64,000 nucleotides of DNA from Acidobacteriota bacterium (GTDB lineage: Bacteria; Acidobacteriota; Thermoanaerobaculia; Multivoradales; Multivoraceae): positions 1 to 64,000 of the forward strand of contig QQVD01000050.1 in NCBI GenBank assembly GCA_003388555.1, in the 5' to 3' direction. Shown here one piece after another: positions 1 to 64,000 of this stretch (positions within the stretch are counted from its first letter, which is position 1; every line of letters begins with the position of its first letter). The notes beneath the pieces were generated by a model, which saw only the letters and a list, made by a program, of their open reading frames with translations, did not search any database and was not told the origin of the DNA. Position numbers and translations under genes: made by a program.

Positions 1-981
1 CACGGTGTAGACGTCGGAGCGCTCGGCGAAGAAGGCGCCGTCCTGCTCGATCTCGGCCTTGGCGCCGGGCGCCAGGATCGACGGGCTCTGGGTGCCGGCG
101 ACCGAGAAGTGCACCGGCAGGTCGGGCACCGGGTTGCCGGCGGCGTCGTAGCCGCGTGCGGCGAAGCGCACCACGTCGCCGGTGCGCACCGTCTCGAAGG
201 CGTCGGGCAGGCGCTCGAGCTCGAAGCGAGCCACCGGGTTGGCCGACACCGAGACCTCGACCGCGGCGGTGCGGGCCTCGCCGTGGGCGCTCAGCGGGGT
301 CTCGCCGGGCGCGTGCAGCTGCAGGTGGCCGAGCGCGTCGACGGTGGCGACCCGGGCATCCGTCGACTCGTAGCGCACCGGCACGTTCTGGCGCACCACG
401 CCGGAGGTGTCGACGATGCGGGTGGCGAGCGGCAGCGTCGTGGCGGTGTAGAGGTTGGCCGGCAGGTCGACGATCTCGATCGTGGCGACCGGCGGATCGG
501 GCACGAAGACGCGGATCTCGGTGCGCAGCAGCGCCTCGGCGCGGCGCGGGCGGTCCTCGGCGTCCTTGGGCACCAGGGCGACGACGGTGAACTCACCGGG
601 CCCGTGCGCCTCCAGCTTGCCGGTGGCGTCGACGCTGACGTTGCGGCGCGAGCGTGAGAAGAAGACGATGGGATGGCCGCTGACCTCTTCGCCGCGGTCG
701 AAGAGCTTGGCTTGCAGGCGGGCGGTGGCGCCGACCTCGAGGGTGAGCTCGTCCGGCTCGACCCGCAGCTCGGCCTCGGAGGTGAGCTCGGGGAGCTCGG
801 CGCCGGTCTCTTCGGCGCCCTCCCCGGTGTCTTCAGCCTCCTCGAGCGCCGCCTCTTCCTGTTCGTCGGGCTCGGGATCCTGGGCGCGCGACGCGGCGGC
901 CGGCGTCAGCAGCAGGGCGGCGGCGAGCAGCGCCGGCGCCGCGAGGAGGCGGAGTCGTCGGTCGTTTGGCTTCACTGTCAT
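1..981 (-). CDS. Secreted Ig-like (Big_2-type) domain protein, C-terminus cut by window edge
   Basis: Open frame from the ATG at 981 to base 1 without a stop (327 codons visible), so the C-terminus lies outside the window. The first 33 residues form a signal peptide: basic start (MTVKPNDRRLR), a long Ala/Leu core, then AAASRAQ. An acidic Glu/Asp-rich linker follows (about residues 34-60). After that come repeated beta-rich segments typical of bacterial Ig-like domains, with phrases such as LTLEVGATARLQA, ATIEIVD and RVATVDALG that recall Big_2 'value varies, constant law' repeats. Role unknown; such modules usually precede a larger surface or periplasmic domain. It is transcribed divergently from the histidine kinase. 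No strong ribosome site is seen before the ATG. Confidence 0.75.
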   Translation of the reverse strand, partial: MTVKPNDRRLRLLAAPALLAAALLLTPAAASRAQDPEPDEQEEAALEEAEDTGEGAEETGAELPELTSEAELRVEPDELTLEVGATARLQAKLFDRGEEVSGHPIVFFSRSRRNVSVDATGKLEAHGPGEFTVVALVPKDAEDRPRRAEALLRTEIRVFVPDPPVATIEIVDLPANLYTATTLPLATRIVDTSGVVRQNVPVRYESTDARVATVDALGHLQLHAPGETPLSAHGEARTAAVEVSVSANPVARFELERLPDAFETVRTGDVVRFAARGYDAAGNPVPDLPVHFSVAGTQSPSILAPGAKAEIEQDGAFFAERSDVYTV

Positions 982-1274
982 CGCTGTCTCGTGGCGGAGG
1001 CTGACGGGGAGGACGGGAGGTCGGGGAGGATCTGGGAAGACCTGCGCATTCGCTTGAGGACGATGGCGCGTCGGACTGTGTTTCGGGCACGGTTCTGGGA
1101 CCCTGCGCCGCGGCGCAGAGCCCTTCCGAGGGGCCGCCGAATCTACCAGCCGCCGGCTCTGCCGCTGCGACGGCCGAGGCCCCGCGCGCTGGTGACGCAG
1201 CGGAAGCGCCGCTATGCTGGTCGGCCCGACATCCCCATCGAAGGTCCCCCGATCCCGCGACGCTGGGTCGACTC
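982..1274. promoter_or_regulatory. Divergent intergenic region, weak promoter candidate
   Basis: 293 bases between the divergent starts at 981 and 1275. The only promoter-like element I see is TATGCT at 1213-1218 on the plus strand, 56 bases before the kinase start, with a poor GTGACG at 1192-1197 as possible -35 (15-bp spacer). No RNA gene, repeat or conserved ORF is evident. Confidence 0.3.
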
Positions 1275-3956
1275 GTGACTGCCCTCATCGAACAGCAGCG
1301 GCCGGCGCCGCCTCGACGTCTCGTCCTGTGGCTGGTGCTGGGCGGACTGGTGCTCACCTACGGTGTGCTGTCGCACAGCGGTGTGCTGAGCGCTGCGGCC
1401 GTCGCCGCCGTGCGCGACGCGGCGATGGTGCTGGCCTCGCTGGCGGCGGGGCTGCTCTCCGTCGCCACCGCCAGGCGCCATCCGCCGCGGTCGTCGCTGC
1501 GCTGGGCCTGGTACGCCTTCGCCGGCGGCGCCTTCTCCTGGCTGGGCGGCATCACCTACCTGCTCCTGCGTGACGTTGTCGGAGGCCGTCTCGCGGCGCT
1601 GCCCGAGATCGCCAACTGGCTCTTCTTCGGCCTCGCGCCCGGCTTCGCCATCGGCACCTACCTGCTGCGCGCCGAAGCGCCGACCCAGCTGCGGGCGCTG
1701 AAGCGGCTCACCGACCTCGGCCTCGTCGCCAGCGCGATGCTCGTCGTCTCGGTGCTCATCCTCATGGAGCCGATCCTCGGCTCCGGCGTCGAGACCCGCT
1801 TCGTCGTCTCGGCGGTGGTCGACCCCGCCGCCTTCCTCTCGGCGACGCTCTTCCTGGTGGCCGTGGTCTGGTTCCGCGACCTCGGCCATCGTCGCGGCGT
1901 GGGTCTGCTGCTCCTGGCCTCGATCGCGGTGCACAGCATCGGCGTGCTGGTCTTCTTCCGCCGGGTGCTGGCCGAGATGCCCGGGGTGGTCGACATGGGT
2001 GTGTTCTGGCTCGCCGGCTTCGCGCTGCACGTGGCGGCGGCCTTCGAGCATCGGGACCTGGCGGCGCCGCCGGCGGACCGGCGTCGCCACGCCCGCAAGA
2101 GGCTGCAGATGGCCGAAGCGGTGCTGCCGGCCGTCTGCCTGTTCGCGATGGTCTGCGCCATCGTGGCCTTCCGCGCCGCGATCACCCCGCGCGTCATCAC
2201 GGTGGCCGGCGTGTTCGGTCTCTGCTTCGCGCTGCTGCTGGCGCTGCGCGAGTGGCTCGCCTACCGCTCCGAGCGCGATCTCTACGACCGGCTCGAGCGC
2301 TCGACAGCGGTCGCCCGCCACCTGCAGTCGGCTAGCCCGGCGGTGCTCTTCGTGGCGCCCCTGGAGGCGCCGTACGAGCCCAGGTCGGTGACCGAGAACG
2401 CCGAGGCGGAGTTCGGCATCGCGGCCGCAGACCCGTGGCGCTGGTCGGAGCGGGTGCACCCGGAGGACCTGCCGCGCCTGCTGCGGGCCCTGGAGCGTGT
2501 GGTGGAAGAGGGCCACGCGACGCTCGAATACCGGCTGCGCGAGGGCGATGGCGAGCACCGCTGGGTGTACCAGCGCGCCCTGCGCACCGCGCTGCTCGGT
2601 GAGGGAGAGGAGGAGATCGTCGGCTCGATCGTCGACATCGCCGAGCGCAAGGAGATCGAGCGCCGGATGCTCGAGAACCAGAGGTTGGAGGCGCTGGGCA
2701 GGCTGTCCGGTGGCATCGCGCACGACTTCAACAACCTGCTCACGGCGGTGCTCGGCTACACCGAGCTCGAGCTGCTTCAGGCCGCCCAGCGCGGAGGATC
2801 GAGCGAGAACCTCGAGCTGATCCGCGGCGCGGCACAGCGGGCGGCGAAACTCACCTCTCAGCTGCTCGCCTTCGGCCGCAAGCAGACGCTGGCCGTGGAG
2901 CCGATCGACGTCTGCGACACGGTGCGGCAGATGGCGACGATGGTGAAGTCGGTAATCGGCTCGCGCATCGAGCTCGAGGTGGTCGTGCCGCCGCAGGGCG
3001 CCGCCATCGTGGTCGCCGACGCGGCGCAGCTCGAGCAGGTGGTGATGAACCTGATCCTCAACGCGCGCGACGCGATGCCGAAGGGTGGGAGGATCGTGGT
3101 CGCGGTCGAGCGGCTGGCGTCGTACCAGCCGCACGACCGTCAGAGTCGCGAGGAAGCGGCGCGCCGCAAGGCCCCAGGCTGGGTGGTGCTCAGCGTCACC
3201 GACAACGGCACCGGGATGGACGAGGCGGTGGCCTCGCGCGTGTTCGAGCCCTTCTACACCACCAAGCCGGTGGGTGCGGGCACTGGTCTCGGCCTGGCCA
3301 TGATCCACGGAGTGGTGCGCCAGCACGGCGGCTTCGTCGAGCTCGACACCGAGCTCGGCAGGGGCACCTGCTTCCGCGTCGTGCTGCCGGCCGCCCCCGG
3401 TTCGCTGTCGCCGAGTGGCGAGGTCGCCGTGGTGCTGCCCGAGGCGTTGTCGCAGGGGCACGAGACAGTTCTGGTGGTCGACGCCGAGAACGCGGTGCGG
3501 AGCCTGGTGCGGGACGCGCTGCAGCCGGCCGGCTACCGGGTGCTCTGCGCCGCCAGCGGCGACGAGGCGCTCGAGCAGGCAGAGCAGGCGGATCGCCGCA
3601 TCGACGTCGCGCTGGTCGACGAGCGCCTGGCGGGGATCGACGCTCCCGAGCTGGCGCGGCGGCTGCGGGCCCGTCGCCCCGACCTGCAGGTGATCTACAC
3701 CTCCACCCGCGTCGCCGAGCGGCTGGGTGGCTCCGGAGCTCGCCACGTCGAGCCGGTGCTCGCCAAGCCGATCTCGCTCGCCACCCTCGAGCAGACCCTG
3801 CGCTCGGCGCTCGATCGCCGTTTCGGCGTCGCGCCGTCGGCGCCAGGCGCCGATGAGCGAGACGACGACGCTTCCGACAGTGGGGCGCTGCACGTTCTGG
3901 AGAGAGAGCCCGGTCGGGAGACGACGCCCACCAACCAGCCGACGGAGAACCGATGA
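1275..3956 (+). CDS. Membrane-bound hybrid sensor histidine kinase (7TM-PAS-HisKA-HATPase-REC)
   Basis: GTG start, 893 aa. Residues about 15-345 hold a series of hydrophobic helices, a membrane sensor domain. A PAS_3-like fold follows (about 350-460, ending in GSIVDIAERKE). The phospho-acceptor box GGIAHDFNNLL (His near 483) belongs to the NtrB-like HisKA class. The ATPase domain shows N-box NLILNARDAM, G1 DNGTGM and G2 GTGLGLAM. A C-terminal receiver (about 735-850) keeps the phospho-acceptor Asp in LVDERLAG and Lys in AKPI, but its acidic pocket reads VDAE rather than VDDE, so one acidic metal ligand is replaced. No DNA-binding response regulator is adjacent, so output is unknown. The stop overlaps the SDR start by ATGA, implying coupled translation. 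Confidence 0.9.
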   Translation: MTALIEQQRPAPPRRLVLWLVLGGLVLTYGVLSHSGVLSAAAVAAVRDAAMVLASLAAGLLSVATARRHPPRSSLRWAWYAFAGGAFSWLGGITYLLLRDVVGGRLAALPEIANWLFFGLAPGFAIGTYLLRAEAPTQLRALKRLTDLGLVASAMLVVSVLILMEPILGSGVETRFVVSAVVDPAAFLSATLFLVAVVWFRDLGHRRGVGLLLLASIAVHSIGVLVFFRRVLAEMPGVVDMGVFWLAGFALHVAAAFEHRDLAAPPADRRRHARKRLQMAEAVLPAVCLFAMVCAIVAFRAAITPRVITVAGVFGLCFALLLALREWLAYRSERDLYDRLERSTAVARHLQSASPAVLFVAPLEAPYEPRSVTENAEAEFGIAAADPWRWSERVHPEDLPRLLRALERVVEEGHATLEYRLREGDGEHRWVYQRALRTALLGEGEEEIVGSIVDIAERKEIERRMLENQRLEALGRLSGGIAHDFNNLLTAVLGYTELELLQAAQRGGSSENLELIRGAAQRAAKLTSQLLAFGRKQTLAVEPIDVCDTVRQMATMVKSVIGSRIELEVVVPPQGAAIVVADAAQLEQVVMNLILNARDAMPKGGRIVVAVERLASYQPHDRQSREEAARRKAPGWVVLSVTDNGTGMDEAVASRVFEPFYTTKPVGAGTGLGLAMIHGVVRQHGGFVELDTELGRGTCFRVVLPAAPGSLSPSGEVAVVLPEALSQGHETVLVVDAENAVRSLVRDALQPAGYRVLCAASGDEALEQAEQADRRIDVALVDERLAGIDAPELARRLRARRPDLQVIYTSTRVAERLGGSGARHVEPVLAKPISLATLEQTLRSALDRRFGVAPSAPGADERDDDASDSGALHVLEREPGRETTPTNQPTENR

Positions 3957-4798
3957 CGGATCGAGCCAGCTCGCGAGCAAGACTGCAGGACAAGGTCTGC
4001 CTGATCACCGGTGCCGGCAGGGGGCTGGGGGCGGCGATCGCCCGCCGCTACCGCGACGAGGGCGCGGTGGTGCTGGTCAACGACGTCGACGGGGCGAACG
4101 CCGAGTCGGTGGCGCAGGAGCTCGACGCACGCTTCTACGTCGCCGACGTCTCCGATCCCGGAGCGGTGCGCGGGATGTTCGCCGAGGCGCTCGCCGCGGC
4201 GGGGCGGATCGACGTGGTGGTCAACAACGCCGGGATCAGCGGCATCGAGGGCGACGACGAGAAGTCGCGCGAGCGCCAGCTGCTCTCGGTGCGCCAGGCC
4301 GAGGAGGTCGCGGCGGGAGGACCGATCGAGACCCACGTCGACGTCACCCCGACGCTGAGCGACGAGGAGTGGCGGCGGATGATCGCGGTGCACCTCGACG
4401 GCACCTTCTACTGCTGCCGCGAGGCGCTCGCGATCATGAACCGCCAGGGCTCCGGGTCGCTGATCAACATGGGCTCGATCATGGGCACCTCCGGCGGCGC
4501 CGGGGCGCCCCACTACTGCGCCGCCAAGGCCGGCATCCTGGGACTGACCCGGGCGTTGGCGCGGGAGGGCGCCAGTCGCGGCATCCGGGTCAACGCGATC
4601 GCGCCGGGGTGGATCGACACCGACATGACGGCGCCGCTCGAGATCATGCGGCCGTTGATCGTGGCCCAGACGCCGCTGCAGCGCTTCGGCGACGCCGACG
4701 ACATCGCCTGGGCGGCGGTCTACCTGGCCAGCGACGAGGCGAAGTTCGTCACCGGCCAGGTGCTGTCGCCGAATGGCGGCTGGCACATGAGCCAGTAG
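3953..4798 (+). CDS. Short-chain dehydrogenase/reductase (SDR)
   Basis: 281 aa. The ATG overlaps the kinase stop in ATGA, so the start is well fixed. Classical SDR signatures: cofactor loop TGAGRGLG (residues about 17-24), NNAG motif (about 86-89), catalytic Ser in MGSIMG, Tyr-x3-Lys in YCAAK (about 188-192), and the C-terminal PGWIDTDM. The reaction is NAD(P)H-linked interconversion of an alcohol and a ketone, probably cytoplasmic; the substrate cannot be told. An insertion between the NNAG motif and the Ser (about 95-130, acidic and charged) is longer than in the FabG type. Co-transcription with a sensor kinase is unusual and gives no clear functional hint. Confidence 0.9.
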   Translation: MTDRASSRARLQDKVCLITGAGRGLGAAIARRYRDEGAVVLVNDVDGANAESVAQELDARFYVADVSDPGAVRGMFAEALAAAGRIDVVVNNAGISGIEGDDEKSRERQLLSVRQAEEVAAGGPIETHVDVTPTLSDEEWRRMIAVHLDGTFYCCREALAIMNRQGSGSLINMGSIMGTSGGAGAPHYCAAKAGILGLTRALAREGASRGIRVNAIAPGWIDTDMTAPLEIMRPLIVAQTPLQRFGDADDIAWAAVYLASDEAKFVTGQVLSPNGGWHMSQ

Positions 4799-4831
4799 TC
4801 GTGCGGTCTGGGCTCGGCCGAGCGCGTCCGC

Positions 4832-6367
4832 TCAGGTGGCGAGCTCGGGCACCGACCGGTGGCGCTGCGCCAGGATGCGCAGCAGCTCGGCGGTGAGCTG
4901 GCGCGCCTCGCGGCGCACCCAGCGCGACGACCGGCCGCCGACGAGGCGCACCGAGAAGGCGACGTCGGCCGCCGACGCCCGGCCCTCGCCGGTGTGGCCC
5001 TCGCCGGTGTAACCGATGTAGTTGACGTGGAAGCCCTCGTTCCAGGTGCGTCCGGTGCCGGTCTTCATCGCCACCGGCAGTCCCCAGGGAGCGACGCCGT
5101 TGGCGGTGCCCCCCGAACGCACCACGCCGCGCATCGAGCGCTGCAGCAGGGGCAGCACGTCGGGCTCGATCAGCACCTCGCCGTCGAAGCGGCCGAGGTC
5201 GGCGCCCAGCGACGAGCTGGCGAGCGGGTCGGCCTCTACGAGAGGTCGGCCGAGGGCGCGCGCCGAACGGCCGGTGCGCCCGGTGCGTGAGCGCAGCAGC
5301 CGCGCCGGTCGCCAGACGCCGTCGACCATGGTGCGGGCCAGCAGGGCGGCGTGCAGCGGCGTGATCTCGACGTGGTTGAGCCCCACCGAGAGGTCGCCGA
5401 ACTGACGTGCGCTCAGCGCCGTCTCGGGCACGTAGCCGAGGCGCGCCTCGCCGGCGCCGGCGAGCCGGAAGCCGAAGCGCTCGTACTCGGCGAGCAGCCG
5501 TTCGGGCCCGATGCGGCGACCGAGCTCGGCGAAGGCGACGTTGCAGCTGCTCGCCATGGCGTCGTCGAGCCCGAGCAGGGCGCCCTGCACCGAGGGGCAC
5601 CAGAGCGGCTCGCGTCCGAAACGCACGGCGCCGTCGCAGCGCATCGCGGCGATCTCGCTGTCGGCGTCGAGGCCGGCGCGGTAGGTGGCGTTGGTGGTGA
5701 TCAGCTTGGCGATCGAAGCGGGCTCGCGCTGCTGGAGGAGGGCCTGGTGGGTGGGGCCCTCGGGAGCGGTGGAGACCGCCGCGAGGAGCTCGCCGGAGTG
5801 CGCCGAGAGGACCACGACGGTGCCTGCCGCGGAGCGGCTGCGCAGGCCCTCGACGGCACGCGCCAGGGGTTCGGAGAGGTCGCGCGAGAGGCGCAGGTCG
5901 AGGGTGGTGCGTGCCGCGGCGCCCGGCTCGAGCGCATCGAGCGCCTCGACCAGGACCTGGGGCACCAGCTCGGCCGGGGCGGCGACCGCGCCCTCGGCCA
6001 GGATCGGCCGGCCGTGGCGGTCGAACAGCCGCCTGACGCCGTCGTCGCGCGCTTCGTCGCGCAGCCGCGACGTCCAGCCCCCCAGCTGCTGCTGGCGTTC
6101 CGGCGGCAGGGTGGCGATCGCGTCGAGCGCCGCGGCGAAGCGGCCCTCGGTGAGCGCCCGGCGCAGCAGCAGCGGCTGCAGGCCCGGCGACTGCTGCAGC
6201 TGCTCGGCGAGCGGCGCAGCCTCCCCGCCGCCCGACACCATGCGCTCGAGCATCGCGAGCTCGAGATCGGAGCGCCCGGCGATGCGCTCGGCGCTCATCC
6301 AGAAGCCGGTGCAGACACAGCTGCACAGGGCGAGGAGGAATCCGGTTCTCAGCAGCGCGTGCGGCAT
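4832..6367 (-). CDS. Penicillin-binding protein-like transpeptidase
   Basis: 511 aa with an N-terminal hydrophobic segment containing three Cys (residues 5-25), a signal peptide or anchor. The C-terminal two thirds is a transpeptidase domain with all three active-site motifs: SIAK (Ser218, Lys221), SCN (274-276) and KTG (435-437). It lacks a glycosyltransferase module and a recognisable PBP dimerisation domain, so it resembles FtsI/PBP2-like class B proteins of the MrdA/PbpA type, though the N-terminal part (40-170) is Ala/Leu/Arg-rich and unrecognised. Expected role is peptidoglycan cross-linking in the periplasm. It is convergent with the SDR. A TAACAT box at 6415-6420 (minus) could be its -10. 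Confidence 0.85.
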   Translation of the reverse strand: MPHALLRTGFLLALCSCVCTGFWMSAERIAGRSDLELAMLERMVSGGGEAAPLAEQLQQSPGLQPLLLRRALTEGRFAAALDAIATLPPERQQQLGGWTSRLRDEARDDGVRRLFDRHGRPILAEGAVAAPAELVPQVLVEALDALEPGAAARTTLDLRLSRDLSEPLARAVEGLRSRSAAGTVVVLSAHSGELLAAVSTAPEGPTHQALLQQREPASIAKLITTNATYRAGLDADSEIAAMRCDGAVRFGREPLWCPSVQGALLGLDDAMASSCNVAFAELGRRIGPERLLAEYERFGFRLAGAGEARLGYVPETALSARQFGDLSVGLNHVEITPLHAALLARTMVDGVWRPARLLRSRTGRTGRSARALGRPLVEADPLASSSLGADLGRFDGEVLIEPDVLPLLQRSMRGVVRSGGTANGVAPWGLPVAMKTGTGRTWNEGFHVNYIGYTGEGHTGEGRASAADVAFSVRLVGGRSSRWVRREARQLTAELLRILAQRHRSVPELAT

Positions 6368-6435
6368 CGTCGGTGCGAGGGTCGGGAGTGCTGTCGTCGC
6401 GGCGGTTTGCTGCGATGTTATCGGCAGCGGCGCCT

Positions 6436-7578
6436 TCAGATGCCCACCGCAGCCGCCACCCGCTCGAAGCGGGGATCGCCGTCGAGGGAACGCAGGCCCG
6501 GGCGGGTGCGCAGGTAGACGAGGCCGGGGTCGCGGATCTCCAGCGCCTGCTCGACCAGATCGAGCGCCGCGCTGCGGTCGTCGAGGCCGAGGCGGGCCAG
6601 CGCCTGGTAGAGCGGCGGCACGAACTCGCGGGTGGCGCGCTGGTCGAGCTCGGCGATCGCCGCCTCGGCCCGCTCGCGCTCACCCAGCTTGCCGGCGGCG
6701 TGGGCGAGACCGGCGGTGCTGCGGGCGTCGCCGCCGCTGAGCTCGCCGGCCCTGACGAAGGCGTCACGGGCCGCCTCGAGATGTCGGCGCCGCGCCTCGG
6801 GGTCTGCCTCGACCTGTGTGCCCTCGGCCGCGGCCAGCTCGAGCAGGCCGAGCTCGCGGTGGCCCAGCGCCACCTCCGGGTGGGCCTCGAGCACCGCCGC
6901 GACCTGGACACGCGCCTGCTCGAGCCGGTCGGCGGCGACCAGCAGGGTGACCGTCTTGGTCTCGAGCAGGCGCGAGGCGTAGCCGCTCGCGGCGCGCCCC
7001 TCCTCGACCCGCTGCAGCGCTTCGTCGTGGCGCCCTTCGGCGGAGAGCATCATCGCCCACCACAGGTGCGCGGTGGAGAGCCCTGGGTCGAGGCTGATGG
7101 CGCGTTCGAAGGAGACGGCGGCGCCGTCGAAGTCCCAGCTCCACAGGTAGCGCACGAGGCCCTGGACGGCGTGGGTCCTGGCGTCTTCGGGGGCCAGCTC
7201 GAGGGCCTGTGCCGCGGCCTGCTCGGCGCGCGGCATCGTCTCGGCCGGCGGCAGCAGCGAGTAGAGGCCGACCAGGGCCGAGGCCTCGGCGAGACCGGCC
7301 GCGGCGACCGCACGCTGCACCTCGGTCAGCTCGGGATCGGCGAGCAGCCGTTCGAAGTCGTCGATGCTGGCCAGCAGGTTCTCGCCCGCGCGGCTGGCCA
7401 GCAGGCGCTGCGCCGCCTCGAGGCGGCTCGCGGCGTCGGCGCCGGACGACTCGCCGGATGCCGCGGTCGGATCCGGCGCCGCGCCGGGCTCGGGAGCCGC
7501 GCAGCCCCCGGCCGCCAGCAGCGCCGCGAGCAGTGCGGCGCCGGTGAGCTGCCGCGCCCCCGAAGCGAGCCGTGTCAC
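6436..7578 (-). CDS. TPR-repeat lipoprotein
   Basis: 380 aa from a GTG that overlaps the upstream acyl-CoA dehydrogenase stop (GTGA at 7575-7578). A lipobox (LLAAGGC, Cys26) follows a short basic N-terminus, so the mature protein should be lipid-anchored. The rest is Ala/Leu/Glu-rich alpha-helical tetratricopeptide repeats, for example RTHAVQGLVRYLWSW and STAHLWWAMMLSAEGRHDEAL. TPR proteins are scaffolds; no catalytic motif is seen. Coupling to fatty-acid oxidation genes suggests co-expression rather than a defined role. Confidence 0.8.
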   Translation of the reverse strand: MTRLASGARQLTGAALLAALLAAGGCAAPEPGAAPDPTAASGESSGADAASRLEAAQRLLASRAGENLLASIDDFERLLADPELTEVQRAVAAAGLAEASALVGLYSLLPPAETMPRAEQAAAQALELAPEDARTHAVQGLVRYLWSWDFDGAAVSFERAISLDPGLSTAHLWWAMMLSAEGRHDEALQRVEEGRAASGYASRLLETKTVTLLVAADRLEQARVQVAAVLEAHPEVALGHRELGLLELAAAEGTQVEADPEARRRHLEAARDAFVRAGELSGGDARSTAGLAHAAGKLGERERAEAAIAELDQRATREFVPPLYQALARLGLDDRSAALDLVEQALEIRDPGLVYLRTRPGLRSLDGDPRFERVAAAVGI

Positions 7579-8804
7579 GAGCCGGACGGGATCTCGTTGA
7601 ACGGCTTGTCGCGGTCGACCCTGATGTCGCCGGGCAGCCCGAGCACGCGCTCGGCGATGATGTTGCGCAGGATCTCGTCGGTGCCGCCGGCGATGCGCAG
7701 TCCGGGCGCGTAGAGGTAGCCGCTCTGGAAGAGCGCGTCGGAGAGGGTCTGCTGCGGGTCGGTGAGGATGCCCGCCATGTCGAGCAGATCGGCACCGTAG
7801 GAGGAGACCTCCTGCAGCTTGGGGGCGCTGACCACCTTGGCGATCGACGACTCCGGTCCCGGCGTCTCACCGCGCGCCAGGGCGGTCATCGAGCGCGAGC
7901 GGATGTGGGTGAGCCCGGCGGCCTCGACGTACCACTCGGCGATCCTGGCGCGGGTCGCCGGGTCCTCGAGCGCCGGTCGTCCCTCCAGCTCGACGCCGCG
8001 CGCCAGCGCGAGCAGATCGGCGGCGTCCGGCGGCGGCGCGCCACCGACGGCGAGGCGCTCGTTCATCAGCGTGGTCAGCGACACCTGCCAGCCGGCGCCG
8101 ACCTCGCCGAGACGCTGCGAGTCGGGGATGCGCACGTTGGTGAAGTAGACCTCGTTGAAGTCGGAGGCGCCGGAGATCTGCTTGATCGGCCGCACCTCGA
8201 CACCGGGCGAGCGCATGTCGAGGAAGAAGTAGGTCAGGCCCTTGTGCTTGGGCAGGGTGGGGTCGTGGCGGGTGACCAGGATGCCGTAGTCGGAGTAGTG
8301 GGCGCCGGAGGTCCACACCTTCTGACCGTTGACCACCCACTCGTCGCCGTCGCGCTCGGCGCGGGTGCGCAGACCGGCGAGGTCGGAGCCGGCTCCGGGC
8401 TCGGAGAAGAGCTGGCACCAGACCTCTTCGCCGCGCACCATCGGCGGCACATGGCGCTGCTTCTGCTCCTCGCTGGCGTAGGCCATCATCGTCGGGGCGC
8501 ACATGCCGAGGCCGATCGAGAAGAAGCCGGTCGGCACGTCGTACTTCGCCTCCTCCTGCTCGTAGATCACCGTGTGGATGATCGGCGCGCCCTGGCCGCC
8601 GTACTCCTTCGGGAAGTGCATGCAGGCGTAGCCGGCGTCGGCCTTCTTCTGCTGCCACTGCTTGGCCATCTCGAGGCCGCGGTCGGAGTCGATGCGGCGG
8701 TTCAGCGAGCGCTTGCTGCCGGTCTTGGCCTCGGCGTTGGCGGCCAGCCAGGTGCGCACCTCGGCGCGGAAGGCGGCCTGCTCGGGGGTGTCGTTGAAGT
8801 CCAT
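7575..8804 (-). CDS. Acyl-CoA dehydrogenase, second of an adjacent pair
   Basis: 409 aa from the ATG at 8804 (MDFNDTPEQ), the usual start of this family. It catalyses FAD-dependent alpha,beta-desaturation of an acyl-CoA. Seen: N-terminal helical domain, the FAD/substrate loop with QLFSEPGAGSDLA (about residues 125-137), WVVNGQKVWTSGAHY, and the C-terminal AGGTDEILRN. The position of the MCAD catalytic Glu (YEGT) is AGGT here, so the base must lie elsewhere or be supplied by the partner. It lies 44 bases downstream of a second dehydrogenase and overlaps the TPR lipoprotein. Pairs like this (for example FadE28/FadE29) form heteromers. Confidence 0.9.
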   Translation of the reverse strand: MDFNDTPEQAAFRAEVRTWLAANAEAKTGSKRSLNRRIDSDRGLEMAKQWQQKKADAGYACMHFPKEYGGQGAPIIHTVIYEQEEAKYDVPTGFFSIGLGMCAPTMMAYASEEQKQRHVPPMVRGEEVWCQLFSEPGAGSDLAGLRTRAERDGDEWVVNGQKVWTSGAHYSDYGILVTRHDPTLPKHKGLTYFFLDMRSPGVEVRPIKQISGASDFNEVYFTNVRIPDSQRLGEVGAGWQVSLTTLMNERLAVGGAPPPDAADLLALARGVELEGRPALEDPATRARIAEWYVEAAGLTHIRSRSMTALARGETPGPESSIAKVVSAPKLQEVSSYGADLLDMAGILTDPQQTLSDALFQSGYLYAPGLRIAGGTDEILRNIIAERVLGLPGDIRVDRDKPFNEIPSGS

Positions 8805-8848
8805 CTCCGTCCTCTCGATTCTCGGTTTGCCGTGGCTGGGCGGCCGGC

Positions 8849-9967
8849 TCAGGCCGCGTGCTGCGCCTCGAGGGCGGTGACCAGCCGGTCCTTCCACACC
8901 CGTGCGCTGCCCAGGTTGAGCGACAGCAGCTTCGAGCGGCGGTAGAAGAGGTGGCAGTCGGACTCCCAGGTGAAGCCGATGCCGCCGTGGGTCTGGATGT
9001 TCTCCTTCGCCGCGTAGTGGTACGCCTCGGTCGAGGCGACCCGGGCCGCGGCGGCGGCCAGGGCCAGCTCGTCGGCGTCGGTGGAGAGCGCCCAGGCGCC
9101 GTAGTAGTCGTTGGCGCGGGCCAGCTCGTTCTTGATGTACATGTCGGCGAGCTTGTGCTTGATCGCCTGGAAGGAGCCGATCGGGCGGCCGAAGGCGTAG
9201 CGTCCCTTGGCGTAGTCGGTGGCCATCGCCAGGCAGGCGTCGCTGCCGCCGAGCTGCTCCATGGCGAACAGCACCGCGGCACGATCGAAGACGCGGTCCT
9301 TGAGCTTCCAGCCCTCGCCGGCAGCGCCGAGGCGCTGCGCCGCAGCGCCGTCGAAGGCGACGCGGGCGTGTGAGCGGGTGGGGTCGAGGGTGGCGACCGT
9401 GGTGCGCTCGACGCCGTCGGCGGTGAGGTCGACCAGCGCCAGCGAGGCGCCGTCGGCGTCGCCGTCACGCGCCACCACCACCGCGAAGTCGGCGACGTCG
9501 CCGTCGGGCACCGGGGTCTTGGCGCCGCGCAGCGCACCGTCGGCGAAGGCGCAGGCGAGTTTCTCCTCGCTCAGCGCGCCGCTCCCCTCGGAGAGCGCGA
9601 AGGTGCCGACGATCTCGCCCTTGGCCAGCTTCGGCAGGTACTGCTGCTTCTGCTCGTCGGTGCCGGCGAGCAGGATCGCCTCGGTGGCGAGGTAGACCGA
9701 GGAGGAGAAGGGGGTCGGCGCCAGCGAACGGCCGAGCTCCTCGGCGACGACGCACAGCTCGAGGTAGCCGAAGCCGAGGCCGCCGTACTGCTCGGGGATG
9801 GCGATGCCGGGCGACTCCATGTCGACCAGCGCCTTCCAGACCTCGTCGGCGTACGGCTCTTCGCCTTCGAGCACGCGCCGCGGCACTGTGAGGTCGCAGA
9901 CCTGGCGCAGCAGGTCGCGGGTCTGTTTCTTGAGGGCCTTTTGGGCGTCGGAGAAGTCGAAGTTCAT
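8849..9967 (-). CDS. Acyl-CoA dehydrogenase, first of an adjacent pair
   Basis: 372 aa from the ATG at 9967 (MNFDFSDAQ). First gene of the minus-strand operon that continues with the second dehydrogenase and a TPR lipoprotein. Shows the family N-terminal helices, PEQYGGLGFGYLEL, ALSEGSG in place of the usual T-E-P-x-A-G-S-D loop, RPIGSFQAIKHKLADM, and HGGIGFTWE..CHLFYRR near the C-terminus. The missing SEPGAGSD loop and the FadE28-like end suggest it pairs with its neighbour. The promoter carries a palindromic operator (10014-10031) and a TACGCT -10, so expression is probably ligand-controlled through a TetR-type repressor encoded outside this window. Confidence 0.9.
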   Translation of the reverse strand: MNFDFSDAQKALKKQTRDLLRQVCDLTVPRRVLEGEEPYADEVWKALVDMESPGIAIPEQYGGLGFGYLELCVVAEELGRSLAPTPFSSSVYLATEAILLAGTDEQKQQYLPKLAKGEIVGTFALSEGSGALSEEKLACAFADGALRGAKTPVPDGDVADFAVVVARDGDADGASLALVDLTADGVERTTVATLDPTRSHARVAFDGAAAQRLGAAGEGWKLKDRVFDRAAVLFAMEQLGGSDACLAMATDYAKGRYAFGRPIGSFQAIKHKLADMYIKNELARANDYYGAWALSTDADELALAAAAARVASTEAYHYAAKENIQTHGGIGFTWESDCHLFYRRSKLLSLNLGSARVWKDRLVTALEAQHAA

Positions 9968-10005
9968 GTCTGGAGCTCTCGCTGGTTGAACTCTTGGGGA
10001 GGGTG

Positions 10006-10031
10006 AGCGTAGCACCTACCGAACGGTAGGT
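10006..10031 (-). promoter_or_regulatory. TetR-type operator and -10 box of the acyl-CoA dehydrogenase operon
   Basis: ACCTACCG-AA-CGGTAGGT (10014-10031) is a perfect 8-2-8 inverted repeat. Reading the minus strand, a TACGCT -10-like box follows two bases later (10011-10006), 38 bases before the ATG at 9967. The palindrome would therefore occupy the -35/-10 spacer, a classical repressor position. Its CCG-N2-CGG core resembles operators of TetR-family regulators of fatty-acid degradation. The outermost base overlaps the stop codon of the upstream amidohydrolase. No TetR gene is in the window. Confidence 0.65.
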
Positions 10032-11371
10032 CAGGGCATCGCCGCGTCGTGCCTGTGCACCGCGCCGCCCTTCATCACGAAGACGACCCGCTCCATGGCG
10101 CCGATGTCGCGCAGCGGATCGCCGTCGACGGCGATGACGTCGGCCATCTTGCCGACCTCGAGAGTGCCGTAGAGCTCGTCGACCCGCAGCACCCTGGCGG
10201 CGACCCCAGTGGCGGCCTGGATCGCCTCCATGGCCGGCATGCCGCCTTCGACCATGTAGCCGAACTCCTTGGCGTTCGAGCCGTGCGGACAGACGCCGCA
10301 GTCGGTGCCGAAGGCGATCGGCACGCCGGCCTCGTACGCCTTGGCGAAGGTCTCGGCGATCACCGGCCCGATCGCCGCCGCCTTGGGCCGGATGATCTCG
10401 GGGAAGTAGCCGTCGATCTTCGCCTTCTCGGCGACGAACCTGCCGGCCGAGATGGTGGGCACGAACCAGGTGCCGCGCTCGATCATCAGCTGCATGATCT
10501 CGTCGGTCATGTAGGTGCCGTGCTCGATCGTCGTCACCCCGCCGAGCACCGCCCGGCGCATCCCCTCGCTGCCGTGGGCGTGCGCCGCGACGATGAAGCC
10601 GTAGTCGTTCGCGGTGCGCACGATCTCCTCGATCTCGGCGACGGTGAACTGCGGGTTGTCACCGCTCTTGGCGTAGCTCAGCACGCCGCCGGTGGCGGTG
10701 ATCTTGATCGTGTCGGCTCCCTCCTTGTAGCGCTGCCGCACCGCCTTGCGCGCGTCGTCGACGCTGTTGACGACGCCGTCGGCGGCGGTGGGGTCGAGCG
10801 CCCAGCGTCGCGGCAGCCCGTTGCTCGGGTCGCCGTGCCCGCCGGTCGACGCGAGCGAGCCGGTGGCGGCGTAGATCTTCGGCCCCGGCACGATCCCCTG
10901 GTCGATGGCGTCGCGCAGGGCGGTGATCACGTCGGTGTCGCCGCCGAGGTCACGCACGCTGGTGAAGCCGGCTTCGAGGGTGCGCCGGGCATAGACCGTG
11001 GCGCGCACTGCGTGGTCGGGGGGGTTGAAGGTGACGCCTTCGATGAACGAGCGCGGCGACTGTTCGGAGACGAGGTGCACGTGCAGGTCGAACAGGCCGG
11101 GCAGCACCGTCCGTCGACGCAGGTTCAGCACCTCGTCGCCTGCGGCCGCGGCCGTGTAGCCGTCCTCGATCGCGACGATGCGACCGCGCTCGACCACCAC
11201 CGTCTTCTCGCTCGCCGGCCGGTCGCCGACGCCGTCGATCAACGAGCCGGCGTGGATCAGGGTGCGCTGGGCGAGGGCCGGGGCGGCGAGCCAGGAGGCG
11301 AGACAGGAAGAGAGGAAGAGGGCGGCGCAGGCGAGCGGCGACAGCGGTGCGAGGGAACGGGGTCTGGTCAT
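10031..11371 (-). CDS. Secreted metal-dependent amidohydrolase (prolidase/imidazolonepropionase-like)
   Basis: 446 aa with a signal peptide (residues 1-34, ending ALAQ). Amidohydrolase superfamily metal centre: HxH in DLHVHL, the likely carboxylated Lys in IKITATGG, His in AAHAHG and IEHGTY, and the Asp in FGTDCG. The family hydrolyses imides or Xaa-Pro dipeptides; secreted members such as the Sgx9260 group cleave N-acyl or L-Xaa-Pro dipeptides. Expected periplasmic, nutrient-scavenging. Substrate uncertain. There is no Shine-Dalgarno; a TACAGT box ends seven bases before the ATG. Confidence 0.88.
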
Positions 11372-11378
11372 ACGCAGG

Positions 11379-11449
11379 ACTGTAGCGGAAGCTCCGCGAC
11401 GGCAGCGGCGCGGGCCAAGGGGGCGTCGGCACCGCCGGGGCGCTACAGT
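11379..11449. promoter_or_regulatory. Divergent pair of TACAGT boxes, predicted leaderless promoters
   Basis: CGCTACAGTCC occurs on both strands: TACAGT at 11384-11379 (minus) ends 7 bases before the amidohydrolase ATG, and TACAGT at 11444-11449 (plus) ends 11 bases before the GNAT ATG. Neither start has a Shine-Dalgarno. If these are -10 boxes, transcription starts at or within a few bases of the start codons. No -35 consensus is visible. Confidence 0.5.
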
Positions 11450-11460
11450 CCGCTGCCGGG

Positions 11461-12327
11461 ATGAGCGACACCGAGTCCATCGAGCCGATCGAGCCGATCG
11501 AATTCCGCGAGCTGCGCTCGGACGAGGACTTCGAGCAGTGCCTGCGCCTGCAGCAGCTCACCTGGGGCCGCGACTTCCGCGAGCTGGTGCCGCCGACGGT
11601 GATGCGCATCTCGCAGAAGGTCGGCGGCGTCGCCGCCGGAGCCTTCGGCGCCGACGGTCGCCAGCTCGGCTTCGTCTGGGGTCTCAGCGGCCTGCGCGAC
11701 GGTCGTCCGGCCCACTGGTCGCACATGCTGGCGGTGCATCCGTCGGCCCGCGGTCTCGGCGTCGGCAAAGGGCTCAAGTACTACCAGCGCGAGCTGCTGC
11801 TGGCCCTCGGGGTCGAGCACATGTACTGGACCTACGACCCGCTGGTGGCGCGCAACGCGACGCTCAACCTGATGCGGCTGGGCGCGCGCCCGGTGCAGTA
11901 CGTCGTCGACATGTACGGCGCCGCCACCGGCAGCGAGCTGCACAGCGGCCTCGGCACCGACCGCTTCGTCGTCGAGTGGGACCTGCGCGCGACGCCGGCC
12001 GACGGGGCCGGGGCGGCGCAGCGCTCCGTCGAGACCCCCGACGGCGCGACGGCGATCAACCGCTCGGGAGACGAAGTGCTCACCACGCCGCCGGCGCCGG
12101 ACGACGGTGGGGATCGGCTGTGGATCGAGGTCCCGGGCGACATCGAGGCGCTCAAGCGGACCGATCGCGCTCGGGCGCTGGCCTACCGCGACAGCCTGCG
12201 GAGCCTGGTGCCGCGACTGCTGGGCGACGGCTGGTGCTTCGATGCGCTGTGCTGGATCGACAGCGATCGGGCGTGGTACCGGGCCATTCGAGAGGGCGTC
12301 GAGTCCGAGAGAGGGAGGAACCCGTGA
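11461..12327 (+). CDS. GNAT-superfamily N-acetyltransferase-like protein (COG3375 type)
   Basis: 288 aa. The acetyl-CoA binding region is recognisable: [23 protein letters not shown] (about residues 90-112) has the V-x-P...R-x-x-G-x-G pattern, followed by [22 protein letters not shown]. The C-terminal third (about 175-288) is beyond the catalytic fold. Families like this are regularly encoded next to N-acylamino-acid racemase/MenC genes, and here the TGA overlaps the GTG of such a gene. Probable role: N-acylation of an amino acid whose N-acyl form is racemised by the neighbour. That role is inference from the neighbourhood. Confidence 0.8.
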
Positions 12328-13448
12328 GTGAGATTCGCATCGATCGCGTCGTCCTGCGCGAGATCCGGCTGCCGCTGCGCGAGCCGTTTCGCATCTCCTC
12401 CGGGGTCACCACCACCCGGCGCATCCTGCTGCTCGAGCTCACCGCCCGCGACGGCGCCACGGCGTGGTCGGAGTGCGTCGCCGGAGACCTTCCGAACTAC
12501 TCGCCGGAGACGATCGACACCGCCTGGCTGGCGCTCAGTGAGTGGCTGGCGCCGCGTGTGCTCGGCCGCGAGTTCGCCGATCCCACCCACCTCGACGCCG
12601 CGCTGCGGGTCGACCTGCGCGGCCACGAGATGGCGCGGGCGGCGCTCGAGATGGGCGCCTGGGGCCTCTTCGCCGAGCAGTCCGGAAGGAGCCTGGCGGC
12701 GCTCATCGGCGGCACCCGCGAGCAGGTGGAGACCGGCATCTCGCTCGGGATCCAGAGCTCGCCCGAGGCGCTGGTGGAGAAGGCGCGCGGCGCGCTCGCC
12801 GAGGGCTACCGCAAGGTCAAGATCAAGATCAAACCCGGCGCCGACGTCGACTACGTGCGGGCGGCCCGCCGTGAGCTGGGCGACGACGCGCCGCTGATGG
12901 CCGACGCCAACAACGCCTACACCCTGGAGGACGCCGACCATCTGCAGCAGCTCGACGAGCTCGACCTGGTGATGATCGAGCAGCCGCTGGCGTGGGACGA
13001 CGTGATCCGTCACGCCAGGCTGCAGGCCAGGATGCGCACCCCGATCTGTCTCGACGAGTCGATCACCTCGTTGCGGCGTGCCGAGGACATGATCGAGCAC
13101 GACGCCGGCAGGATCGTCAACATCAAGCCGGGGCGGGTCGGTGGATTCGTCGAGTCGAAGGCGATCCACGATCTGTGTGCGCGCCACGGCATCCCGGTCT
13201 GGTGCGGCGGCATGCTGGAGAGCGGCATCGGCCGCGCCTACAACGTGGCGCTGGCCTCGCTGCCGAACTTCACCATCCCGGGCGACGTCAGCCCGAGCGC
13301 CCGCTACTGGGAGCGCGACGTCGTCGAGCCCGAGTGGCGGATGCAGGACGGCCGGATCGCCGTGCCGACGGCGCCGGGGATCGGTGTCGCCGTCGACGCC
13401 GAGCGGATCGAGGCCCTCACCGTGCGCAGCGCGGTGCTGCGGGTCTGA
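12324..13448 (+). CDS. Enolase-superfamily o-succinylbenzoate synthase / N-acylamino-acid racemase
   Basis: 374 aa from a GTG (GTGA overlap with the GNAT stop; GGAGG-like site just upstream). Muconate-lactonising subgroup hallmarks: Lys-x-Lys (KIKIK, about residues 163-167), metal ligands in MADANNAY, IEQPL and CLDES, the second-side Lys in NIKPGRVGG, and the capping domain before residue 125. The fold abstracts the alpha-proton of a carboxylate substrate, giving either dehydration to o-succinylbenzoate in menaquinone synthesis (MenC) or racemisation of N-acylamino acids (NSAR). No other men gene is near, and the GNAT partner favours the racemase role. Confidence 0.88.
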   Translation: MSEIRIDRVVLREIRLPLREPFRISSGVTTTRRILLLELTARDGATAWSECVAGDLPNYSPETIDTAWLALSEWLAPRVLGREFADPTHLDAALRVDLRGHEMARAALEMGAWGLFAEQSGRSLAALIGGTREQVETGISLGIQSSPEALVEKARGALAEGYRKVKIKIKPGADVDYVRAARRELGDDAPLMADANNAYTLEDADHLQQLDELDLVMIEQPLAWDDVIRHARLQARMRTPICLDESITSLRRAEDMIEHDAGRIVNIKPGRVGGFVESKAIHDLCARHGIPVWCGGMLESGIGRAYNVALASLPNFTIPGDVSPSARYWERDVVEPEWRMQDGRIAVPTAPGIGVAVDAERIEALTVRSAVLRV

Positions 13449-13478
13449 GGAGATCCGCGACAGCGACGCTTCGGGCGA

Positions 13479-13736
13479 TCACTCCGGGGGAGTGGTCTCG
13501 GGGAGGCTCTCGTCTCCCTCGGCGGCCTCGTCCTCGTCGCCGTCGGGCTCGTTGTTGTCCGCCGGGTCGAGCGAGCCGAGGTCGCCCTCTTCGAAGTCCT
13601 CGGTGCTGATCGGCTGCTGCTCCTCGAGCGACGGTTTCGGGCTCTCCTCCGGTGGATCGGAGGCGGCGCCGCCACAACCGACGAGCAGGCAGGATGTGAG
13701 CAGCAGCAGTCCGGGCAGCGGGCCTATCCGGGTCAT
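13479..13736 (-). CDS. Small acidic lipoprotein
   Basis: 85 aa from an ATG with a good GGAGGA site eight bases upstream. Lipobox LLVGC (Cys21) after a short hydrophobic segment. The mature 65 residues are strongly acidic and Pro/Glu/Asp-rich, with no fold or motif I recognise. A TAGTCT box at 13773-13778 (minus) may be its -10. Convergent with the MenC/NSAR gene. Function unknown. Confidence 0.6.
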   Translation of the reverse strand: MTRIGPLPGLLLLTSCLLVGCGGAASDPPEESPKPSLEEQQPISTEDFEEGDLGSLDPADNNEPDGDEDEAAEGDESLPETTPPE

Positions 13737-13806
13737 CGGGTCGTTCCTCCGAGTGTGGCGGTGGGAGCCGCCAGACTAGCAGCGACCCGGGTCGGCCGGG
13801 CCGAGA

Positions 13807-13846
13807 CTTGACGTCAAGCGGGGTTTGCGTATGCTGCAACAGCATA
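13807..13846 (+). promoter_or_regulatory. Sigma-70-type promoter overlapped by two palindromes
   Basis: TTGACG (13808-13813), a 16-bp spacer and TATGCT (13830-13835) form the best -35/-10 pair in the window. The -35 lies inside the 12-bp palindrome CTTGACGTCAAG (13807-13818); the -10 lies inside TATGCTG-CAA-CAGCATA (13830-13846), a 7-3-7 inverted repeat. Both look like operator half-sites. Downstream gene starts at 13880. Confidence 0.6.
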
Positions 13847-13879
13847 GGATGGCCAACCGACGAGGTGCAGGAGGAACTC

Positions 13880-15016
13880 ATGCTCATGAGTGAACGAGAC
13901 GTGCGGGGCGTGTACTGGTCGGTCAGGGGTGGCTTCGCGCTGGCGGCGATGGGCTGGCTGCTGCTCGGCGGCTCGCTCGCGAGCGCCCAGGTGCTCGATC
14001 CGAGCCTGAGCTTCGAGCCGGCCAGCCCGAGCGTGATCGACGAGGTCACCGCGGTCGTCGAGTTCGAATCGCCGAGCTTCGCCTCGGGCACGACGGTGAC
14101 GCTGGGCGTTCCGCTGATCCGCATCGACGTCGAGTTCGATCCCTGTCTGATCCTCTGCCCGCCGTTCGCGCAGCAGCTCGAGGTGTCCCTGGGAACCCTC
14201 GACGCCGGGACCTACACCGTCGAGGTCGCCTTCCAGGACGGACCGACGATCGCCGAGACGCTGACTGTCGCGCCGTCACCTTACGCGCCGACTCTGGTCA
14301 GCTCGCCGCCCCAGCCCACGGACAACGACCTGGTGACCCTGGCGCTAGGGCTGGCGGTGGAGGAGTGCGAGGCGCCCCTGCCGACCCTGGTCTCGGCCGA
14401 CGTCCAGCCGCCGCCGACGCTGCTCGGCCACGGCGTCGGCATCGTCGACCTCCACCTCGAACGGGTGATCGGCGGCCTGCCCTGCGAGCCGGGCGCGACG
14501 CGGGGCGGCAGCGTGGTGGCGCCGCTCGGCCGCCTGCCGCCCGGACGCTACTCGGTGTCGGTCTTGCTCGAAACGCTGGCGGCGCCGGACCTCGCGGCGA
14601 TCCCGTCCGGTGGAGATCAGGCCGGGGAGCTCATCGCGGCGTTCCTGCTCGACGTCGCCGACGCTCCCGAGCAGGTGCTGCTCGGCGATCGCTTCGAGGT
14701 GGTGGCCAGCTGGCGCCTGCCGTCGCAGCCCGAGGTGGAGCGCAACGCCCTGGTGGTGCCGCGTGCCCCCGGGACCTCGGAGGAGTCGGCTCTCTTCGGC
14801 TTCCTCGATCGCGACAACTGGGAGCTGCTGGTCAAGGTGCTCGACGGCTGTGAGATCAACGGCCACTTCTGGGTCTACGGCGCCGCGGCGACGGATCTCG
14901 GTTTCCGGGTGCGGGTGCTCGACACCGTGACCAACGCCCTGTGGGACTACGAGAGCCCGGCCGGGGAGCGGGCGCCGGCGTTCACCGACGTCGAGGCCCT
15001 TTCGATCTGCCCCTGA
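13880..15016 (+). CDS. Secreted protein with a C-terminal domain typical of Thermoanaerobaculia
   Basis: 378 aa; ATG at 13880 is preceded by AGGAGG five bases upstream (a second ATG at 13886 is possible). Signal peptide to about residue 37 (ASAQ). The middle is beta-rich with Ig-like sections. The last 70 residues (WELLVKVLDGCEINGHFWVYGAAATD, then a Cys near the end) match a recurrent C-terminal module that I know from Acidobacteriota secreted proteins; function unknown. The first half has a Cys-x-x-x-Cys pair (FDPCLILCPP). Two palindromes in the promoter suggest regulated expression. Confidence 0.75.
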   Translation: MLMSERDVRGVYWSVRGGFALAAMGWLLLGGSLASAQVLDPSLSFEPASPSVIDEVTAVVEFESPSFASGTTVTLGVPLIRIDVEFDPCLILCPPFAQQLEVSLGTLDAGTYTVEVAFQDGPTIAETLTVAPSPYAPTLVSSPPQPTDNDLVTLALGLAVEECEAPLPTLVSADVQPPPTLLGHGVGIVDLHLERVIGGLPCEPGATRGGSVVAPLGRLPPGRYSVSVLLETLAAPDLAAIPSGGDQAGELIAAFLLDVADAPEQVLLGDRFEVVASWRLPSQPEVERNALVVPRAPGTSEESALFGFLDRDNWELLVKVLDGCEINGHFWVYGAAATDLGFRVRVLDTVTNALWDYESPAGERAPAFTDVEALSICP

Positions 15017-15037
15017 GCCCGGAGGGCGGCGCTGCGA

Positions 15038-15517
15038 TCAGTCGTCGCGGCTCGGCGCGTAGTGCACCGGCAGGGCGGTGGTGTACTTGATCTGCTCCAT
15101 GGCGAAGCTCGAGCTGACGTCGAGCAGGTCGACCTTCTCGATCAGTCGCTTGTAGACGCGATCGTAGGCGGCGATGTCGGGCACCACGACGCGCAGCAGG
15201 TAATCGATCTCGCCGCTCATGCGGTAGAACTCTACGACCTCGGGGATCTCCTCGATCGCCTGGTGGAAGCGCTCGAACCACTCGCGACTGTGCTGGTTGG
15301 TTCGGATCGAGACGAAGACCGTGACTCCGAGGTTGAGCGCTGTCGGGTCGAGCAGCGCCACCCGACGTCGGATGACACCGCCCTTCTCGAGCTTCTGGAT
15401 GCGCCGCCAGCACGGCGTCGTCGACAAGCCGACGCGGTCGGCGATCTGCTGCATCGACAACGAGGTGTCGCGCTGGAGGAGGTTGAGGATCTGGCGGTCG
15501 ATCGAGTCCAGAAGCAA
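15038..15517 (-). CDS. Lrp/AsnC-family transcriptional regulator
   Basis: 159 aa from a TTG at 15517 with an AAGGAG site seven bases upstream; longer upstream reading is not supported. N-terminal winged helix-turn-helix (ILNLLQRDTSLSMQQIADRVGLSTTPCWRRIQKLEKGGVI, described by positions 10-48) and a C-terminal RAM/ACT-like effector domain (about 70-150) with SGEIDYLLRVVV. Length matches Lrp (about 160 aa). It is divergent from cysteine dioxygenase (130-bp gap), so it probably senses an amino acid, perhaps cysteine, and controls that gene. Confidence 0.92.
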   Translation of the reverse strand: MLLDSIDRQILNLLQRDTSLSMQQIADRVGLSTTPCWRRIQKLEKGGVIRRRVALLDPTALNLGVTVFVSIRTNQHSREWFERFHQAIEEIPEVVEFYRMSGEIDYLLRVVVPDIAAYDRVYKRLIEKVDLLDVSSSFAMEQIKYTTALPVHYAPSRDD

Positions 15518-15647
15518 GGCATTGCTCCTTCTGTCGTCCGGATGGAAAACGATTCTCTGATCCTGCGCCTCCGTGCAGCGGATTGCAAGTCGGTCCCGGT
15601 TGTTCCGCGCTATTCTGTTCATGCGAACCGACCCAGCGGAGGACAGC

Positions 15648-16259
15648 ATGAGCCTTTCGACCCTGATCCGGGACGACGCGAGGCGCTCCACGCGTTCCGG
15701 TCCCTCGCCCAGCGCCAACGATGACCGCGGCTCGAAGCCCCGCGCCGCCCCGGCGATCCGTGGCCTGCGCGCCCTGCTCGACGAGCTCGACGCCCTGGCC
15801 CGGCGCGGTCCCCTCGAGATGAGCGACCTGCGCTCGGTCTTCGACCGTCTGCAGCTGCGCGGCTCCGATCTCACCGCCTTCCAGCTCTTCGACAGCGAGT
15901 GCTACCGCCGCAACCGGATCCGTCGCACCGAGGCCTACGAGATGCTGCTGATCTGCTGGGCTCCCGGTCAGGAGAGCCCGGTGCACGACCACCGCGGTTC
16001 GATCTGCGCCTTCCAGGTGCTCGAGGGGACGTGCTGCGAGCAGCGCTTCGAGCGCCTGCCCGACGGGCCCGAGGGCGGCCTGCGCGCTGCCGCCTCCCCC
16101 GAGTGGCTGGAGTACGAGCGCGGCACGGTGTGCGTCAGTCGCGACGCCGACATCCACCGGGTCGCCAACCGCTGCGGCGAGCGCAACCTCTGCACCCTGC
16201 ACGTCTACTCGCCGCCGCTCGACGGCATGCGCAGCTACCAGCCGATCGCGCAAGCGTGA
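15648..16259 (+). CDS. Cysteine dioxygenase family protein
   Basis: 203 aa; ATG at 15648 has a GGAGG site five bases upstream. Cupin fold with the iron triad: HDHRGSIC (two His, about residues 110-112), a Cys near the ferrous centre, and His in DADIHRVAN (about 166). HDHRGS is the thiol dioxygenase signature. The enzyme oxidises cysteine (or 3-mercaptopropionate in relatives) to the sulfinic acid. The first 50 residues are unrelated, charged and variable. A TATTCT box at 15611-15616 could be the -10. Regulated most likely by the divergent Lrp. Confidence 0.9.
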   Translation: MSLSTLIRDDARRSTRSGPSPSANDDRGSKPRAAPAIRGLRALLDELDALARRGPLEMSDLRSVFDRLQLRGSDLTAFQLFDSECYRRNRIRRTEAYEMLLICWAPGQESPVHDHRGSICAFQVLEGTCCEQRFERLPDGPEGGLRAAASPEWLEYERGTVCVSRDADIHRVANRCGERNLCTLHVYSPPLDGMRSYQPIAQA

Positions 16260-16296
16260 GCGGCTGAGGCGGCGGCAGGCGCTCGCCTGGGACCGC

Positions 16297-16320
16297 GACA
16301 GCCGGACAGCCGGACAGCCG
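16297..16320. repeat. Tandem repeat, 3 x 8 bp
   Basis: Three perfect copies of GACAGCCG between the convergent ends of cysteine dioxygenase and the deacylase. No function apparent. Confidence 0.7.
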
Positions 16321-16331
16321 GAGTGGCAGCT

Positions 16332-17336
16332 TCAGTCGACTTCGCGGACCAGGAAGAAGCCGTCGTCGCCCTGCGCCTGGTAGAGCGGCATCAGCACCCG
16401 CGCCGCGAACGGGCTGCGCACCTCGCCGTCGCGGTCGCGGCCGAGCAGCTGGCCGGGCTCGACCTCCTCGAAGCTGCGGAAGCCAGGCTCCATGTGGAAG
16501 CCGCAGCTGGCGTCGATCGCGTGCCGGTACTCGATCTCGAGCAGGCGCGGCAGGCTGCCGGCGGCCGCCGACAGGGTGGCGTGAGCCCAGGCGATCCGCC
16601 GCGAGACGGCCGCCGGCGGGGTCGCGGGCAGGAAGTCGAGCTGCTGCAGCAGCAGCCACACCGCCGCCTCGTCGTGGTCGACGGCTTCGGGCTCGTCGTG
16701 CTGGCCGCCTTCGAAGATGATGCCGCAGAAGTCGTGCGCGTCGAGCTCCTCGAGCAGCGTGCCGTCGAGGTGGGAGTCCATGCCGAGCACCGTCGGCACC
16801 GGCAGCGAGCGGCTCAGCCGCCTCGCCTCGCTCTGGTCGACCACGCTGGCGAACGGAGGGCTCGCGGCCGAGGTGGTGTGCAGATCGAGGAAGAGGAGCG
16901 GGCCGCGGGCGGTCTGCTGACATTCCTCGATCTTGTCGTCGAGCTCGAGCATCTCGAGGTCCTCGCTGACCCGGGGCCCGAGCGCGCGGATGCGTGCGAT
17001 CGCCTCGCGGCTCCAGCCACGGTTGAGGTCGCGGTCGAGATAGCGCTTGCCAGCGGCCAGCGCGCCGAGATTGCCGATCAGGAAGACCAGCTCGCCGCGC
17101 TCGATCTCGACCTCGGCGGCGCGCAGCGCGGCGTCGACCCTCTCCAGCGCCAAGGTGCCTGCGGGCTCGTTGCCGTGCAGCGACGCGATGCAGAGCAGGG
17201 TCGGTCCCGGCGCCTCGCCGCGGCGGTGGCAGATCACGCGGCGACGGATCGGCTCGGAGGCAGCGTCTCGGCCCGTCGAGGGTCTCGACGAGGGGGACGG
17301 GGGCTTCGGCGAGGCGGAGGTGGCGGTGTCGGGCAA
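16332..17336 (-). CDS. Succinylglutamate desuccinylase/aspartoacylase-family (M14-like) zinc enzyme
   Basis: 334 aa using a TTG at 17336; the start is uncertain. Zinc motifs: ASLHGNEPAG (His-x-x-Glu, about residues 51-60) and FLDLHTTS (His ligand), followed by the NxxRxxxRDLNRGW-like RDLNRGWS. These are the AstE/AspA signatures, hydrolysing an N-acylated amino acid or peptide amide. A TACCTT box at 17404-17409 (minus) would start the message upstream of 17336, which speaks against an upstream TTG at 17489. Divergent from the cytochrome/copper protein, with a palindromic operator between them. Confidence 0.8.
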   Translation of the reverse strand: MPDTATSASPKPPSPSSRPSTGRDAASEPIRRRVICHRRGEAPGPTLLCIASLHGNEPAGTLALERVDAALRAAEVEIERGELVFLIGNLGALAAGKRYLDRDLNRGWSREAIARIRALGPRVSEDLEMLELDDKIEECQQTARGPLLFLDLHTTSAASPPFASVVDQSEARRLSRSLPVPTVLGMDSHLDGTLLEELDAHDFCGIIFEGGQHDEPEAVDHDEAAVWLLLQQLDFLPATPPAAVSRRIAWAHATLSAAAGSLPRLLEIEYRHAIDASCGFHMEPGFRSFEEVEPGQLLGRDRDGEVRSPFAARVLMPLYQAQGDDGFFLVREVD

Positions 17337-17472
17337 GGAGCTGGGCTTCGGAGGTTCGTTGGCGGGACCGCAACCTGGAGAGGAGCCGCGGCGGACCGCC
17401 GAGAAGGTAGCACGCGACCGGAAACAGGTGACGTCGTGGCGCGTCTTCCTCGCGGCATGGCTGGCGCCGCTT

Positions 17473-17497
17473 ATTGACCGATCGGTCAATCTACGCT
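17473..17497 (+). promoter_or_regulatory. 18-bp palindromic operator followed by a -10 box
   Basis: ATTGACCG-AT-CGGTCAAT (17473-17490) is a perfect 8-2-8 palindrome. One base later comes TACGCT (17492-17497), 145 bases before the ATG at 17643. Same layout and -10 sequence as 10006-10031. Likely bound by a TetR-type repressor. Confidence 0.65.
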
Positions 17498-17602
17498 ACG
17501 ATCTCGTCCGATCCATTAGACAGCACGAACTGCATCCACGCTCACCGCCCGACCCGATATCCAGACCGCCTCCCCCGACCCTCACCCGGTCACCTCACAC
17601 AG

Positions 17603-17628
17603 ATCACACACCGATCACACACCGATCA
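17603..17628 (+). repeat. 11-bp tandem repeat in the 5' leader
   Basis: ATCACACACCG is repeated twice (17603-17613, 17614-17624) and begun a third time, just upstream of the AGGAG site of the 17643 gene. Possibly slippage-prone; no function known. Confidence 0.7.
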
Positions 17629-17642
17629 GGAGTGTCCGCGCC

Positions 17643-19001
17643 ATGAAATCACTCAGCACCGCCGCCATCGTCTGCGGCCTGCTCGCGCTGGGCCCCGCCG
17701 CCGCCTCGGCGAACAACGCCAACACCGCGGTGGACCAGCAGAACGTCACCTGGGCGGAGCACGTCGCTCCGCTGCTGTTCGAGAACTGCGTCACCTGCCA
17801 CCGTCCCGGCCAGGTCGCGCCGATGTCCCTGCTCACCTACGGCGAGACCCGCCCCTGGGCCAAGTCGATCCGCCGAGTCACCTCCGAGGGCACCATGCCG
17901 CCGTGGTTCGCCAACCCCGAGCACGGCACCTTCGTCGAGGACTCCCGCCTGTCGCAGGAGGAGATCGACCTGATCGGCAAGTGGGTCGCGGCCGGCGCGC
18001 CGAGTGGCGACCTCGCCGCGGCACCCGCCGCCCCGACCTTCGACTCCGAGTGGCGCATGGGCGAGCCCGACGTGGTGCTCACCATGGAGCCGTTCGAGGT
18101 CACCGACGAGATGGAGGACCACTACCAGTGGGTCGAGGTGCAGAACCCGCTGCAGGAAGACCGCTGGATCAAGGCGGTCGAGATCCGTCCCTCGTTCACC
18201 GAGGGCGCGCACCACAACCTGACCTACATCGCTCCGGCGGACGCGACCATCGAGAGCATCCAGGGCGCCGGCCGCATGGAAACCGAGTTCGTCGCCGGCT
18301 GGGCTCCGGGAGTCGCGCCGATGGTCTACCGCGAGGGCTTCGGCAAGCTGCTGCCGGCCGGCGCGAAGATCTTCTTCCAGATGCACTACCACAAGACCCC
18401 CGGGCCCGGCACCGGTGGCATCGACCAGACCTCGGTCGGCCTCAAGCTCTATGACGCCGAGGTCGAGAACAAACTGACCACTCTGTGGATCGTCGATCCG
18501 GTGCTCAACATCCCGCCGGGCGAGGCGAACTACCAGTCGGTGTCGTCGTTCGACTTCAAGCACGACGCGCTGCTGTTCAACTTCACCCCGCACATGCACC
18601 TGCGCGGTAAGTCGATGCGCTTCACCGCCACCTATCCGGACGGCAGGGAAGAGATCCTGCTCGACGTGCCGAACTACGACTTCAACTGGCAGCTCACCTA
18701 CTCGCCGCCGGAGCCGCTCGAGCTGCCCGCCGGCACCAAGGTGACGCTGGAGGCGGTGTTCGACAACTCGGCGGACAACCCGTCCAACCCGGATCCCACC
18801 GCCACCGTCACCTTCGGCGAGAAGACCACCGACGAGATGATGATCGGTTTCGTCGACTACACCTACGCCGAGCCGGTCCACCAGACCGACATGGAGACCT
18901 ACGCGGTGCCCGAGCACCTGCGTGAGCAGATGCAGCGCATCCGGGAGTTCCGCGAGAGGGCCAAGGAGAGCGCCGCCGCCGGCGAGTCGTCGGGCGACTG
19001 A
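17643..19001 (+). CDS. Secreted cytochrome c / copper type II monooxygenase-like protein (DBH-like)
   Basis: 452 aa with signal peptide (to about residue 23) and an AGGAG site before the ATG. Domain 1 (about 35-125) has a heme c motif CVTCH (Cys49, Cys52, His53) followed by RPGQVAPMSLL and MPPW, a divergent cytochrome. Domain 2 (about 170-440) resembles copper type II ascorbate-dependent monooxygenases of the PHM/DBH type: HH (190-191), QMHYH (247-250), HMHLRGKSM (317-325), giving His/Met copper ligands. The reaction is unproven; electron supply from the heme instead of ascorbate is inference. Followed by a strong terminator. A longer paralogue lies at 60244-62052. Confidence 0.82.
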   Translation: MKSLSTAAIVCGLLALGPAAASANNANTAVDQQNVTWAEHVAPLLFENCVTCHRPGQVAPMSLLTYGETRPWAKSIRRVTSEGTMPPWFANPEHGTFVEDSRLSQEEIDLIGKWVAAGAPSGDLAAAPAAPTFDSEWRMGEPDVVLTMEPFEVTDEMEDHYQWVEVQNPLQEDRWIKAVEIRPSFTEGAHHNLTYIAPADATIESIQGAGRMETEFVAGWAPGVAPMVYREGFGKLLPAGAKIFFQMHYHKTPGPGTGGIDQTSVGLKLYDAEVENKLTTLWIVDPVLNIPPGEANYQSVSSFDFKHDALLFNFTPHMHLRGKSMRFTATYPDGREEILLDVPNYDFNWQLTYSPPEPLELPAGTKVTLEAVFDNSADNPSNPDPTATVTFGEKTTDEMMIGFVDYTYAEPVHQTDMETYAVPEHLREQMQRIREFRERAKESAAAGESSGD

Positions 19002-19026
19002 CGATCGTCGCAGCGACGACGTGGCG

Positions 19027-19062
19027 AAGGCCGATCCGGCGACGGGTCGGCCTTTCTCTTTT
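19027..19062 (+). terminator. Rho-independent terminator
   Basis: AAGGCCGA (19027-19034) pairs with TCGGCCTT (19047-19054) in a perfect 8-bp stem with a 12-nt loop, followed by a T-rich tract to 19062. Ends the 17643 gene; it is the clearest T-tract terminator in the window. Confidence 0.85.
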
Positions 19063-19106
19063 GTCGACGCCGCGGACGGGCGGCGGGTGTGCTGGCCCCG
19101 CCGAAA

Positions 19107-19139
19107 CCCCTCAGTGACCCCTCAGTGACCCCTCAGTGC
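19107..19139. repeat. Tandem repeat, 3 x 11 bp
   Basis: CCCCTCAGTGA repeats at 19107-19117, 19118-19128 and (last base changed) 19129-19139, overlapping the stop codon of the interrupted minus-strand gene. Confidence 0.8.
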
Positions 19140-19516
19140 ACCGCGTGGCGGGTGTTGTGGGTGTCGAGCTCGTCCTCGTCGAAGCCGTGCGACAGGACGA
19201 AGAAGTAGGCGACGACGCGGTCGGTCTCGCTCTCCACGATGAGGTCGAAGAACACCTCGTCCTCGCGCTCGCCGCCGTGCATCTCGACGTAGGAGATCGC
19301 CTCGGAGTTGATCAGCAGCTCGCCCATCAGCCGCTTGCCGCGCAGGACCTGGGTGAAGAGGGTCTCGGACTCGTTGCCGAACTGTCAGTGCAGGTCGTCG
19401 TCGTCGAAGAGCACCGTGTCGGGGGTCCCGGCGCGCAGGACGCAGTTCGGGTGCCCGAGCAGCCAGGTCCAGAAGTCGTCGAGCGACATCGTGTTGGGTG
19501 TTTCACTGACCACCAT
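19133..19516 (-). pseudogene. Conserved-looking protein interrupted by one in-frame TGA
   Basis: From the ATG at 19516 the frame reads 43 codons (MVVSETPNTMSLDDFWTW...), meets TGA at 19387-19385, and then continues in the same frame for 83 more codons to the stop at 19133 (127 aa in all). Composition and rhythm are continuous across the TGA (DDDDLH, stop, QFGNESETLF). A Trp codon (TGG) would restore DLHW, so the simplest reading is a nonsense mutation or a sequencing error. The second part can be read as a 64-aa ORF from 19327. Function unknown; acidic, soluble, no signal peptide. No selenocysteine element is evident. Confidence 0.7.
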
Positions 19517-19621
19517 GACGGCCCATTCTCTGGCTTCGCCCGGTGTCGCGCAACCTTCGGTACCGGCTGACGAGCCACGGCCCCCGCTCGGCAGCGGCAG
19601 CGGTCGGGTCCACCGCTCGGA

Positions 19622-20083
19622 TCACTCCTTCGCCGCCGGGCTCTCGTGCTGCAGCCGGCGCAGCGCCTCGAGCGCTCTCGCAGCGAGCGGCTCGGGCACG
19701 AACAGGTGGTCGTGGCGCAGCGCCGCGACGACGTTGGCGGGGATGTCCTCCTCGGCGAGTCGCGCCGCCACCGCGGCGGTGAGGCCGACCGCGGTGAGGC
19801 TCGAGTGCACCCGCAGTACGATCCAGCGGAAGCAGGCATCGGCGGACCCCGCCGGGAGCAGACCGAGCTCTTCGGCCCGCTCCAGCTCGAGGATCGCCGA
19901 TGGGCCCTCCGGCTCGCGGAAGACGGCGAGGGCGTCCGGCGGCGGGGGCGCTGCCTCGGGCAGGCGGAGGAAGACGAAACGGCCCGGTTGCAGGGCGGGA
20001 TCGAGCCGCGCCAGCAGCTCGTCGCGGTCCTCGATCGGTGGCGGCTCCCTGCGTTCCGTCTCGTCCTGCATGTCGTCCTGCAT
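19622..20083 (-). CDS. ACT-domain protein
   Basis: 153 aa from the ATG at 20083 (or 20071). Two ACT-like segments: ILELERAEELGL (about 63-74) and LRVHSSLTAVGLTAAVAARLAEEDIPANVVAALRHDHLFVP (about 90-133), the second being the conserved core of a small ACT family related to CASTOR-type domains. ACT domains bind amino acids; no enzymatic domain is attached. Divergent from the XPB helicase (68-bp gap). Role unknown, perhaps an amino-acid sensor. Confidence 0.7.
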   Translation of the reverse strand: MQDDMQDETERREPPPIEDRDELLARLDPALQPGRFVFLRLPEAAPPPPDALAVFREPEGPSAILELERAEELGLLPAGSADACFRWIVLRVHSSLTAVGLTAAVAARLAEEDIPANVVAALRHDHLFVPEPLAARALEALRRLQHESPAAKE

Positions 20084-20151
20084 CTCGCCCCGAGTCTGGC
20101 ACGGGCGGTACAGTGGAGTCCCTGCGCCGCCGGGCCGAAGAGCCGACCGCC

Positions 20152-22029
20152 ATGAGTGATCCCCAGAACAAGCCGTTGATCGTGCAGGGCGCCGACACCG
20201 TCCTGCTCGAGGTCTCCTCGCCGCTCTTCGAGCAGGCGCGCTCACAGCTGCTGCGCTTCGCCGAGCTGGTCAAGGCGCCCGAGCACGTGCACACCTATCG
20301 CATCACCGCTCTCTCGATCTGGAATGCGCGCTCGGCGGGACTCGACGCTGGCCAGATGGTCGCGGTGCTGCGCGAGTACTCGCGTTACCCGGTGCCCGAG
20401 GCGGTGGTGCGCGAGATCACCACCCACGCCTCGCGCTTCGGCCGCCTGCGCATCGTGCGCGACGACGAGGGACTGGTGCTGGAGCCGTCGGGCGAGGAGC
20501 AGGCGGGGGAGGGACCGAGCCCGTTCGCCGAGGCGACGGTCGACCGCGACGTGCAGAAGTGGCTGGGGGCGCCCCTGCGCGCCGTTCCCGCCCGCGGTGA
20601 CGCCGGCGCGGCAAGCGGCGGCCGCGAGCGCCAGCGCTTCCGCGTCGATCCCGAGAAGCGGGGCCTGCTCAAGCTCGCCCTGGTGCGCGCCGGCTTCCCG
20701 CCGGCCGACGAGGCCGGCTACTCGGACGGCGACGAGCTCTCTTTCGAGTGGCGCGATGCGACTCTCGCCGGCGAAGTGTTCGAGCTGCGCGACTACCAGA
20801 TCGACGCCGCCCGCGCCTTCGTCGACTCGCGCTACTCGGCCGGCGGCAGTGGCGTGGTGGTGCTGCCGTGCGGCGCCGGCAAGACGATCGTCGGCCTGGC
20901 CTGCATGCACGCCCTGCAGACCACCACGCTGGTCCTCTGCACCAGCGTCAGCGCCGCCAAGCAGTGGGTCGCCGAGGCGCTCGACAAGACGACCCTGAGC
21001 GCCGACCAGGTGGGGATCTACGGCGGCGACGACCGCGAGCTGAAGCCGGTGACGGTGGCGACGTACCAGATGCTCACCTACCGCCGCAGCCGCGACGAGG
21101 CGATGGTCAACCTGTCGATCTTCGATCGCGCCAACTGGGGGTTGATCGTCTACGACGAGGTCCATCTGCTGCCGGCGCCGGTGTTCCAGGTCACCGCCGG
21201 GCTGCAGGCGCGCCGGCGGCTCGGGCTCACCGCGACGCTGGTGCGCGAGGACGGTCGCGAGGAGGACGTCTTCGCCCTCATCGGCCCGAAGAAGGTCGAC
21301 GTGCCGTGGCGCGAGCTCGAGGCCCAGGGCTGGGTGGCGACCGCCCTGTGTACCGAGGTGAGGGTGCCGCTACCGGTCTGGCAGCGGCTCGACTACGCCA
21401 AGGCGCAGAAGCGCCAGCGCTTTCGCATCGCGGCGGAGAACCCCGACAAGCTGGAGGTGGTGCGGCGGATCCTCGAGAGCCACCCGGGCGAGCCGGCGCT
21501 GGTGATGTGCATGTACCTCGAACAGGTCAAGGAGCTCGGTTCGGCGCTGCGCCTGCCGGTGCTGATGGGCAGCTCGTCGCAGAAGAAGCGCGACGAGCTG
21601 TTCGCCGCCCTCGAGCACGGCGAGATCGCGGGCCTGGTGGTCAGCAAGGTGGCGAACTTCTCGATCGACCTGCCCGAGGTGGCGGTGGCGGTGCAGGTCT
21701 CCGGCACCTTCGGATCGCGCCAGGAGGAGGCGCAGCGCCTGGGCCGGGTGCTGCGTCCGAAGAGCGACGGGCGTCCGGCGCACTTCTACACCGTGGTGAG
21801 CTCTGGGACGGTGGAGGAGGAGTTCGCGCTCAATCGTCAACGCTTTCTGCTCGAGCAGGGCTACGAGTACCGGCTGCGCTACGTCGGCGAACCGGCCGAC
21901 GACTCCGCCGAGTCCGAAGGCGTCGGCGGTGCCGCGCCGGAAGAGGCGGCGGCAGCGACGGCGACCGCGAATCCCGCCGCGTCGACCCGGCTGCTCGATC
22001 AGCTCGGCGACGACGGACCGGTGAACTGA
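20152..22029 (+). CDS. XPB/Ssl2-like SF2 DNA helicase
   Basis: 625 aa. Walker A CGAGKT near residues 240-245, DEVH box (YDEVHLL, about 333-339), motif III LTATLVREDGRE in the form typical of XPB, and motif VI QRLGRVLRPK near 527. The long N-terminal region (1-200) fits the damage-recognition part of XPB proteins. XPB unwinds DNA in repair and transcription initiation in eukaryotes and archaea; bacterial copies are of uncertain function, thought to act in DNA repair. The C-terminal 60 residues are low complexity (Ala, Glu). It sits immediately before a lipoprotein gene; no Bax1-like nuclease adjoins it. Confidence 0.92.
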   Translation: MSDPQNKPLIVQGADTVLLEVSSPLFEQARSQLLRFAELVKAPEHVHTYRITALSIWNARSAGLDAGQMVAVLREYSRYPVPEAVVREITTHASRFGRLRIVRDDEGLVLEPSGEEQAGEGPSPFAEATVDRDVQKWLGAPLRAVPARGDAGAASGGRERQRFRVDPEKRGLLKLALVRAGFPPADEAGYSDGDELSFEWRDATLAGEVFELRDYQIDAARAFVDSRYSAGGSGVVVLPCGAGKTIVGLACMHALQTTTLVLCTSVSAAKQWVAEALDKTTLSADQVGIYGGDDRELKPVTVATYQMLTYRRSRDEAMVNLSIFDRANWGLIVYDEVHLLPAPVFQVTAGLQARRRLGLTATLVREDGREEDVFALIGPKKVDVPWRELEAQGWVATALCTEVRVPLPVWQRLDYAKAQKRQRFRIAAENPDKLEVVRRILESHPGEPALVMCMYLEQVKELGSALRLPVLMGSSSQKKRDELFAALEHGEIAGLVVSKVANFSIDLPEVAVAVQVSGTFGSRQEEAQRLGRVLRPKSDGRPAHFYTVVSSGTVEEEFALNRQRFLLEQGYEYRLRYVGEPADDSAESEGVGGAAPEEAAAATATANPAASTRLLDQLGDDGPVN

Positions 22030-22034
22030 GCGCC

Positions 22035-22994
22035 ATGGAATCGCACCGCGGCCGCCGTGGCCTCCTCGCCGTGCTGCTGGTCGCCGGTTGCTGGTCGCCG
22101 CCAGCGCTGGCCACGACCGAGGATCCCGAGGGATCGCAGGACGCACCGGTAGAGGACGGGCAGGACGCGCAGGCCTCGCCGCCGTCGTGGCACCTGTCGC
22201 AGCTCGCCGCCCTCGAGGCGGCCGAGCTGATCGGTACCTGGGCGCTGGTCGGCCAGCCCGCCGGTCGTCCCGAGCGGCTCGATCTCGAGCTCGAAGAGCG
22301 CGACGGGCGGATCGCCGCGCGGCTGCTGCGCAACGGCGAGCCGATGCCGGTGAAGGCGGTGGCGCGCGACGGCACCCAGCTCATCGTCGACTGGCTGCGC
22401 ACCACGAGGAGCTCCGAGCAGCCGATGCAGCTGCGTCTCGAGCTCGGCGAGCAGGGTCTCTCCGGTCTGGCGCGAGATCGCTCCAACCTGGTGCGCTTCC
22501 CGGTGGCGAGCGGCAGCGTGTCGCGTGTCGAGCCGCCGAGCACCGCGCTCGAAGCCATCGAGGAGTTCGCTCGCGAGGCCGAGCTCGACGGAGTGAGGGT
22601 GCGTCTGCGCGGACCTCGCCTCGGGGTCGAGGGGCTCGACTACCTCAAGGTGCGCGATCTCGATCGCGGCGAGCTGCTCACCTGGATCGGTCCGCCGATC
22701 GTGCTCTCGGTCGACGGCCCGGTACGGCTCGGTGAGCTGCGGCTCGAGCCAGGCGACTACAGCCTGTGGATCCGGCGCACCGAGCAGGAGGGCTGGGAGC
22801 TGCTCGCCAACGCGCGCTCAGAGGTCTGGGCGACGCGTGAGCTGCCGGGGAGTCGGATCGGCGCCACGCCTCTGGCGCACGCCGAGGGCGGCCGGCAGGG
22901 GACCCTGGGAGCCGTCGTCGTGCCGGCGGCCGGCACCCTGCGCATCCTGTGGGGCGAGCACGCCTGGGAGGTGACGCTGCGCGGCGGGCGGTGA
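22035..22994 (+). CDS. Secreted or lipid-anchored protein, DUF2911-like end
   Basis: 319 aa from the ATG at 22035, six bases after the helicase stop. A signal peptide with a possible lipobox (LLVAGC, Cys19; alternative cleavage after ALA). The C-terminal 110 residues (VRLGELRLEPGDYSLWIRRTEQEGW, then W..R near the end) weakly resemble DUF2911, whose members have an L-x-P-G-x-Y core. The N-terminal part (about 45-190) describes a beta-rich domain without a known match. Possibly co-transcribed with the helicase. Function unknown. Confidence 0.65.
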   Translation: MESHRGRRGLLAVLLVAGCWSPPALATTEDPEGSQDAPVEDGQDAQASPPSWHLSQLAALEAAELIGTWALVGQPAGRPERLDLELEERDGRIAARLLRNGEPMPVKAVARDGTQLIVDWLRTTRSSEQPMQLRLELGEQGLSGLARDRSNLVRFPVASGSVSRVEPPSTALEAIEEFAREAELDGVRVRLRGPRLGVEGLDYLKVRDLDRGELLTWIGPPIVLSVDGPVRLGELRLEPGDYSLWIRRTEQEGWELLANARSEVWATRELPGSRIGATPLAHAEGGRQGTLGAVVVPAAGTLRILWGEHAWEVTLRGGR

Positions 22995-23021
22995 GCTCCC
23001 GGTGAGCGCTCGCTCTTGCGG

Positions 23022-24068
23022 CTACAGCGAATCGATCATCTCGACCGCCGACGCCGCGAGGCTGTCGACGCGGCGCTTGTAGAGGTCGGTGTCGACCGAG
23101 CCACCCATCTTGCCCTTGAGGTAGCGATCGAGCACGCCCTCGCAGATCGCCGCCAGGCGCCAGTACTGGAAGGCGCGGTAGTAGGCGACCTTCGAGGTGT
23201 CACGGCCGGTCAGCTCGCTGTAGCGCTCGAGGAACTGCTGGCGGGTCTGGAAGCCGGGTGCCGCGCTCGGCGGCGGGTCCGACTCGGGCGACGATTCGCC
23301 GCTCTCGCCAGGGTGCGCCCAGTTGTTCAGCAGATAGCCGACGTCGGCGAGGGGATCGCCGAGCGTGCAGAGCTCCCAGTCGAGCACCGCGGCGACCTCG
23401 CCGTCCTCGCCGGTGATCATGTTGCCGAGCCGGTAGTCGCCGTGCACCACTGCGGCGCCGACCTGCTGCGGGATGCCGTCGCGCAGCGCCGCACCGACCT
23501 CCTCCATCGCCGGCAGCTCGCGCGTCTTGGAACCCTCCCACTGCATCGTCCAGCGCTTGAGCTGGCGAGCGATGTAGTCCTCCTTCTTGCCCAGGGTGCC
23601 GAGCCCGATCTCGTCGGGATCGAGGTTGTGCAGGTCGGCGAGCACCTGGACCACCGAGCGCCCGATGACGCCGCGCTTCTCCTCGTCGAAGAGCTTCGCG
23701 GTCTGGGGCGCGGTGTGCAGCACGTGCCCCTCGACGAACTGCATGACGTAGAACGGCGCCTCGTTGACCGCCTCGTCCTCGCACAGCGCCAGCGCCGGCG
23801 GCACCGGCACCGGCGTCGGCCCGAGGGCCGAGATGATGCGGTGCTCGCGCGCCATGTCGTGGGCGGTCGCCAGCAGGCGTCCGATCGGCGGCCGCCGCAG
23901 CACGAAGACATCGCCCTTGGCGTCGACGACGCGGTAGGTGAGGTTCGAGTGCCCGCCGGTGATCAGCGAGAAGCGGAAGGGGGGCTGCGCATCGTGCACG
24001 CGGCCGCTCAGCCAGTCGCTGACCGCGTCGTGATCGATGCCACGCACGGCGCCGTTGTCGTCGCTCAT
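23022..24068 (-). CDS. APH-family phosphotransferase (ACAD10/11-type acyl-CoA kinase-like)
   Basis: 348 aa. Protein-kinase-like fold: GGHSNLTYRV (nucleotide loop), FVLRRPP, catalytic HGDYRLGN (about 240-247) and Mg-binding LDWE (about 257-260), with the C-terminal WRLAAICEG characteristic of the ACAD10/11 N-terminal kinase relatives, which phosphorylate 4-hydroxyacyl-CoA. The bacterial relatives sit with fatty-acid genes, and here the gene is divergent from an acyl-CoA thioesterase. Substrate not proven. Confidence 0.85.
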   Translation of the reverse strand: MSDDNGAVRGIDHDAVSDWLSGRVHDAQPPFRFSLITGGHSNLTYRVVDAKGDVFVLRRPPIGRLLATAHDMAREHRIISALGPTPVPVPPALALCEDEAVNEAPFYVMQFVEGHVLHTAPQTAKLFDEEKRGVIGRSVVQVLADLHNLDPDEIGLGTLGKKEDYIARQLKRWTMQWEGSKTRELPAMEEVGAALRDGIPQQVGAAVVHGDYRLGNMITGEDGEVAAVLDWELCTLGDPLADVGYLLNNWAHPGESGESSPESDPPPSAAPGFQTRQQFLERYSELTGRDTSKVAYYRAFQYWRLAAICEGVLDRYLKGKMGGSVDTDLYKRRVDSLAASAVEMIDSL

Positions 24069-24193
24069 CGGGGCTCTGCTCTGTCGGGGTGTTCGCTCGC
24101 TGGCGCCGGCTGCGCGGTCTCAGGCGCGAGGTGCGCGCACTCTACCAGCGCCGCCCGGGCGTACTCCGCGCTGCGCTATCCTGCGCCACCTGT

Positions 24194-25078
24194 ATGAACC
24201 AGCAGCTCCGCCAGCTCGTGCATCTTCTCGATCTCGAGGAGATCGAGAAGAACCACTACCGCGGCGAGAGCCCCGACGAGGGATGGCAGCGCGTCTACGG
24301 CGGTCAGGTGCTCGGACAGGCCCTGGTCGCCGCCTCGCGCACGGTCGACGGCGACGAGCGCCTGGCGCACTCGCTGCACGGCTACTTCCTGCGCCCGGGA
24401 GATCCGAAGGCGCCGATCCTCTACGAGGTCGACCGCATCCGCGACGGCCGCAGCTTCACCACCAGGCGGGTGGTGGCGATCCAGCACGGGCGCGCCATCT
24501 TCAACATGGCGATCTCGTTCCAGGTCCAGGAGCAGGGCCTCGAACACCAGTTCGAGATGCCCGAGGTGCCGCCGCCCGAGGAGCTGGAGAGTGAGATCGA
24601 GATCCGCAGGCGTCTGGTCGAAGGCACCGACCTGCCGGAGGAGCGCAAGCGGCACTTCACCCGCGATCGGCCGATGGACATGCGTCCGATCCCGGAGGCG
24701 TCGGGCCGGCTGCGCAACGACTTCGATCCGCGGCCGATGCCGCCCTACCAGAACTGCTGGATACGCACCGCCGACGCGCTGCCCGACGACGTCCGCGTGC
24801 ATCAGTGCGCGTTGGCCTATCTCTCCGACTGGTCCCTCCTCGACACCTGCACCTATCCTCACGGGATCTCGTTCCTCAACGAGAAGTTCCAGGTCGCCAG
24901 CCTCGACCACGCGATGTGGTTCCATCGGCCGTTCCGCGCCGACGAGTGGCTGCTCTACGTGCAGGACAGCCCGAGCGCGGGCGGCGGGCGGGGATTCAAC
25001 CGCGGTCTGATCTATCGTCGGGACGGGGCGCTGGTGGCGTCGGTGGTCCAGGAGGGGCTGATCCGCCTCTGGCCGTAG
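24194..25078 (+). CDS. tesB: Acyl-CoA thioesterase II
   Basis: 294 aa, close to the usual TesB length of about 286. Double hot-dog fold with VYGGQVLGQALVAA (residues about 34-47), HSLHGYFLRPGD, and the catalytic Asp/Thr/Gln region SLLDTCTYPHG, plus a C-terminal VVQEGL. Hydrolyses acyl-CoA to fatty acid and CoA in the cytoplasm. There is no Shine-Dalgarno; TATCCT at 24177-24182 ends 11 bases before the ATG, predicting a nearly leaderless transcript. Its position opposite an ACAD10/11-type kinase fits fatty-acid metabolism. Confidence 0.92.
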   Translation: MNQQLRQLVHLLDLEEIEKNHYRGESPDEGWQRVYGGQVLGQALVAASRTVDGDERLAHSLHGYFLRPGDPKAPILYEVDRIRDGRSFTTRRVVAIQHGRAIFNMAISFQVQEQGLEHQFEMPEVPPPEELESEIEIRRRLVEGTDLPEERKRHFTRDRPMDMRPIPEASGRLRNDFDPRPMPPYQNCWIRTADALPDDVRVHQCALAYLSDWSLLDTCTYPHGISFLNEKFQVASLDHAMWFHRPFRADEWLLYVQDSPSAGGGRGFNRGLIYRRDGALVASVVQEGLIRLWP

Positions 25079-25119
25079 CCGGCGCCGCACCGTCGGCCCG
25101 ATACCCGAAAGGAGCTTCG

Positions 25120-26388
25120 ATGTCGCTCTCCGAGTCACTGCAGACCCGTCTCATCCTGGTCGCGCTCGCCTGCGCTCTGACGTCGCCGCCTGCCGACGCC
25201 GCCGAGGACGGCGAGCGCTGGGGACAGTGGCGCGGGCCGGATCGCGACGGCGTCGCCTCGCAGTTCGACGCCCCCGAGGAGTGGCCTCGCGAGCTCGCGG
25301 CGGCGTGGAGGATCGAGGTCGGCGACGGACACTCGTCGCCGCTGGTCGACGGCGAGGAGATCTACCTCTTCGTGCGCACCGCCTCCGGCGAGGCGCTCGA
25401 GGCTCGCTCCCTGGCCAGCGGCGAGCTGCTGTGGAGCGTCGGCTACGAGCAGGAGTACGAACCGATCAGCGTCGCCGCCTCGCACGGCAAGGGCCCGTTC
25501 TCGACCCCGGTGCTCGCGGGCGGCACGATCGTCACCCTGGGCATCAACGGAGTGCTCACGGCCTGGTCGCGCGAGGACGGTGCGCGGATCTGGCAGGTGC
25601 GCTCCGAGGATCTGTTCGGCAAGCCGCGTCCGTTCTACGGACACGCATCGTCGCCCCTGGTGGTCGGTGACCGCGTCTACGCCTACCTGGGCGGACCCGG
25701 AGAGGGCGCGCTGCTGGCGTTCTCGCTCGCCGACGGCAGCGAAGTCTGGCGCCGCGCCGGGGACGGCCCGGCCTACGGCTCGCCGACGGTGATCGAGGCG
25801 CACGGCGAGCGCCAGATCGTCACCCTGTCGCAGCGCCGCTTCCTCGGCGTCCGGCTCGAAGACGGCGAGCTGCTCTGGGAGCTCCCCTTCCAGGTCACCT
25901 TCGATTCCGGCTCGATCACCCCGCTCTGGGTCCGCGACCTGCTGGTGATCTCGGCCGGCAAGGTGCCGCTGCAGGCCTACCGGCTGGTGGAGCGCGAGGG
26001 CTCGATGCTGCCGGTGGAGGCGTGGCGCAACGATGCCGTGCATCTCGGCATGAGCTCTCCGGTGCCGGCCGGCGATCGCCTCTGGGCGTTCTCGGAGAAG
26101 AAGAGCGGTCAGCTGGTCGCGGTGTCGCTGGCCAACGGGGAGGTGGTGTGGGAGGGCCCGGCGCGCAAGGGCGACAGCGCCTTCCTGACCCTCGCGGGCG
26201 ATCGCCTGATGAACGTCTACAGCAGCGGCGAGATGGAGGTCTTCGACGTCGCCGCAGACGAGCCGGTGCTGCTCGGCACCTACCGGCTGACGGAGGACCA
26301 CGAGGTCTGGGCCCACCCGGCCTTCGTCGGCGATTCGATCGTGATCAAGGCGCGCACCGAGCTGGCGCGCTTCCGCGTCCGCCCGTAG
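25120..26388 (+). CDS. Secreted PQQ-like beta-propeller protein
   Basis: 422 aa with a signal peptide (about 1-29) and an AAAGGAG site. Propeller repeats carry the W-x-x-x-x motifs (WGQWRGPDRDG at the start of the mature protein, then GELLWSV, GARIWQV, GSEVWRR, GELLWEL, GEVVWEG), roughly seven to eight blades. It lacks the Asp/Glu active site of PQQ dehydrogenases, so it is a BamB-like, non-enzymatic or unknown propeller, probably periplasmic. The 41-base gap after tesB suggests co-transcription. One of four similar propellers in the window. Confidence 0.85.
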   Translation: MSLSESLQTRLILVALACALTSPPADAAEDGERWGQWRGPDRDGVASQFDAPEEWPRELAAAWRIEVGDGHSSPLVDGEEIYLFVRTASGEALEARSLASGELLWSVGYEQEYEPISVAASHGKGPFSTPVLAGGTIVTLGINGVLTAWSREDGARIWQVRSEDLFGKPRPFYGHASSPLVVGDRVYAYLGGPGEGALLAFSLADGSEVWRRAGDGPAYGSPTVIEAHGERQIVTLSQRRFLGVRLEDGELLWELPFQVTFDSGSITPLWVRDLLVISAGKVPLQAYRLVEREGSMLPVEAWRNDAVHLGMSSPVPAGDRLWAFSEKKSGQLVAVSLANGEVVWEGPARKGDSAFLTLAGDRLMNVYSSGEMEVFDVAADEPVLLGTYRLTEDHEVWAHPAFVGDSIVIKARTELARFRVRP

Positions 26389-26477
26389 CGTACGGCAGCG
26401 AAAGCCGCGATGGCCGCAGGATGGGCGATGGCAGCGACGGCCCACGATGGGACGCCCTTCCGCGTCCGCCCGTAGCG
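26371..26477 (+). repeat. 20-bp direct repeat across the propeller 3' end (87 bp apart)
   Basis: TTCCGCGTCCGCCCGTAGCG occurs at 26371-26390, where it encodes the last residues and stop, and again at 26458-26477. The offset is 87 bases (29 codons), so the second copy is in frame with the first but lies after the stop. Between 26388 and 26605 I see no gene and no other feature. Confidence 0.85.
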
Positions 26478-26604
26478 CACGGTCCTCTCAGCCACCCGCA
26501 GATCGGATTCCGCCGATCCGACGTCGGCGTCCGTCTAGGTGTTCGAAGCTCGTCAGAACGGGCGAGGACAGCGGAGGACCATCACGCCGAGAGGGGGCAG
26601 AGCA

Positions 26605-28260
26605 GTGCGCTACGACCAGTACGGCAAGAAGCCGACCGAGCCGGGAGAACCGACCGAGCCGACGGATCCCACCGATCCCACCGATCCCACTGAGCCGTCG
26701 GAGCCCACCGACCCGAGCGAGCCCACCGAGCCGGCGGTGCGCATCCGACCCGACGTCTGGAAGCTCGATCCGTGGGATCCGACGATCGAGTGGTACGCGC
26801 GGGCGATCGCCGAGATGCGGACGCGCTCGCTGGACGACCCTTCGGGCTGGCGCTTCCAGGCCGCCATCCACGCCTACAACCGCTCCGGCGACCCGTATGC
26901 CGCGCCCGGCGACACGCTGCCGAGCAGCGGCGACCAGCAGCGCTTCTGGAACCAGTGCCAGCACAGCAGCTGGTACTTCCTGCCCTGGCACCGCATGTAC
27001 CTCGGGCACTTCGAGGCGATCGTGGCGCAGACGGTGGAGCAGCTCGGGGGACCGTCCGGATGGTCGCTGCCGTACTGGAACTACAGCGACGACAGCAATC
27101 CCGACGCCCGCCGCATCCCGCCGGCGTTCCGCGAGCCGACGCTGCCCGACGGCACGACGCCGAACCCGCTGCGGGTGAGCCAGCGCGTCGCGGCGGCCAA
27201 CAGCGGCGGCATCGTCGCCGACCCGGCCGAGGTCGACATCGTCGACGCCCTCGACGAGACGGTCTTCGTCGGCACCGCCTTCGGCGGCACCACCGGATTC
27301 GGTGGGCCACAGACCGCCTTCAACCACGGCGGCGGTCCTCCGGGCAAGCTCGAGATGACGCCGCACGGCGACGTGCACGTGGCGGTCGGCGGGTCGTTCC
27401 CGCCCGGCTTCATGAGCCGCTTCAACACCGCCGGCCTCGATCCGCTCTTCTGGCTCCACCATGCGAACATCGACCGGATGTGGTCGGTGTGGCTGGCGCG
27501 CGCGCCGGGCAACGCCAACCCGAGCGAGAACGCCTGGAAGCAGAGCCCGACGTTCGAGTTCCACGATGCCGCCGGCCAGGTGGTCGGGATGACCAGCGAG
27601 GAGGTCGTCGACTCGACGTCCTCGCCCTTCTTCTACCGCTACGAGGACGAGTCGGATCCGCTCGCCACGCCGGCGCCGAGCGCCGCGGTGGCGGCAGCCG
27701 CGGCAGCGGCCGGCGAGGAGGTCGAGATGACGCAGGAGCCAGCCGAGATGGTTGCGGCGAGCGACGAGAAGACGCGTCTGCGGGGCCGTGCCGTCACCAC
27801 CAGGGTGGCGGTCGAGAGCCCGATCCGCACCCGCCGGGCGCCGCGTGGCGCGGCCGCCGCCGCGCCCGGGCCGCCGCAGCGCATCCACCTGAACCTGGAG
27901 AACATCCGCGGCACCCATCCGGTGCCGCATCGGGTCTACATCGACCTGCCCGAGGGAGCCGATCCGGACGACCATCCGGAGCGTCTCGCCGGAACCGTCT
28001 CGATGTTCGGGCTGGCCGAGGCGAGCGGTGAGGACCAGGAGCACCCCGGATCCGGGCTGCAGTACGCGCTCGACATCACCCGGCTGGTCGAGGCGCTGGG
28101 AGAGGAGTGGGACCCGGAGGAGCTCCGCGTCACCCTGGTGCCGAAGCAGCGTCCCGCCGAGGCCCCGCCGGGCGCCGAGGCCGCTGCCGCCCCAGCTGCC
28201 GAAGCGGCGGAGCACCCGACGATCGAGATCGGCCGCATCAGTGTCTACCGCACTCCGTGA
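26605..28260 (+). CDS. Tyrosinase-family polyphenol oxidase (type 3 copper)
   Basis: 551 aa from a GTG at 26605 with a purine-rich GAGAGGGGG site (an earlier in-frame GTG at 26539 is less likely). A short N-terminal Pro-Thr-Glu/Asp repeat (residues 10-43) precedes the catalytic domain. Copper A ligands: His89, His120 and His129 (HSSWYFLPWHRMY); copper B: His254, His258 and His286 (LDPLFWLHHANIDRMW). All six are present. It oxidises phenols to quinones. The C-terminal 200 residues form an unrecognised domain seen in bacterial polyphenol oxidases. No signal peptide. It overlaps a DUF2182 gene by 20 bases. Confidence 0.92.
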   Translation: MRYDQYGKKPTEPGEPTEPTDPTDPTDPTEPSEPTDPSEPTEPAVRIRPDVWKLDPWDPTIEWYARAIAEMRTRSLDDPSGWRFQAAIHAYNRSGDPYAAPGDTLPSSGDQQRFWNQCQHSSWYFLPWHRMYLGHFEAIVAQTVEQLGGPSGWSLPYWNYSDDSNPDARRIPPAFREPTLPDGTTPNPLRVSQRVAAANSGGIVADPAEVDIVDALDETVFVGTAFGGTTGFGGPQTAFNHGGGPPGKLEMTPHGDVHVAVGGSFPPGFMSRFNTAGLDPLFWLHHANIDRMWSVWLARAPGNANPSENAWKQSPTFEFHDAAGQVVGMTSEEVVDSTSSPFFYRYEDESDPLATPAPSAAVAAAAAAAGEEVEMTQEPAEMVAASDEKTRLRGRAVTTRVAVESPIRTRRAPRGAAAAAPGPPQRIHLNLENIRGTHPVPHRVYIDLPEGADPDDHPERLAGTVSMFGLAEASGEDQEHPGSGLQYALDITRLVEALGEEWDPEELRVTLVPKQRPAEAPPGAEAAAAPAAEAAEHPTIEIGRISVYRTP

Positions 28261-29032
28261 CCGGCTCCGCGACCGGCTTCGTGACCGGCTTCGTGACCGG
28301 CTGAGTCGCTGGCGGCTCTGGCGCCGCCGCCACCCGGAATGGTGGACCGTAGCGCTGGCCGCGGTCGCGGCGGCGGTCATGGTGGCGTCGGGCGCCGGCT
28401 CGACGGGCACGATGGTGGCTGGCGGCGGTCACGCCGGTCACGCCGGTCACGCCGCGCACGGGCCGGGCGACGCCGGCCCGCTCGCCGTGTGGCCGACACT
28501 GGCGCACTGGCAGCTGATGGTCGTGGCGATGATGTTCCCGCTGATCCTGCAGTCGGTGCGCACGACGGCCTTCCGCAGCTTCGCTGCGCGCCGGCATCGC
28601 GCCATCGGGCTCTTCCTGCTCGGTCATCTGCTGCCCTGGACGCTGCTCGGCGCCGTCGTCGCGGTGGTGATACCGAGCCGACCGACGCCGCTGGGAGTGG
28701 CGACGGCCTTCGCCGTCGCCGCGGTCTGGCAGCTCACCCCGACGAAGCGGAGGGCCCTCGTCGCCTGCCACCGCAGTCAGGCCCTGGCGCCGCGCGGCTG
28801 GAGCGCCGATCGCGACTGCGCGCTGTTCGGAGCCCGTATCGGCACGAGCTGCGTGATGAGCTGCTGGGCCCTGATGCTCGCCTGCACGGTGGCCGGTCAC
28901 GTGCTGCCGGTGCTGCTCGCCTGCGGCCTGCTCGGTGCCGCCGAGCGCTTCAGCTGGCGTCCGAGGACGCGCTGGCTCAGCGGCGCGACCGCGGCGCTGG
29001 GCGTCGTCTTCGCCGTGGGCTGGCCAGGCTAG
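28241..29032 (+). CDS. DUF2182 membrane protein (polyphenol-oxidase partner type)
   Basis: 263 aa from a GTG at 28241 lying inside the tyrosinase 3' end. The N-terminus contains a four-fold RDRL repeat, then a Trp-rich basic stretch and several transmembrane helices (about 35-55, 85-105, 120-145, 205-225, 235-255). DUF2182 motifs: LAHWQLMVVAMMFPLIL, QLTPTKRRALVACHR, and MSCWALMLAC. A His/Gly loop (GGGHAGHAGHAAHG, about 62-75) may bind copper. DUF2182 genes are known beside bacterial polyphenol oxidases (PpoB2), and a copper-delivery role has been proposed. Confidence 0.85.
   Translation: MSTALRDRLRDRLRDRLRDRLSRWRLWRRRHPEWWTVALAAVAAAVMVASGAGSTGTMVAGGGHAGHAGHAAHGPGDAGPLAVWPTLAHWQLMVVAMMFPLILQSVRTTAFRSFAARRHRAIGLFLLGHLLPWTLLGAVVAVVIPSRPTPLGVATAFAVAAVWQLTPTKRRALVACHRSQALAPRGWSADRDCALFGARIGTSCVMSCWALMLACTVAGHVLPVLLACGLLGAAERFSWRPRTRWLSGATAALGVVFAVGWPG
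28256..28303 (+). repeat. Tandem repeat, 4 x 12 bp, in coding sequence
   Basis: CGTGACCGGCTC and three near-identical copies (28256, 28268, 28280, 28292), in frame, giving RDRL four times at the DUF2182 protein N-terminus. The first copy overlaps the tyrosinase stop. Confidence 0.85.
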
Positions 29033-29277
29033 CCGCCGTAGGCGACGGGCGACTGCCGGCCGTGCAGTCGCGGCATCTCGAGCTCGTCGGCTTCGCGGGC
29101 CAAGCCTCGAAAGGCGCTGACGGAAGTGTCCCGTCGCGCTTCGCTGGTGTCGACGCGTCCGAGCGTCGCCAGCGCCTCCGCGAGCAGCGCGCGCGTGGCG
29201 GTGCGCGCCAGTCCCGCGCGTTCGTTCGGCGCCCGTAGCTCGTCGTCGTGCCCTGCTGGATCCGGTGGGAGAGTCAT
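29029..29277 (-). CDS. Small protein of unknown function
   Basis: 82 aa, no signal peptide or known domain; charged, with a helical centre (ARTATRALLAEALATLGRVD). Its stop overlaps the DUF2182 stop by two bases. Support for a real gene: TACATT at 29290-29285 (minus) ends seven bases before the ATG at 29277, the same spacing as other leaderless-type starts here. No homologue recognised. Confidence 0.4.
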   Translation of the reverse strand: MTLPPDPAGHDDELRAPNERAGLARTATRALLAEALATLGRVDTSEARRDTSVSAFRGLAREADELEMPRLHGRQSPVAYGG

Positions 29278-29394
29278 CGACGGCAATGTACCCTTGCAGC
29301 GTGAGGAACGTATGCAGACGTGGCGAGCTCGTCGGCCACTTCGTGGAGCCGCCGAGAGCCCATCGATCCGCCTCCTAGAGGAGCTCCGTACGTC

Positions 29395-30723
29395 ATGCAC
29401 CGAATCGCCTCCGTCGGCCTCACGTCTCTCACCTGCCTGACCTTCCTTGCCGCGGCCGTCACCGCTGCCGACTCCTGGCCCTCTTTCCGCGGCCCGGCGG
29501 CACGCGGCGTCGCCGACGGCTCCGCCCTGCCGCTGCAGTGGAACGTCGAAGACGGCACCAACGTGCGCTGGAGCCGCGAGCTGCCGGGCGACGGGCACTC
29601 CAGCCCGGTGGTGTCGGGTGGCCGCGTCTACGTCGTCTCGGCCGAGAGCGACGCCGAGACCGAGCTGGTGTTGGGCGACGAGGGCGGCATCGGGCTGGCG
29701 AAGGACCTGCGCCGCGAGTTCGTCTGGCGGCTGTCGGCGCTCGACGCCGCGAGCGGCGAGGTGGTGTGGCAGCGCGAGCCCTACCGCGGCGCCCCGCGCG
29801 CCAACCGCCACGTCAAGTCGAGCCAGGCCAACGCCACGCCGGCCACCGACGGGAAGGTCGTCGTGGCGATCTTCGGCTCGCAGGGCCTGGTCGCCTGGAG
29901 CCGCGACGGCGAGGAGCTCTGGCGGGTCGACCTCGGAGTGCTCGACCCCGGTCTTTTCGGCGATCCTGCCTCACACTGGGGACACGCCAGCTCGCCGGTG
30001 ATCGACGGCGACCGCGTCTTCGTGCAGGTCGACCGGCACGCCGACTCCTACGTCGCCGCGTACGACCTGTCGACCGGCGCTCCGATCTGGAAGGTGGAGC
30101 GACAGGAGAAGCCGGTTTGGGCCACCCCGACGGTGCACCACGGCGAAGGCCGCAGCCAGCTGATCGTGCTCGGCGGCGACTTCGACCGCGGACTCGACCC
30201 GGCGACCGGCGAGGAGCTGTGGCGCTTCCCGCGCGACCTCGAGGTGAAGACCCCGACGCCGTTCGTCGCCGGTGACCTGGTGGTGCTCTCGGGCGGCTAC
30301 CGGGGGCGCGAGGTGCACGCGGTGCGCCTCGACGCCTCTGGCCTGGTCGAGGGCGACGAGCTGGCGTGGACCTCGGAGGCCGGCGGCCCCTACACTTCGA
30401 CTCCGGTGGCATACCGCGGTCGCATCTACTTCGCCCGCGACACGGGGGTGTGGAACGTGCTCGACCTGGCGAGCGGAGAGCGGCTGCACCGCGAGCGCAT
30501 CGACGGTGCCTACAGCGCCTCTCCGATCGCCGCCGACGGACGCATCTACCTGCCGGCCGAGGAAGGCGTGGTGCGGGTGCTCTCGGCCGAGCCGCCGTTC
30601 GAGGTCCTGGCCAGCAACGACATGGGAGCGCCGTGCATGGCCTCGCCCGCGGTCGCCGGGCAGACTCTCTTCCTGCGCTGCGGAACCACCCTCTGGGCGA
30701 TCGCGGCGTCGGCGGCCGGCTGA
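29395..30723 (+). CDS. Secreted PQQ-like beta-propeller protein
   Basis: 442 aa with signal peptide (about 1-25) and an AGAGGAG site. Mature start SWPSFRGPAARGVADG resembles that of the 25120 and 57685 propellers (W-x-x-F/W-R/L-GP). Blade motifs GEVVWQR, GEELWRV, GAPIWKV, GEELWRF and so on. No catalytic residues of alcohol dehydrogenase are visible. Probably periplasmic or outer-membrane associated. The next gene, a phosphotransferase, follows 27 bases later. Confidence 0.85.
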   Translation: MHRIASVGLTSLTCLTFLAAAVTAADSWPSFRGPAARGVADGSALPLQWNVEDGTNVRWSRELPGDGHSSPVVSGGRVYVVSAESDAETELVLGDEGGIGLAKDLRREFVWRLSALDAASGEVVWQREPYRGAPRANRHVKSSQANATPATDGKVVVAIFGSQGLVAWSRDGEELWRVDLGVLDPGLFGDPASHWGHASSPVIDGDRVFVQVDRHADSYVAAYDLSTGAPIWKVERQEKPVWATPTVHHGEGRSQLIVLGGDFDRGLDPATGEELWRFPRDLEVKTPTPFVAGDLVVLSGGYRGREVHAVRLDASGLVEGDELAWTSEAGGPYTSTPVAYRGRIYFARDTGVWNVLDLASGERLHRERIDGAYSASPIAADGRIYLPAEEGVVRVLSAEPPFEVLASNDMGAPCMASPAVAGQTLFLRCGTTLWAIAASAAG

Positions 30724-30750
30724 GAGTCCGCGACCTGGGAGCACACCACT

Positions 30751-31839
30751 GTGGACCTCGTCGAGCTGAAGCCGCGTCTCGAGCGCTTCGTCGCCGCCAA
30801 GTACGAAGGTCGTGCCGACGCCTCGACCCTCGAGGTCCGCGACGTGCGCAAGATGCCGGGGCACGCCGGTTTCTCCTACGGCTTCAGTGTGCGTGGCCGG
30901 GGGCGCGGTGGCGAGGGGCTCGACGACGGCTGGTTCCTGCGTCTGCCGCCTCCGGGCGTGCGCTGGCGCGGCACCGCCGACGTGCTGCGCCAGGTGGCGG
31001 TGCTGCGCGCCCTCGACGGCACCGCGGTGCCTCACTGTCCGGTGCGCTGGTGCGCCGAGCCCGAAGACGTGCGGCGCTACGAGAACGACGGCGATCTCGA
31101 GGCGGGCGAGCTGCGCTGGTTCGGATCGCCCTACTTCGTGGTGCCGCGCCTCGAGGGCGACGTGGCGCGGCTCGACGACACCTGCTTCACCCGCCGGCTC
31201 GGCGAGCAGGCGCGCCACGAGATGGCGCGCCAGGCTCTCGAGGCGCTGGCCGGTCTGCACGCGCTCGACGCGGCCGTCGCGGCGCCGTATCTGGGTGAGC
31301 CGCTGCCGCTGCACGAGGACGTCGAGCGCTGGGACCGCTTCGTCGACCGCTGCCCGGAGCCCGAGAAGATGCGGCTGGTCCCCGAGGTGCGGCGTCGGCT
31401 GTTGGCCCAGATCCCGGCCGAGGCGCCGGTCGGCATCTTCCACGGTGACTTCCAGTGGGCCAACCTCTTCTACTCGCTGGGTGGAGAGCTCCTGGCGGTG
31501 ATCGACTTCGAGCTGGTCGGCGTCGGCGCGATCCTCAACGACGTCGGCTGGTTCGCCACCTTCAACGATCCCGAGGCGTGGCATCCGGGCCGCCGTCCCG
31601 AGGGCCTGATGCCGTCGGCCGAGGAGCTGGTGCGGCTCTACGGCGAGGCCGCCGCGGTGGCGCCCGATCCGGTGGAGCTCCACTGGTACCGGGCGCTCGC
31701 GGCCTACAAGTTCGCCATCATCACCGGCCTCAACCTCAGCCTGCACCGTCGCGGCAAGCGTCCCGATCCGGTGTGGGAGATCACCGCGCTGTCGATCGAG
31801 CCGCAGCTCGAGCGCGCCAACCGTCTGCTCGGCGGCTGA
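30751..31839 (+). CDS. APH-family phosphotransferase
   Basis: 362 aa, GTG start. Kinase-like fold with FHGDFQWANLFY (catalytic Asp, about residues 230-241) and VIDFELVGVG (Mg-binding Asp). The N-terminal lobe contains GHAGFSYGFSV, the nucleotide-binding hairpin. Closest to the broad aminoglycoside/acyl-CoA phosphotransferase group; substrate unknown. It is co-directional with the propeller at 29395 and convergent with Ogt. Confidence 0.85.
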   Translation: MDLVELKPRLERFVAAKYEGRADASTLEVRDVRKMPGHAGFSYGFSVRGRGRGGEGLDDGWFLRLPPPGVRWRGTADVLRQVAVLRALDGTAVPHCPVRWCAEPEDVRRYENDGDLEAGELRWFGSPYFVVPRLEGDVARLDDTCFTRRLGEQARHEMARQALEALAGLHALDAAVAAPYLGEPLPLHEDVERWDRFVDRCPEPEKMRLVPEVRRRLLAQIPAEAPVGIFHGDFQWANLFYSLGGELLAVIDFELVGVGAILNDVGWFATFNDPEAWHPGRRPEGLMPSAEELVRLYGEAAAVAPDPVELHWYRALAAYKFAIITGLNLSLHRRGKRPDPVWEITALSIEPQLERANRLLGG

Positions 31840-31851
31840 CCGGCCGCAGGC

Positions 31852-32391
31852 TCACCCGGCGAGCAGTCGACGCTGCTCGGGTGCTTCGCGGGTCGCTTCG
31901 GCGCCCTCGAGGCGCAGCAGCGACCGCTTCGCGTCGAGGCCGCCGCCGAAGCCGACCAGCGAGCCGTCGGCACCGATGACCCGGTGGCAGGGAACGACGA
32001 TCGGCAGCGGGTTGCGCCCGTTGGCGGCCCCGACCGCCCGCGAGGCATTGGGGTTGCCGGTGCGTGCGGCGAGCTCGGCGTAGGAGATCGTCTCGCCGTA
32101 CGGGATGCGGCGCAGCTGCTGCCAGACATCGAGCTGGAAGTCGGTGCCGACCGGCGCCAGCGCGAGGTCGAAGCTGCGCCGCGTGCCGGCGAAGTACTCG
32201 CCCAGTTGGCGAGCGGCTTCGGCGAACGCCTTCGGGTCCTCTCGGCAGTCGCTCGGGAGCTGCCATTCGTGGCGGCTCTCGGGCAGCAGGATGCGGTGCA
32301 GCACATCGCCCGATCCGACCAGGCGCAGCTCGCCGATCGGAGTGTGCAGCCGACGCCAGACCGTGGGTGCGGACGAACGGGGTGTCTTCAT
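31852..32391 (-). CDS. ogt: Methylated-DNA--[protein]-cysteine S-methyltransferase
   Basis: 179 aa, ATG with an AAGGAG site; the start overlaps the stop of the Ada-AlkA gene in ATGA. The alkyl-acceptor motif is VPCHRVIG, followed by FGGGLDAKRSLL. The DNA-binding helix YAELAARTGNPNASRAVGAANGRNP is complete by position (about 110-134). It removes O6-alkyl groups from guanine in one suicidal transfer. Being coupled to Ada-AlkA it is likely part of an adaptive response. Confidence 0.95.
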   Translation of the reverse strand: MKTPRSSAPTVWRRLHTPIGELRLVGSGDVLHRILLPESRHEWQLPSDCREDPKAFAEAARQLGEYFAGTRRSFDLALAPVGTDFQLDVWQQLRRIPYGETISYAELAARTGNPNASRAVGAANGRNPLPIVVPCHRVIGADGSLVGFGGGLDAKRSLLRLEGAEATREAPEQRRLLAG

Positions 32392-33989
32392 CTCTTGCTC
32401 CTTCTCGCAGTGGGACGTTGGTCGGGGAATCCGACCTGCCAGAGCAGCATCGCGGCGTAGGCGCGGGCAGGCCTCCACGCCTCGGCCCGCTCCCGGACCT
32501 GACGCGCTGACCATGGTCGTTCGCCGTCGCAGAGCACCTGGCGCAGCACCAGGTCGCCGTCCGGGAAGGCGTCGGGGTCGTGCAGGGCACGCATCGCGAC
32601 GTAGTGCGCGGTCCACGGGCCGATGCCCGGCAGAGCGAGGAGACGCTCGAGGTTGTCGTCGGCGCTCCGCAGCGGATCGAAGACCACGCCGTCGGCGAAC
32701 GCCGCGGCGACCGCGCGCAGGCATTCGGCCCGGGCCGCGGGCAGGCCGATCTGCTCGAGCCGAGCGCCGCGCAGCCGCTGCGGCGAAGGGAACAGCCGCC
32801 AGTCCGCCGCCGCGGCGGGGCGGCCGTAGCGCTCCACCAGGCGGCCCGCCAGGGTGGTCGCGCCGCGCACCGTCACCTGCTGGCCGAGCACCGCGCGCAC
32901 CACGAGCTCGAAGGGATCGAAGCAGCCGGGCACGCGGATCCCCGGCGCGGCCTGCCAGCGCGGCCCGAGCTCGGGATCGTCGGCGAAACACTGCTCGAGC
33001 ACCGAGGGGTCGGCGGCGAGATCGAACAGCTCGCGCAGGCGATGGGTCAGCGGCACCAGCGAAGGCAGCGTGGAGCTGGCGCCGCGCCGAGCGCCGTCGG
33101 TGTCTCCAGCCGGTTCGAGCCGGAGCTCGACCCGTAGACGGTGCCGGGCGGCATCGTCGTGCACCGTGAGCAGTCCCTCGCGATCGCCGATCTCGATCCA
33201 CCGCCGGTAGACCCCCTGCCGCGGATCGACTCGCTCGATCGTCGGCACCGCACGAGCGGCCAGGAAGTCGAGCAGGAGCGACCAGGCGAGGGGCGGCCGG
33301 TAGCCGAGAGCGAGCCGGATGCGCGGTGCCGCGTCCACCGGCTCCTGTTCGCGCAGCTTCTCCCGCAGCCGCGCCGGGCTGAGGCCGAAGGTGCGGCGCA
33401 CCGCCGCGTTGAAGCGCCGCACGCTGCCGTAGCCGGCGGCGAAGGCGACGTCGCCGCAGCGCAGGTGCGAGCCGAGCAGCAGCTGACGCGCCAGGTGCAG
33501 GCGCCGGGTGGTGGCGATCTGAGCCGGCGTGGCGCCGAGCTCGTCGAGGAAGGCGCGGCGCAGGGTGCGTTCGCTGACCTCGAGCCGCCGCGCCAGCTCG
33601 CAGCTGCCACCGCCTCCGTCCTCCGCCTCGCGGTTCACCGGATCGAGCGCTCCCTCCTCGACCAGGCGCAGGGCGCGCGCCACCAGCTCGCTGCGCTCGC
33701 TCGCGGAGGCTGAGGCTGCGAGCGGCGCCGCGGTCTCGGGCCTGCAGCGCAGACAGGCGATGTAGCCGTGCGCCGCGGCGGCGGCGGCGCTGGGGTAGTA
33801 CTCGACGTTGCGCTCGAGCGCGGTGCGCGCCGGGCAGATCGGGCGGCAGTAGATGCCGGTGGTGCGCACGGCGACGAAGAAGCGCCCGTCGAAGCGGGCG
33901 TCACGTGCCCGGCGGGCGCTCGACCAGACCCGCAGGGTCTCGGGATCGGCGACCGGAGGCTGGCGCTCGGTGGTGGTGCGGCGGCTCAT
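32388..33989 (-). CDS. alkA: Ada regulatory domain - AlkA glycosylase fusion
   Basis: 533 aa. Domains: Ada zinc/methylphosphotriester domain (about 15-85; GIYCRPICPAR and CLRCRP supply the four Cys ligands including the acceptor Cys), AraC-type HTH (about 115-195), then an AlkA N-domain and HhH-GPD glycosylase (about 215-525) with LPGIGPWTAHYVAMRALHDPDAFPDGD, which contains the catalytic Asp. It repairs 3-methyladenine-type lesions and probably activates its own operon when methylated. The arrangement is like mycobacterial AdaAlkA with a separate Ogt. No Shine-Dalgarno; TACGCT ends nine bases before the ATG. Confidence 0.93.
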   Translation of the reverse strand: MSRRTTTERQPPVADPETLRVWSSARRARDARFDGRFFVAVRTTGIYCRPICPARTALERNVEYYPSAAAAAAHGYIACLRCRPETAAPLAASASASERSELVARALRLVEEGALDPVNREAEDGGGGSCELARRLEVSERTLRRAFLDELGATPAQIATTRRLHLARQLLLGSHLRCGDVAFAAGYGSVRRFNAAVRRTFGLSPARLREKLREQEPVDAAPRIRLALGYRPPLAWSLLLDFLAARAVPTIERVDPRQGVYRRWIEIGDREGLLTVHDDAARHRLRVELRLEPAGDTDGARRGASSTLPSLVPLTHRLRELFDLAADPSVLEQCFADDPELGPRWQAAPGIRVPGCFDPFELVVRAVLGQQVTVRGATTLAGRLVERYGRPAAAADWRLFPSPQRLRGARLEQIGLPAARAECLRAVAAAFADGVVFDPLRSADDNLERLLALPGIGPWTAHYVAMRALHDPDAFPDGDLVLRQVLCDGERPWSARQVRERAEAWRPARAYAAMLLWQVGFPDQRPTARRSKR

Positions 33990-34067
33990 GACGCGAGCAG
34001 CGTAGCCGAGCCTAGCGATCCCGGTGGGACGCTTTCGGACAGCAACCCGAGATCGTCGAGGAGTTCC

Positions 34068-35306
34068 TCAGCTCGGTCCGAAGACCCGATCGAGGAGCTC
34101 GTCGGGAAACGCCTGCAGCTGCTCGCGTCCGAAGCGGACCATGCGCCAGAGCACCAGCCGTTCGCCGTCGGCGGTCATGTCGGGGTTGAGGAACTCCCAG
34201 ACGATCTCGCCGTCGGGCGTCACCTCGACGACGCGGCCGTCGTTCGACTCGGTGATCAGCGTGTGGCCGCTGATGAGACGCTGCACGCTGCCGCGGGTGC
34301 GGGTGAACAGATCCGGCGCGCTGTACTGCCAGACGATCTGGTAGCGGCTCGGGTCGAGCTCGAGCACCCGGCTGCGCTCGACGCCGTTGTCGAACACCAG
34401 CAGGTTGCCGCTCGGCAGCAGCGTGGGATCGTGCTGGGCGAAGAGGATGCCGGGTCCCCAGATCCACGAGATCTCGCGTCGCTCGTCGAGCGCGACGACG
34501 GCGCTGAGCTGACGCAGCGACACCAGCAGGCTGCCGCGCAGCGCCGGCGGCGCGTTCGGATGGTCGGCGGCGATGCGCTGCACGTCGTTGGCGTGCAGGA
34601 GGTCGACCACGGTGAGCGGCGACTCGCGCTGCGGCGGCGCCGGCCGCTCGACCAGCCAGCGGTATGGGGAGCCCAGCACCACGTCGATCAGATCGATCGA
34701 CTCGAGTCCTGCGCCGGTCGCCAGGTCGAGCACCTCGATGCGGTCGGCCAGGATGCGCTCGCCGGCGAGACCTGGCTCCGGCGCCGAGATCGGCAGGTGG
34801 CGCAGCGCGTAGACGCGGTCGCCGGAGACGTCGAGGGCGTGGTGGAAGCCGCCCGGAGTGCGCCAGACCGGCTGCGACCGCGGCGTCAGTCGCAGCAGCT
34901 CGCGCTCGGCCACTACCAGCAGGCCGCCGTCCGGCAGCAGCTCGGCGTGGCTCCAACCGCCCTCGACCTCGTACGACCAGGTCCACACGGTGTCGCCCTC
35001 GTTGTCGATCAACCGGGCGCTGCTGCGGGTCCGTGAGTAGTGCAGGTTGAGGCCGGGCGTCGCCGCGTCGCGTCGGTGGATCACGACCCCCCGCCGGGAG
35101 GGGTCGGCCACCGGCGCCGAGTCGATGTAGCCCAGCGTGGCGAGGCGGTTCGGAGGGGTGATGCGATCGACCAGATCGGAGGTGTCCGCCGCGTCCGGCG
35201 CTCCGGTCGCCGCCGGGCTCGCCGTCGTGCGACCGATCAGGAAGCCGCCGCCCGCCGCCGCCAGGAAGCAGCAGATCGCGAGCGCGATCGAGCCGGACCG
35301 GGACAT
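34068..35306 (-). CDS. Secreted arylsulfotransferase (ASST)-like beta-propeller
   Basis: 412 aa with an N-terminal membrane-spanning signal segment (about 6-25). Sequence phrases LLHANDVQ, WIWGPGILFAQHDPTLLPSGNLLVFDNG and ITESNDGRVVEV match the arylsulfotransferase propeller family, which transfers sulfate between phenols through a His. The catalytic His candidates are in the HAND and QHDP motifs. Activity is not proven; many relatives are uncharacterised. It is 22 bases after the enoyl-CoA hydratase gene. Confidence 0.75.
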   Translation of the reverse strand: MSRSGSIALAICCFLAAAGGGFLIGRTTASPAATGAPDAADTSDLVDRITPPNRLATLGYIDSAPVADPSRRGVVIHRRDAATPGLNLHYSRTRSSARLIDNEGDTVWTWSYEVEGGWSHAELLPDGGLLVVAERELLRLTPRSQPVWRTPGGFHHALDVSGDRVYALRHLPISAPEPGLAGERILADRIEVLDLATGAGLESIDLIDVVLGSPYRWLVERPAPPQRESPLTVVDLLHANDVQRIAADHPNAPPALRGSLLVSLRQLSAVVALDERREISWIWGPGILFAQHDPTLLPSGNLLVFDNGVERSRVLELDPSRYQIVWQYSAPDLFTRTRGSVQRLISGHTLITESNDGRVVEVTPDGEIVWEFLNPDMTADGERLVLWRMVRFGREQLQAFPDELLDRVFGPS

Positions 35307-35328
35307 CGCGCTCCCAGGCCGCAGGCCG

Positions 35329-36129
35329 TCAGCGCCCCTTCCAGTTCGGCTTGCGCTTCTCGGCGAACGCCTTCGGCCCTTCGACGAAGTCCTCCGAGGC
35401 GGCCATCGCGCGCTGGCCGGGGAAGAAGGCGTCGAGGGCCTGGTCGAGGTCGAGCTCGAGGCCGCGCACCACGCACTCCTTGGTGGCGCGGATCGAGAGC
35501 GGCGCGCCTTCGAGGATCTGGTCGGCCCAGCGCAGCGCGGCGTCGAGCAGCTCGGCCTGCGGCACCACCTCGTTGACAAGACCGATGCGGAAGGCCTCTT
35601 GGGCATCGACCTGACGGCCGGTGAGCAGCATGCCCATCGCCACGTGGTAGGGGAGCTGGCGCGGCAGGCGATGCACGCCGCCGGCGGCCGCGAGCAGGCC
35701 GACGCGGGGCTCGGGCAGGCCGAAGCGGGCATTCTCGGCGGCGACGAGGATGTCGCAGGCCAGCGCCATCTCGAACCCGCCGCCGAGGGCGAAGCCGTTC
35801 ACCGCCGCGATGACCGGCTTGTAGAGGTCGTTGCGGCTGGTGATGCCGCCGAAGCCGCCGCGGGCGCCGAGGCGACCGGAGGAGACCGCCGCGGCGCCGT
35901 GCCTGGCCTGGAACTTGAGGTCGTTGCCGGCCGAGAAGGCCTTGTCGCCGGCGCCGGTGAGGATCGCGATCCACGACTCCTCGTTGCGGGCGAAGTCGTC
36001 GAACACGCGGCTCATCTCAACCTGCGCCGGCGGATGCAGCGCGTTCATCACCTCGGGGCGATCGATGGTGACGATGCGCACCCGACCGCGGTCCTCGACG
36101 CGCACGAACTCGAGCTGCTGGCCGGTCAT
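35329..36129 (-). CDS. Enoyl-CoA hydratase/isomerase (crotonase)
   Basis: 266 aa, ATG with an AGGAGGA site. Crotonase landmarks: SAGNDLKFQ (oxyanion hole), NGFALGGGFEMALACD with the first catalytic Glu, FGLPEPRVGLLAAAGG with the second Glu. Both glutamates of the rat hydratase are kept, so true hydration of trans-2-enoyl-CoA is likely. A TATCCT box at 36172-36177 (minus) may be the -10. Confidence 0.92.
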   Translation of the reverse strand: MTGQQLEFVRVEDRGRVRIVTIDRPEVMNALHPPAQVEMSRVFDDFARNEESWIAILTGAGDKAFSAGNDLKFQARHGAAAVSSGRLGARGGFGGITSRNDLYKPVIAAVNGFALGGGFEMALACDILVAAENARFGLPEPRVGLLAAAGGVHRLPRQLPYHVAMGMLLTGRQVDAQEAFRIGLVNEVVPQAELLDAALRWADQILEGAPLSIRATKECVVRGLELDLDQALDAFFPGQRAMAASEDFVEGPKAFAEKRKPNWKGR

Positions 36130-36240
36130 CCGATCCTCCTGAGGGGGTGCAGTGGCAGAGCGGGCCGGGTCAGGATACGTGACCCGCCTCTGCCGTTGAA
36201 GCCCCCTTCGGATCCGAAGCGACTCGGACTCGGTGACTTG

Positions 36241-38412
36241 CTACCGCGACCAGCGAACTCCGACCCGCACGCTGCGGCCCTCCTCGAGGATGCGCTGACC
36301 GGTGAAGGGGTTCAGCGAGCTGAGGTGTCGGGAGTAGGCCTCGTCGGTGAGGTTCTCCACCGCGAGCTGCAGCTCGAGACCGCCCTCGGCGACCCGCGGC
36401 GGCCGCCAGGCGAGCTGCAGGTCGACGAGCTCGGCGCCGTCGGTCGGCCGCTCGAGACGCGTCGTCGAGACGTCGTCCTGCGACCGGATCAGGGTGCCGA
36501 GAACACGGGCCGTCAGGGTGCCGGGCCGGTTCGACAACGTCACGCTCGCCGTCCACTCGTCGGGCGCGATGCCGAACAGCGGCTCGTCGTAGGTCTCGTC
36601 GTCGCCGTCCACGGTCTCGTAGCCGACCTGCCACTCCAGCCAGTCCGCGGGGCGATGGGAGAGCCAGAGCTCGCCGCCGAGGTACTCGGCGCCTTCACCG
36701 TTGACGTAGCGGAAGACCACCGGTGGCGACAGCGGCAGCCGCCTGGGCAGCGAAGGGTCTGGAACCACGGTGATGTAGTCGTCTATCTGGCGCCAGAAGG
36801 CGTTGGCGCGCAGCCGCCAGCGGGCGGTACGCCGCTCGATCCCCGCATCGAGCTGCAGGCTCCGCTCGGGATCGAGCAACGGCTCGCCGAGGAACTCGGC
36901 GCCGATCTGGAAACGGGTCGACGGGAAACGGTCCGAGGCCCGCTCGAGCGCGTTGGCGGTGCGCACCGCCCGACCCAGCCCCAGCGAGGCGATCCAGGCG
37001 TCGCGCAGCTGGAAGCGGGCGCCGAGCGATGCGCTGACGTTCTCCTCGCTCTGCTCGAGGGACCCGTTGGTGTTGGCGGCGAAGAACTCGGAGGTCTCGC
37101 CGGCGCCGAAGTCGACGAGGTCGACGCGCAGCGCCGCGCTGAGCGACATCCGCTCCCGATTCCACGTGCCGCGCCCCCACACTCCGGTGTCCTGCAGCTC
37201 GGCGTCCGGCCAGACGATGTCCTCGAAGAGCAGCAAGTCGTTGGAGCGTCGACGGACGAAGCGTCGGGCGTTGCGCTCGTTGGTGAAGTGGTCGATGCCG
37301 AACGTCCAGCTGGAGCTCGGGTCGGCGCCGGCGAAGCCGGCCTCGAGGCGCGCGCCGCGGGTGTTCGACTCGGTCGGCAGGTCGACATCGAGGCCGAACG
37401 GTGGGATCCGTCCGGGCATGTCGAGCGCGGTCGGCTTCTCGTCGTTGTTCATCAGGTGGTCCTTGTGGTTCGCATAGACCTGGGCGCGCACTGACTCCAG
37501 GGCGCCTTGCGAGCCACTCCAGGAGTACTCGGCGTTGTAGGAGCGGGTCTTGAAGTAGGTCGCATCGAGGATCCGGCCGGCGTAGTCGATGTCGTCCTGA
37601 CCCTGGTAGCCGCCCGAGATCTCGAGCAGGCCACCCTCGCCGAGACGCAGGCCGAAGGCACCCCGCAGATCGTTCGACTCGTAGTCGGCCGGCACCACGG
37701 ACCCGTCCCCGGCTTCGTAGTCGCTACCCTGGCGGGTGTTGGCGAGCAGCGTCCAACGCCACCGCTCCGAGGAGCCGAAGAGCGCGCCGTAGGCATCGAT
37801 CGCCTCGGCGTTCGACTCGTAGTCGACGGCGGCGCGGCCGCCGAGCGAGGGCCCGCCGAGTGCCGGTCGGAAGGTGCGCACGTCGATGGCGCTCATCGCA
37901 CCGGCGCCCCAGCTCAGCGCGTACGGCCCCTTGACCACCTGCACGCTCTGCACGGCGTGTGGCGAGACGTGGGCGAGATCGGAGTCCATGCGTCCGGGGC
38001 CGGCGGCGAAGGTGCGCGAGCCGTCGACGCCGATCGCGAGCTGGTCCTCGGCGAGGCCGCGCACGGTGGGATCGAGATTGATCGGGCCACGGCGCGTGGC
38101 GTCGAGGCCCTGCTGGTCGCGCAGTGCGCGCCCGAGGTCGTCCTCGCCGGAGTCGCGCAGATCGCCGGCGTCGATCTCCTCGGCGGAGACCAGCTCGGGA
38201 GCGGTGGCGTAGACGTCGACGCGCAGGTCGAGGGCCGTGTCGTCCTCGGGCTCGGTGGATTCGCTCTGGGCGGAGAGCGCGAGAGGTGCCGCGAGGGCGA
38301 AGGCGAGGGCGGTGGTGAGGGCGGGAATCGGCGGCGAAGCGAGACCCGATCGACGGCTTCGGCGTTGCGACCGGGGGTGGTGGCTCGGTGGAGCCATCTG
38401 GAGGAGATGCAT
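36241..38412 (-). CDS. TonB-dependent outer-membrane receptor
   Basis: 723 aa. Signal peptide (about 25-48, ALSAQ), a probable TonB box near VDVYATAPE (about 64-72), a plug domain with RDQQGLDATRRGP, VRGLAEDQLAIGVDG and VQVVKGPYALSWG, then a 22-strand barrel ending in the expected aromatic VRVGVRWSR. An AAGGAA site precedes the ATG. It takes up a chelated metal or other ligand; the ligand is unknown. The upstream, same-strand Cys/His protein suggests a metal. No carboxypeptidase-like N-terminal domain. Confidence 0.92.
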   Translation of the reverse strand: MHLLQMAPPSHHPRSQRRSRRSGLASPPIPALTTALAFALAAPLALSAQSESTEPEDDTALDLRVDVYATAPELVSAEEIDAGDLRDSGEDDLGRALRDQQGLDATRRGPINLDPTVRGLAEDQLAIGVDGSRTFAAGPGRMDSDLAHVSPHAVQSVQVVKGPYALSWGAGAMSAIDVRTFRPALGGPSLGGRAAVDYESNAEAIDAYGALFGSSERWRWTLLANTRQGSDYEAGDGSVVPADYESNDLRGAFGLRLGEGGLLEISGGYQGQDDIDYAGRILDATYFKTRSYNAEYSWSGSQGALESVRAQVYANHKDHLMNNDEKPTALDMPGRIPPFGLDVDLPTESNTRGARLEAGFAGADPSSSWTFGIDHFTNERNARRFVRRRSNDLLLFEDIVWPDAELQDTGVWGRGTWNRERMSLSAALRVDLVDFGAGETSEFFAANTNGSLEQSEENVSASLGARFQLRDAWIASLGLGRAVRTANALERASDRFPSTRFQIGAEFLGEPLLDPERSLQLDAGIERRTARWRLRANAFWRQIDDYITVVPDPSLPRRLPLSPPVVFRYVNGEGAEYLGGELWLSHRPADWLEWQVGYETVDGDDETYDEPLFGIAPDEWTASVTLSNRPGTLTARVLGTLIRSQDDVSTTRLERPTDGAELVDLQLAWRPPRVAEGGLELQLAVENLTDEAYSRHLSSLNPFTGQRILEEGRSVRVGVRWSR

Positions 38413-38524
38413 CTTGGGTTCCTTCGGGAAGACGAGTGTGAGGACGGCGGCGGGCGGGCACGCAGAGCTCCGCCGCGCTCCGCGATCGGAGTCGGCAAGG
38501 CGAGGTGGCTGAGGTCTTCGGGAC

Positions 38525-38974
38525 TCAGCCGCGCGGCGGGCCGCGCGCGCCGAGAGGCCCTCGAGACGCCTGGCGCGGAGTGCCGCTCGCAGCCGCCAGC
38601 AGGCCCTGCGGCGCCGTCAGCCTGGACGAGACTGCTGCCGCAACCGCCGCCGTGGACAGGGCCGGCGCCGCGAGCGCGAGGTCCTCGATGCAGGTCTGGG
38701 TCGGCGGGCGCAATCCCGCGTCACCGCGATGCTGCCCGGCCGCATCGGCCTGCGGCGCCGCCGCGTGGCACGACGGCATCGCCGGCTCGGGGGCGCGGCG
38801 GCCGCGCTCGATCGGGCAGAGGCCGTCCTCGCAGACCTCACCGACGCAGCAGGCCCGCGACGCCACCCACTGGGGAGCCACCGGGGCGAGCGGCAGCACG
38901 GCGAGCCACGAAGCGACGACGAGTCGACGCAGCGCTCCCTCACGCCGGGCCTTCGATTGCAGGGTCCCTCGCAC
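38525..38974 (-). CDS. Small secreted Cys-rich protein upstream of a TonB receptor
   Basis: 149 aa from a GTG at 38974. A signal-like hydrophobic stretch (about 17-38) is followed by ACCVGEVCEDGLCPIE, PSCHAA and TQTCIEDL: seven Cys and a His, then a Pro/Ala-rich tail. No known domain; similar small proteins with CC, CP and CH motifs sit near copper- or heme-related receptors. A TAGGGT box (38983-38988, minus) ends eight bases before the GTG, with a GGAG within the gap. Ends 112 bases before the receptor start. Confidence 0.55.
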   Translation of the reverse strand: MRGTLQSKARREGALRRLVVASWLAVLPLAPVAPQWVASRACCVGEVCEDGLCPIERGRRAPEPAMPSCHAAAPQADAAGQHRGDAGLRPPTQTCIEDLALAAPALSTAAVAAAVSSRLTAPQGLLAAASGTPRQASRGPLGARGPPRG

Positions 38975-39010
38975 CGTCTCCGACCCTATCCCGGCTGTGG
39001 AGCGGAGCTC

Positions 39011-39898
39011 CTAAGGGTTATCCCGCAGGGCCTCGGCGTGCCAGGCGAAGTGCTCGGGCAGGAAGGTCTGCACGTACCAGTACGAATGGTCGTAGCCCGG
39101 CCGCAGCCGCAGCTCGCAGGGATGGCCGAGCTCCTCGCAACGCTCGGCGAAGGCCTCGGGCTCGAGCTGCTCGCCGAGGAAGGGGTCGGCGTCGCCCTGG
39201 TCGATGAGCAACGTCTGTCTGGGCTCGCCCGCTCCGATGGCGGCGACCAGCTCGCTGGCGTCCCACGCCTTCCAGGCCTGCTCGTCGGTTCCGAGGTAGG
39301 TGGTGAAGGCGTCGCGCCCCCACGGCACCCGCGACGGCGTCACGATCGGCGCGAACGCGCTGACCGAGCGGTAGCGCCCGGGATTCCTGAGCGCACAGAT
39401 CAACGCCCCGTGCCCGCCCATCGAATGGCCGGAGATCATCTGCCGCGCCGGATCGCTGGGCAGATGAGAGTGCACCAGCTCGGGCAGCTCGTCGGTGACG
39501 TAGCTGTACATGCGGTAGTTGTCGCGCCAACCTTCGGTCGTCGCGTCGACGTAGAAGCCCGCGCCCTGTCCGAGGTCCCAACGCTCGGGCGCGTCGGGAA
39601 CCCGGTCGCCGCGCGGCGAGGTGTCGGGAGCGAGCAGCATCCAGCCCCGCTCCGCCGCAAGTCTCTGGGCACCGGCCTTGGTGGTGAAGTTCTCCGCCGT
39701 GCAGGTCAGGCCCGACAGCCAGGTGAACAGCGGGAAGCGCTCTCCCGCCTCGCCGCTGCCCTCGTTCGCCTGCAGCGCGTGCGGCGGCAGGAAGACGCTG
39801 AACTCCATCGCACAGCCGGTGGTCTGCGCGGCGTGTCGGTAGGTGCGCACCTCGCCGCCCCACGCCCTGTTGCCGGACAGCAGCTCGAGCTCGCTCAT
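39011..39898 (-). CDS. fghA: S-formylglutathione hydrolase
   Basis: 295 aa, close to the family length. Serine esterase of the esterase D fold: WLSGLTCTAENF, nucleophile SGHSMGGHGA (about residues 160-169), LIDQGDADPFL (Asp) and GYDHSYWYV (His). It hydrolyses S-formylglutathione to formate and glutathione in formaldehyde detoxification. No glutathione-dependent formaldehyde dehydrogenase is nearby. No Shine-Dalgarno; TAGCCT ends seven bases before the ATG. Confidence 0.93.
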   Translation of the reverse strand: MSELELLSGNRAWGGEVRTYRHAAQTTGCAMEFSVFLPPHALQANEGSGEAGERFPLFTWLSGLTCTAENFTTKAGAQRLAAERGWMLLAPDTSPRGDRVPDAPERWDLGQGAGFYVDATTEGWRDNYRMYSYVTDELPELVHSHLPSDPARQMISGHSMGGHGALICALRNPGRYRSVSAFAPIVTPSRVPWGRDAFTTYLGTDEQAWKAWDASELVAAIGAGEPRQTLLIDQGDADPFLGEQLEPEAFAERCEELGHPCELRLRPGYDHSYWYVQTFLPEHFAWHAEALRDNP

Positions 39899-39908
39899 GG
39901 CGCCGAGG

Positions 39909-40619
39909 CTACCCGACCGGAGGATCGGGCGCCGCCTCGGCGAGACGGGCCTGGTGGGCCGCCATGCGGTGGCCGAGGTCCTCGAGGTAGGAGCGCTGGC
40001 CCGCCAGGTCGCTCTCGAGCCGGTCGAGCAGCTCGTCCGGCACCTCTTGCTCCACCTGCTCCTGGCTGGGCGCCTGGCTGGCGGGGATGCGGCGCCGCCC
40101 GCCGGTGAGCCGGCGCACCGCGGCGCGCAGGCCGCCGACGGAGGCGCGGAAGGCGGCGCGCAGCAGGCGCTGGAAGGGCCGGGTGTCGACCTCGGCGAGC
40201 ACCGCGTTGGCGGCACGGCGCACCTCGAGCGTCGCCTTCTCGGGCTGGGGCGGCGCGCGGTCCAGGCCGGCGCGCACCAGGTAGCCCTCGTGGAAGGTGG
40301 CCGACGCAGCTTCCACCGCGTCCTTGATCGCCAGCCAGAAGAAGATCGAGCGGAAGACCCGCCGCAACAGCTTGTAGAAGATCTTCAGCGGGATCGAGAC
40401 CAGCAGCGCGAACAGGCAGCCCCAGCCCGACTTCGGCACCGTGCCGGAGAGGATGAGCACCTGGTCGTCGCTCAGCGACAGGCCGCGCGCGGCGGCGAGC
40501 TCGCGCACCATCTTGCGCCGGTCGCGGCGGATCAGCGAGTCGTCGAGCAGCGGGATCGGCAGCAACGCGTAGAGAGCGCTGACCAGGCTGTAGAAGAGCA
40601 GGCGCCGGTCGGAGACCAA
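39909..40619 (-). CDS. Uncharacterised membrane-associated protein
   Basis: 236 aa from a TTG at 40619, three bases after the dgcA stop, so probably the last gene of the dgcN-dgcA unit. The N-terminal 115 residues hold two hydrophobic segments (about 7-23 and 68-98) around a basic loop DDSLIRRDRRKMVREL. The C-terminal half is charged and helical. No motif recognised and the start is not well supported. Role unknown; could act in transport or in membrane anchoring. Confidence 0.6.
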   Translation of the reverse strand: MVSDRRLLFYSLVSALYALLPIPLLDDSLIRRDRRKMVRELAAARGLSLSDDQVLILSGTVPKSGWGCLFALLVSIPLKIFYKLLRRVFRSIFFWLAIKDAVEAASATFHEGYLVRAGLDRAPPQPEKATLEVRRAANAVLAEVDTRPFQRLLRAAFRASVGGLRAAVRRLTGGRRRIPASQAPSQEQVEQEVPDELLDRLESDLAGQRSYLEDLGHRMAAHQARLAEAAPDPPVG

Positions 40620-40622
40620 GGA

Positions 40623-41621
40623 TCAGCCGCCCCACAATCCCGGGTTGGAGTCGATGCTGCCGGTCGGCCCGAGGCCGAGGGCAGGCTCGCGATCCTCGGC
40701 GAGCAGGTAGGGGCCGTCGAGGTCGACCACCTCGGCATGCTGCGCCACCAGCAGCGCCGGGGCGATCGCCAGCGAGCTCGACAGCATGCACCCGACCATC
40801 AGCGACAGGCCGCGATCGCCCGCCTCCCGGACGACCTCGAGAGCGTGGGTGAGCCCGCCGGTCTTGTCGAGCTTGAGGTTGACGAACTCGTAGCGTCCGG
40901 CGCAGAAGTCGAGCTGCTCGAGGGTGTGAAAGGACTCGTCGGCGCACAGCGGCACGGCGTGCTCGATCTCGCCGATCTTCTGATCCTTGCCGGCCGGCAC
41001 CGGCTGCTCGACCAGCGCGACGCCGAGCTCGGCCAGCGCCTCGAGAGCGGCCGGCACCTGGTGCGGCGACCAACCCTCGTTGGCGTCTACGACGATGCGC
41101 GCGTCGGGCGCAGCGCCGCGCACCGCGCGCACCCTCTCGAGGTCCCGCTCGAGCCCGTCGCGCGAGCCGACCTTGAGCTTCAGCGTGCCGAAGGGCGCGC
41201 CGCGCTCCGCCTGCCGCGCCATCTCCTCGGGCTCGTCGATGCCGATGGTGAGCAGGGTCTGCACCGCCCGCCGCTCCAGACCCGCCAGCTCGTAGGCCGA
41301 GACGCCGCGGCGGCGGGCCTCGAGATCCCACAGGGCGCAGTCGAGGGCGTTGCGCGCCGCGCCGGCCGGCAGCACGTCCTGCAGCAGCCCGCGATCACCG
41401 CCGGTCTCGAGAAAGGCCGCCGCGGCATGGATCTGCTGCCGCACCGAAGCCGGGGTCTCGCCGTAGCGCGCGTACGGCACACACTCGCCCTGACCGACGT
41501 CGTCGCCGTCGTGGATCTCGACCCGCACCACCACCGCCTCGGTGCGGGCGCCGCGCGAGATCTCGAACTTGCCGCGCACGGCGAAGCGCTCCTCGAAGAC
41601 GTCGACAGTGCGCAGGCTCAT
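40623..41621 (-). CDS. dgcA: Dipeptide epimerase / N-acetyl-D-glutamate racemase
   Basis: 332 aa. Enolase superfamily: LKLKVG (Lys-x-Lys, about 164-167), DANEGW, EQPVP, CADESFH, and the C-terminal side NLKLDKTGGLT. This pattern is of the L-Ala-D/L-Glu epimerase type. It lies seven bases behind a DUF1611 protein; this pair has been described as DgcN/DgcA, converting N-acetyl-D-glutamate to its L-form. Start fixed by the upstream gene. Confidence 0.88.
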   Translation of the reverse strand: MSLRTVDVFEERFAVRGKFEISRGARTEAVVVRVEIHDGDDVGQGECVPYARYGETPASVRQQIHAAAAFLETGGDRGLLQDVLPAGAARNALDCALWDLEARRRGVSAYELAGLERRAVQTLLTIGIDEPEEMARQAERGAPFGTLKLKVGSRDGLERDLERVRAVRGAAPDARIVVDANEGWSPHQVPAALEALAELGVALVEQPVPAGKDQKIGEIEHAVPLCADESFHTLEQLDFCAGRYEFVNLKLDKTGGLTHALEVVREAGDRGLSLMVGCMLSSSLAIAPALLVAQHAEVVDLDGPYLLAEDREPALGLGPTGSIDSNPGLWGG

Positions 41622-41628
41622 GTCGCCC

Positions 41629-42672
41629 TCATGTCGCCGTCGGCTCCATGCGGCGCTCGGCGTGCAGCTCGAGCAGCTTGTCGACCAGGGCCGAGATACC
41701 GAAACGCACCGGGTCGCAGGCGGGCAGCGCGAAGGCCGCGCGGGTGTCCTCGAGCAGAGTGGCGGCGCGCTGGTCGTCGAGCTTCGAGGTGTTGATCGAG
41801 AAGCCGGCGCAACGTACCTCGGGGTTGGTGAGCCGGGCGTGGCTCAGGTTACTCACCATCGTCTCGTCGAGCGACGGCAGCGGAAAGCCTGGCGCATGGC
41901 GCATGTGGGCTCTGGTCGGCTCGTGGCAGATCACCAGGTAGTCGGGCTGGGCGCCGTGCAGCAGGCCGAGCGAGACGCCGGCGTAGGCGGGATGGTGCAG
42001 CGAGCCCTGACCCTCGACGATCTGCCAGACGTCCGCCGCAGTCGCCGGGGTGAGCTGCTCGACGGTGCCGGAAATGAAGTCCGAGACCACGGCGTCGACC
42101 GGGGCGCCGTCGCCGGCGATCAGGATGCCGGTCTGGCCGGTGGCGCGGAAGCGGGCGTCGACGCCACGCTGCCGAAGGCCCTCGGTGAGCGCCAGGGCGG
42201 TGTACATCTTGCCGAGGTTGCAGTCGGTGCCGACGGTGAGCACGCGCACGCCTTCGCGCCGCGTTCCCTTGCCCACCGGCGGCGGCGGGCCGGGGTCGCG
42301 CAGGTCGACCAGCCGCACTCCTGCCTCTCGTGCCGCATCGGCCAGCTCGGGAATCGAGGTCAGCCGGCGGTGCAGGCCGTTGGCGACGTCGAGCCCGGCC
42401 CGCGCCGCGGCGCACAGCGCGTCGATCCAGGCGTCGGGCAGGGTGCCGCCGGGGCTGACCGTGCCGAGCACCAGAGTCCGAGCTCCCCGCTCCGCCGCCT
42501 CTTCCGGGGTCAGGTCAGGCAGTCCGAGCGACTCGGCGTCGGCGGAGAGGCGGAGCTGGCCGACGCAGAGGTCGGGGCGCCAGTGGTGCACGCCGCGCGC
42601 GGTCTTGATGTCGAGCGGATCGCGGGCGTCGCCGAGGAAGAGCAGGTAGGGTGTGCGGAGGGCGTCACGCAT
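41629..42672 (-). CDS. dgcN: DUF1611-family D-glutamate N-acetyltransferase
   Basis: 347 aa. P-loop-like C-terminal domain VGTDCNLGKMYTALAL (about 147-162), then VVSDFISGTVEQL and QGSLHHPAYAGVSLGLLHGAQPDYLVICHEP, characteristic of DUF1611/DgcN. In marine bacteria DgcN acetylates D-glutamate with acetyl-CoA so that DgcA can racemise it. TACGAT ends six bases before the ATG and no Shine-Dalgarno is seen, predicting a leaderless mRNA. Confidence 0.88.
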   Translation of the reverse strand: MRDALRTPYLLFLGDARDPLDIKTARGVHHWRPDLCVGQLRLSADAESLGLPDLTPEEAAERGARTLVLGTVSPGGTLPDAWIDALCAAARAGLDVANGLHRRLTSIPELADAAREAGVRLVDLRDPGPPPPVGKGTRREGVRVLTVGTDCNLGKMYTALALTEGLRQRGVDARFRATGQTGILIAGDGAPVDAVVSDFISGTVEQLTPATAADVWQIVEGQGSLHHPAYAGVSLGLLHGAQPDYLVICHEPTRAHMRHAPGFPLPSLDETMVSNLSHARLTNPEVRCAGFSINTSKLDDQRAATLLEDTRAAFALPACDPVRFGISALVDKLLELHAERRMEPTAT

Positions 42673-42732
42673 CGGCGGATCGTAGCCGACGCCGGCTCTT
42701 AGTAGCGTGTCGCATCGAATGGAGGATCAGTG

Positions 42733-43572
42733 ATGAGCGAGCGGATGACGATCGCGGTCTCGGGTACCGGAGTGGCGGACGTGCGGCTGAATCGTCCGGA
42801 GAAGATGAACGCTCTCGATCCCGAGCAGTTCGAGGCGATCGTCGACGCCGGTCGCCGGGTCGGAGAGGATCCCGCGGTGCGCTGCGTCGTGCTCAGCGGT
42901 GAGGGCAGGGCGTTCTGCGCCGGGCTCGACTTCGGCAGCTTCCAGCGCATGCAGTCCGGCGGCGGCGCCAGCGTCAGCTCGAGCTCGACCTCGAACGGAT
43001 CCGGCCTGCAGCAGGAGCGCAGCGACGAGCAGCCCGCCAACCTCGCCCAGCAGACGGCGTGGGTGTGGCACACCTGCCCGGTGCCGGTGATCGCCGCGGT
43101 GCACGGGGTGGCGTTCGGCGGCGGCCTGCAGGTCGCGCTCGGGGCCGACATCCGCATCGTCGCTCCCGACGTGCGCCTGTCGATCCGCGAGAGCCACTGG
43201 GGACTGATCCCCGACATGGCGGGCCCGGCGCTGCTGCGCGACCTGATGCCGCTGGACGTGGTCAAGGAGCTGACCTTCACCGCCCGCGAGGTGGGCGGCG
43301 AGGAGGCGGTGCGGCTCGGTCTCGCCACCCGCGTCGCGGAAGATCCCCTGGCCGCGGCGTTCGACCTCGCGGAGGAGATCGCGGCGCGCTCGCCCGACGC
43401 CATCCGCGCCGCCAAGCGGCTGCTCAACGCCTCGCGGGTGCAGACGGCGCGCCAGACCCTCGAGCTCGAGACGGCGCTGCAGGTCGGCCTGATGGGCACG
43501 CCGAACCAGGTCGAGGCGGTGAAGGCCAACTTCGAGAAGCGGCCGCCGGTGTTCCAGCCGCCGGCCGACTGA
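42733..43572 (+). CDS. Crotonase-fold acyl-CoA isomerase/hydratase with Gln at the first Glu site
   Basis: 279 aa, ATG at 42733 with GGAGG seven bases before (a GTG at 42730 is also possible). Oxyanion loops FCAGLDFGS and GVAFGGGLQVALGADI. The usual first catalytic Glu is Gln here, while RESHWGLIPDMAG keeps an Asp/Glu set that resembles dienoyl-CoA isomerase-type enzymes. So double-bond isomerisation is more likely than hydration. An insertion rich in Ser (residues about 75-98) is unusual. Confidence 0.85.
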   Translation: MSERMTIAVSGTGVADVRLNRPEKMNALDPEQFEAIVDAGRRVGEDPAVRCVVLSGEGRAFCAGLDFGSFQRMQSGGGASVSSSSTSNGSGLQQERSDEQPANLAQQTAWVWHTCPVPVIAAVHGVAFGGGLQVALGADIRIVAPDVRLSIRESHWGLIPDMAGPALLRDLMPLDVVKELTFTAREVGGEEAVRLGLATRVAEDPLAAAFDLAEEIAARSPDAIRAAKRLLNASRVQTARQTLELETALQVGLMGTPNQVEAVKANFEKRPPVFQPPAD

Positions 43573-43585
43573 GGAGCGCCGAGAG

Positions 43586-45988
43586 CTACTCGGCTGCGGA
43601 AGCGGCCGGCGCCTCGTACGGGAAGAAGGCCTCGAGGATGTCGTCGTGCTGGCCGCGCCAGCCGCCCCAGTTGGGGCTGTATTCGGTCACCAGCACCTCG
43701 GTCTCGATGCCGGCCTCGCGCAGCCGCGAGATGAGGTCCTTGCTGGCGTCGTCGGCGTCGATGCCGTTGGGCAGGTCGTAGTCGCGGTTGCTGTAGACGA
43801 CGAAGGCACGGCTCGGTTTCGCGGCGTCCGAGGCCAACGCCGCCTCGATGCGCTCGCGCACCGGATCGATGTGGTAGTAGCTCTGCACCGCGAAGCGGGA
43901 GAAGAGGCCCGGGTGGCTCAGGGCGGCGTACGCCGAGGCGACGCCCGCCGATCCCGGTCCCAGGATCGCGTGTCCCGAGGACTCCACCCGGTAGTGACGG
44001 CGCAGGTGGGGCAGCAGCTCGTCGACCAGGAAGCGGTTGTAGGCGTCGGCCTGCTCGCCGCCGTACTCGGCCGGCTGCACCCGCGGCACGAAGACCGCGA
44101 CCAGCGGCGCCACCGACCTGCCGACCAGGTTGTCGAGAGTGCGGGTCATCAGGCTGCCGCGCACCTGGTTGTCGCCGTGGTTGACCACCAGCAGGGGATA
44201 GGTGCGGGACGGGTCGGCGTCGTAGTCGGCCGGCCGCCAGAGCTGGATCTGTCGCGTGTTGCCGAGCGCCACCGAACGGAACTGGAAGGCGTCCAGGGTG
44301 CCGCGCGGGGCGTCGGCCGCCGGCTCGTCGAGGTGCGGCGCCGGCGGCAGCTCGGGCATGCGCAGGTCGGAGGAGATCTGGAAGCCCTCGTTGGTCGAGT
44401 AGGGATTCTCGGGATCGACCGCCGGCGGCGCGAAGTCGACCGAGAAGCCGTAGTTGTACTGTCCGGCCGGTTCGAGCTGCAGGGTGTGGAAGAAGAGATC
44501 GGTGCCGGCGACCCTCTCCAGGGTCACCTCCTGGTTGGCGACCGGGTCGCCGGCGAGGCCGACGTCGTCCGCGTCGCCGCGCCATACGAAGTGCACCAGG
44601 CTGCGGTCGTCGCCGCCGAAGTCGCTCTCGAACAGCGGCGTGCGCTCGAGCTCTCCGAAGCGCTCGTCGACGGCGGCCTGCCGCTGCCCCTCGGGCAGGC
44701 GCTCGACCGAGGCCAGCCACTCGCCGAAGCGGCCACGCAGGCGCTCGGTGACCTCGGTGGGGCCGACCCGCGGGCGCAGGTCCGCGTCGGGGACGACCGA
44801 GGCGATGCCGTCGAGGCTGCGGACCACGAAGGCGTCGCCGACGCAGCTCGGGAAGTGGGTGCTGGCGCTGTCGAGCGCCGCGACCCGCGCCACCTCGCGG
44901 TAGCCCTCGGGAGAGGCGTCGGCGAGCACCAGCTCGCCCTCGGGCGAGATGATCGCCAGCGCGTCGCCGACCCGCATCAGGCCCTGGCCGCCGGGCTCGC
45001 GCGAGCGCCAGACGATCTCGCCGGAGTCCACCGCGACGCAGGTCAGGATGCCGCGTGTGAAGCCGTAGAAGTGGTCACCGACCCGCACCGGGATGGCCAG
45101 CGAGTTGGCGAAGGCGCGCCCGCTCCACACCTCCTCGACCGAGTCCGCGTCGGCACGGTAAAGCGTCGCGCCGCGGCCGAAGTTGACCAGGAAGCGCCCC
45201 TCGTCGGCCGGCACGACGTGGGCGGACTCCTCGGTCTGGTTGCCCTCGGTGTGCTGGAGGCGCCAGAGCGACTCGCCGGTCTCGGGATCGAGCCCCTCGA
45301 GGTGCTGGTTGCTGACCACCACGAGGACCTCGCGGCCGGCGAGGCGCAGCAGGCTCGGGGTCTGGTAGAAGATCGTCCCGCTGCCGCCGCGCCACTTCGG
45401 CTCCCCGGTGTAGCGGTCCAGCGCGGTCACCGCGCCGCCCTCGCCGCCGGTCGCCACGAGCACCGAGTCGCCGTGGATCACCGCCGAGGTCGTGTAGCCG
45501 TAGAACGGCAGGGTCGAGTTGTCGCCGTCGAGCTCGTAGATCCAGCGGCGTTCGCCGGTCTGTTCGTCGAGCGCCAGCACCTGACCGTGGGGCGCGACGA
45601 CGTAGACGGTGCCGCGGTCGACCACCGGCGTGCTGAGAGGCCCGTCGTCGGATCCGTCGTGCCCGGCGTACTTCTCGCCGAGTGTGTATCGCCACAACTC
45701 CTCGCCGCTGTCGGCGTCGAGAGCGGCGACGACGTCGACCTCACCGTCGGTGAAGGCGGTGAACAGGCGGCCGTCGGCGCCCGAGATCCCCGAATAGCCG
45801 GAGCCGATCTCGCGCTGCCACTCGAGGCGCAGGCCGAAGCCTTCGCCGGGCAGCAGATCGCCGCTGCCCTCACCGCTCGCCTCGGGACCGCGGAAGCGCG
45901 ACCAGAGGCGCTCGCCATCGGGCGTCGGGGTGGCGGCGGCGAGAGGAGCAGCGAGAAGGAGCAGGGCGGAGAGCAGGGCCTTGGACAC
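43586..45988 (-). CDS. PQQ-like beta-propeller fused to esterase D-like domain
   Basis: 800 aa from a GTG at 45988 with a near-perfect GGAGGTGATT site eight bases upstream. Signal peptide (1-17), propeller (about 20-430; GEELWRY, GERRWIY, GEPKWRG, GESLWRL, GEIVWRS), E-set/CBM48-like domain (about 440-540; LVHFVWRGDADDVGLAGD), and a C-terminal alpha/beta hydrolase of the Fes/esterase D type (about 550-795). At the nucleophile elbow the expected G-x-S-x-G reads GPGSAG, so the Ser is shifted one position or absent from its normal place. Whether the enzyme is active is doubtful. Secreted; substrate unknown. Confidence 0.85.
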   Translation of the reverse strand: MSKALLSALLLLAAPLAAATPTPDGERLWSRFRGPEASGEGSGDLLPGEGFGLRLEWQREIGSGYSGISGADGRLFTAFTDGEVDVVAALDADSGEELWRYTLGEKYAGHDGSDDGPLSTPVVDRGTVYVVAPHGQVLALDEQTGERRWIYELDGDNSTLPFYGYTTSAVIHGDSVLVATGGEGGAVTALDRYTGEPKWRGGSGTIFYQTPSLLRLAGREVLVVVSNQHLEGLDPETGESLWRLQHTEGNQTEESAHVVPADEGRFLVNFGRGATLYRADADSVEEVWSGRAFANSLAIPVRVGDHFYGFTRGILTCVAVDSGEIVWRSREPGGQGLMRVGDALAIISPEGELVLADASPEGYREVARVAALDSASTHFPSCVGDAFVVRSLDGIASVVPDADLRPRVGPTEVTERLRGRFGEWLASVERLPEGQRQAAVDERFGELERTPLFESDFGGDDRSLVHFVWRGDADDVGLAGDPVANQEVTLERVAGTDLFFHTLQLEPAGQYNYGFSVDFAPPAVDPENPYSTNEGFQISSDLRMPELPPAPHLDEPAADAPRGTLDAFQFRSVALGNTRQIQLWRPADYDADPSRTYPLLVVNHGDNQVRGSLMTRTLDNLVGRSVAPLVAVFVPRVQPAEYGGEQADAYNRFLVDELLPHLRRHYRVESSGHAILGPGSAGVASAYAALSHPGLFSRFAVQSYYHIDPVRERIEAALASDAAKPSRAFVVYSNRDYDLPNGIDADDASKDLISRLREAGIETEVLVTEYSPNWGGWRGQHDDILEAFFPYEAPAASAAE

Positions 45989-46080
45989 GAGAATCACCTC
46001 CACGACACGTGATGGGTCAGCCAGTAGGAACGGGCGCCGGCTTCCAGGGTTGCAGCGCGGCGACGCCTGGACCGGGTCGG

Positions 46081-47010
46081 CTACGCCACCTTGCGCAGCC
46101 ACAGGCTGGACGCGGGCGTCGGATCCGGGCGGAAGGCGCTGGCGAACCAGTCGGGCCTCAGATGCTGCAGGTACGAGAGGAAGATCTCGACCCGGAAGGC
46201 CCGGTTGTAGGACAGGAAGGCGCGCAGCGCGTACGCCTCGTTCCACTGGAATCCCCGCTCGAACCACGATCGCGGGTAGTCGAACGGCCAGAAGACGTCG
46301 TGGAAGTGGATCCAGACGCCGGCACGCAGTCGCGGCAGGATCTCGAACAGGGTCCAGTTCAGATCGCTCGCCACCCTCAACACGTGGGAGCCGTCGAGGA
46401 AGAGGAAGTCTCCATCCTCCAGCGCCTCGAGCTCGCCGAGGGGCACGTTCTCGATGCGCTCGACGAGGAGGCGGTAGCGGGCGTGATCGGCCGGCCTCGA
46501 GAGCGCTTCGAGGCGCTCGGGGAACGGTTCGACGAAGGTCATCTCGGTGGTGAGATCGAAGCGATCGGCGCTGTCGAGAAGCATGGCCGACGAGAAGCCC
46601 GAGCCGACCTCGACGACTCGGCGCGGGCGTTCGCGATGCAGCATGTAGGCGAACAGGGCGGCGTCGGCGGCTCCGAACCAGCCGTTGGCGGCCCGATAGC
46701 GCCCACCTGCCGAGAAGAGCAGCTCTTCGCCGTGGAGCTCGACGAACCCACCGAGGTCGTCGAGCAGGCCCTCGTGGCCCTCGCGGGAGACCGGTAGCAC
46801 CGCGGGCTCCGGTGCCGCGATCGCGGAGGCAGGGGCGTCGGACGCCCCGTCGAGGTGGCGCAGATCGACCAGTGGCGAGGAGTAGTGTCCCGGCAGATGC
46901 TTCTGGGGGCTGTACCGGTCGGCTCTGGCGAAGTCGATCGCGCGCAGCGTCCGGTCGCCTCCCGGAAGCAGGCTGAGCAGCCGGCGTAGGGCGCGGCGAG
47001 CGACTGCCAC
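46081..47010 (-). CDS. Class I SAM-dependent methyltransferase (Methyltransf_24 type)
   Basis: 309 aa from a GTG with GGGAG eight bases before. SAM motif I VVEVGSGFSS (about 132-141), acidic motif TFVEPFP, LFLDGSHV and WIHFHDVFWPFDYP, the classic pattern of Methyltransf_24 enzymes. The first 120 residues are a distinct, mostly polar extension. Third gene of an operon with a MauG-type peroxidase and an NHL/c-type protein; 14 bases after the peroxidase. Acceptor unknown. Confidence 0.85.
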   Translation of the reverse strand: MAVARRALRRLLSLLPGGDRTLRAIDFARADRYSPQKHLPGHYSSPLVDLRHLDGASDAPASAIAAPEPAVLPVSREGHEGLLDDLGGFVELHGEELLFSAGGRYRAANGWFGAADAALFAYMLHRERPRRVVEVGSGFSSAMLLDSADRFDLTTEMTFVEPFPERLEALSRPADHARYRLLVERIENVPLGELEALEDGDFLFLDGSHVLRVASDLNWTLFEILPRLRAGVWIHFHDVFWPFDYPRSWFERGFQWNEAYALRAFLSYNRAFRVEIFLSYLQHLRPDWFASAFRPDPTPASSLWLRKVA

Positions 47011-47024
47011 GGCGCGACTCCCGG

Positions 47025-48380
47025 CTACTCGTCGAAGTGGATCAGGTAGTAGCGGAAACGCTCCGCACCGACGTCGTCGAGCTGGCGCAGGAAGGCCGCC
47101 AGGGGTGCGACGTCGGCGTCGTCGAGCTGGATCTCGGCGACGATCGGGTCGGCGTGGGCCAGCTGGCCGGCGCGAGCCCGCTGGGCAGCGAGGATCTTGG
47201 CCCGTACCGCGTCCTCGAGAGTGGCGTACGCGCCGTTGTGCATGTAGGGGCCGGTGCCGGCGAGGCCCCGCAGAGCCGGAGTCTTGAAGGCGCCGTGGGC
47301 GCCGGGCTCGCCCTGGGCCACGTGCAGCCGCCCGAGGTCGATCGCCGCCGCATCGTCGCGCGTCGGGCGGCCCCGGCGCACCGTCGCGGGATCGAGCCGA
47401 TCGGCGGCGCCGGCGCCCCACAACGCGTCGTACTCGAGCTCGGCGATGCCGACGTTGCGGAAGCGGCCGTCGCGGAAGTCGGGCGGCGTGTGGCACCGCA
47501 CGCACTGTCCGACGCCGGCTTCCGGGTCGAGCTGGTCGGGCAGGGTGCGGAAGAAGATCTTGAACCCCTCGTAGGCCTGCTCGTCGAAGCCCTCGGGCCG
47601 CTTGACCAGCCGTCGGCCCTCCTGATTGCCGATCCGGCTCTCGAGGAAGAAGGAGTAGTCCTGCGCCGACTGACCCTCGTTGGGTCCGGTGCGCAGGCGG
47701 TTCTGCTCGGCGAAGGCGTCCCAGCGCGAGGTGTGGCTCGAGGTCAGCGTCTCGAGGTAGGCGGCGAGCGCTTTCGCCGCCGCCTGACCGGCCTGCTCGG
47801 GCGTCGCCTCGGCGACGTCGATGCCGAAGGCCTGCTGGAAACGCTCGGCGTAGGGCGCTCCCTCGGCCGGGGCCTCGGAGGCGAGCGTGACCTGGATGGC
47901 GGAGAGGGCGCGCGCCCGCTCGGCGTCGCCCTCGCCCCAACCGGCCATCGCGCCGCTCAGCTTGGCGACCAGCAGCTCCTCGAGGCTCTCGGCCGAGCCG
48001 TCCCAGTTGCCGCGCCAGCCACCGTCGCCGCCCGATCCCTGCCAGCGCCAGCTCGCCGCCTCGACCAGCGTCGGCGTGTTGCGCAGGGTGGTCTGCTTGC
48101 CGGGCAGCAGGCTGAGCGGCACCGAGTCGGCGAAGGCGCGGTCGGCGCGGTCGGCGGAACGGCTGCCGTCGACGTGGCACTCACCACAGCTGGAGCCGTA
48201 GTCGAGGCCGGGGTTGGTGACGTTGCGTTCGCTGAACAGCGCCGCCCCCAGCCGCGCCGCGGGCGAGAGCTCGGGCTCCTCGCCGCTCTGTGCCGCGACG
48301 GGGGCCGCAGAAACGAACGCGACGACCGCCAGCACGGCGATCGTCGCGTCGAGGCGGCCCGTGTGGCCCTTGGCCGTCAC
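47025..48380 (-). CDS. Di-heme cytochrome c peroxidase / MauG-type protein
   Basis: 451 aa; GTG start overlaps the preceding stop (GTGA at 48377-48380). Signal peptide (about 12-31). Two heme c sites: CGECH (Cys65, Cys68, His69) and CVRCH (Cys293, Cys296, His297). Conserved MauG-type flanks include SLLPGKQTTLRNTPTL and KTPALRGLAGTGPYMHNGAYATLEDAV. It reduces hydrogen peroxide or oxidises a protein cofactor in the periplasm. The coupling to an NHL/CxxCH protein suggests that protein may be electron donor or substrate. Confidence 0.92.
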   Translation of the reverse strand: MTAKGHTGRLDATIAVLAVVAFVSAAPVAAQSGEEPELSPAARLGAALFSERNVTNPGLDYGSSCGECHVDGSRSADRADRAFADSVPLSLLPGKQTTLRNTPTLVEAASWRWQGSGGDGGWRGNWDGSAESLEELLVAKLSGAMAGWGEGDAERARALSAIQVTLASEAPAEGAPYAERFQQAFGIDVAEATPEQAGQAAAKALAAYLETLTSSHTSRWDAFAEQNRLRTGPNEGQSAQDYSFFLESRIGNQEGRRLVKRPEGFDEQAYEGFKIFFRTLPDQLDPEAGVGQCVRCHTPPDFRDGRFRNVGIAELEYDALWGAGAADRLDPATVRRGRPTRDDAAAIDLGRLHVAQGEPGAHGAFKTPALRGLAGTGPYMHNGAYATLEDAVRAKILAAQRARAGQLAHADPIVAEIQLDDADVAPLAAFLRQLDDVGAERFRYYLIHFDE

Positions 48381-50116
48381 GTGCCGGGTACGAGCTGGAT
48401 CACCGAACCCGAGTGGTTCTCGACGTGGCGCACCGGGTAGTTCGAGTTGACCGTCCAGACGTTGCCTTCGTCGTCGAACTCGATCTCGCGGGTGTAGGTG
48501 ACCCGCGTCGGCATGCGGTACTCGGTGAAGGTCTCGGTCTCTGGGTCGAAGCGCACCATCGAGTCGGTGCCGGTGCCGCAGATCCACACGTGGCCGCTCT
48601 TGGGCTCGATGTGCAGCGCGTAGGGCAGCGCGTCGGGGCCTTTGGGCAGCGGATAGACCTTCCACTCCTCGGTCGCGGGGTCGAAGCGGGCGATGTCGCC
48701 GCTGGCCCAGCCGGGCACCCAGACCATGCCGTCCGGCGCCACGTGCAGGCGTCGCGGTCCGTGCACCGGCGGGATCCACTCGACGATCTTGTCGGGGTGG
48801 TCGTCGGCCAGCTCGGGGGCGACACGGCCGACCCGCTGGCCGTTCAGCTTGCTGTACCAGACGTGTCCGTTCGGCGCGATGTCGATGCCGTACGGCGTCA
48901 CGCCGCGCGACTCGCCGCGGGCGCCGCCGCCGCGCACCTGGTCCTTGTCGGGCAGCTTGAAGTACTTGACGTCATAGCGCTCGTTCTCGGCGTCGTAGGT
49001 CGACGGATCGAGCGAGTAGACGCCGAGAGCGGCGTCGGTCCACCAGACGATCCCCTTCTGGTCGATGCGCAGCGTGTGGGGGTAGCCGGAGCGCGGCCGC
49101 GGCGCGACGTTGCCGGAGACGACCTGCCAGGTCTTCTCGTCGACGTCGAACTTGGCCATCTGGCCCGACAGGGCGAGGGTGACCCACATGTCGCCGTTGG
49201 CGTCGCGCTCGATCGAGTGCGGGCCCTTGATCGGCGGATCGGTGGAGTCGTACGCCTTGCCGCCGGGGATGGAGTAGACGTTGCGCTCGCCGGTGCGCGG
49301 ATCGAGGGTCTCGATCGCGTCGGAGATCATGTCGACGGTGTAGACGACGCCGTCGGCGCCGAGCTCGAGGTCGTGGATCATGGCGTCGTCTTCCTTGCCC
49401 ATGTTCCACTGACGGATCGTGGCGGCGAGCGCGTCGCCCTCCGGTGGCGGCGGCGGCTCGTAGGCCGGCCACTGCTTCTCGGCGTCGCGGCCGTAGACCG
49501 CGACCACCTTGTCGACCAGGCTCTTCTGGATGTGGTCGTAGAGGCCCTGGAAGCCGTCCATACGGGTCAGCATGACCTCCCAGTCGACCGGCTCCTCGGG
49601 GGAGCGGAAACCGAGCGTTCCGACCTGGTGGCAGTAGGCGCACATCATCTTGAAGTTCAGCGCGTCCGCCTCGTCCTCCCACTTCAGCAGGCTCATCAGC
49701 TCGTGGCCGCGGCGCTGCCACTGCAGGTCGAGCCCGGTGGCCGGGGTCAACGAGAAGTCGGCGCTCGCCCCGCCGGCGGCGACCTCGACGGTCTGACGCT
49801 CGTCCTCGAGCCCGAGCAGGCGCGCCCGCACGTGCCAGGTGCCCGGGCTCAGCTCGGGCAGGCGGTAGCTGCCGTCGACCTGGGTCGACACCGAGACGTT
49901 GCGCAGCTCGTCCTCGCTGAAGGCGGTGACGGTGACGCCGCGCAGGGCTTTGCCGTCGGCGTCGGTCACCTTGCCGGTGATGCTGCCCGCGGCGACATCG
50001 ACCGCGGCATTGACCGCTGCATTGTTGGCGGCGAGGCCGGCGCCAGCGGCGAGGACAGCCAGGCAGGTCAGGGCCACGGCGAGGGAGCGCGGAATCCGTG
50101 GGGATCTCGAGGTCAT
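48377..50116 (-). CDS. Secreted carboxypeptidase-regulatory-like / c-type heme / NHL beta-propeller protein
   Basis: 579 aa from the ATG at 50116 with a GGGAGG site. Signal peptide (about 1-30). Domain order: CarboxypepD_reg-like (about 45-125; GSITGKVTDADGKALRGVTV), a single heme c site CAYCH (Cys159, Cys162, His163), and an NHL/virginiamycin-B-lyase-like propeller (about 230-575; GPHSIERDANGDMWVTLA, GVTPYGIDIAPNGHVWYSK, HVAPDGMVWVPGWASGDIARFDP). No lyase residues confirmed. Translationally coupled to the di-heme peroxidase, hence likely a redox partner or scaffold. TATACT at 50179-50184 (minus) is a good -10. Confidence 0.88.
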   Translation of the reverse strand: MTSRSPRIPRSLAVALTCLAVLAAGAGLAANNAAVNAAVDVAAGSITGKVTDADGKALRGVTVTAFSEDELRNVSVSTQVDGSYRLPELSPGTWHVRARLLGLEDERQTVEVAAGGASADFSLTPATGLDLQWQRRGHELMSLLKWEDEADALNFKMMCAYCHQVGTLGFRSPEEPVDWEVMLTRMDGFQGLYDHIQKSLVDKVVAVYGRDAEKQWPAYEPPPPPEGDALAATIRQWNMGKEDDAMIHDLELGADGVVYTVDMISDAIETLDPRTGERNVYSIPGGKAYDSTDPPIKGPHSIERDANGDMWVTLALSGQMAKFDVDEKTWQVVSGNVAPRPRSGYPHTLRIDQKGIVWWTDAALGVYSLDPSTYDAENERYDVKYFKLPDKDQVRGGGARGESRGVTPYGIDIAPNGHVWYSKLNGQRVGRVAPELADDHPDKIVEWIPPVHGPRRLHVAPDGMVWVPGWASGDIARFDPATEEWKVYPLPKGPDALPYALHIEPKSGHVWICGTGTDSMVRFDPETETFTEYRMPTRVTYTREIEFDDEGNVWTVNSNYPVRHVENHSGSVIQLVPGT

Positions 50117-50178
50117 TGGAGAGGCCTCCCGGAAGGTATGGGTCGGAGCGCGGTTCGGCTGGAGGGGGAACACCCTGC

Positions 50179-50184
50179 AGTATA
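50179..50184 (-). promoter_or_regulatory. Predicted -10 box of the NHL/MauG operon
   Basis: TATACT read on the minus strand, 62 bases before the ATG at 50116. The surrounding sequence is G+C rich, so this is the only good -10 here. No -35 consensus. Confidence 0.45.
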
Positions 50185-50287
50185 GCGACGGGGGTGCCGA
50201 GGCGGGGTGGCGCTGCGGGATGCCTCGATGGGACGAGCGTGCCTCGGGGATCGTTTCGTGCTCGGCCGGATGCGCGGCGCAGTCGCG

Positions 50288-51166
50288 TCACCTGAACGCG
50301 GCGATGTACGCCAACCACCCACCCTCGTTGTCGAACCGCTTGCGCTTGCGGAAGACGCCGTCGCCGCACTCCTCGTCGTCGTCCCAGCCCTCGACGTAGA
50401 CCTGGGTCTTGGCGAAGCCGGCGTTGGCGAGCAGCTCGCGCAGCTCCGGCAGCATCCAGAAGCGCCAGTCGTAGGTGAAGGCACGACGGCGCTCACGCCC
50501 CTTGCCGAAGCGGAAGTGGATGTGGCAGCGGATGCGATGGTCGATCGGGTTGAAGTCGCTCTGCTCCCAGACGTAGTCGAAAGCCGGCAGCTCCCAGCCG
50601 GCGGGATCGCGCTGGGCCTCGACCTCGGTCACCTCCTCCAGGTCGGTCAGCGACTCGGTGCCGCCGAAGAGGTCGAGGAAGAACACACCCTGGCGACGCA
50701 GCGAGGCGTGCACCGAACGGAAGTAGCGGCCGAGTGCCTCGCGGTCGTGGAAGACGAAGTAGGAGAAGTTGAAGGCCACCTGCACGTCGACCCGCGGCCG
50801 ATGGGGATCGAGCACGTCGCCGCGCAGCAGGTGCACGTGACGCGCCCGTCTGCCCACCGGGTCGACGCGGTGGCGCTGGCCCCAGTCGAGTGTCGGCTGG
50901 TCGAGATCGACGCCCCAGGCACGGTTGTCGCGATGGCGGGTCACCCAGTGGGCAGCCAGCGACGCGGTACCGCAGAAGTCCTCGCGCAGCCTGCGCGGGG
51001 CCTTGCCCCGGGCCTTGCGGTAGACGCGTTCGATGAAGTCGGCGTCCGCCTCCACGTTCTGCACCGCGGCCTCGTAGAGCGCGTGTGCCGGCAGCGCGTC
51101 GAGCTGCTCGGATCCCGAGGTCTGCTTCGCGCGTCGTCTCTTCCTGCCCTTGGTTGCAGCAGCCAT
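50288..51166 (-). CDS. Class I SAM-dependent methyltransferase
   Basis: 292 aa, ATG with a GGAGGG site. Basic N-terminus (KGRKRRRAK). Rossmann motif I is LREDFCGTASLA (about 60-71), then WGVDLDQPTLDWG and RGDVLDP; the mid-region FNFSYFVFHDREALGRYF and the C-terminal YIAAFR are typical of a bacterial family of unknown target. Aromatic and acidic content is high. No operon partner; TAGACT at 51217-51222 may be its -10. Confidence 0.82.
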   Translation of the reverse strand: MAAATKGRKRRRAKQTSGSEQLDALPAHALYEAAVQNVEADADFIERVYRKARGKAPRRLREDFCGTASLAAHWVTRHRDNRAWGVDLDQPTLDWGQRHRVDPVGRRARHVHLLRGDVLDPHRPRVDVQVAFNFSYFVFHDREALGRYFRSVHASLRRQGVFFLDLFGGTESLTDLEEVTEVEAQRDPAGWELPAFDYVWEQSDFNPIDHRIRCHIHFRFGKGRERRRAFTYDWRFWMLPELRELLANAGFAKTQVYVEGWDDDEECGDGVFRKRKRFDNEGGWLAYIAAFR

Positions 51167-51254
51167 CTTCGACCCTCCGGGCCGCCTCTCGCCTGTCGCG
51201 GCGCGGCGGGCGTCCGAGTCTACTTTCGGCTCCGCCGCAGCCGCAGAGCCATAG

Positions 51255-51290
51255 CCTCGACCTGCGGCAGGCTCCGGGGAGCCGTCGAGG
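51255..51290 (+). other. Strong hairpin in the intergenic region
   Basis: CCTCGAC (51255-51261) pairs with GTCGAGG (51284-51290). Inside it GGCTC (70-74) pairs with GAGCC (79-83), leaving an 8-nt bulge on the 5' side. No T-tract follows, so it is not an ordinary terminator. The 250-base gap (51167-51417) also holds two copies of GGCAGGAGAAC (51317-51341 region). Function unknown. Confidence 0.5.
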
Positions 51291-51417
51291 GGCGGAGGGA
51301 TGCCGAGGCGAAGAAGGTGGCAGGAGAACCCGGCAGGAGAACATGGCCGGCGGACGGGGCGCCGTAGTCTTCCCGGTGCTACCGTTGGGGCTCACCGACA
51401 GTCGAAGGAGGTCTCCG

Positions 51418-52485
51418 ATGCCGAGTCTCTGGCTCCGTCTCCTCACCGTTCTCATCGTCAGCGTCGTCGCCGTGGCGTCGGCGTCACCGCCGCCCGAGCG
51501 CCCGGATCTGACCGGGCACTACGACTCGGCCACGATCACGCCGATGGAGCGACCGCGTGAGCTGGGGGACCAGCTCTACATGACGCCGGAAGAGGCGGAG
51601 CGCCGGATGCGCCAGGCGCGGGAGTTCTCCGAGAACGCGGCGTTGCCGAGCGATCCGGGGCGCGACGCGCCGGAGGCGGGCGGCGCTGCGCCGGTGGGCT
51701 TCGACGACGAGCAGCGTGAGACGCTGGGCGCCGGCAACGTCGGTGGCTACAACTGGTTCTGGGTCGACCGTGGCGAGGAGGTGTTCACGGTCGACGGCAA
51801 GTTCCGCACCTCGATCCTGGTCGACCCGGAGGACGGCCGCTATCCGCCGATGACCGAGGCGGCGATCGAGCGCATCGCGGAGCGACGCAAGCTGCGGCGG
51901 CCGAACGACGGCACTGCCTGGTGGCTCGACGTCGACGGCCCCGGGCCCTACGACGGCCCGGAGTCGCTCGGCATCCCGGAGCGCTGTCTGCTCGGGTTCA
52001 CCGGCGCCGCCCCGATGCTCCCGGGCCTCTACAACAACCACAAGGCGATCGTGCAGACCGACGAGCACGTGATGATCCTGATCGAGATGGTGCACGACGC
52101 CCGCATCGTGCGGATGAACTCGGAGCACCCGCCGGCGGACCAGCGCTTCTGGCTCGGCGACTCGATCGGCTGGTGGGAGGGCGACACCCTGGTGGTCGAC
52201 ACGACGAACTTCCACCCGCTGTCGCGCCAGGCCGGAGGCTCGGAGGACATGCACCTGGTCGAGCGCTTCACCAAGATGCCGGACGGCAACCTGCTCTACC
52301 GCTTCACGGTCACCGACGAGTCGGTGTGGACCGAGCCGTGGACGGGCGAGTACGTGTGGCGGTCGACCGACGAGAAGATCTACGAGTACGCCTGCCACGA
52401 GGGCAACTACGCCATGGAGGGCATCCTCAAGGGCGCCCGGTTGCTCGAGCGGGAGTACCGGGAGTCGGGCGACTCGACTCCCTGA
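51418..52485 (+). CDS. Secreted protein of an uncharacterised family
   Basis: 355 aa; ATG at 51418 with GAAGGAGG seven bases before. Signal peptide (about 1-22). The body contains highly recognisable but unnamed motifs: GFTGAAPMLPGLYNN, QTDEHVMILIEMVHDARIVRMN, FWLGDSIGWWEGDTLVVDTTNF and YEYACHEGNYAM. These recur in secreted proteins of Acidobacteriota and Gammaproteobacteria. No catalytic motif can be named. TACCGT at 51380-51385 may be the -10. Function unknown. Confidence 0.8.
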   Translation: MPSLWLRLLTVLIVSVVAVASASPPPERPDLTGHYDSATITPMERPRELGDQLYMTPEEAERRMRQAREFSENAALPSDPGRDAPEAGGAAPVGFDDEQRETLGAGNVGGYNWFWVDRGEEVFTVDGKFRTSILVDPEDGRYPPMTEAAIERIAERRKLRRPNDGTAWWLDVDGPGPYDGPESLGIPERCLLGFTGAAPMLPGLYNNHKAIVQTDEHVMILIEMVHDARIVRMNSEHPPADQRFWLGDSIGWWEGDTLVVDTTNFHPLSRQAGGSEDMHLVERFTKMPDGNLLYRFTVTDESVWTEPWTGEYVWRSTDEKIYEYACHEGNYAMEGILKGARLLEREYRESGDSTP

Positions 52486-52494
52486 GCGGCGGCT

Positions 52495-55359
52495 TCAGCT
52501 CGCGTCGTGGTCGCCGAACAGGCGCGCCAGCATCTCGACCAGCTGTGACTGCCGGAAGGGCTTGTCGAGGCGGTGCTCGACCTCGAGATCGCGCAGCGCC
52601 CGCAAGGTGGGCTCGTCGAAGCGGCCGGTGGAGACGATGACGTCGACCTGCGGCAGCATGCGCCTCAGGTTCTCGATGAAGGTCATGCCGTCCATGTGAG
52701 GCATGTGCAGGTCGGTGATCACCGCGCGCAGGGAGTCGCGATGGTCGGCCACCTGCACCAGGGCCTCGGCCCCGTCGCCGGCGACGATCGGCGTCAACCC
52801 CAGCCGCGCGAGGATGCGACTCGCCATCTGGCGCACCGGCCCTTCGTCGTCGACCACCAGCACCAGCTCACCGTTGCCGCGGAACGCCGGTTCCGGCACG
52901 TCGCCGATCACCGCGACGTCGCCTTCCGGGGCGACCGGGATGAAGGCCGAGAAGGTGGTGCCCTTGGACACGGCGGTCTCGACCCGGAGGAAGCCCCCGT
53001 GGCCCCTGACCAGGCCGCGACAGGTCGACAGGCCGAGCCCGGTGCCCTCGTTGGGGCCCTTGGTGGTGAAGAAGGGGTCGAAGATGCGGTCGAGCACGTC
53101 GGGGGGGATGCCGCTGCCGGTGTCCTGCACCGACAGCTCGACGAAGGTGCCGGCCACGATCTCGTCTCCCTCGCGCGCCTCCTCGGGGTCGATCTCTCGC
53201 AGCCGCGCGCCGAGGGTGAGGGTTCCGCCGCGTGGCATCGCGTCGCGGGCGTTGACGCAGAGGTTGACCAGCAGCTGGTGCAGCTGGGTGGCGTCGCCCA
53301 GCACTGCCGGCAGGTCGGGGTCGCAACGGACCCTGAGCTCGACGTTCTTGGGAAAGGTGCTGCGGATCAGCTTGGCGGCTTCGTCGAGCAGCGCCGCCGG
53401 CGACACCTCGACCCGATCGCCCTCTGCGCCGGTGGCGAAGGTGACGAGCTGCCGGACCATGTCGGCGGCGCGGCGGGCGCTGGTGTCGAAGACCTCGAGC
53501 AGATCCGATTCGCCCGGGAACTGCTCGCGCAGCAGGTCGACCCCCATGAGGATCGGCGCGATGGCGTTGTTGAGGTCGTGTGCGATGCCGGAGGCCAGGG
53601 TGCCGATCGACTGCAGGCGCTGGGCGCGATTGGTCTCGCGCTCGCGCGCCAGCCGGCGGCTGATGTCACGGATCACGGCGATGAGCTGGGCCGGGCCGTG
53701 GGGACTCGGTGCCACGTAGGTGAGCCCGAGCTCCAGTGTGGTGCGGGTGCCGTCGGGCCGCTGGTAGCCGGTCACCAGCCGTCGCGACCGCTCCTCACCG
53801 GCGCGCATGCGGCGCAGCAGCTCGTGGAACTCGTCGTTGTCGAGGTCGGGGATGAGCTCGAAGGCCGTGCGGCCGATCAGCTCGGAGCGGGCGAGTCCCG
53901 CTCCTCTTCCCGCGGCTCGGTTGGCGTAGCGCACCTCGAGAGTGTCGAAGAGCAGCATCATCGCTCCGTCGCTGGCTGCCTCCAGGGTGGCGAGCGCGGT
54001 GCGCGCTTCGCGCTCGGCGCGGCGGCGGGCGCTGACGTCGTGCAGCACCACGACGGCCCCGAGCATGCGCTCCTCGGCGTCGTGCACCGGGCCTCCGTTG
54101 ACCAGCAGGAAACGCTTCGGCAGGCCCGGCGGAGCGATACAGACGTCGGCGCCGCGCACCGTCTCGCCGCGGTACGCCCGCATCAGTGGATTGCGCTCGG
54201 TGGCGAGCGGCGTGGTGCCATCGCCCTCGAACAGGCTGTAGCGCTCGGCCCACTTCTCGGGCGTGGTCTCGACGGCGTCGAGCCCGTGCCAGACCTGGGC
54301 GGTACGGTTGAAGAGGATGAGGTTCGCTTCCGCATCGCAGGCGATGACGCCCTCGGCGAGGTGGTCGAGGATGGTGCGGGTTCGTTTCTCCGCCTCGCGT
54401 AGCTCGGCGGTGCGTTCGACGACGCGCTGCTCGAGCTCCTGGTTGAGATCGCGCAGGCGCCGTTCGAGCAGGGTGCTGTCGGTGACGTCCTGGCTGGCGC
54501 CGCGGGTGGCCACCGTCCTGCCCGAGCCGTCTTTGACCACGCCGTACGAGACCTCGAGCATGCGCACCTCGCCGTCGCGGCGGGTGATCCGGTGCTGGAT
54601 GCGGTCGACGAAGTCGGGATCGTCGGTCTGGCGGGCCTTCTCCAGGCTGAGATCACGGATCGCCTCATCTTCGGGGTGGGCGAACTCGCGGCGGAAGATC
54701 TCGGCCGGCAGGTCGTAACCGCCCTCCCGCTCCGCGTCGGTGCCGAGCAGCGCGAACATGCGGTCGTTGAAGTGGAAGACATCGCGCTCGAGGTCGTGCT
54801 CCCAGGGCGCCACCGAGGTGACGTGCATGGCGTGCTCGAACAGCCGCGCCTGGTGCTCCAGGCGCTGCTTGGCGACGCGCAGCTCCATCACCTGGATGAC
54901 CTTCCGGGCCAGGCCCTGCAGCGCCGAGATTCTCGGTTCGTCGAGTTGCCTGGGCTCGTGGTCGACGACGCTCAGGGTGCCGATGCGATGGCCGTCGGGC
55001 GTGATCAGCGGCGCGCCGGCGTAGAAGCGGATCCGCGGCGCCCCGAGCACCAGCGGATTGTCGGCGAAGCGCCGATCGAGCAGCGCGTCGGGCACCACCA
55101 TCACCTCGTCGGCGAGGATCGTGTGGGCGCAGAAGGCCAGCTCGCGGGGAGTCTCGCGCACCCCGAAGCCCAGCTCGCTCTTGAACCACTGCCGGTGCTC
55201 GCTGAGCAGGGTTATGAAGGCGATGGGCGTGTCGCAGACCAGGCGCGCCAGCGAGGTGAAGTCGTCGAACTCCGGCTCCCGCCCGGTGTCGAGCAGGCCG
55301 TAGCGGCGCAGCGCAGCGAGCCTCTCGGCCTCGCTGTCTGGGATGGGGGCGCTTTGCAT
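52495..55359 (-). CDS. Soluble hybrid sensor histidine kinase (GAF-PAS-PAS-PAS-HisKA-HATPase-REC)
   Basis: 954 aa from the ATG at 55359. GAF domain (about 20-160; FCAHTILADEVMVVPDAL), three PAS-like domains (about 180-300, 330-440, 450-560), HisKA with LASGIAHDLNNAIAP (His near 593), HATPase with NLCVNARDAM, DTGSGI and GTGLGLSTC, and a C-terminal receiver (about 830-950) with VVDDEGPVRQM, ITDLHMPHMDG and the Lys in LDKPF. The receiver has all canonical residues, unlike that of the 1275 kinase. No transmembrane segment, so a cytoplasmic sensor. No DNA-binding partner is adjacent. TACATT at 55379-55374 ends 14 bases before the start. Confidence 0.92.
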   Translation of the reverse strand: MQSAPIPDSEAERLAALRRYGLLDTGREPEFDDFTSLARLVCDTPIAFITLLSEHRQWFKSELGFGVRETPRELAFCAHTILADEVMVVPDALLDRRFADNPLVLGAPRIRFYAGAPLITPDGHRIGTLSVVDHEPRQLDEPRISALQGLARKVIQVMELRVAKQRLEHQARLFEHAMHVTSVAPWEHDLERDVFHFNDRMFALLGTDAEREGGYDLPAEIFRREFAHPEDEAIRDLSLEKARQTDDPDFVDRIQHRITRRDGEVRMLEVSYGVVKDGSGRTVATRGASQDVTDSTLLERRLRDLNQELEQRVVERTAELREAEKRTRTILDHLAEGVIACDAEANLILFNRTAQVWHGLDAVETTPEKWAERYSLFEGDGTTPLATERNPLMRAYRGETVRGADVCIAPPGLPKRFLLVNGGPVHDAEERMLGAVVVLHDVSARRRAEREARTALATLEAASDGAMMLLFDTLEVRYANRAAGRGAGLARSELIGRTAFELIPDLDNDEFHELLRRMRAGEERSRRLVTGYQRPDGTRTTLELGLTYVAPSPHGPAQLIAVIRDISRRLARERETNRAQRLQSIGTLASGIAHDLNNAIAPILMGVDLLREQFPGESDLLEVFDTSARRAADMVRQLVTFATGAEGDRVEVSPAALLDEAAKLIRSTFPKNVELRVRCDPDLPAVLGDATQLHQLLVNLCVNARDAMPRGGTLTLGARLREIDPEEAREGDEIVAGTFVELSVQDTGSGIPPDVLDRIFDPFFTTKGPNEGTGLGLSTCRGLVRGHGGFLRVETAVSKGTTFSAFIPVAPEGDVAVIGDVPEPAFRGNGELVLVVDDEGPVRQMASRILARLGLTPIVAGDGAEALVQVADHRDSLRAVITDLHMPHMDGMTFIENLRRMLPQVDVIVSTGRFDEPTLRALRDLEVEHRLDKPFRQSQLVEMLARLFGDHDAS

Positions 55360-55441
55360 CGGCTGTCGGTGCGAATGTAGCAAGCGTGGGCGGCTAGGAT
55401 CCTGCGGGCGGGCTCTGGCCCGAGTCCCCGGAGAGCAGCAG

Positions 55442-56425
55442 TTGCACGACCACGTCCATCCAGGCGAGCACGACCACCGGCACCCGCACGGCCACTCGCA
55501 CGGACTGTCTTCGCCGGCACGTACCGATCTCGGCAACGCCAGGCGCCTGCTGATCGTCTTCTGTCTCGTCGCCGTGTACACCGTGGCCGAGGCGGTCGGC
55601 GGCCTGCTCACCGGTTCTCTGGCGCTCCTGGCCGACGCCTCGCACATGCTGTCGGACGTGGCGGCGCTGGGAATCGCTCTGATGGCGATCTGGCTGGCGC
55701 GGCGGCCCGCCTCACGACGACGCACTTTCGGCTTCTATCGCGCCGAGGTACTCGGAGCGCTGATCAACGGTGTGGTGCTGATCGTCATCGCCGTGTTCAT
55801 CGTGATCGAGGCGTTCGAGCGCTTCTCGGAGCCGCACGAGATCCTCGCCGGCGGCATGCTCCTGGTGGCCACCGGGGGCCTGGTGGTCAACCTGGTCGGC
55901 CTGGCCCTCCTGCACGGCGGACACAACCACTCGCTGAACGTGCGCGGCGCCTGGTTGCACATGATGGCCGACACTCTCGGCAGTCTCGGCGCGATGATCT
56001 CCGCCGGTCTGATCTGGCGCTTCGGCTGGACCTGGGCCGACCCCGCTGCCTCGGTGGTGATCGCGGCGCTGGTGCTGGCCTCCGCCGTGGCGCTGCTGCG
56101 CGACACGGTGCGGGTCTTGATGGAGGAGGCGCCGAAGCGGCTCGATCCCCAGCTCGTCGGCGCCGCGATCGAGGGTGTCGACGGGGTGTGCTCGGTGCAC
56201 GACCTGCATCTGTGGACGATCGGCTCGGGTCGCGAGGTGTTGACCGCTCACGTGGTGCACGAGACCACCGGCGAGCGCGATCGTCACCTGCTCGCCGAGC
56301 TGCGCGGCGTGCTCTCCGAGCGCTTCGATCTCGAGCACGTCACATTGCAGCTCGAGCGCGCCGCCTGCCAGACGTGCAGCTGCGACGAGGAGAGCTGCGT
56401 CTTCGAGCAGGAGGAGGGCCGTTGA
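55442..56425 (+). CDS. Cation diffusion facilitator (CDF) metal exporter
   Basis: 327 aa from a TTG at 55442 (GGAGAG site). The His-rich N-terminus (HDHVHPGEHDHRHPHGHSHG) likely binds zinc. Six transmembrane helices with LADASHMLSDVAALGIAL (metal site, His/Asp) and HMMADTLGSLGAMIS (second site), then a cytoplasmic C-terminal domain VCSVHDLHLWTIGSGREVLTAHV. Probably exports Zn2+ (or Co2+/Cd2+) with proton antiport; Cys near the C-terminus (CQTCSCDEESC) is unusual. Metal inferred from family. Confidence 0.93.
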   Translation: MHDHVHPGEHDHRHPHGHSHGLSSPARTDLGNARRLLIVFCLVAVYTVAEAVGGLLTGSLALLADASHMLSDVAALGIALMAIWLARRPASRRRTFGFYRAEVLGALINGVVLIVIAVFIVIEAFERFSEPHEILAGGMLLVATGGLVVNLVGLALLHGGHNHSLNVRGAWLHMMADTLGSLGAMISAGLIWRFGWTWADPAASVVIAALVLASAVALLRDTVRVLMEEAPKRLDPQLVGAAIEGVDGVCSVHDLHLWTIGSGREVLTAHVVHETTGERDRHLLAELRGVLSERFDLEHVTLQLERAACQTCSCDEESCVFEQEEGR

Positions 56426-56431
56426 GGGCGA

Positions 56432-57568
56432 TCAGCCTTCGCGCGTCAGCATCCGCCTGGTGCCGACGACCAGCAGCGGCAGAGCGAGCAGCACGATGAA
56501 GCCCCAGGCCATCGCGCCGTAGCCCTTCGCCACCAGGTCGACGATGCCGAACTGGGCCATCGCCGCTGCGGCGACCAGGAAGGCGATCGTCATGGCGAAG
56601 CGGGCGCCGTGCCCGAGGCGGCCGGAACGCGGCCGCAGGCGGGCGGGCAGGTCCTGCAGGTTGTGCTCGACGCGGCTGGTGAGGGCGTGGATCGAGCCCA
56701 CTGCGGTCTCGATCAGCGTCCAGCCGGCGACGAGGCCGAAGGCGCCGGCCCACAGCGGCGAGCCATCGGTCGCGCGCGACAGCAGGACCAGCCACGGCAC
56801 AGGGGCTTCGAAGACCTGCGGGTCGGGCCAGAAGCGCATCAGGCACACGAAGGTGAGCACGAAGGGCACGGTGATCAGCAAGCCGGCGACCAGTCCGGCG
56901 ATCATCGTCTCCCTCCGCCGGGCCTGTCGGTGCAGGCAGAAGAGCACCGCCGGGAAGATGGCGAGGTTGTAGCCGACGTAGAGCAGACCGGAGAGGAGCA
57001 CCGTCGCCAGCGTGGGCGCCTCGGGTGGCAGCGCCTGCGCCGCCGAACCGGTCGCGACCTCGGCGGTCAGCACGCGGACGGAGAAGAGCACGTAGCCGCC
57101 GTAGAGCAGCACGCTGCCGACCGTCTTCATGCGCTCGATCGCGGCCGCACCTAGCGCCACGAACAGACCGACGGTCACGAAGGCGATCGCCACGCCGACG
57201 CCGAAGGCGAGCCCCAGGGTCTGCTGCAGGGTGCTGCCGATCGCCGCCGTCATCACCGCCAGCACCAGCATCGAGATCGACAGCATCAGCAGGTCGAACA
57301 GCGGCCAGAGTGGCCCGATCAACTGGGTGATCCAGCTCCTGTAGTCGTAGGCCTTCGATGTGCGTGCGACCTCGAAGGCGAGGATCGAGAGGCCGCTGAA
57401 GCCGACGAAGATCACCAGCACAGCCCACCAGCCCGCGGGGCCGAAGCGCCCGGCGTACTGGACGATCTCCCTGCCGGTGGCGTAGCCGCCACCGACGATC
57501 ATCGACTGCAGCACGATCGCCGGCAGCAGCAGGGCGGCGAAGCGCGACGACTGGGTGCGGGACTTCAC
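56432..57568 (-). CDS. YkvI-like APC-superfamily membrane protein
   Basis: 378 aa from a GTG at 57568. About ten transmembrane helices. The N-terminal sequence AIVLQSMIVGGGYATGREIVQY is typical of the COG3949/YkvI family within the amino acid-polyamine-organocation fold (unwound GGG in helix 1). Substrate unknown. Convergent with the CDF exporter (six bases apart). No Shine-Dalgarno; start less certain than the rest. Confidence 0.8.
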   Translation of the reverse strand: MKSRTQSSRFAALLLPAIVLQSMIVGGGYATGREIVQYAGRFGPAGWWAVLVIFVGFSGLSILAFEVARTSKAYDYRSWITQLIGPLWPLFDLLMLSISMLVLAVMTAAIGSTLQQTLGLAFGVGVAIAFVTVGLFVALGAAAIERMKTVGSVLLYGGYVLFSVRVLTAEVATGSAAQALPPEAPTLATVLLSGLLYVGYNLAIFPAVLFCLHRQARRRETMIAGLVAGLLITVPFVLTFVCLMRFWPDPQVFEAPVPWLVLLSRATDGSPLWAGAFGLVAGWTLIETAVGSIHALTSRVEHNLQDLPARLRPRSGRLGHGARFAMTIAFLVAAAAMAQFGIVDLVAKGYGAMAWGFIVLLALPLLVVGTRRMLTREG

Positions 57569-57667
57569 GTCGTGCGGGTGCAGGATCGCCGCTCCGTCCG
57601 GCGCTGCCGTCGGTTGCCGCGAGAAAAGCTCTGGTCGGGAGAACGAGGATGCGGGAGAGGCGGAGAG

Positions 57668-57673
57668 TATATT
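57668..57673 (+). promoter_or_regulatory. TATATT box, predicted leaderless promoter
   Basis: TATATT ends 11 bases before the ATG at 57685. The upstream in-frame codons from 57649 (AGG, AGA, GTA, TAT) are unlike the gene's own codon use, which supports 57685 as start and this box as -10. Confidence 0.45.
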
Positions 57674-57684
57674 CCAGGGCTCTG

Positions 57685-59046
57685 ATGCGCCGCCCGGTCC
57701 TCCTGCTCTCGCTCTTTCTCCTGCTGCCGCTGTCACGGCCGGGGTCGGCGGAGGACTGGCCGACCTTCCTCGGGCCGCGCCAAGACGCCCGTTCGGCGGA
57801 AACCGGACTGCTGCTCGACTGGCCCGAGCAGGGGCCTCCGATCCTGTGGACGTTGCGCGTCGGCGAGGGCTACTCGATGCCCTCGATCGCCGGTGGCGTG
57901 CTGCTGCACTTCGACCGTGTCGGCGACGAGGCACGGCTGAGCGCCCACGACGCGCTCACCGGCGAGTTGCGCTGGCGGCAGAGCTATCCCAGCACCTACG
58001 TCGACGCCTTCGAGTTCAGCGGTGGGCCGCGCGCCTCGCCGGTGATCGACGGCGAGCTGGTGTTCGCCTTCGGGGTCGATGGCGTGCTGCGCTGCCACAG
58101 GCTGTCGGACGGTGCGGTCGTCTGGGAGCGGCGCACCGGCGAGGAGTACGGCGTGGTGACCAACTTCTTCGGCGTCGGCAGCACGCCGCTGGTGGTCGGC
58201 GAGCTGCTGATCGTGCCGGTCGGCGGCTCGCCGCCGGCTCCGCCGCGGGGCTGGGACATCCACCAGGGCGAGGTGCCTGCGAACGGCAGCGGCATCGTCG
58301 CCTTCGACAAGCGGACCGGCGAGGAGCGCTGGAAGGGGATCGACGACCTCGCCAGCTACTCGAGCCCGGTGCTGCGCCGGTCTCCTGCCGGCGAGCCCGA
58401 AGTCGCCTGGTTCGGGCGCGAGAGGCTCTGGCTGTTCGCTCCCGGCGACGGCAGGGTGCGTGCCTCGTTCCCGTGGCGGGCCGAGAAGATCTACTCGGTG
58501 AACGCGGCGACCCCGGTGCTCTCCGGCAACGAGAGCTTCCTCAGCGAGTCCTACCAGAAGGGCGGTGTGCTGCTGCGCGACGCCGTCGGCGACGGTGGGG
58601 CACAGCGCCTCGAGGTGGTGTGGGCCGATCCACCGCGGCGCGGCCAGGCGATGGCCAACCACTGGAACACGGCGGTGCTGGATGACGGCACTCTCTACGG
58701 CTCCAGCGGCGAGAAGAGCGGTTCGGCCGAGCTGCGGGCGGTCGACTGGGCCACCGGCGAAGTGCTTTGGAGTCGGCGCGGGCTGCGTCGCTCGACCGCC
58801 ACCTGGGTCGAGGGGCACCTGGTGGTGCTCGGCGAGTACGGCGAGCTGGTGCTGATCGAAGCGACGCGGCAGGCCTATCGCGAGAAGGCCCGCCTCGAGC
58901 TGCGCTCGGCCGCGGGAGAGCGGCTGCTGCGCCATCCGGCATGGTCGCCGCCAGCGATCTCGCAGGGAGTGCTCTACGTCGCCGGCGACCGCCAGCTGGT
59001 GGCGCTCGATCTGCGACCGCCGCGCCAGGCGCCGACTGCGCGCTGA
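57685..59046 (+). CDS. Secreted PQQ-like beta-propeller protein
   Basis: 453 aa. Start chosen at 57685 because upstream codons are atypical. Signal peptide (about 1-21), then EDWPTFLGPRQDARS, the same opening as the other two propellers. Blade motifs GELRWRQ, GAVVWER, GEERWKG, LEVVWAD, GEVLWSR. No enzymatic residues identified. Convergent with the DUF4261 gene. Likely periplasmic; role unknown. Confidence 0.85.
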   Translation: MRRPVLLLSLFLLLPLSRPGSAEDWPTFLGPRQDARSAETGLLLDWPEQGPPILWTLRVGEGYSMPSIAGGVLLHFDRVGDEARLSAHDALTGELRWRQSYPSTYVDAFEFSGGPRASPVIDGELVFAFGVDGVLRCHRLSDGAVVWERRTGEEYGVVTNFFGVGSTPLVVGELLIVPVGGSPPAPPRGWDIHQGEVPANGSGIVAFDKRTGEERWKGIDDLASYSSPVLRRSPAGEPEVAWFGRERLWLFAPGDGRVRASFPWRAEKIYSVNAATPVLSGNESFLSESYQKGGVLLRDAVGDGGAQRLEVVWADPPRRGQAMANHWNTAVLDDGTLYGSSGEKSGSAELRAVDWATGEVLWSRRGLRRSTATWVEGHLVVLGEYGELVLIEATRQAYREKARLELRSAAGERLLRHPAWSPPAISQGVLYVAGDRQLVALDLRPPRQAPTAR

Positions 59047-59068
59047 ACCGCGTCGGGGCGGCGACGTC

Positions 59069-60091
59069 TCAAGATGGCGTCTCGTCGTCGGGCGCGGGAG
59101 AGTCGGGGTACTCGGCGGCGGCGAAGGGGAACCCGGGATCGAGATCGAGCACCGGTCGGCGGGGCGGCGCCAGCGCCTGGCCGGCGCGCACCAGCCAGGC
59201 GTCGCGCGGGCCGGGTCCCTGCACCGTGTTGCCGGCGACGATCACCCGGCCCTCGGCGAACAGATAGGCGGCGGTGGAGTAGAGCACCCGGCTCACGGCC
59301 TCGGGGTCCAGGCCCCGGAAGTGGCACTGCAGGTCGATCAGGCCGAGCTCGCTCAGTCCGCGGGTGTCCATCAGCAGCTCGGCGTGGCCCTCGCCTCCGG
59401 CCGCCTCGCCGTCGTACTCCAGGCGGAAGAAGCGCACGTTCACCGCACCCGGCAGGAGCCCGCGGAAGTCGTCCTCGCGCACCGAAGCGAGGAAGCTGGA
59501 CGGCTCGACGAGCTGCTCGCTGGCGGGCCAGTGCAGCGCTTCGGGCCTCAGAGCCTCGATGCATGCGGCGAGCACCTGCTGCATGCGCCGTAGACGGCCC
59601 TTGTGATCGAGGCCGAGCATGCGGTCGTCGACCAGGCGTCGCCGAGATCGGCAGCCGGCGAGCACCGCCTCGGCTTCGGGCCACCACCACGACTGCGACA
59701 GCGCGTCGCCGAGAGCGAGGCGATCGAAGGGCGCGGGACGCGACAGCAGCCACCGAGGCGGCGCGCCGACGTCACGGCTGACGCCGAGGATCGAGGCGTC
59801 GACGGCCGACCCCAGCCGCCGCGCCAGGGCTGCCGGGGTGGCGGCGTCCGCGGCCTCAGGGCGGGTCGGATCCTCACTTGCGGAGGGCGGCGCCAGGGTG
59901 AGGTCGCCGTGGCCCGCCTGCTCGAGGGCGGCGGCGAGCGCGACCGGGTCCGCTGCCGCTGGGGCGTCGCCGGGCGCGGCGGCGAAGAGGAGGTCGACCG
60001 ACCAGTGCTCGAGGCCCTCGCGCACCTCTCGCGAGTGCTCGCCGTGGCCGTCGTCGCCAGAGTCGGTGGCCAGCTGCAGGAGCTCGTCCAA
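59069..60091 (-). CDS. DUF4261-domain protein
   Basis: 340 aa, TTG start at 60091 (poorly supported). The C-terminal 220 residues contain DUF4261 features: ALHWPASEQLVEPSSFL, VNVRFFRLEY, MDTRGLSELGLIDLQCHFRGLDPEAVSRVLYSTAAYLFAEGRVIVAGNTVQG by position (about 210-310). DUF4261 is of unknown function and associated with peptide or toxin-related contexts in some bacteria. No signal peptide. Confidence 0.75.
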   Translation of the reverse strand: MDELLQLATDSGDDGHGEHSREVREGLEHWSVDLLFAAAPGDAPAAADPVALAAALEQAGHGDLTLAPPSASEDPTRPEAADAATPAALARRLGSAVDASILGVSRDVGAPPRWLLSRPAPFDRLALGDALSQSWWWPEAEAVLAGCRSRRRLVDDRMLGLDHKGRLRRMQQVLAACIEALRPEALHWPASEQLVEPSSFLASVREDDFRGLLPGAVNVRFFRLEYDGEAAGGEGHAELLMDTRGLSELGLIDLQCHFRGLDPEAVSRVLYSTAAYLFAEGRVIVAGNTVQGPGPRDAWLVRAGQALAPPRRPVLDLDPGFPFAAAEYPDSPAPDDETPS

Positions 60092-60243
60092 GGATAGGAT
60101 CAGACTCGAGGGAGTGGGAGGAGAGCGGGAGCCCGGGCGCGGCGGTGAGGGAATCTCCTCGCCGCGGCCCAGGTTGCCGTTATACCGCGTTTCTCGCCCG
60201 CCTCGTCACCGCAGCTCAAGCCGCCCGCAGGGAGACCCGCAAG

Positions 60244-62052
60244 ATGTCAGGACGATTCCCCAGTTTCTCTTCGCTCGTCATTGATCGACCGATCGATCAG
60301 GTGGTCGCCCGCGTGCTCGCCTCGGTCTCGGCCCTGGTGGTTACGGCCACGGTCGCATCGCCGACGCTCGCCGCCAGCGCCGCGGCGGCAATCGAGCTTC
60401 CCGAGCAGGTGACCTACAGCGAGCACGTGGCGCCGGTGCTGCACGCCAACTGCGTCAGCTGCCACCGGCCGGGCGACGTGGCTCCGATGTCGCTGCTGAG
60501 CTACGGCGAGGCGCGACCTTGGGCGCGCACGATCGCGCGTGCGGTGGGCAACCGCGAGATGCCGCCGTGGGACGGACACTCCGACGTCGCCACCTTCTCC
60601 AACGACACCAGCCTCTCCGAGCGTGACATCGCGCTGATCCAGCGCTGGGTGGAGCAGGGAGCGCAGCAGGGCGACCCCTCGGCGACGCCACCGCTCCCCG
60701 AGCTGCCCGAGGCGGGCAGCTGGCGCATGGGCCGTGAGCCCGACCTGGTGGTCGAGCTGGCTCCGGTCGACGTGCCGGCTGACGGTCCCGATCTCTTCGT
60801 CACCCAGGTCTACGGCGTCGAGATCCCCGAAGACGTCTGGCTGAGCGCCATCGAGCTGCTGCCCGGCAACAACGAGGTGCTGCACCACGTGGTCACGTAT
60901 CTCGGCCCGTTCGGCATCGCCGACGAGGACGACGAGATCGATTCCAACGCCGGCGTGCGCTCGACGATCTTCCTCAACGACGCCGCCAAGCGCGAGATCC
61001 GCTTCAACGAGGCGCCGCGCCTCGGCGGCGTCTGGGTCGCCGGCAGCCCGCCGACCGAGTTCCGCGAGGGCACCGGACAGCCGCTGTCGAAGAACGAGAT
61101 CATCTCGCTCAACATGCACTACCACCCGAGCGGCAACGCCGGCACCGACGGCTCGAAGCTCGGGCTCTACTTCGGCGAGGGCGAGCTGCAAAAGCAGATC
61201 ACCACCGCGTTCGCCGCCGATCCCGGCATCCTGATCCCGGCCGGCGCCGGCGATCACCACGAGAAGGCGCTCTACTACTTCGCTCAGGACTCGCAGATCC
61301 TCTCGCTGCTGCCGCACATGCACCAGCGTGGCAAGTCGATGCGCTACACGGTGGTCAAGCCGGACGGCACGCGCGAGGTGCTGCTCGACGTGCCGGAGTA
61401 CGACTACGACTGGCAGAACATCTACTACCTCGAGCAGCCCTACCCGGTCGCCGCCGGCACCATCCTCGAGGTCGACGCGACCTGGGACAACTCGCCGGAG
61501 AACCCGGTGAACCCCGACGCCTCGCTCGACATCCCGTGGGGCGACGGCACCAACTACGAGATGCTGGTCGCCTTCGTCGACTTCATCGTCGACGATGGCA
61601 AGGCGCCGCAGCGGCAGCGGGTCAACCCGATCATCGACACCCTGCTCGATCGTCACGCCGCCGACCGCGCATACTCGCTGTCCGTCGAGGGCATGGGTTT
61701 CGGCGGCAACTGGGGGCTCGTGCTCCCCGAGGACGCGAGCGGCGAGGGCACCTTCTACATGGTGTTCGGCTCGCTGATGTTCTCGGCTTCGGTTCCGGAC
61801 CTGCAGCAGTTGGCGGGCGACCAGATGATCTTCAACGGCTCGATCATCACGTCGGGTGGCGGCACCCAGTCGCCGCTCGGCTTCCTCGCCCGCCGCACCG
61901 AGGACGGCATCGCGGGAGAGGTCTTCTTCGGTCGCAAGGTGACGGCCGAGAACGTCGAGCAGCTGCGCGGCACCGGCCGGACCTTCGAAGGCACCAGTCG
62001 TGCGGCGGCTCTGGCGGCGCCGCCCGGCGAGTCGCCGAGCGCCGGGCGCTGA
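60244..62052 (+). CDS. Secreted cytochrome c / copper type II monooxygenase-like protein, long form
   Basis: 602 aa from the ATG at 60244 with a GGGAGA site. The N-terminus is long before the signal core (about 21-44). Heme site CVSCH (Cys70, Cys73, His74), then RPGDVAPMSLL and MPPW. Copper-domain residues: HH (214-215), NMHYH (291-294), PHMHQRGKSM (357-366), all aligned with the 17643 paralogue. It carries about 130 extra C-terminal residues (about 470-600), beta-rich, not present in the paralogue. A partial inverted repeat (TGATCGA-CCGA-TCGATCA, 60282-60299) lies inside the 5' coding region. Confidence 0.82.
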   Translation: MSGRFPSFSSLVIDRPIDQVVARVLASVSALVVTATVASPTLAASAAAAIELPEQVTYSEHVAPVLHANCVSCHRPGDVAPMSLLSYGEARPWARTIARAVGNREMPPWDGHSDVATFSNDTSLSERDIALIQRWVEQGAQQGDPSATPPLPELPEAGSWRMGREPDLVVELAPVDVPADGPDLFVTQVYGVEIPEDVWLSAIELLPGNNEVLHHVVTYLGPFGIADEDDEIDSNAGVRSTIFLNDAAKREIRFNEAPRLGGVWVAGSPPTEFREGTGQPLSKNEIISLNMHYHPSGNAGTDGSKLGLYFGEGELQKQITTAFAADPGILIPAGAGDHHEKALYYFAQDSQILSLLPHMHQRGKSMRYTVVKPDGTREVLLDVPEYDYDWQNIYYLEQPYPVAAGTILEVDATWDNSPENPVNPDASLDIPWGDGTNYEMLVAFVDFIVDDGKAPQRQRVNPIIDTLLDRHAADRAYSLSVEGMGFGGNWGLVLPEDASGEGTFYMVFGSLMFSASVPDLQQLAGDQMIFNGSIITSGGGTQSPLGFLARRTEDGIAGEVFFGRKVTAENVEQLRGTGRTFEGTSRAAALAAPPGESPSAGR

Positions 62053-62066
62053 CCTCCCCCAGGCGG

Positions 62067-62091
62067 GGACGTCGCGACCTTCGCGACGTCC
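62067..62091 (+). terminator. Perfect 11-bp hairpin after the 60244 gene
   Basis: GGACGTCGCGA (62067-62077), loop CCT, TCGCGACGTCC (62081-62091). Very stable, but without a T-tract. Either a terminator that works without U-run or an mRNA stabiliser. Confidence 0.5.
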
Positions 62092-62165
62092 TGCGCCTCT
62101 GCTAGCTTGCCGCGGTCGCCGGACGGCGCCCCGTGGTGGGCACCGCTGTCGCACTCCCCGCTTCC

Positions 62166-64000
62166 ATGAGAGGCCGAAACGCAGCGGCGCTCGCCGCCTG
62201 GCTCCTGCTCGGCGTGCTCTACCTGGTGCACGGCTTCCACGTCTTCCGCAGCGCGGTCGACGCGCCGTTCTGGGACGACTGGGCGCTGGTCCAGTGGGAG
62301 GGCTTCGGCTACTGGCAGTGGCTGCTGGCGCTGCACATCGACCACCCGCTGCTGTTCACCAAGCTGCTGGTCTCGCTGCAGGACGCGCTCGGCGCCTGGG
62401 ACGTCGAGGTGCACCGCAAGCTGAACTGGTTGCTCTACGGCGCTCAGGTGGTGCTGCTCGGCCTCCTGGTGCGAGGCCCGGCGCCGCCGCCGGCAGCAGG
62501 AGAGCCGGAGCGCCGCGGCGACGCGGGCTGGGCCGCGCTGGTGCTCTGCGGCTGCATGCTCAGCACCCTGAACATGGTCAACCACGAGTGGGTCGTGCAG
62601 ACCAGCTACCACCTCTTCGTGATCTGTCTGCTGTCGACGGCGCTGGCGCTGCGTCGCTGCGGCGACGGGGCGATCGCCGTCGGCGGCCTGGCGCTCGCCG
62701 CCGCTCCGCAGACCCTGGCCGCGGGCATGATGGTCACCGCTCTCGGCCTACCGCTCCTCGTCTGGCGGTGGGCGCGCTCCGACCGCGCCGGTCGCAGGCC
62801 GGGCGGGCTGCTGCGTTGGGGATCGGCTGTGGTCCTCGGGCTCGCGGCCGCCTCGCTCGCCGCCTCGGCGATGCGCTACCTGCGCGGCGGCTCGAAGGGC
62901 TCGATCGCCGACTCGCACGAGCCGCTCGAGCTTCTGCGGCTGCTGGCGACCCTGGTCGGACGAGGTTTCACGCCGCGTGAGCTGCAGGCCGCGACCGGGG
63001 CGGCGGTGCTGGTCGGCCTGGCGCTGCTCGCCGGGCTCGCCGTCCGCCGGCGCCGACTGGGGGAGCCGCCGATCGTGGGCCTCGCCTTCGCCCTGCTCTG
63101 CGCCCTCGGCTTCCTGTCGCTGGTGGCCTACGGTCGCGGCTCGTCGGCGCTGGTGCAGGACCAGTACGCCGAGGTCCAGGCGCTGCTGCCGGCGCTGCTC
63201 GCGGCGGCGGTCGCCGCCCTCGTCGAGCGCCGCGCGCTGCGCCTCGGCACGCTGCTGCTGCTCCTCGCCCTGGCCCTGTGGGGCTACCGCGACGAGTGGA
63301 GGTACCGGCTCTACGAGGAGCGGGCCACCGCGGTGCACCGGCAGACGGTGGAGTGCGCAGCACGCGGCTGGCGCGGCTGGCAGCAGCGCAACTGCGTGTG
63401 GGCGTTCCCCGAGTGGCACGACTTCTCCTCCGACCTGCGCAACGCCCGGCGCGAGGAGACGGCGCTCTACCTGCGGACGCGGCCCGGCGACGACGCCATC
63501 GCGACACCGGTGGCAGACGCCGTCGGCTGGCTGCAGACGTCGAGCTACCAGGGCCGGCACCTGGTGCTCGAGGGCTGGTCGCAGGAGGCCGGCACGCCGA
63601 GGCTGCGCTCGAACGGGCGCTGGATCGCGGCCGAGCACGTGGAACGCCACCCGCGGCGGCAGCTCGCCCGGCGTCGGGATCTCCCCGAGAGCGCGCCGAT
63701 CGGCCTGAGGATCACGGTGGATCGCGACGTGGCGCCGACCGCCGAGCTCGACGGGGTGGAGGTCTACTTCGAGCGCGACGGTGTGCTGCTGCGGGTGCAT
63801 CCCCAGTTCACTGTGCACGCCGGCGAGGCGCTCTGGGCCGACGGTCGGCGTCTGGGCAAGGCCGAGAGAGAGGCCTCGGCGGACTGGGTGGACGGAAGCG
63901 ACGAGGTCGTGAGCGCGGAGCAGAGGGAAGGGGCCTGGGAGATCGCAGTCGATCCTCCGTTGAGCGCCGAGGAGCTCGCCGCTGCGTCGGCCCACGGTCA
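62166..64000 (+). CDS. Polytopic membrane protein, glycosyltransferase C-like, truncated at window edge
   Basis: Open frame from the ATG at 62166 to the window end (611 codons). N-terminal helix, then a large first periplasmic loop with FWDDWALVQWE (acidic DD near residue 37-38) and IDHPLLFTKLL, reminiscent of GT-C glycosyltransferases (acidic motif after helix 1). About eight to nine more transmembrane helices to residue about 380, followed by a hydrophilic beta-rich domain (about 390-611). No named family; a lipid-linked sugar transferase is possible. No ribosome site; a TAGCTT box at 62103-62108 may be the -10. Confidence 0.6.
   Translation, partial: MRGRNAAALAAWLLLGVLYLVHGFHVFRSAVDAPFWDDWALVQWEGFGYWQWLLALHIDHPLLFTKLLVSLQDALGAWDVEVHRKLNWLLYGAQVVLLGLLVRGPAPPPAAGEPERRGDAGWAALVLCGCMLSTLNMVNHEWVVQTSYHLFVICLLSTALALRRCGDGAIAVGGLALAAAPQTLAAGMMVTALGLPLLVWRWARSDRAGRRPGGLLRWGSAVVLGLAAASLAASAMRYLRGGSKGSIADSHEPLELLRLLATLVGRGFTPRELQAATGAAVLVGLALLAGLAVRRRRLGEPPIVGLAFALLCALGFLSLVAYGRGSSALVQDQYAEVQALLPALLAAAVAALVERRALRLGTLLLLLALALWGYRDEWRYRLYEERATAVHRQTVECAARGWRGWQQRNCVWAFPEWHDFSSDLRNARREETALYLRTRPGDDAIATPVADAVGWLQTSSYQGRHLVLEGWSQEAGTPRLRSNGRWIAAEHVERHPRRQLARRRDLPESAPIGLRITVDRDVAPTAELDGVEVYFERDGVLLRVHPQFTVHAGEALWADGRRLGKAEREASADWVDGSDEVVSAEQREGAWEIAVDPPLSAEELAAASAHG

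Follow-up and report, generated by a model that had tools for sequence, protein, structure and literature searches.

Linked inheritance of a propeller protein with a c-heme motif and a divergent CCP_MauG-family protein across four bacterial phyla

Propeller proteins, MauG-type diheme proteins and copper proteins are found together in the methylamine utilisation (mau) system, whose parts include the methylamine dehydrogenase (MADH) propeller, MauG and amicyanin. Propellers and a MauG-like diheme subunit also share one complex in hydrazine synthase (HZS) and its non-anammox homologues, the alpha subunit of HZS carrying its propeller before the heme domains, as described in two reports (PMC12607021, PMC12758564). 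Here, we analyze an acidobacterial locus that combines comparable parts in another arrangement, an association for which a literature search that fell short of most subscription papers returned no description.

The locus lies in a stretch of 64,000 nucleotides (hereafter, the window) from a genome of 6.8 Mb in 74 contigs, 98.8% complete. The first-pass annotation had reported three closely spaced genes, and our reanalysis confirmed their positions, all on the minus strand (Table 1), the GTGA overlap in which the TGA stop of gene 1 meets the GTG start of gene 2, and the gap of 14 bases (47011-47024) between the gene 2 stop and the GTG of gene 3. Pfam and motif scans also agreed with the features first assigned, with gene 1 carrying CarboxypepD_reg and one CxxCH, gene 2 belonging to CCP_MauG, and gene 3 encoding a methyltransferase domain (Methyltransf_24, 49.4 bits against a cut-off of 26.3). 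The signal peptides predicted for the first two proteins were assigned by visual inspection. Scans gave no promoter pattern and one terminator pattern, which was not above the level of shuffled sequences.

Table 1. Positions of the three genes and of their principal features in the window
Feature	Coordinates	Strand	Description or basis
Gene 1 (P0001)	48377..50116	-	579 aa; propeller protein carrying a single c-type heme motif, predicted secreted
CarboxypepD_reg, gene 1 residues 45-121	49754..49984	-	PF13620, 57 bits, cut-off 32.3
CAYCH heme-binding motif, gene 1 residues 159-163	49628..49642	-	C159, C162 and H163 in 37/37 rows
Gene 1 Met186, putative distal ligand of the heme	49559..49561	-	M in 37/37 rows
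Vgb-type propeller, gene 1 about residues 232-579	48380..49423	-	Pfam, model, fold match
Gene 2 (P0002)	47025..48380	-	451 aa; diheme CCP_MauG-family protein; PF03150
First CxxCH (CGECH), gene 2 residues 65-69, N-terminal heme	48174..48188	-	Motif scan
KLSGAMAGW, gene 2 residues 140-148, region of MauG NPVEM/Glu113	47937..47963	-	K[LM].....GW in 7/7 relatives
C-domain, gene 2 residues 195-451, co-inherited with gene 1 across phyla	47028..47798	-	Profile searches
Second CxxCH (CVRCH), gene 2 residues 293-297	47490..47504	-	Motif scan
PYMHNG...K, gene 2 residues 378-396, putative Lys395 at MauG Tyr294 position	47194..47249	-	Alignment
Gene 3 (P0003)	46081..47010	-	309 aa; Methyltransf_24 (PF13578); GTG start

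Within the order to which the window belongs, genes 1 and 2 had an identical set of 23 carriers among 60 genomes (the window's own included; genera g1, g2 and g4), and neither was present in the other 37, which include genus g3 of the same family. This split was read afterwards over a wide gap, carriers matching gene 1 at 9.5e-133 or better and gene 2 at 2.3e-41 or better, against best matches of 1.8e-34 and 3.1e-11 in the non-carriers. The operon layout is not kept even inside the window's family: in g4 an aminotransferase gene stands between the two genes, gene 2 being cut there by the contig end, and in g2, wherever one contig holds both (11 genomes), a distance of 38-51 kb separates them. 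As for gene 3, matches were found in 29 of the 60 genomes (own included), with 31-47% identity beyond the window gene, and they were not beside the gene 1/2 pair (the contig of G003 ends inside gene 2). By eye, the neighbors of the relatives inspected comprised another methyltransferase-like gene at one locus (L057), and a sugar-nucleotide-epimerase-like gene with others at a second (L061). Gene 3 is therefore probably a bystander and not part of the module. Judged by co-conservation in related genomes, the test named in the first-pass annotation, the initial suggestion of three tightly coupled genes thus stands for genes 1 and 2, whose association extends across phyla, and falls for gene 3. 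We also considered the adjacent PQQ_2-esterase gene (43586-46003), whose membership is unsupported, as it is only 22-27% identical to the PQQ_2 propellers that are fused or near in planctomycete and verrucomicrobial loci. Genes for PQQ_2 proteins and sulfatases are common in planctomycetes and verrucomicrobia; some fusions in the present set also carry a PQQ_2 propeller, and their neighbors include sulfatases and planctomycete cytochromes.

Scanning genome contigs with gene 1 yielded 61 loci, with 46-68% identity in Acidobacteriota, Hydrogenedentota, Planctomycetes and Verrucomicrobia and 27-41% in a distant set from Gemmatimonadetes, a Rhodothermaceae and one acidobacterium. Genes in the fetched loci were called with a crude script of our own. 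Of these loci, 20 also hold the C-terminal part of gene 2 (C-domain), which shares one open frame with gene 1 in 15, occupies a neighboring frame in 4 and is one gene away in 1. Most of the other 41 come from g2 relatives, Hydrogenedentota or distant relatives, or lie on contigs that are short or truncated. Since loci beside gene 1 supplied the profile of the C-domain, 9 of the 20 counted loci having fed it, the case for co-occurrence rests on searches of whole genomes. For 30 selected loci, which come from 29 genomes, a C-domain was present in 25 genomes at E <= 1e-8; the exceptions are G064, G084, whose gene 1 is truncated, and G086 and G087, whose gene 1 is a distant relative. After this check, cut-offs of 1e-20 for the C-domain and 1e-40 for gene 1 were chosen for group searches and set before each search.

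In 189 genomes drawn from the larger verrucomicrobial order of locus L084, gene 1 was found in 15 and the C-domain in 13, all within those 15 and all forming one open frame with gene 1; of the other two carriers, the match stops at a contig end in G242 and is partial in G170. The planctomycete order of L098 gave 12 genomes with gene 1 and 13 with the C-domain among 170, and in 12 of 12 carriers the C-domain lies 138-354 bases from a gene-1 match, while the C-domain of G290 is interrupted by an in-frame TAG and gene 1 is missing from that genome. Three genomes (G082, G314 and G316) hold additional copies of gene 1 on contigs for which no C-domain was listed, and in G289 one of two copies is about 4 kb from a C-domain. 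Each gene was found in 5 of 68 Hydrogenedentota genomes, with four in common (G060, G061, G085 and G489), an overlap with a Fisher value of 3e-5 that ignores relatedness; the carriers in each group are kin, so that such values overstate the case. In these four genomes the two genes sit on different contigs, which argues that their pairing is not mere hitch-hiking, although in draft assemblies different contigs are no proof of distance. The Hydrogenedentota exceptions are G064, with ten gene-1 matches and no C-domain, and G467, with the C-domain only. Together, co-occurrence, adjacency and fusion strongly support the coupling of genes 1 and 2 across four phyla.

The form of the gene 2 partner varies among these groups. 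The full two-heme form was found in three aligned Hydrogenedentota relatives, and the planctomycete and verrucomicrobial partners read consist of the C-domain only, without the N-terminal heme half. All 21 C-domain matches of the locus set keep the motif NQEGR, and six of them (L088, L095, L096, L099, L101 and L107) have no CxxCH. A third component frequently accompanies the pair, with the ligand motifs DP..HN and CD.HPWM (His, Cys, His, Met) in 7/7 aligned sequences. We take it to be a copper-type (type-1, cupredoxin-like) protein, a label drawn from these motifs, as Pfam lists no copper family for the example at L080:11861-12640. Of the 15 fusions, 13 hold this domain in the shared frame; in the remaining two, it lies in a nearby other frame (L086) or the locus ends with the contig (L088). 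Among the natural fusions, that of L099 is a protein of 1159 aa, and that of L085 is of the heme-bearing form. In L080 the copper-type gene immediately follows gene 1, L147 has it joined to a further gene-1 copy, and all four Hydrogenedentota contexts examined (L143, L144, L145 and L148, a subset of seven C-domain matches) place it just upstream of gene 2. The window's own genome carries a relative that is 47% identical and unlinked, at positions 10621-11244 of another contig (C9), and G003 matched only weakly.

The propeller of gene 1 had been labeled NHL, which we correct to the virginiamycin-B-lyase (Vgb) type: PF24684 scored 61.6 bits against a cut-off of 50, and Pfam listed no NHL repeat family at E <= 0.01. 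In the AlphaFold2 model (mean pLDDT 86.8, pTM 0.86), the propeller superposes on virginiamycin/streptogramin B lyases with Z of 34.7-35.6 and rmsd of 1.9-2.0 over 290-295 residues, the next-best fold matches being unrelated propellers with Z of about 30. In the alignment, Tyr499 faces Vgb His228, which we take to be an active-site residue, and Arg543 faces His270, both Tyr499 and Arg543 being identical in 37/37 rows of the alignment of gene 1 relatives from which the gene 1 counts in Table 1 also derive. The loss of activity in H270A, as given in the title of structure 2z2p, marks His270 as catalytic. Since these residues replace the histidines of the catalytic site throughout, the Vgb active site is absent from gene 1, and scores of 44.9 and 42.8 bits against the Vgb(A) and Vgb(B) equivalogs (cut-off 600) place gene 1 outside the enzymes themselves. 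Gene 1 is thus a protein of Vgb fold with a conserved pocket of its own. Its invariant Trp and Tyr residues are W179, W311, W466, W511, W554, Y409 and Y499.

Gene 2 belongs to the CCP_MauG superfamily, as indicated by its two CxxCH motifs and by PF03150 (65.2 bits, cut-off 25.6), and its best match among sequences of solved structures is MauG. It scored far below the cut-offs for MauG (TIGR03791, 33.9 against 443.85) and MbnH (TIGR04039, 60.4 against 362.85), and its structure model (mean pLDDT 43.8) was too low in confidence to use. We compared key residues in seven aligned relatives, or six at the Tyr294 position, as L064 ends with its contig. The position of MauG Trp93 is occupied by W in 4/7, A in 2/7 and L in 1/7. 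The Glu113 region reads K[LM].....GW in 7/7, the exact partner of Glu113 being ambiguous in the alignment, and the Tyr294 position holds Lys in 3/6 and His in 3/6, an assignment (Lys395 in gene 2) that assumes no gap from PYMHNG to the ligand position. As far as these alignments indicate, Trp93, Glu113 and Tyr294 of MauG are not conserved in gene 2 relatives.

These features suggest, at about even odds, that genes 1 and 2 encode partners of a secreted heme-heme-copper redox module in which the propeller binds a ligand and the methyltransferase is a bystander. Electrons would pass between the gene 1 heme, the heme of the gene 2 C-domain and the copper protein, and a substrate or partner would bind in the conserved propeller pocket (Tyr499, Arg543, Arg455, Arg456 and His347). 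The additional N-terminal heme that gene 2 has in acidobacteria and Hydrogenedentota might be where the reaction ends, probably with an oxygen species; without that half, the remainder would act as a relay in planctomycetes and verrucomicrobia. A pure relay does not explain the six of 21 C-domains without CxxCH, and these heme-less forms may be docking parts. That the pair is loaded with heme, is secreted, passes electrons and forms a complex is what we infer from these observations. Telling against the module are the variable gene layout, the genomes with one partner only (G064, G467 and G290), the extra gene-1 copies with no C-domain listed on their contig and the unlinked copper-type gene of the window's genome. 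We favor a relay or oxidoreductase complex over the MauG-type oxidative maturation or peroxide sensing proposed at first, because the core shared across phyla is a one-heme propeller protein plus the C-terminal, electron-transfer half of a MauG-type protein, often joined by the copper-type domain; that earlier proposal is further weakened by the divergence at Trp93, Glu113 and Tyr294, the frequent absence of the N-terminal half and the C-domains without CxxCH.

A diheme peroxidase is the alternative that survives best, although we regard it as unlikely: full-length gene 2 would reduce H2O2 with electrons from the gene 1 heme or the copper protein. Bacterial cytochrome c peroxidases draw electrons from small cytochromes and cupredoxins, which counts for this reading, as does the membership of gene 2, with its two CxxCH, in the CCP_MauG family. 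According to PMC6405878, BthA forms bis-Fe(IV) without an equivalent of Trp93, and its Tyr-to-His ligand mutant keeps H2O2 reduction, so that neither losing Trp93 nor having a His ligand need abolish peroxide chemistry. Against it, all seven aligned relatives read K[LM].....GW where the NPxEM region would supply the acid-base Glu, and the planctomycete and verrucomicrobial partners stay with gene 1 though they lack the N-terminal heme half.

The absence of that half in many partners also tells against gene 2 being a MauG/MbnH-like maturase that would build a protein-derived cofactor by oxidizing aromatic side chains in gene 1. The invariant Trp and Tyr residues of gene 1 would offer targets, MauG is the closest sequence of solved structure, and the combination of a propeller with MauG-type and copper-type parts resembles the parts list of methylamine dehydrogenase; the scores far under the MauG and MbnH cut-offs and the three unconserved residues nevertheless make this reading quite improbable. 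The pair might also have no joint function, as neighboring secreted cytochromes held together by shared ancestry. The genomes in each group are related, so that the counts are not independent, and the operon is lost in g2 and g4, but we give this reading only a slim chance, as the pattern recurs in four phyla, with unlinked co-occurrence in Hydrogenedentota (4/5) and in-frame fusion in 13/13, and as G086 and G087, with only distant gene-1 relatives, also lack the C-domain. The least probable reading makes gene 2 a RoxA- or FadCcp-like diheme oxygenase to which the gene 1 propeller presents the substrate, for although diheme oxygenases occur in this superfamily (PMC4496055), the RoxA-like_Cyt-c match to gene 2 is weak (E 0.0014, 18.6 bits, below the cut-off of 26.7) and spans only the general PYMHNG segment.

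Returning to the heme-heme-copper module, we tentatively consider, as a possibility that we hold to be less than even, that it represents an undescribed secreted oxidoreductase composed of the propeller cytochrome, the divergent diheme protein and the copper protein, with a Tyr/Arg pocket in a Vgb fold, a new diheme site and a substrate unlike those of characterized MauG-superfamily enzymes. The new diheme site in that reading would have no acid-base Glu, and Lys or His at the second heme. What appeared to be a local operon is a module kept in four bacterial phyla, its natural fusions revealing the parts that form a unit. On the relay reading, if true, half of a MauG-type enzyme, sometimes heme-less, survives as a domain that partners a propeller cytochrome. 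What the module oxidizes or reduces is a question directly open to testing with the single-chain fusions.

Compared with hydrazine synthase, gene 1 has the reverse order of parts, its propeller coming after the heme; no hydrazine synthase chain was among the profile and fold matches listed, the gene 2 fold model being too poor to compare. Gene 1 has the propeller fold and PF24684 in common with Vgb, and only gene 1 joins the propeller to CarboxypepD_reg and a c-heme segment. The mau system shares the parts list of propeller, MauG-type protein and copper protein, a likeness and not a test; here, by contrast, the propeller protein itself bears a heme motif, and the MauG cut-off lies far above the score of gene 2. 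With MauG, MbnH, BthA and the bacterial cytochrome c peroxidases, gene 2 has in common two CxxCH, PF03150 and the PYMHNG segment, whereas it and its relatives differ from them in the Lys or His at the putative Tyr294 position, in the fixed association with a propeller cytochrome and in that many of the relatives are C-terminal halves only.

The C-domain (the C-terminal half of gene 2) outlives its heme in six verrucomicrobial fusions (L088, L095, L096, L099, L101, and L107), where the CxxCH motif has been lost and the NQEGR motif is retained. A C-domain interrupted by an in-frame TAG was also found in the planctomycete genome G290, where the genome search returned no gene-1 match, and this copy is possibly a remnant.

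The genome search yielded ten matches to gene 1, the propeller protein, in the Hydrogenedentota draft genome G064, the source of L082, in which a search for the C-domain partner found none; these copies may reflect an expansion specific to that lineage, or they may serve another purpose. In a genome of g4, a genus of the window's order, a second gene-1 relative (L039; G003 contig C527) has a MoCoBD_2 gene and a gene of the PQQ alcohol dehydrogenase type in its vicinity, and the direct fusion at L147 comes from the same genome as L081.

Features located in this part of the analysis
Location	Strand	Feature	Basis
G290:C130:18918-19472		C-domain with in-frame TAG	
L147:5084-7729		Gene-1 relative joined straight to copper-type domain, without C-domain	
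Window 43586-46003	-	PQQ_2 propeller and esterase domain, single open frame	Pfam domain matches
Window 41629-42672	-	DUF1611 protein	NCBIfam DgcN match

In the window, the PQQ_2-esterase frame follows the methyltransferase (gene 3) about 80 bases downstream on the same strand. The DUF1611 protein matched DgcN over 326/326 positions with 479.4 bits, slightly below the NCBIfam cut-off of 480.
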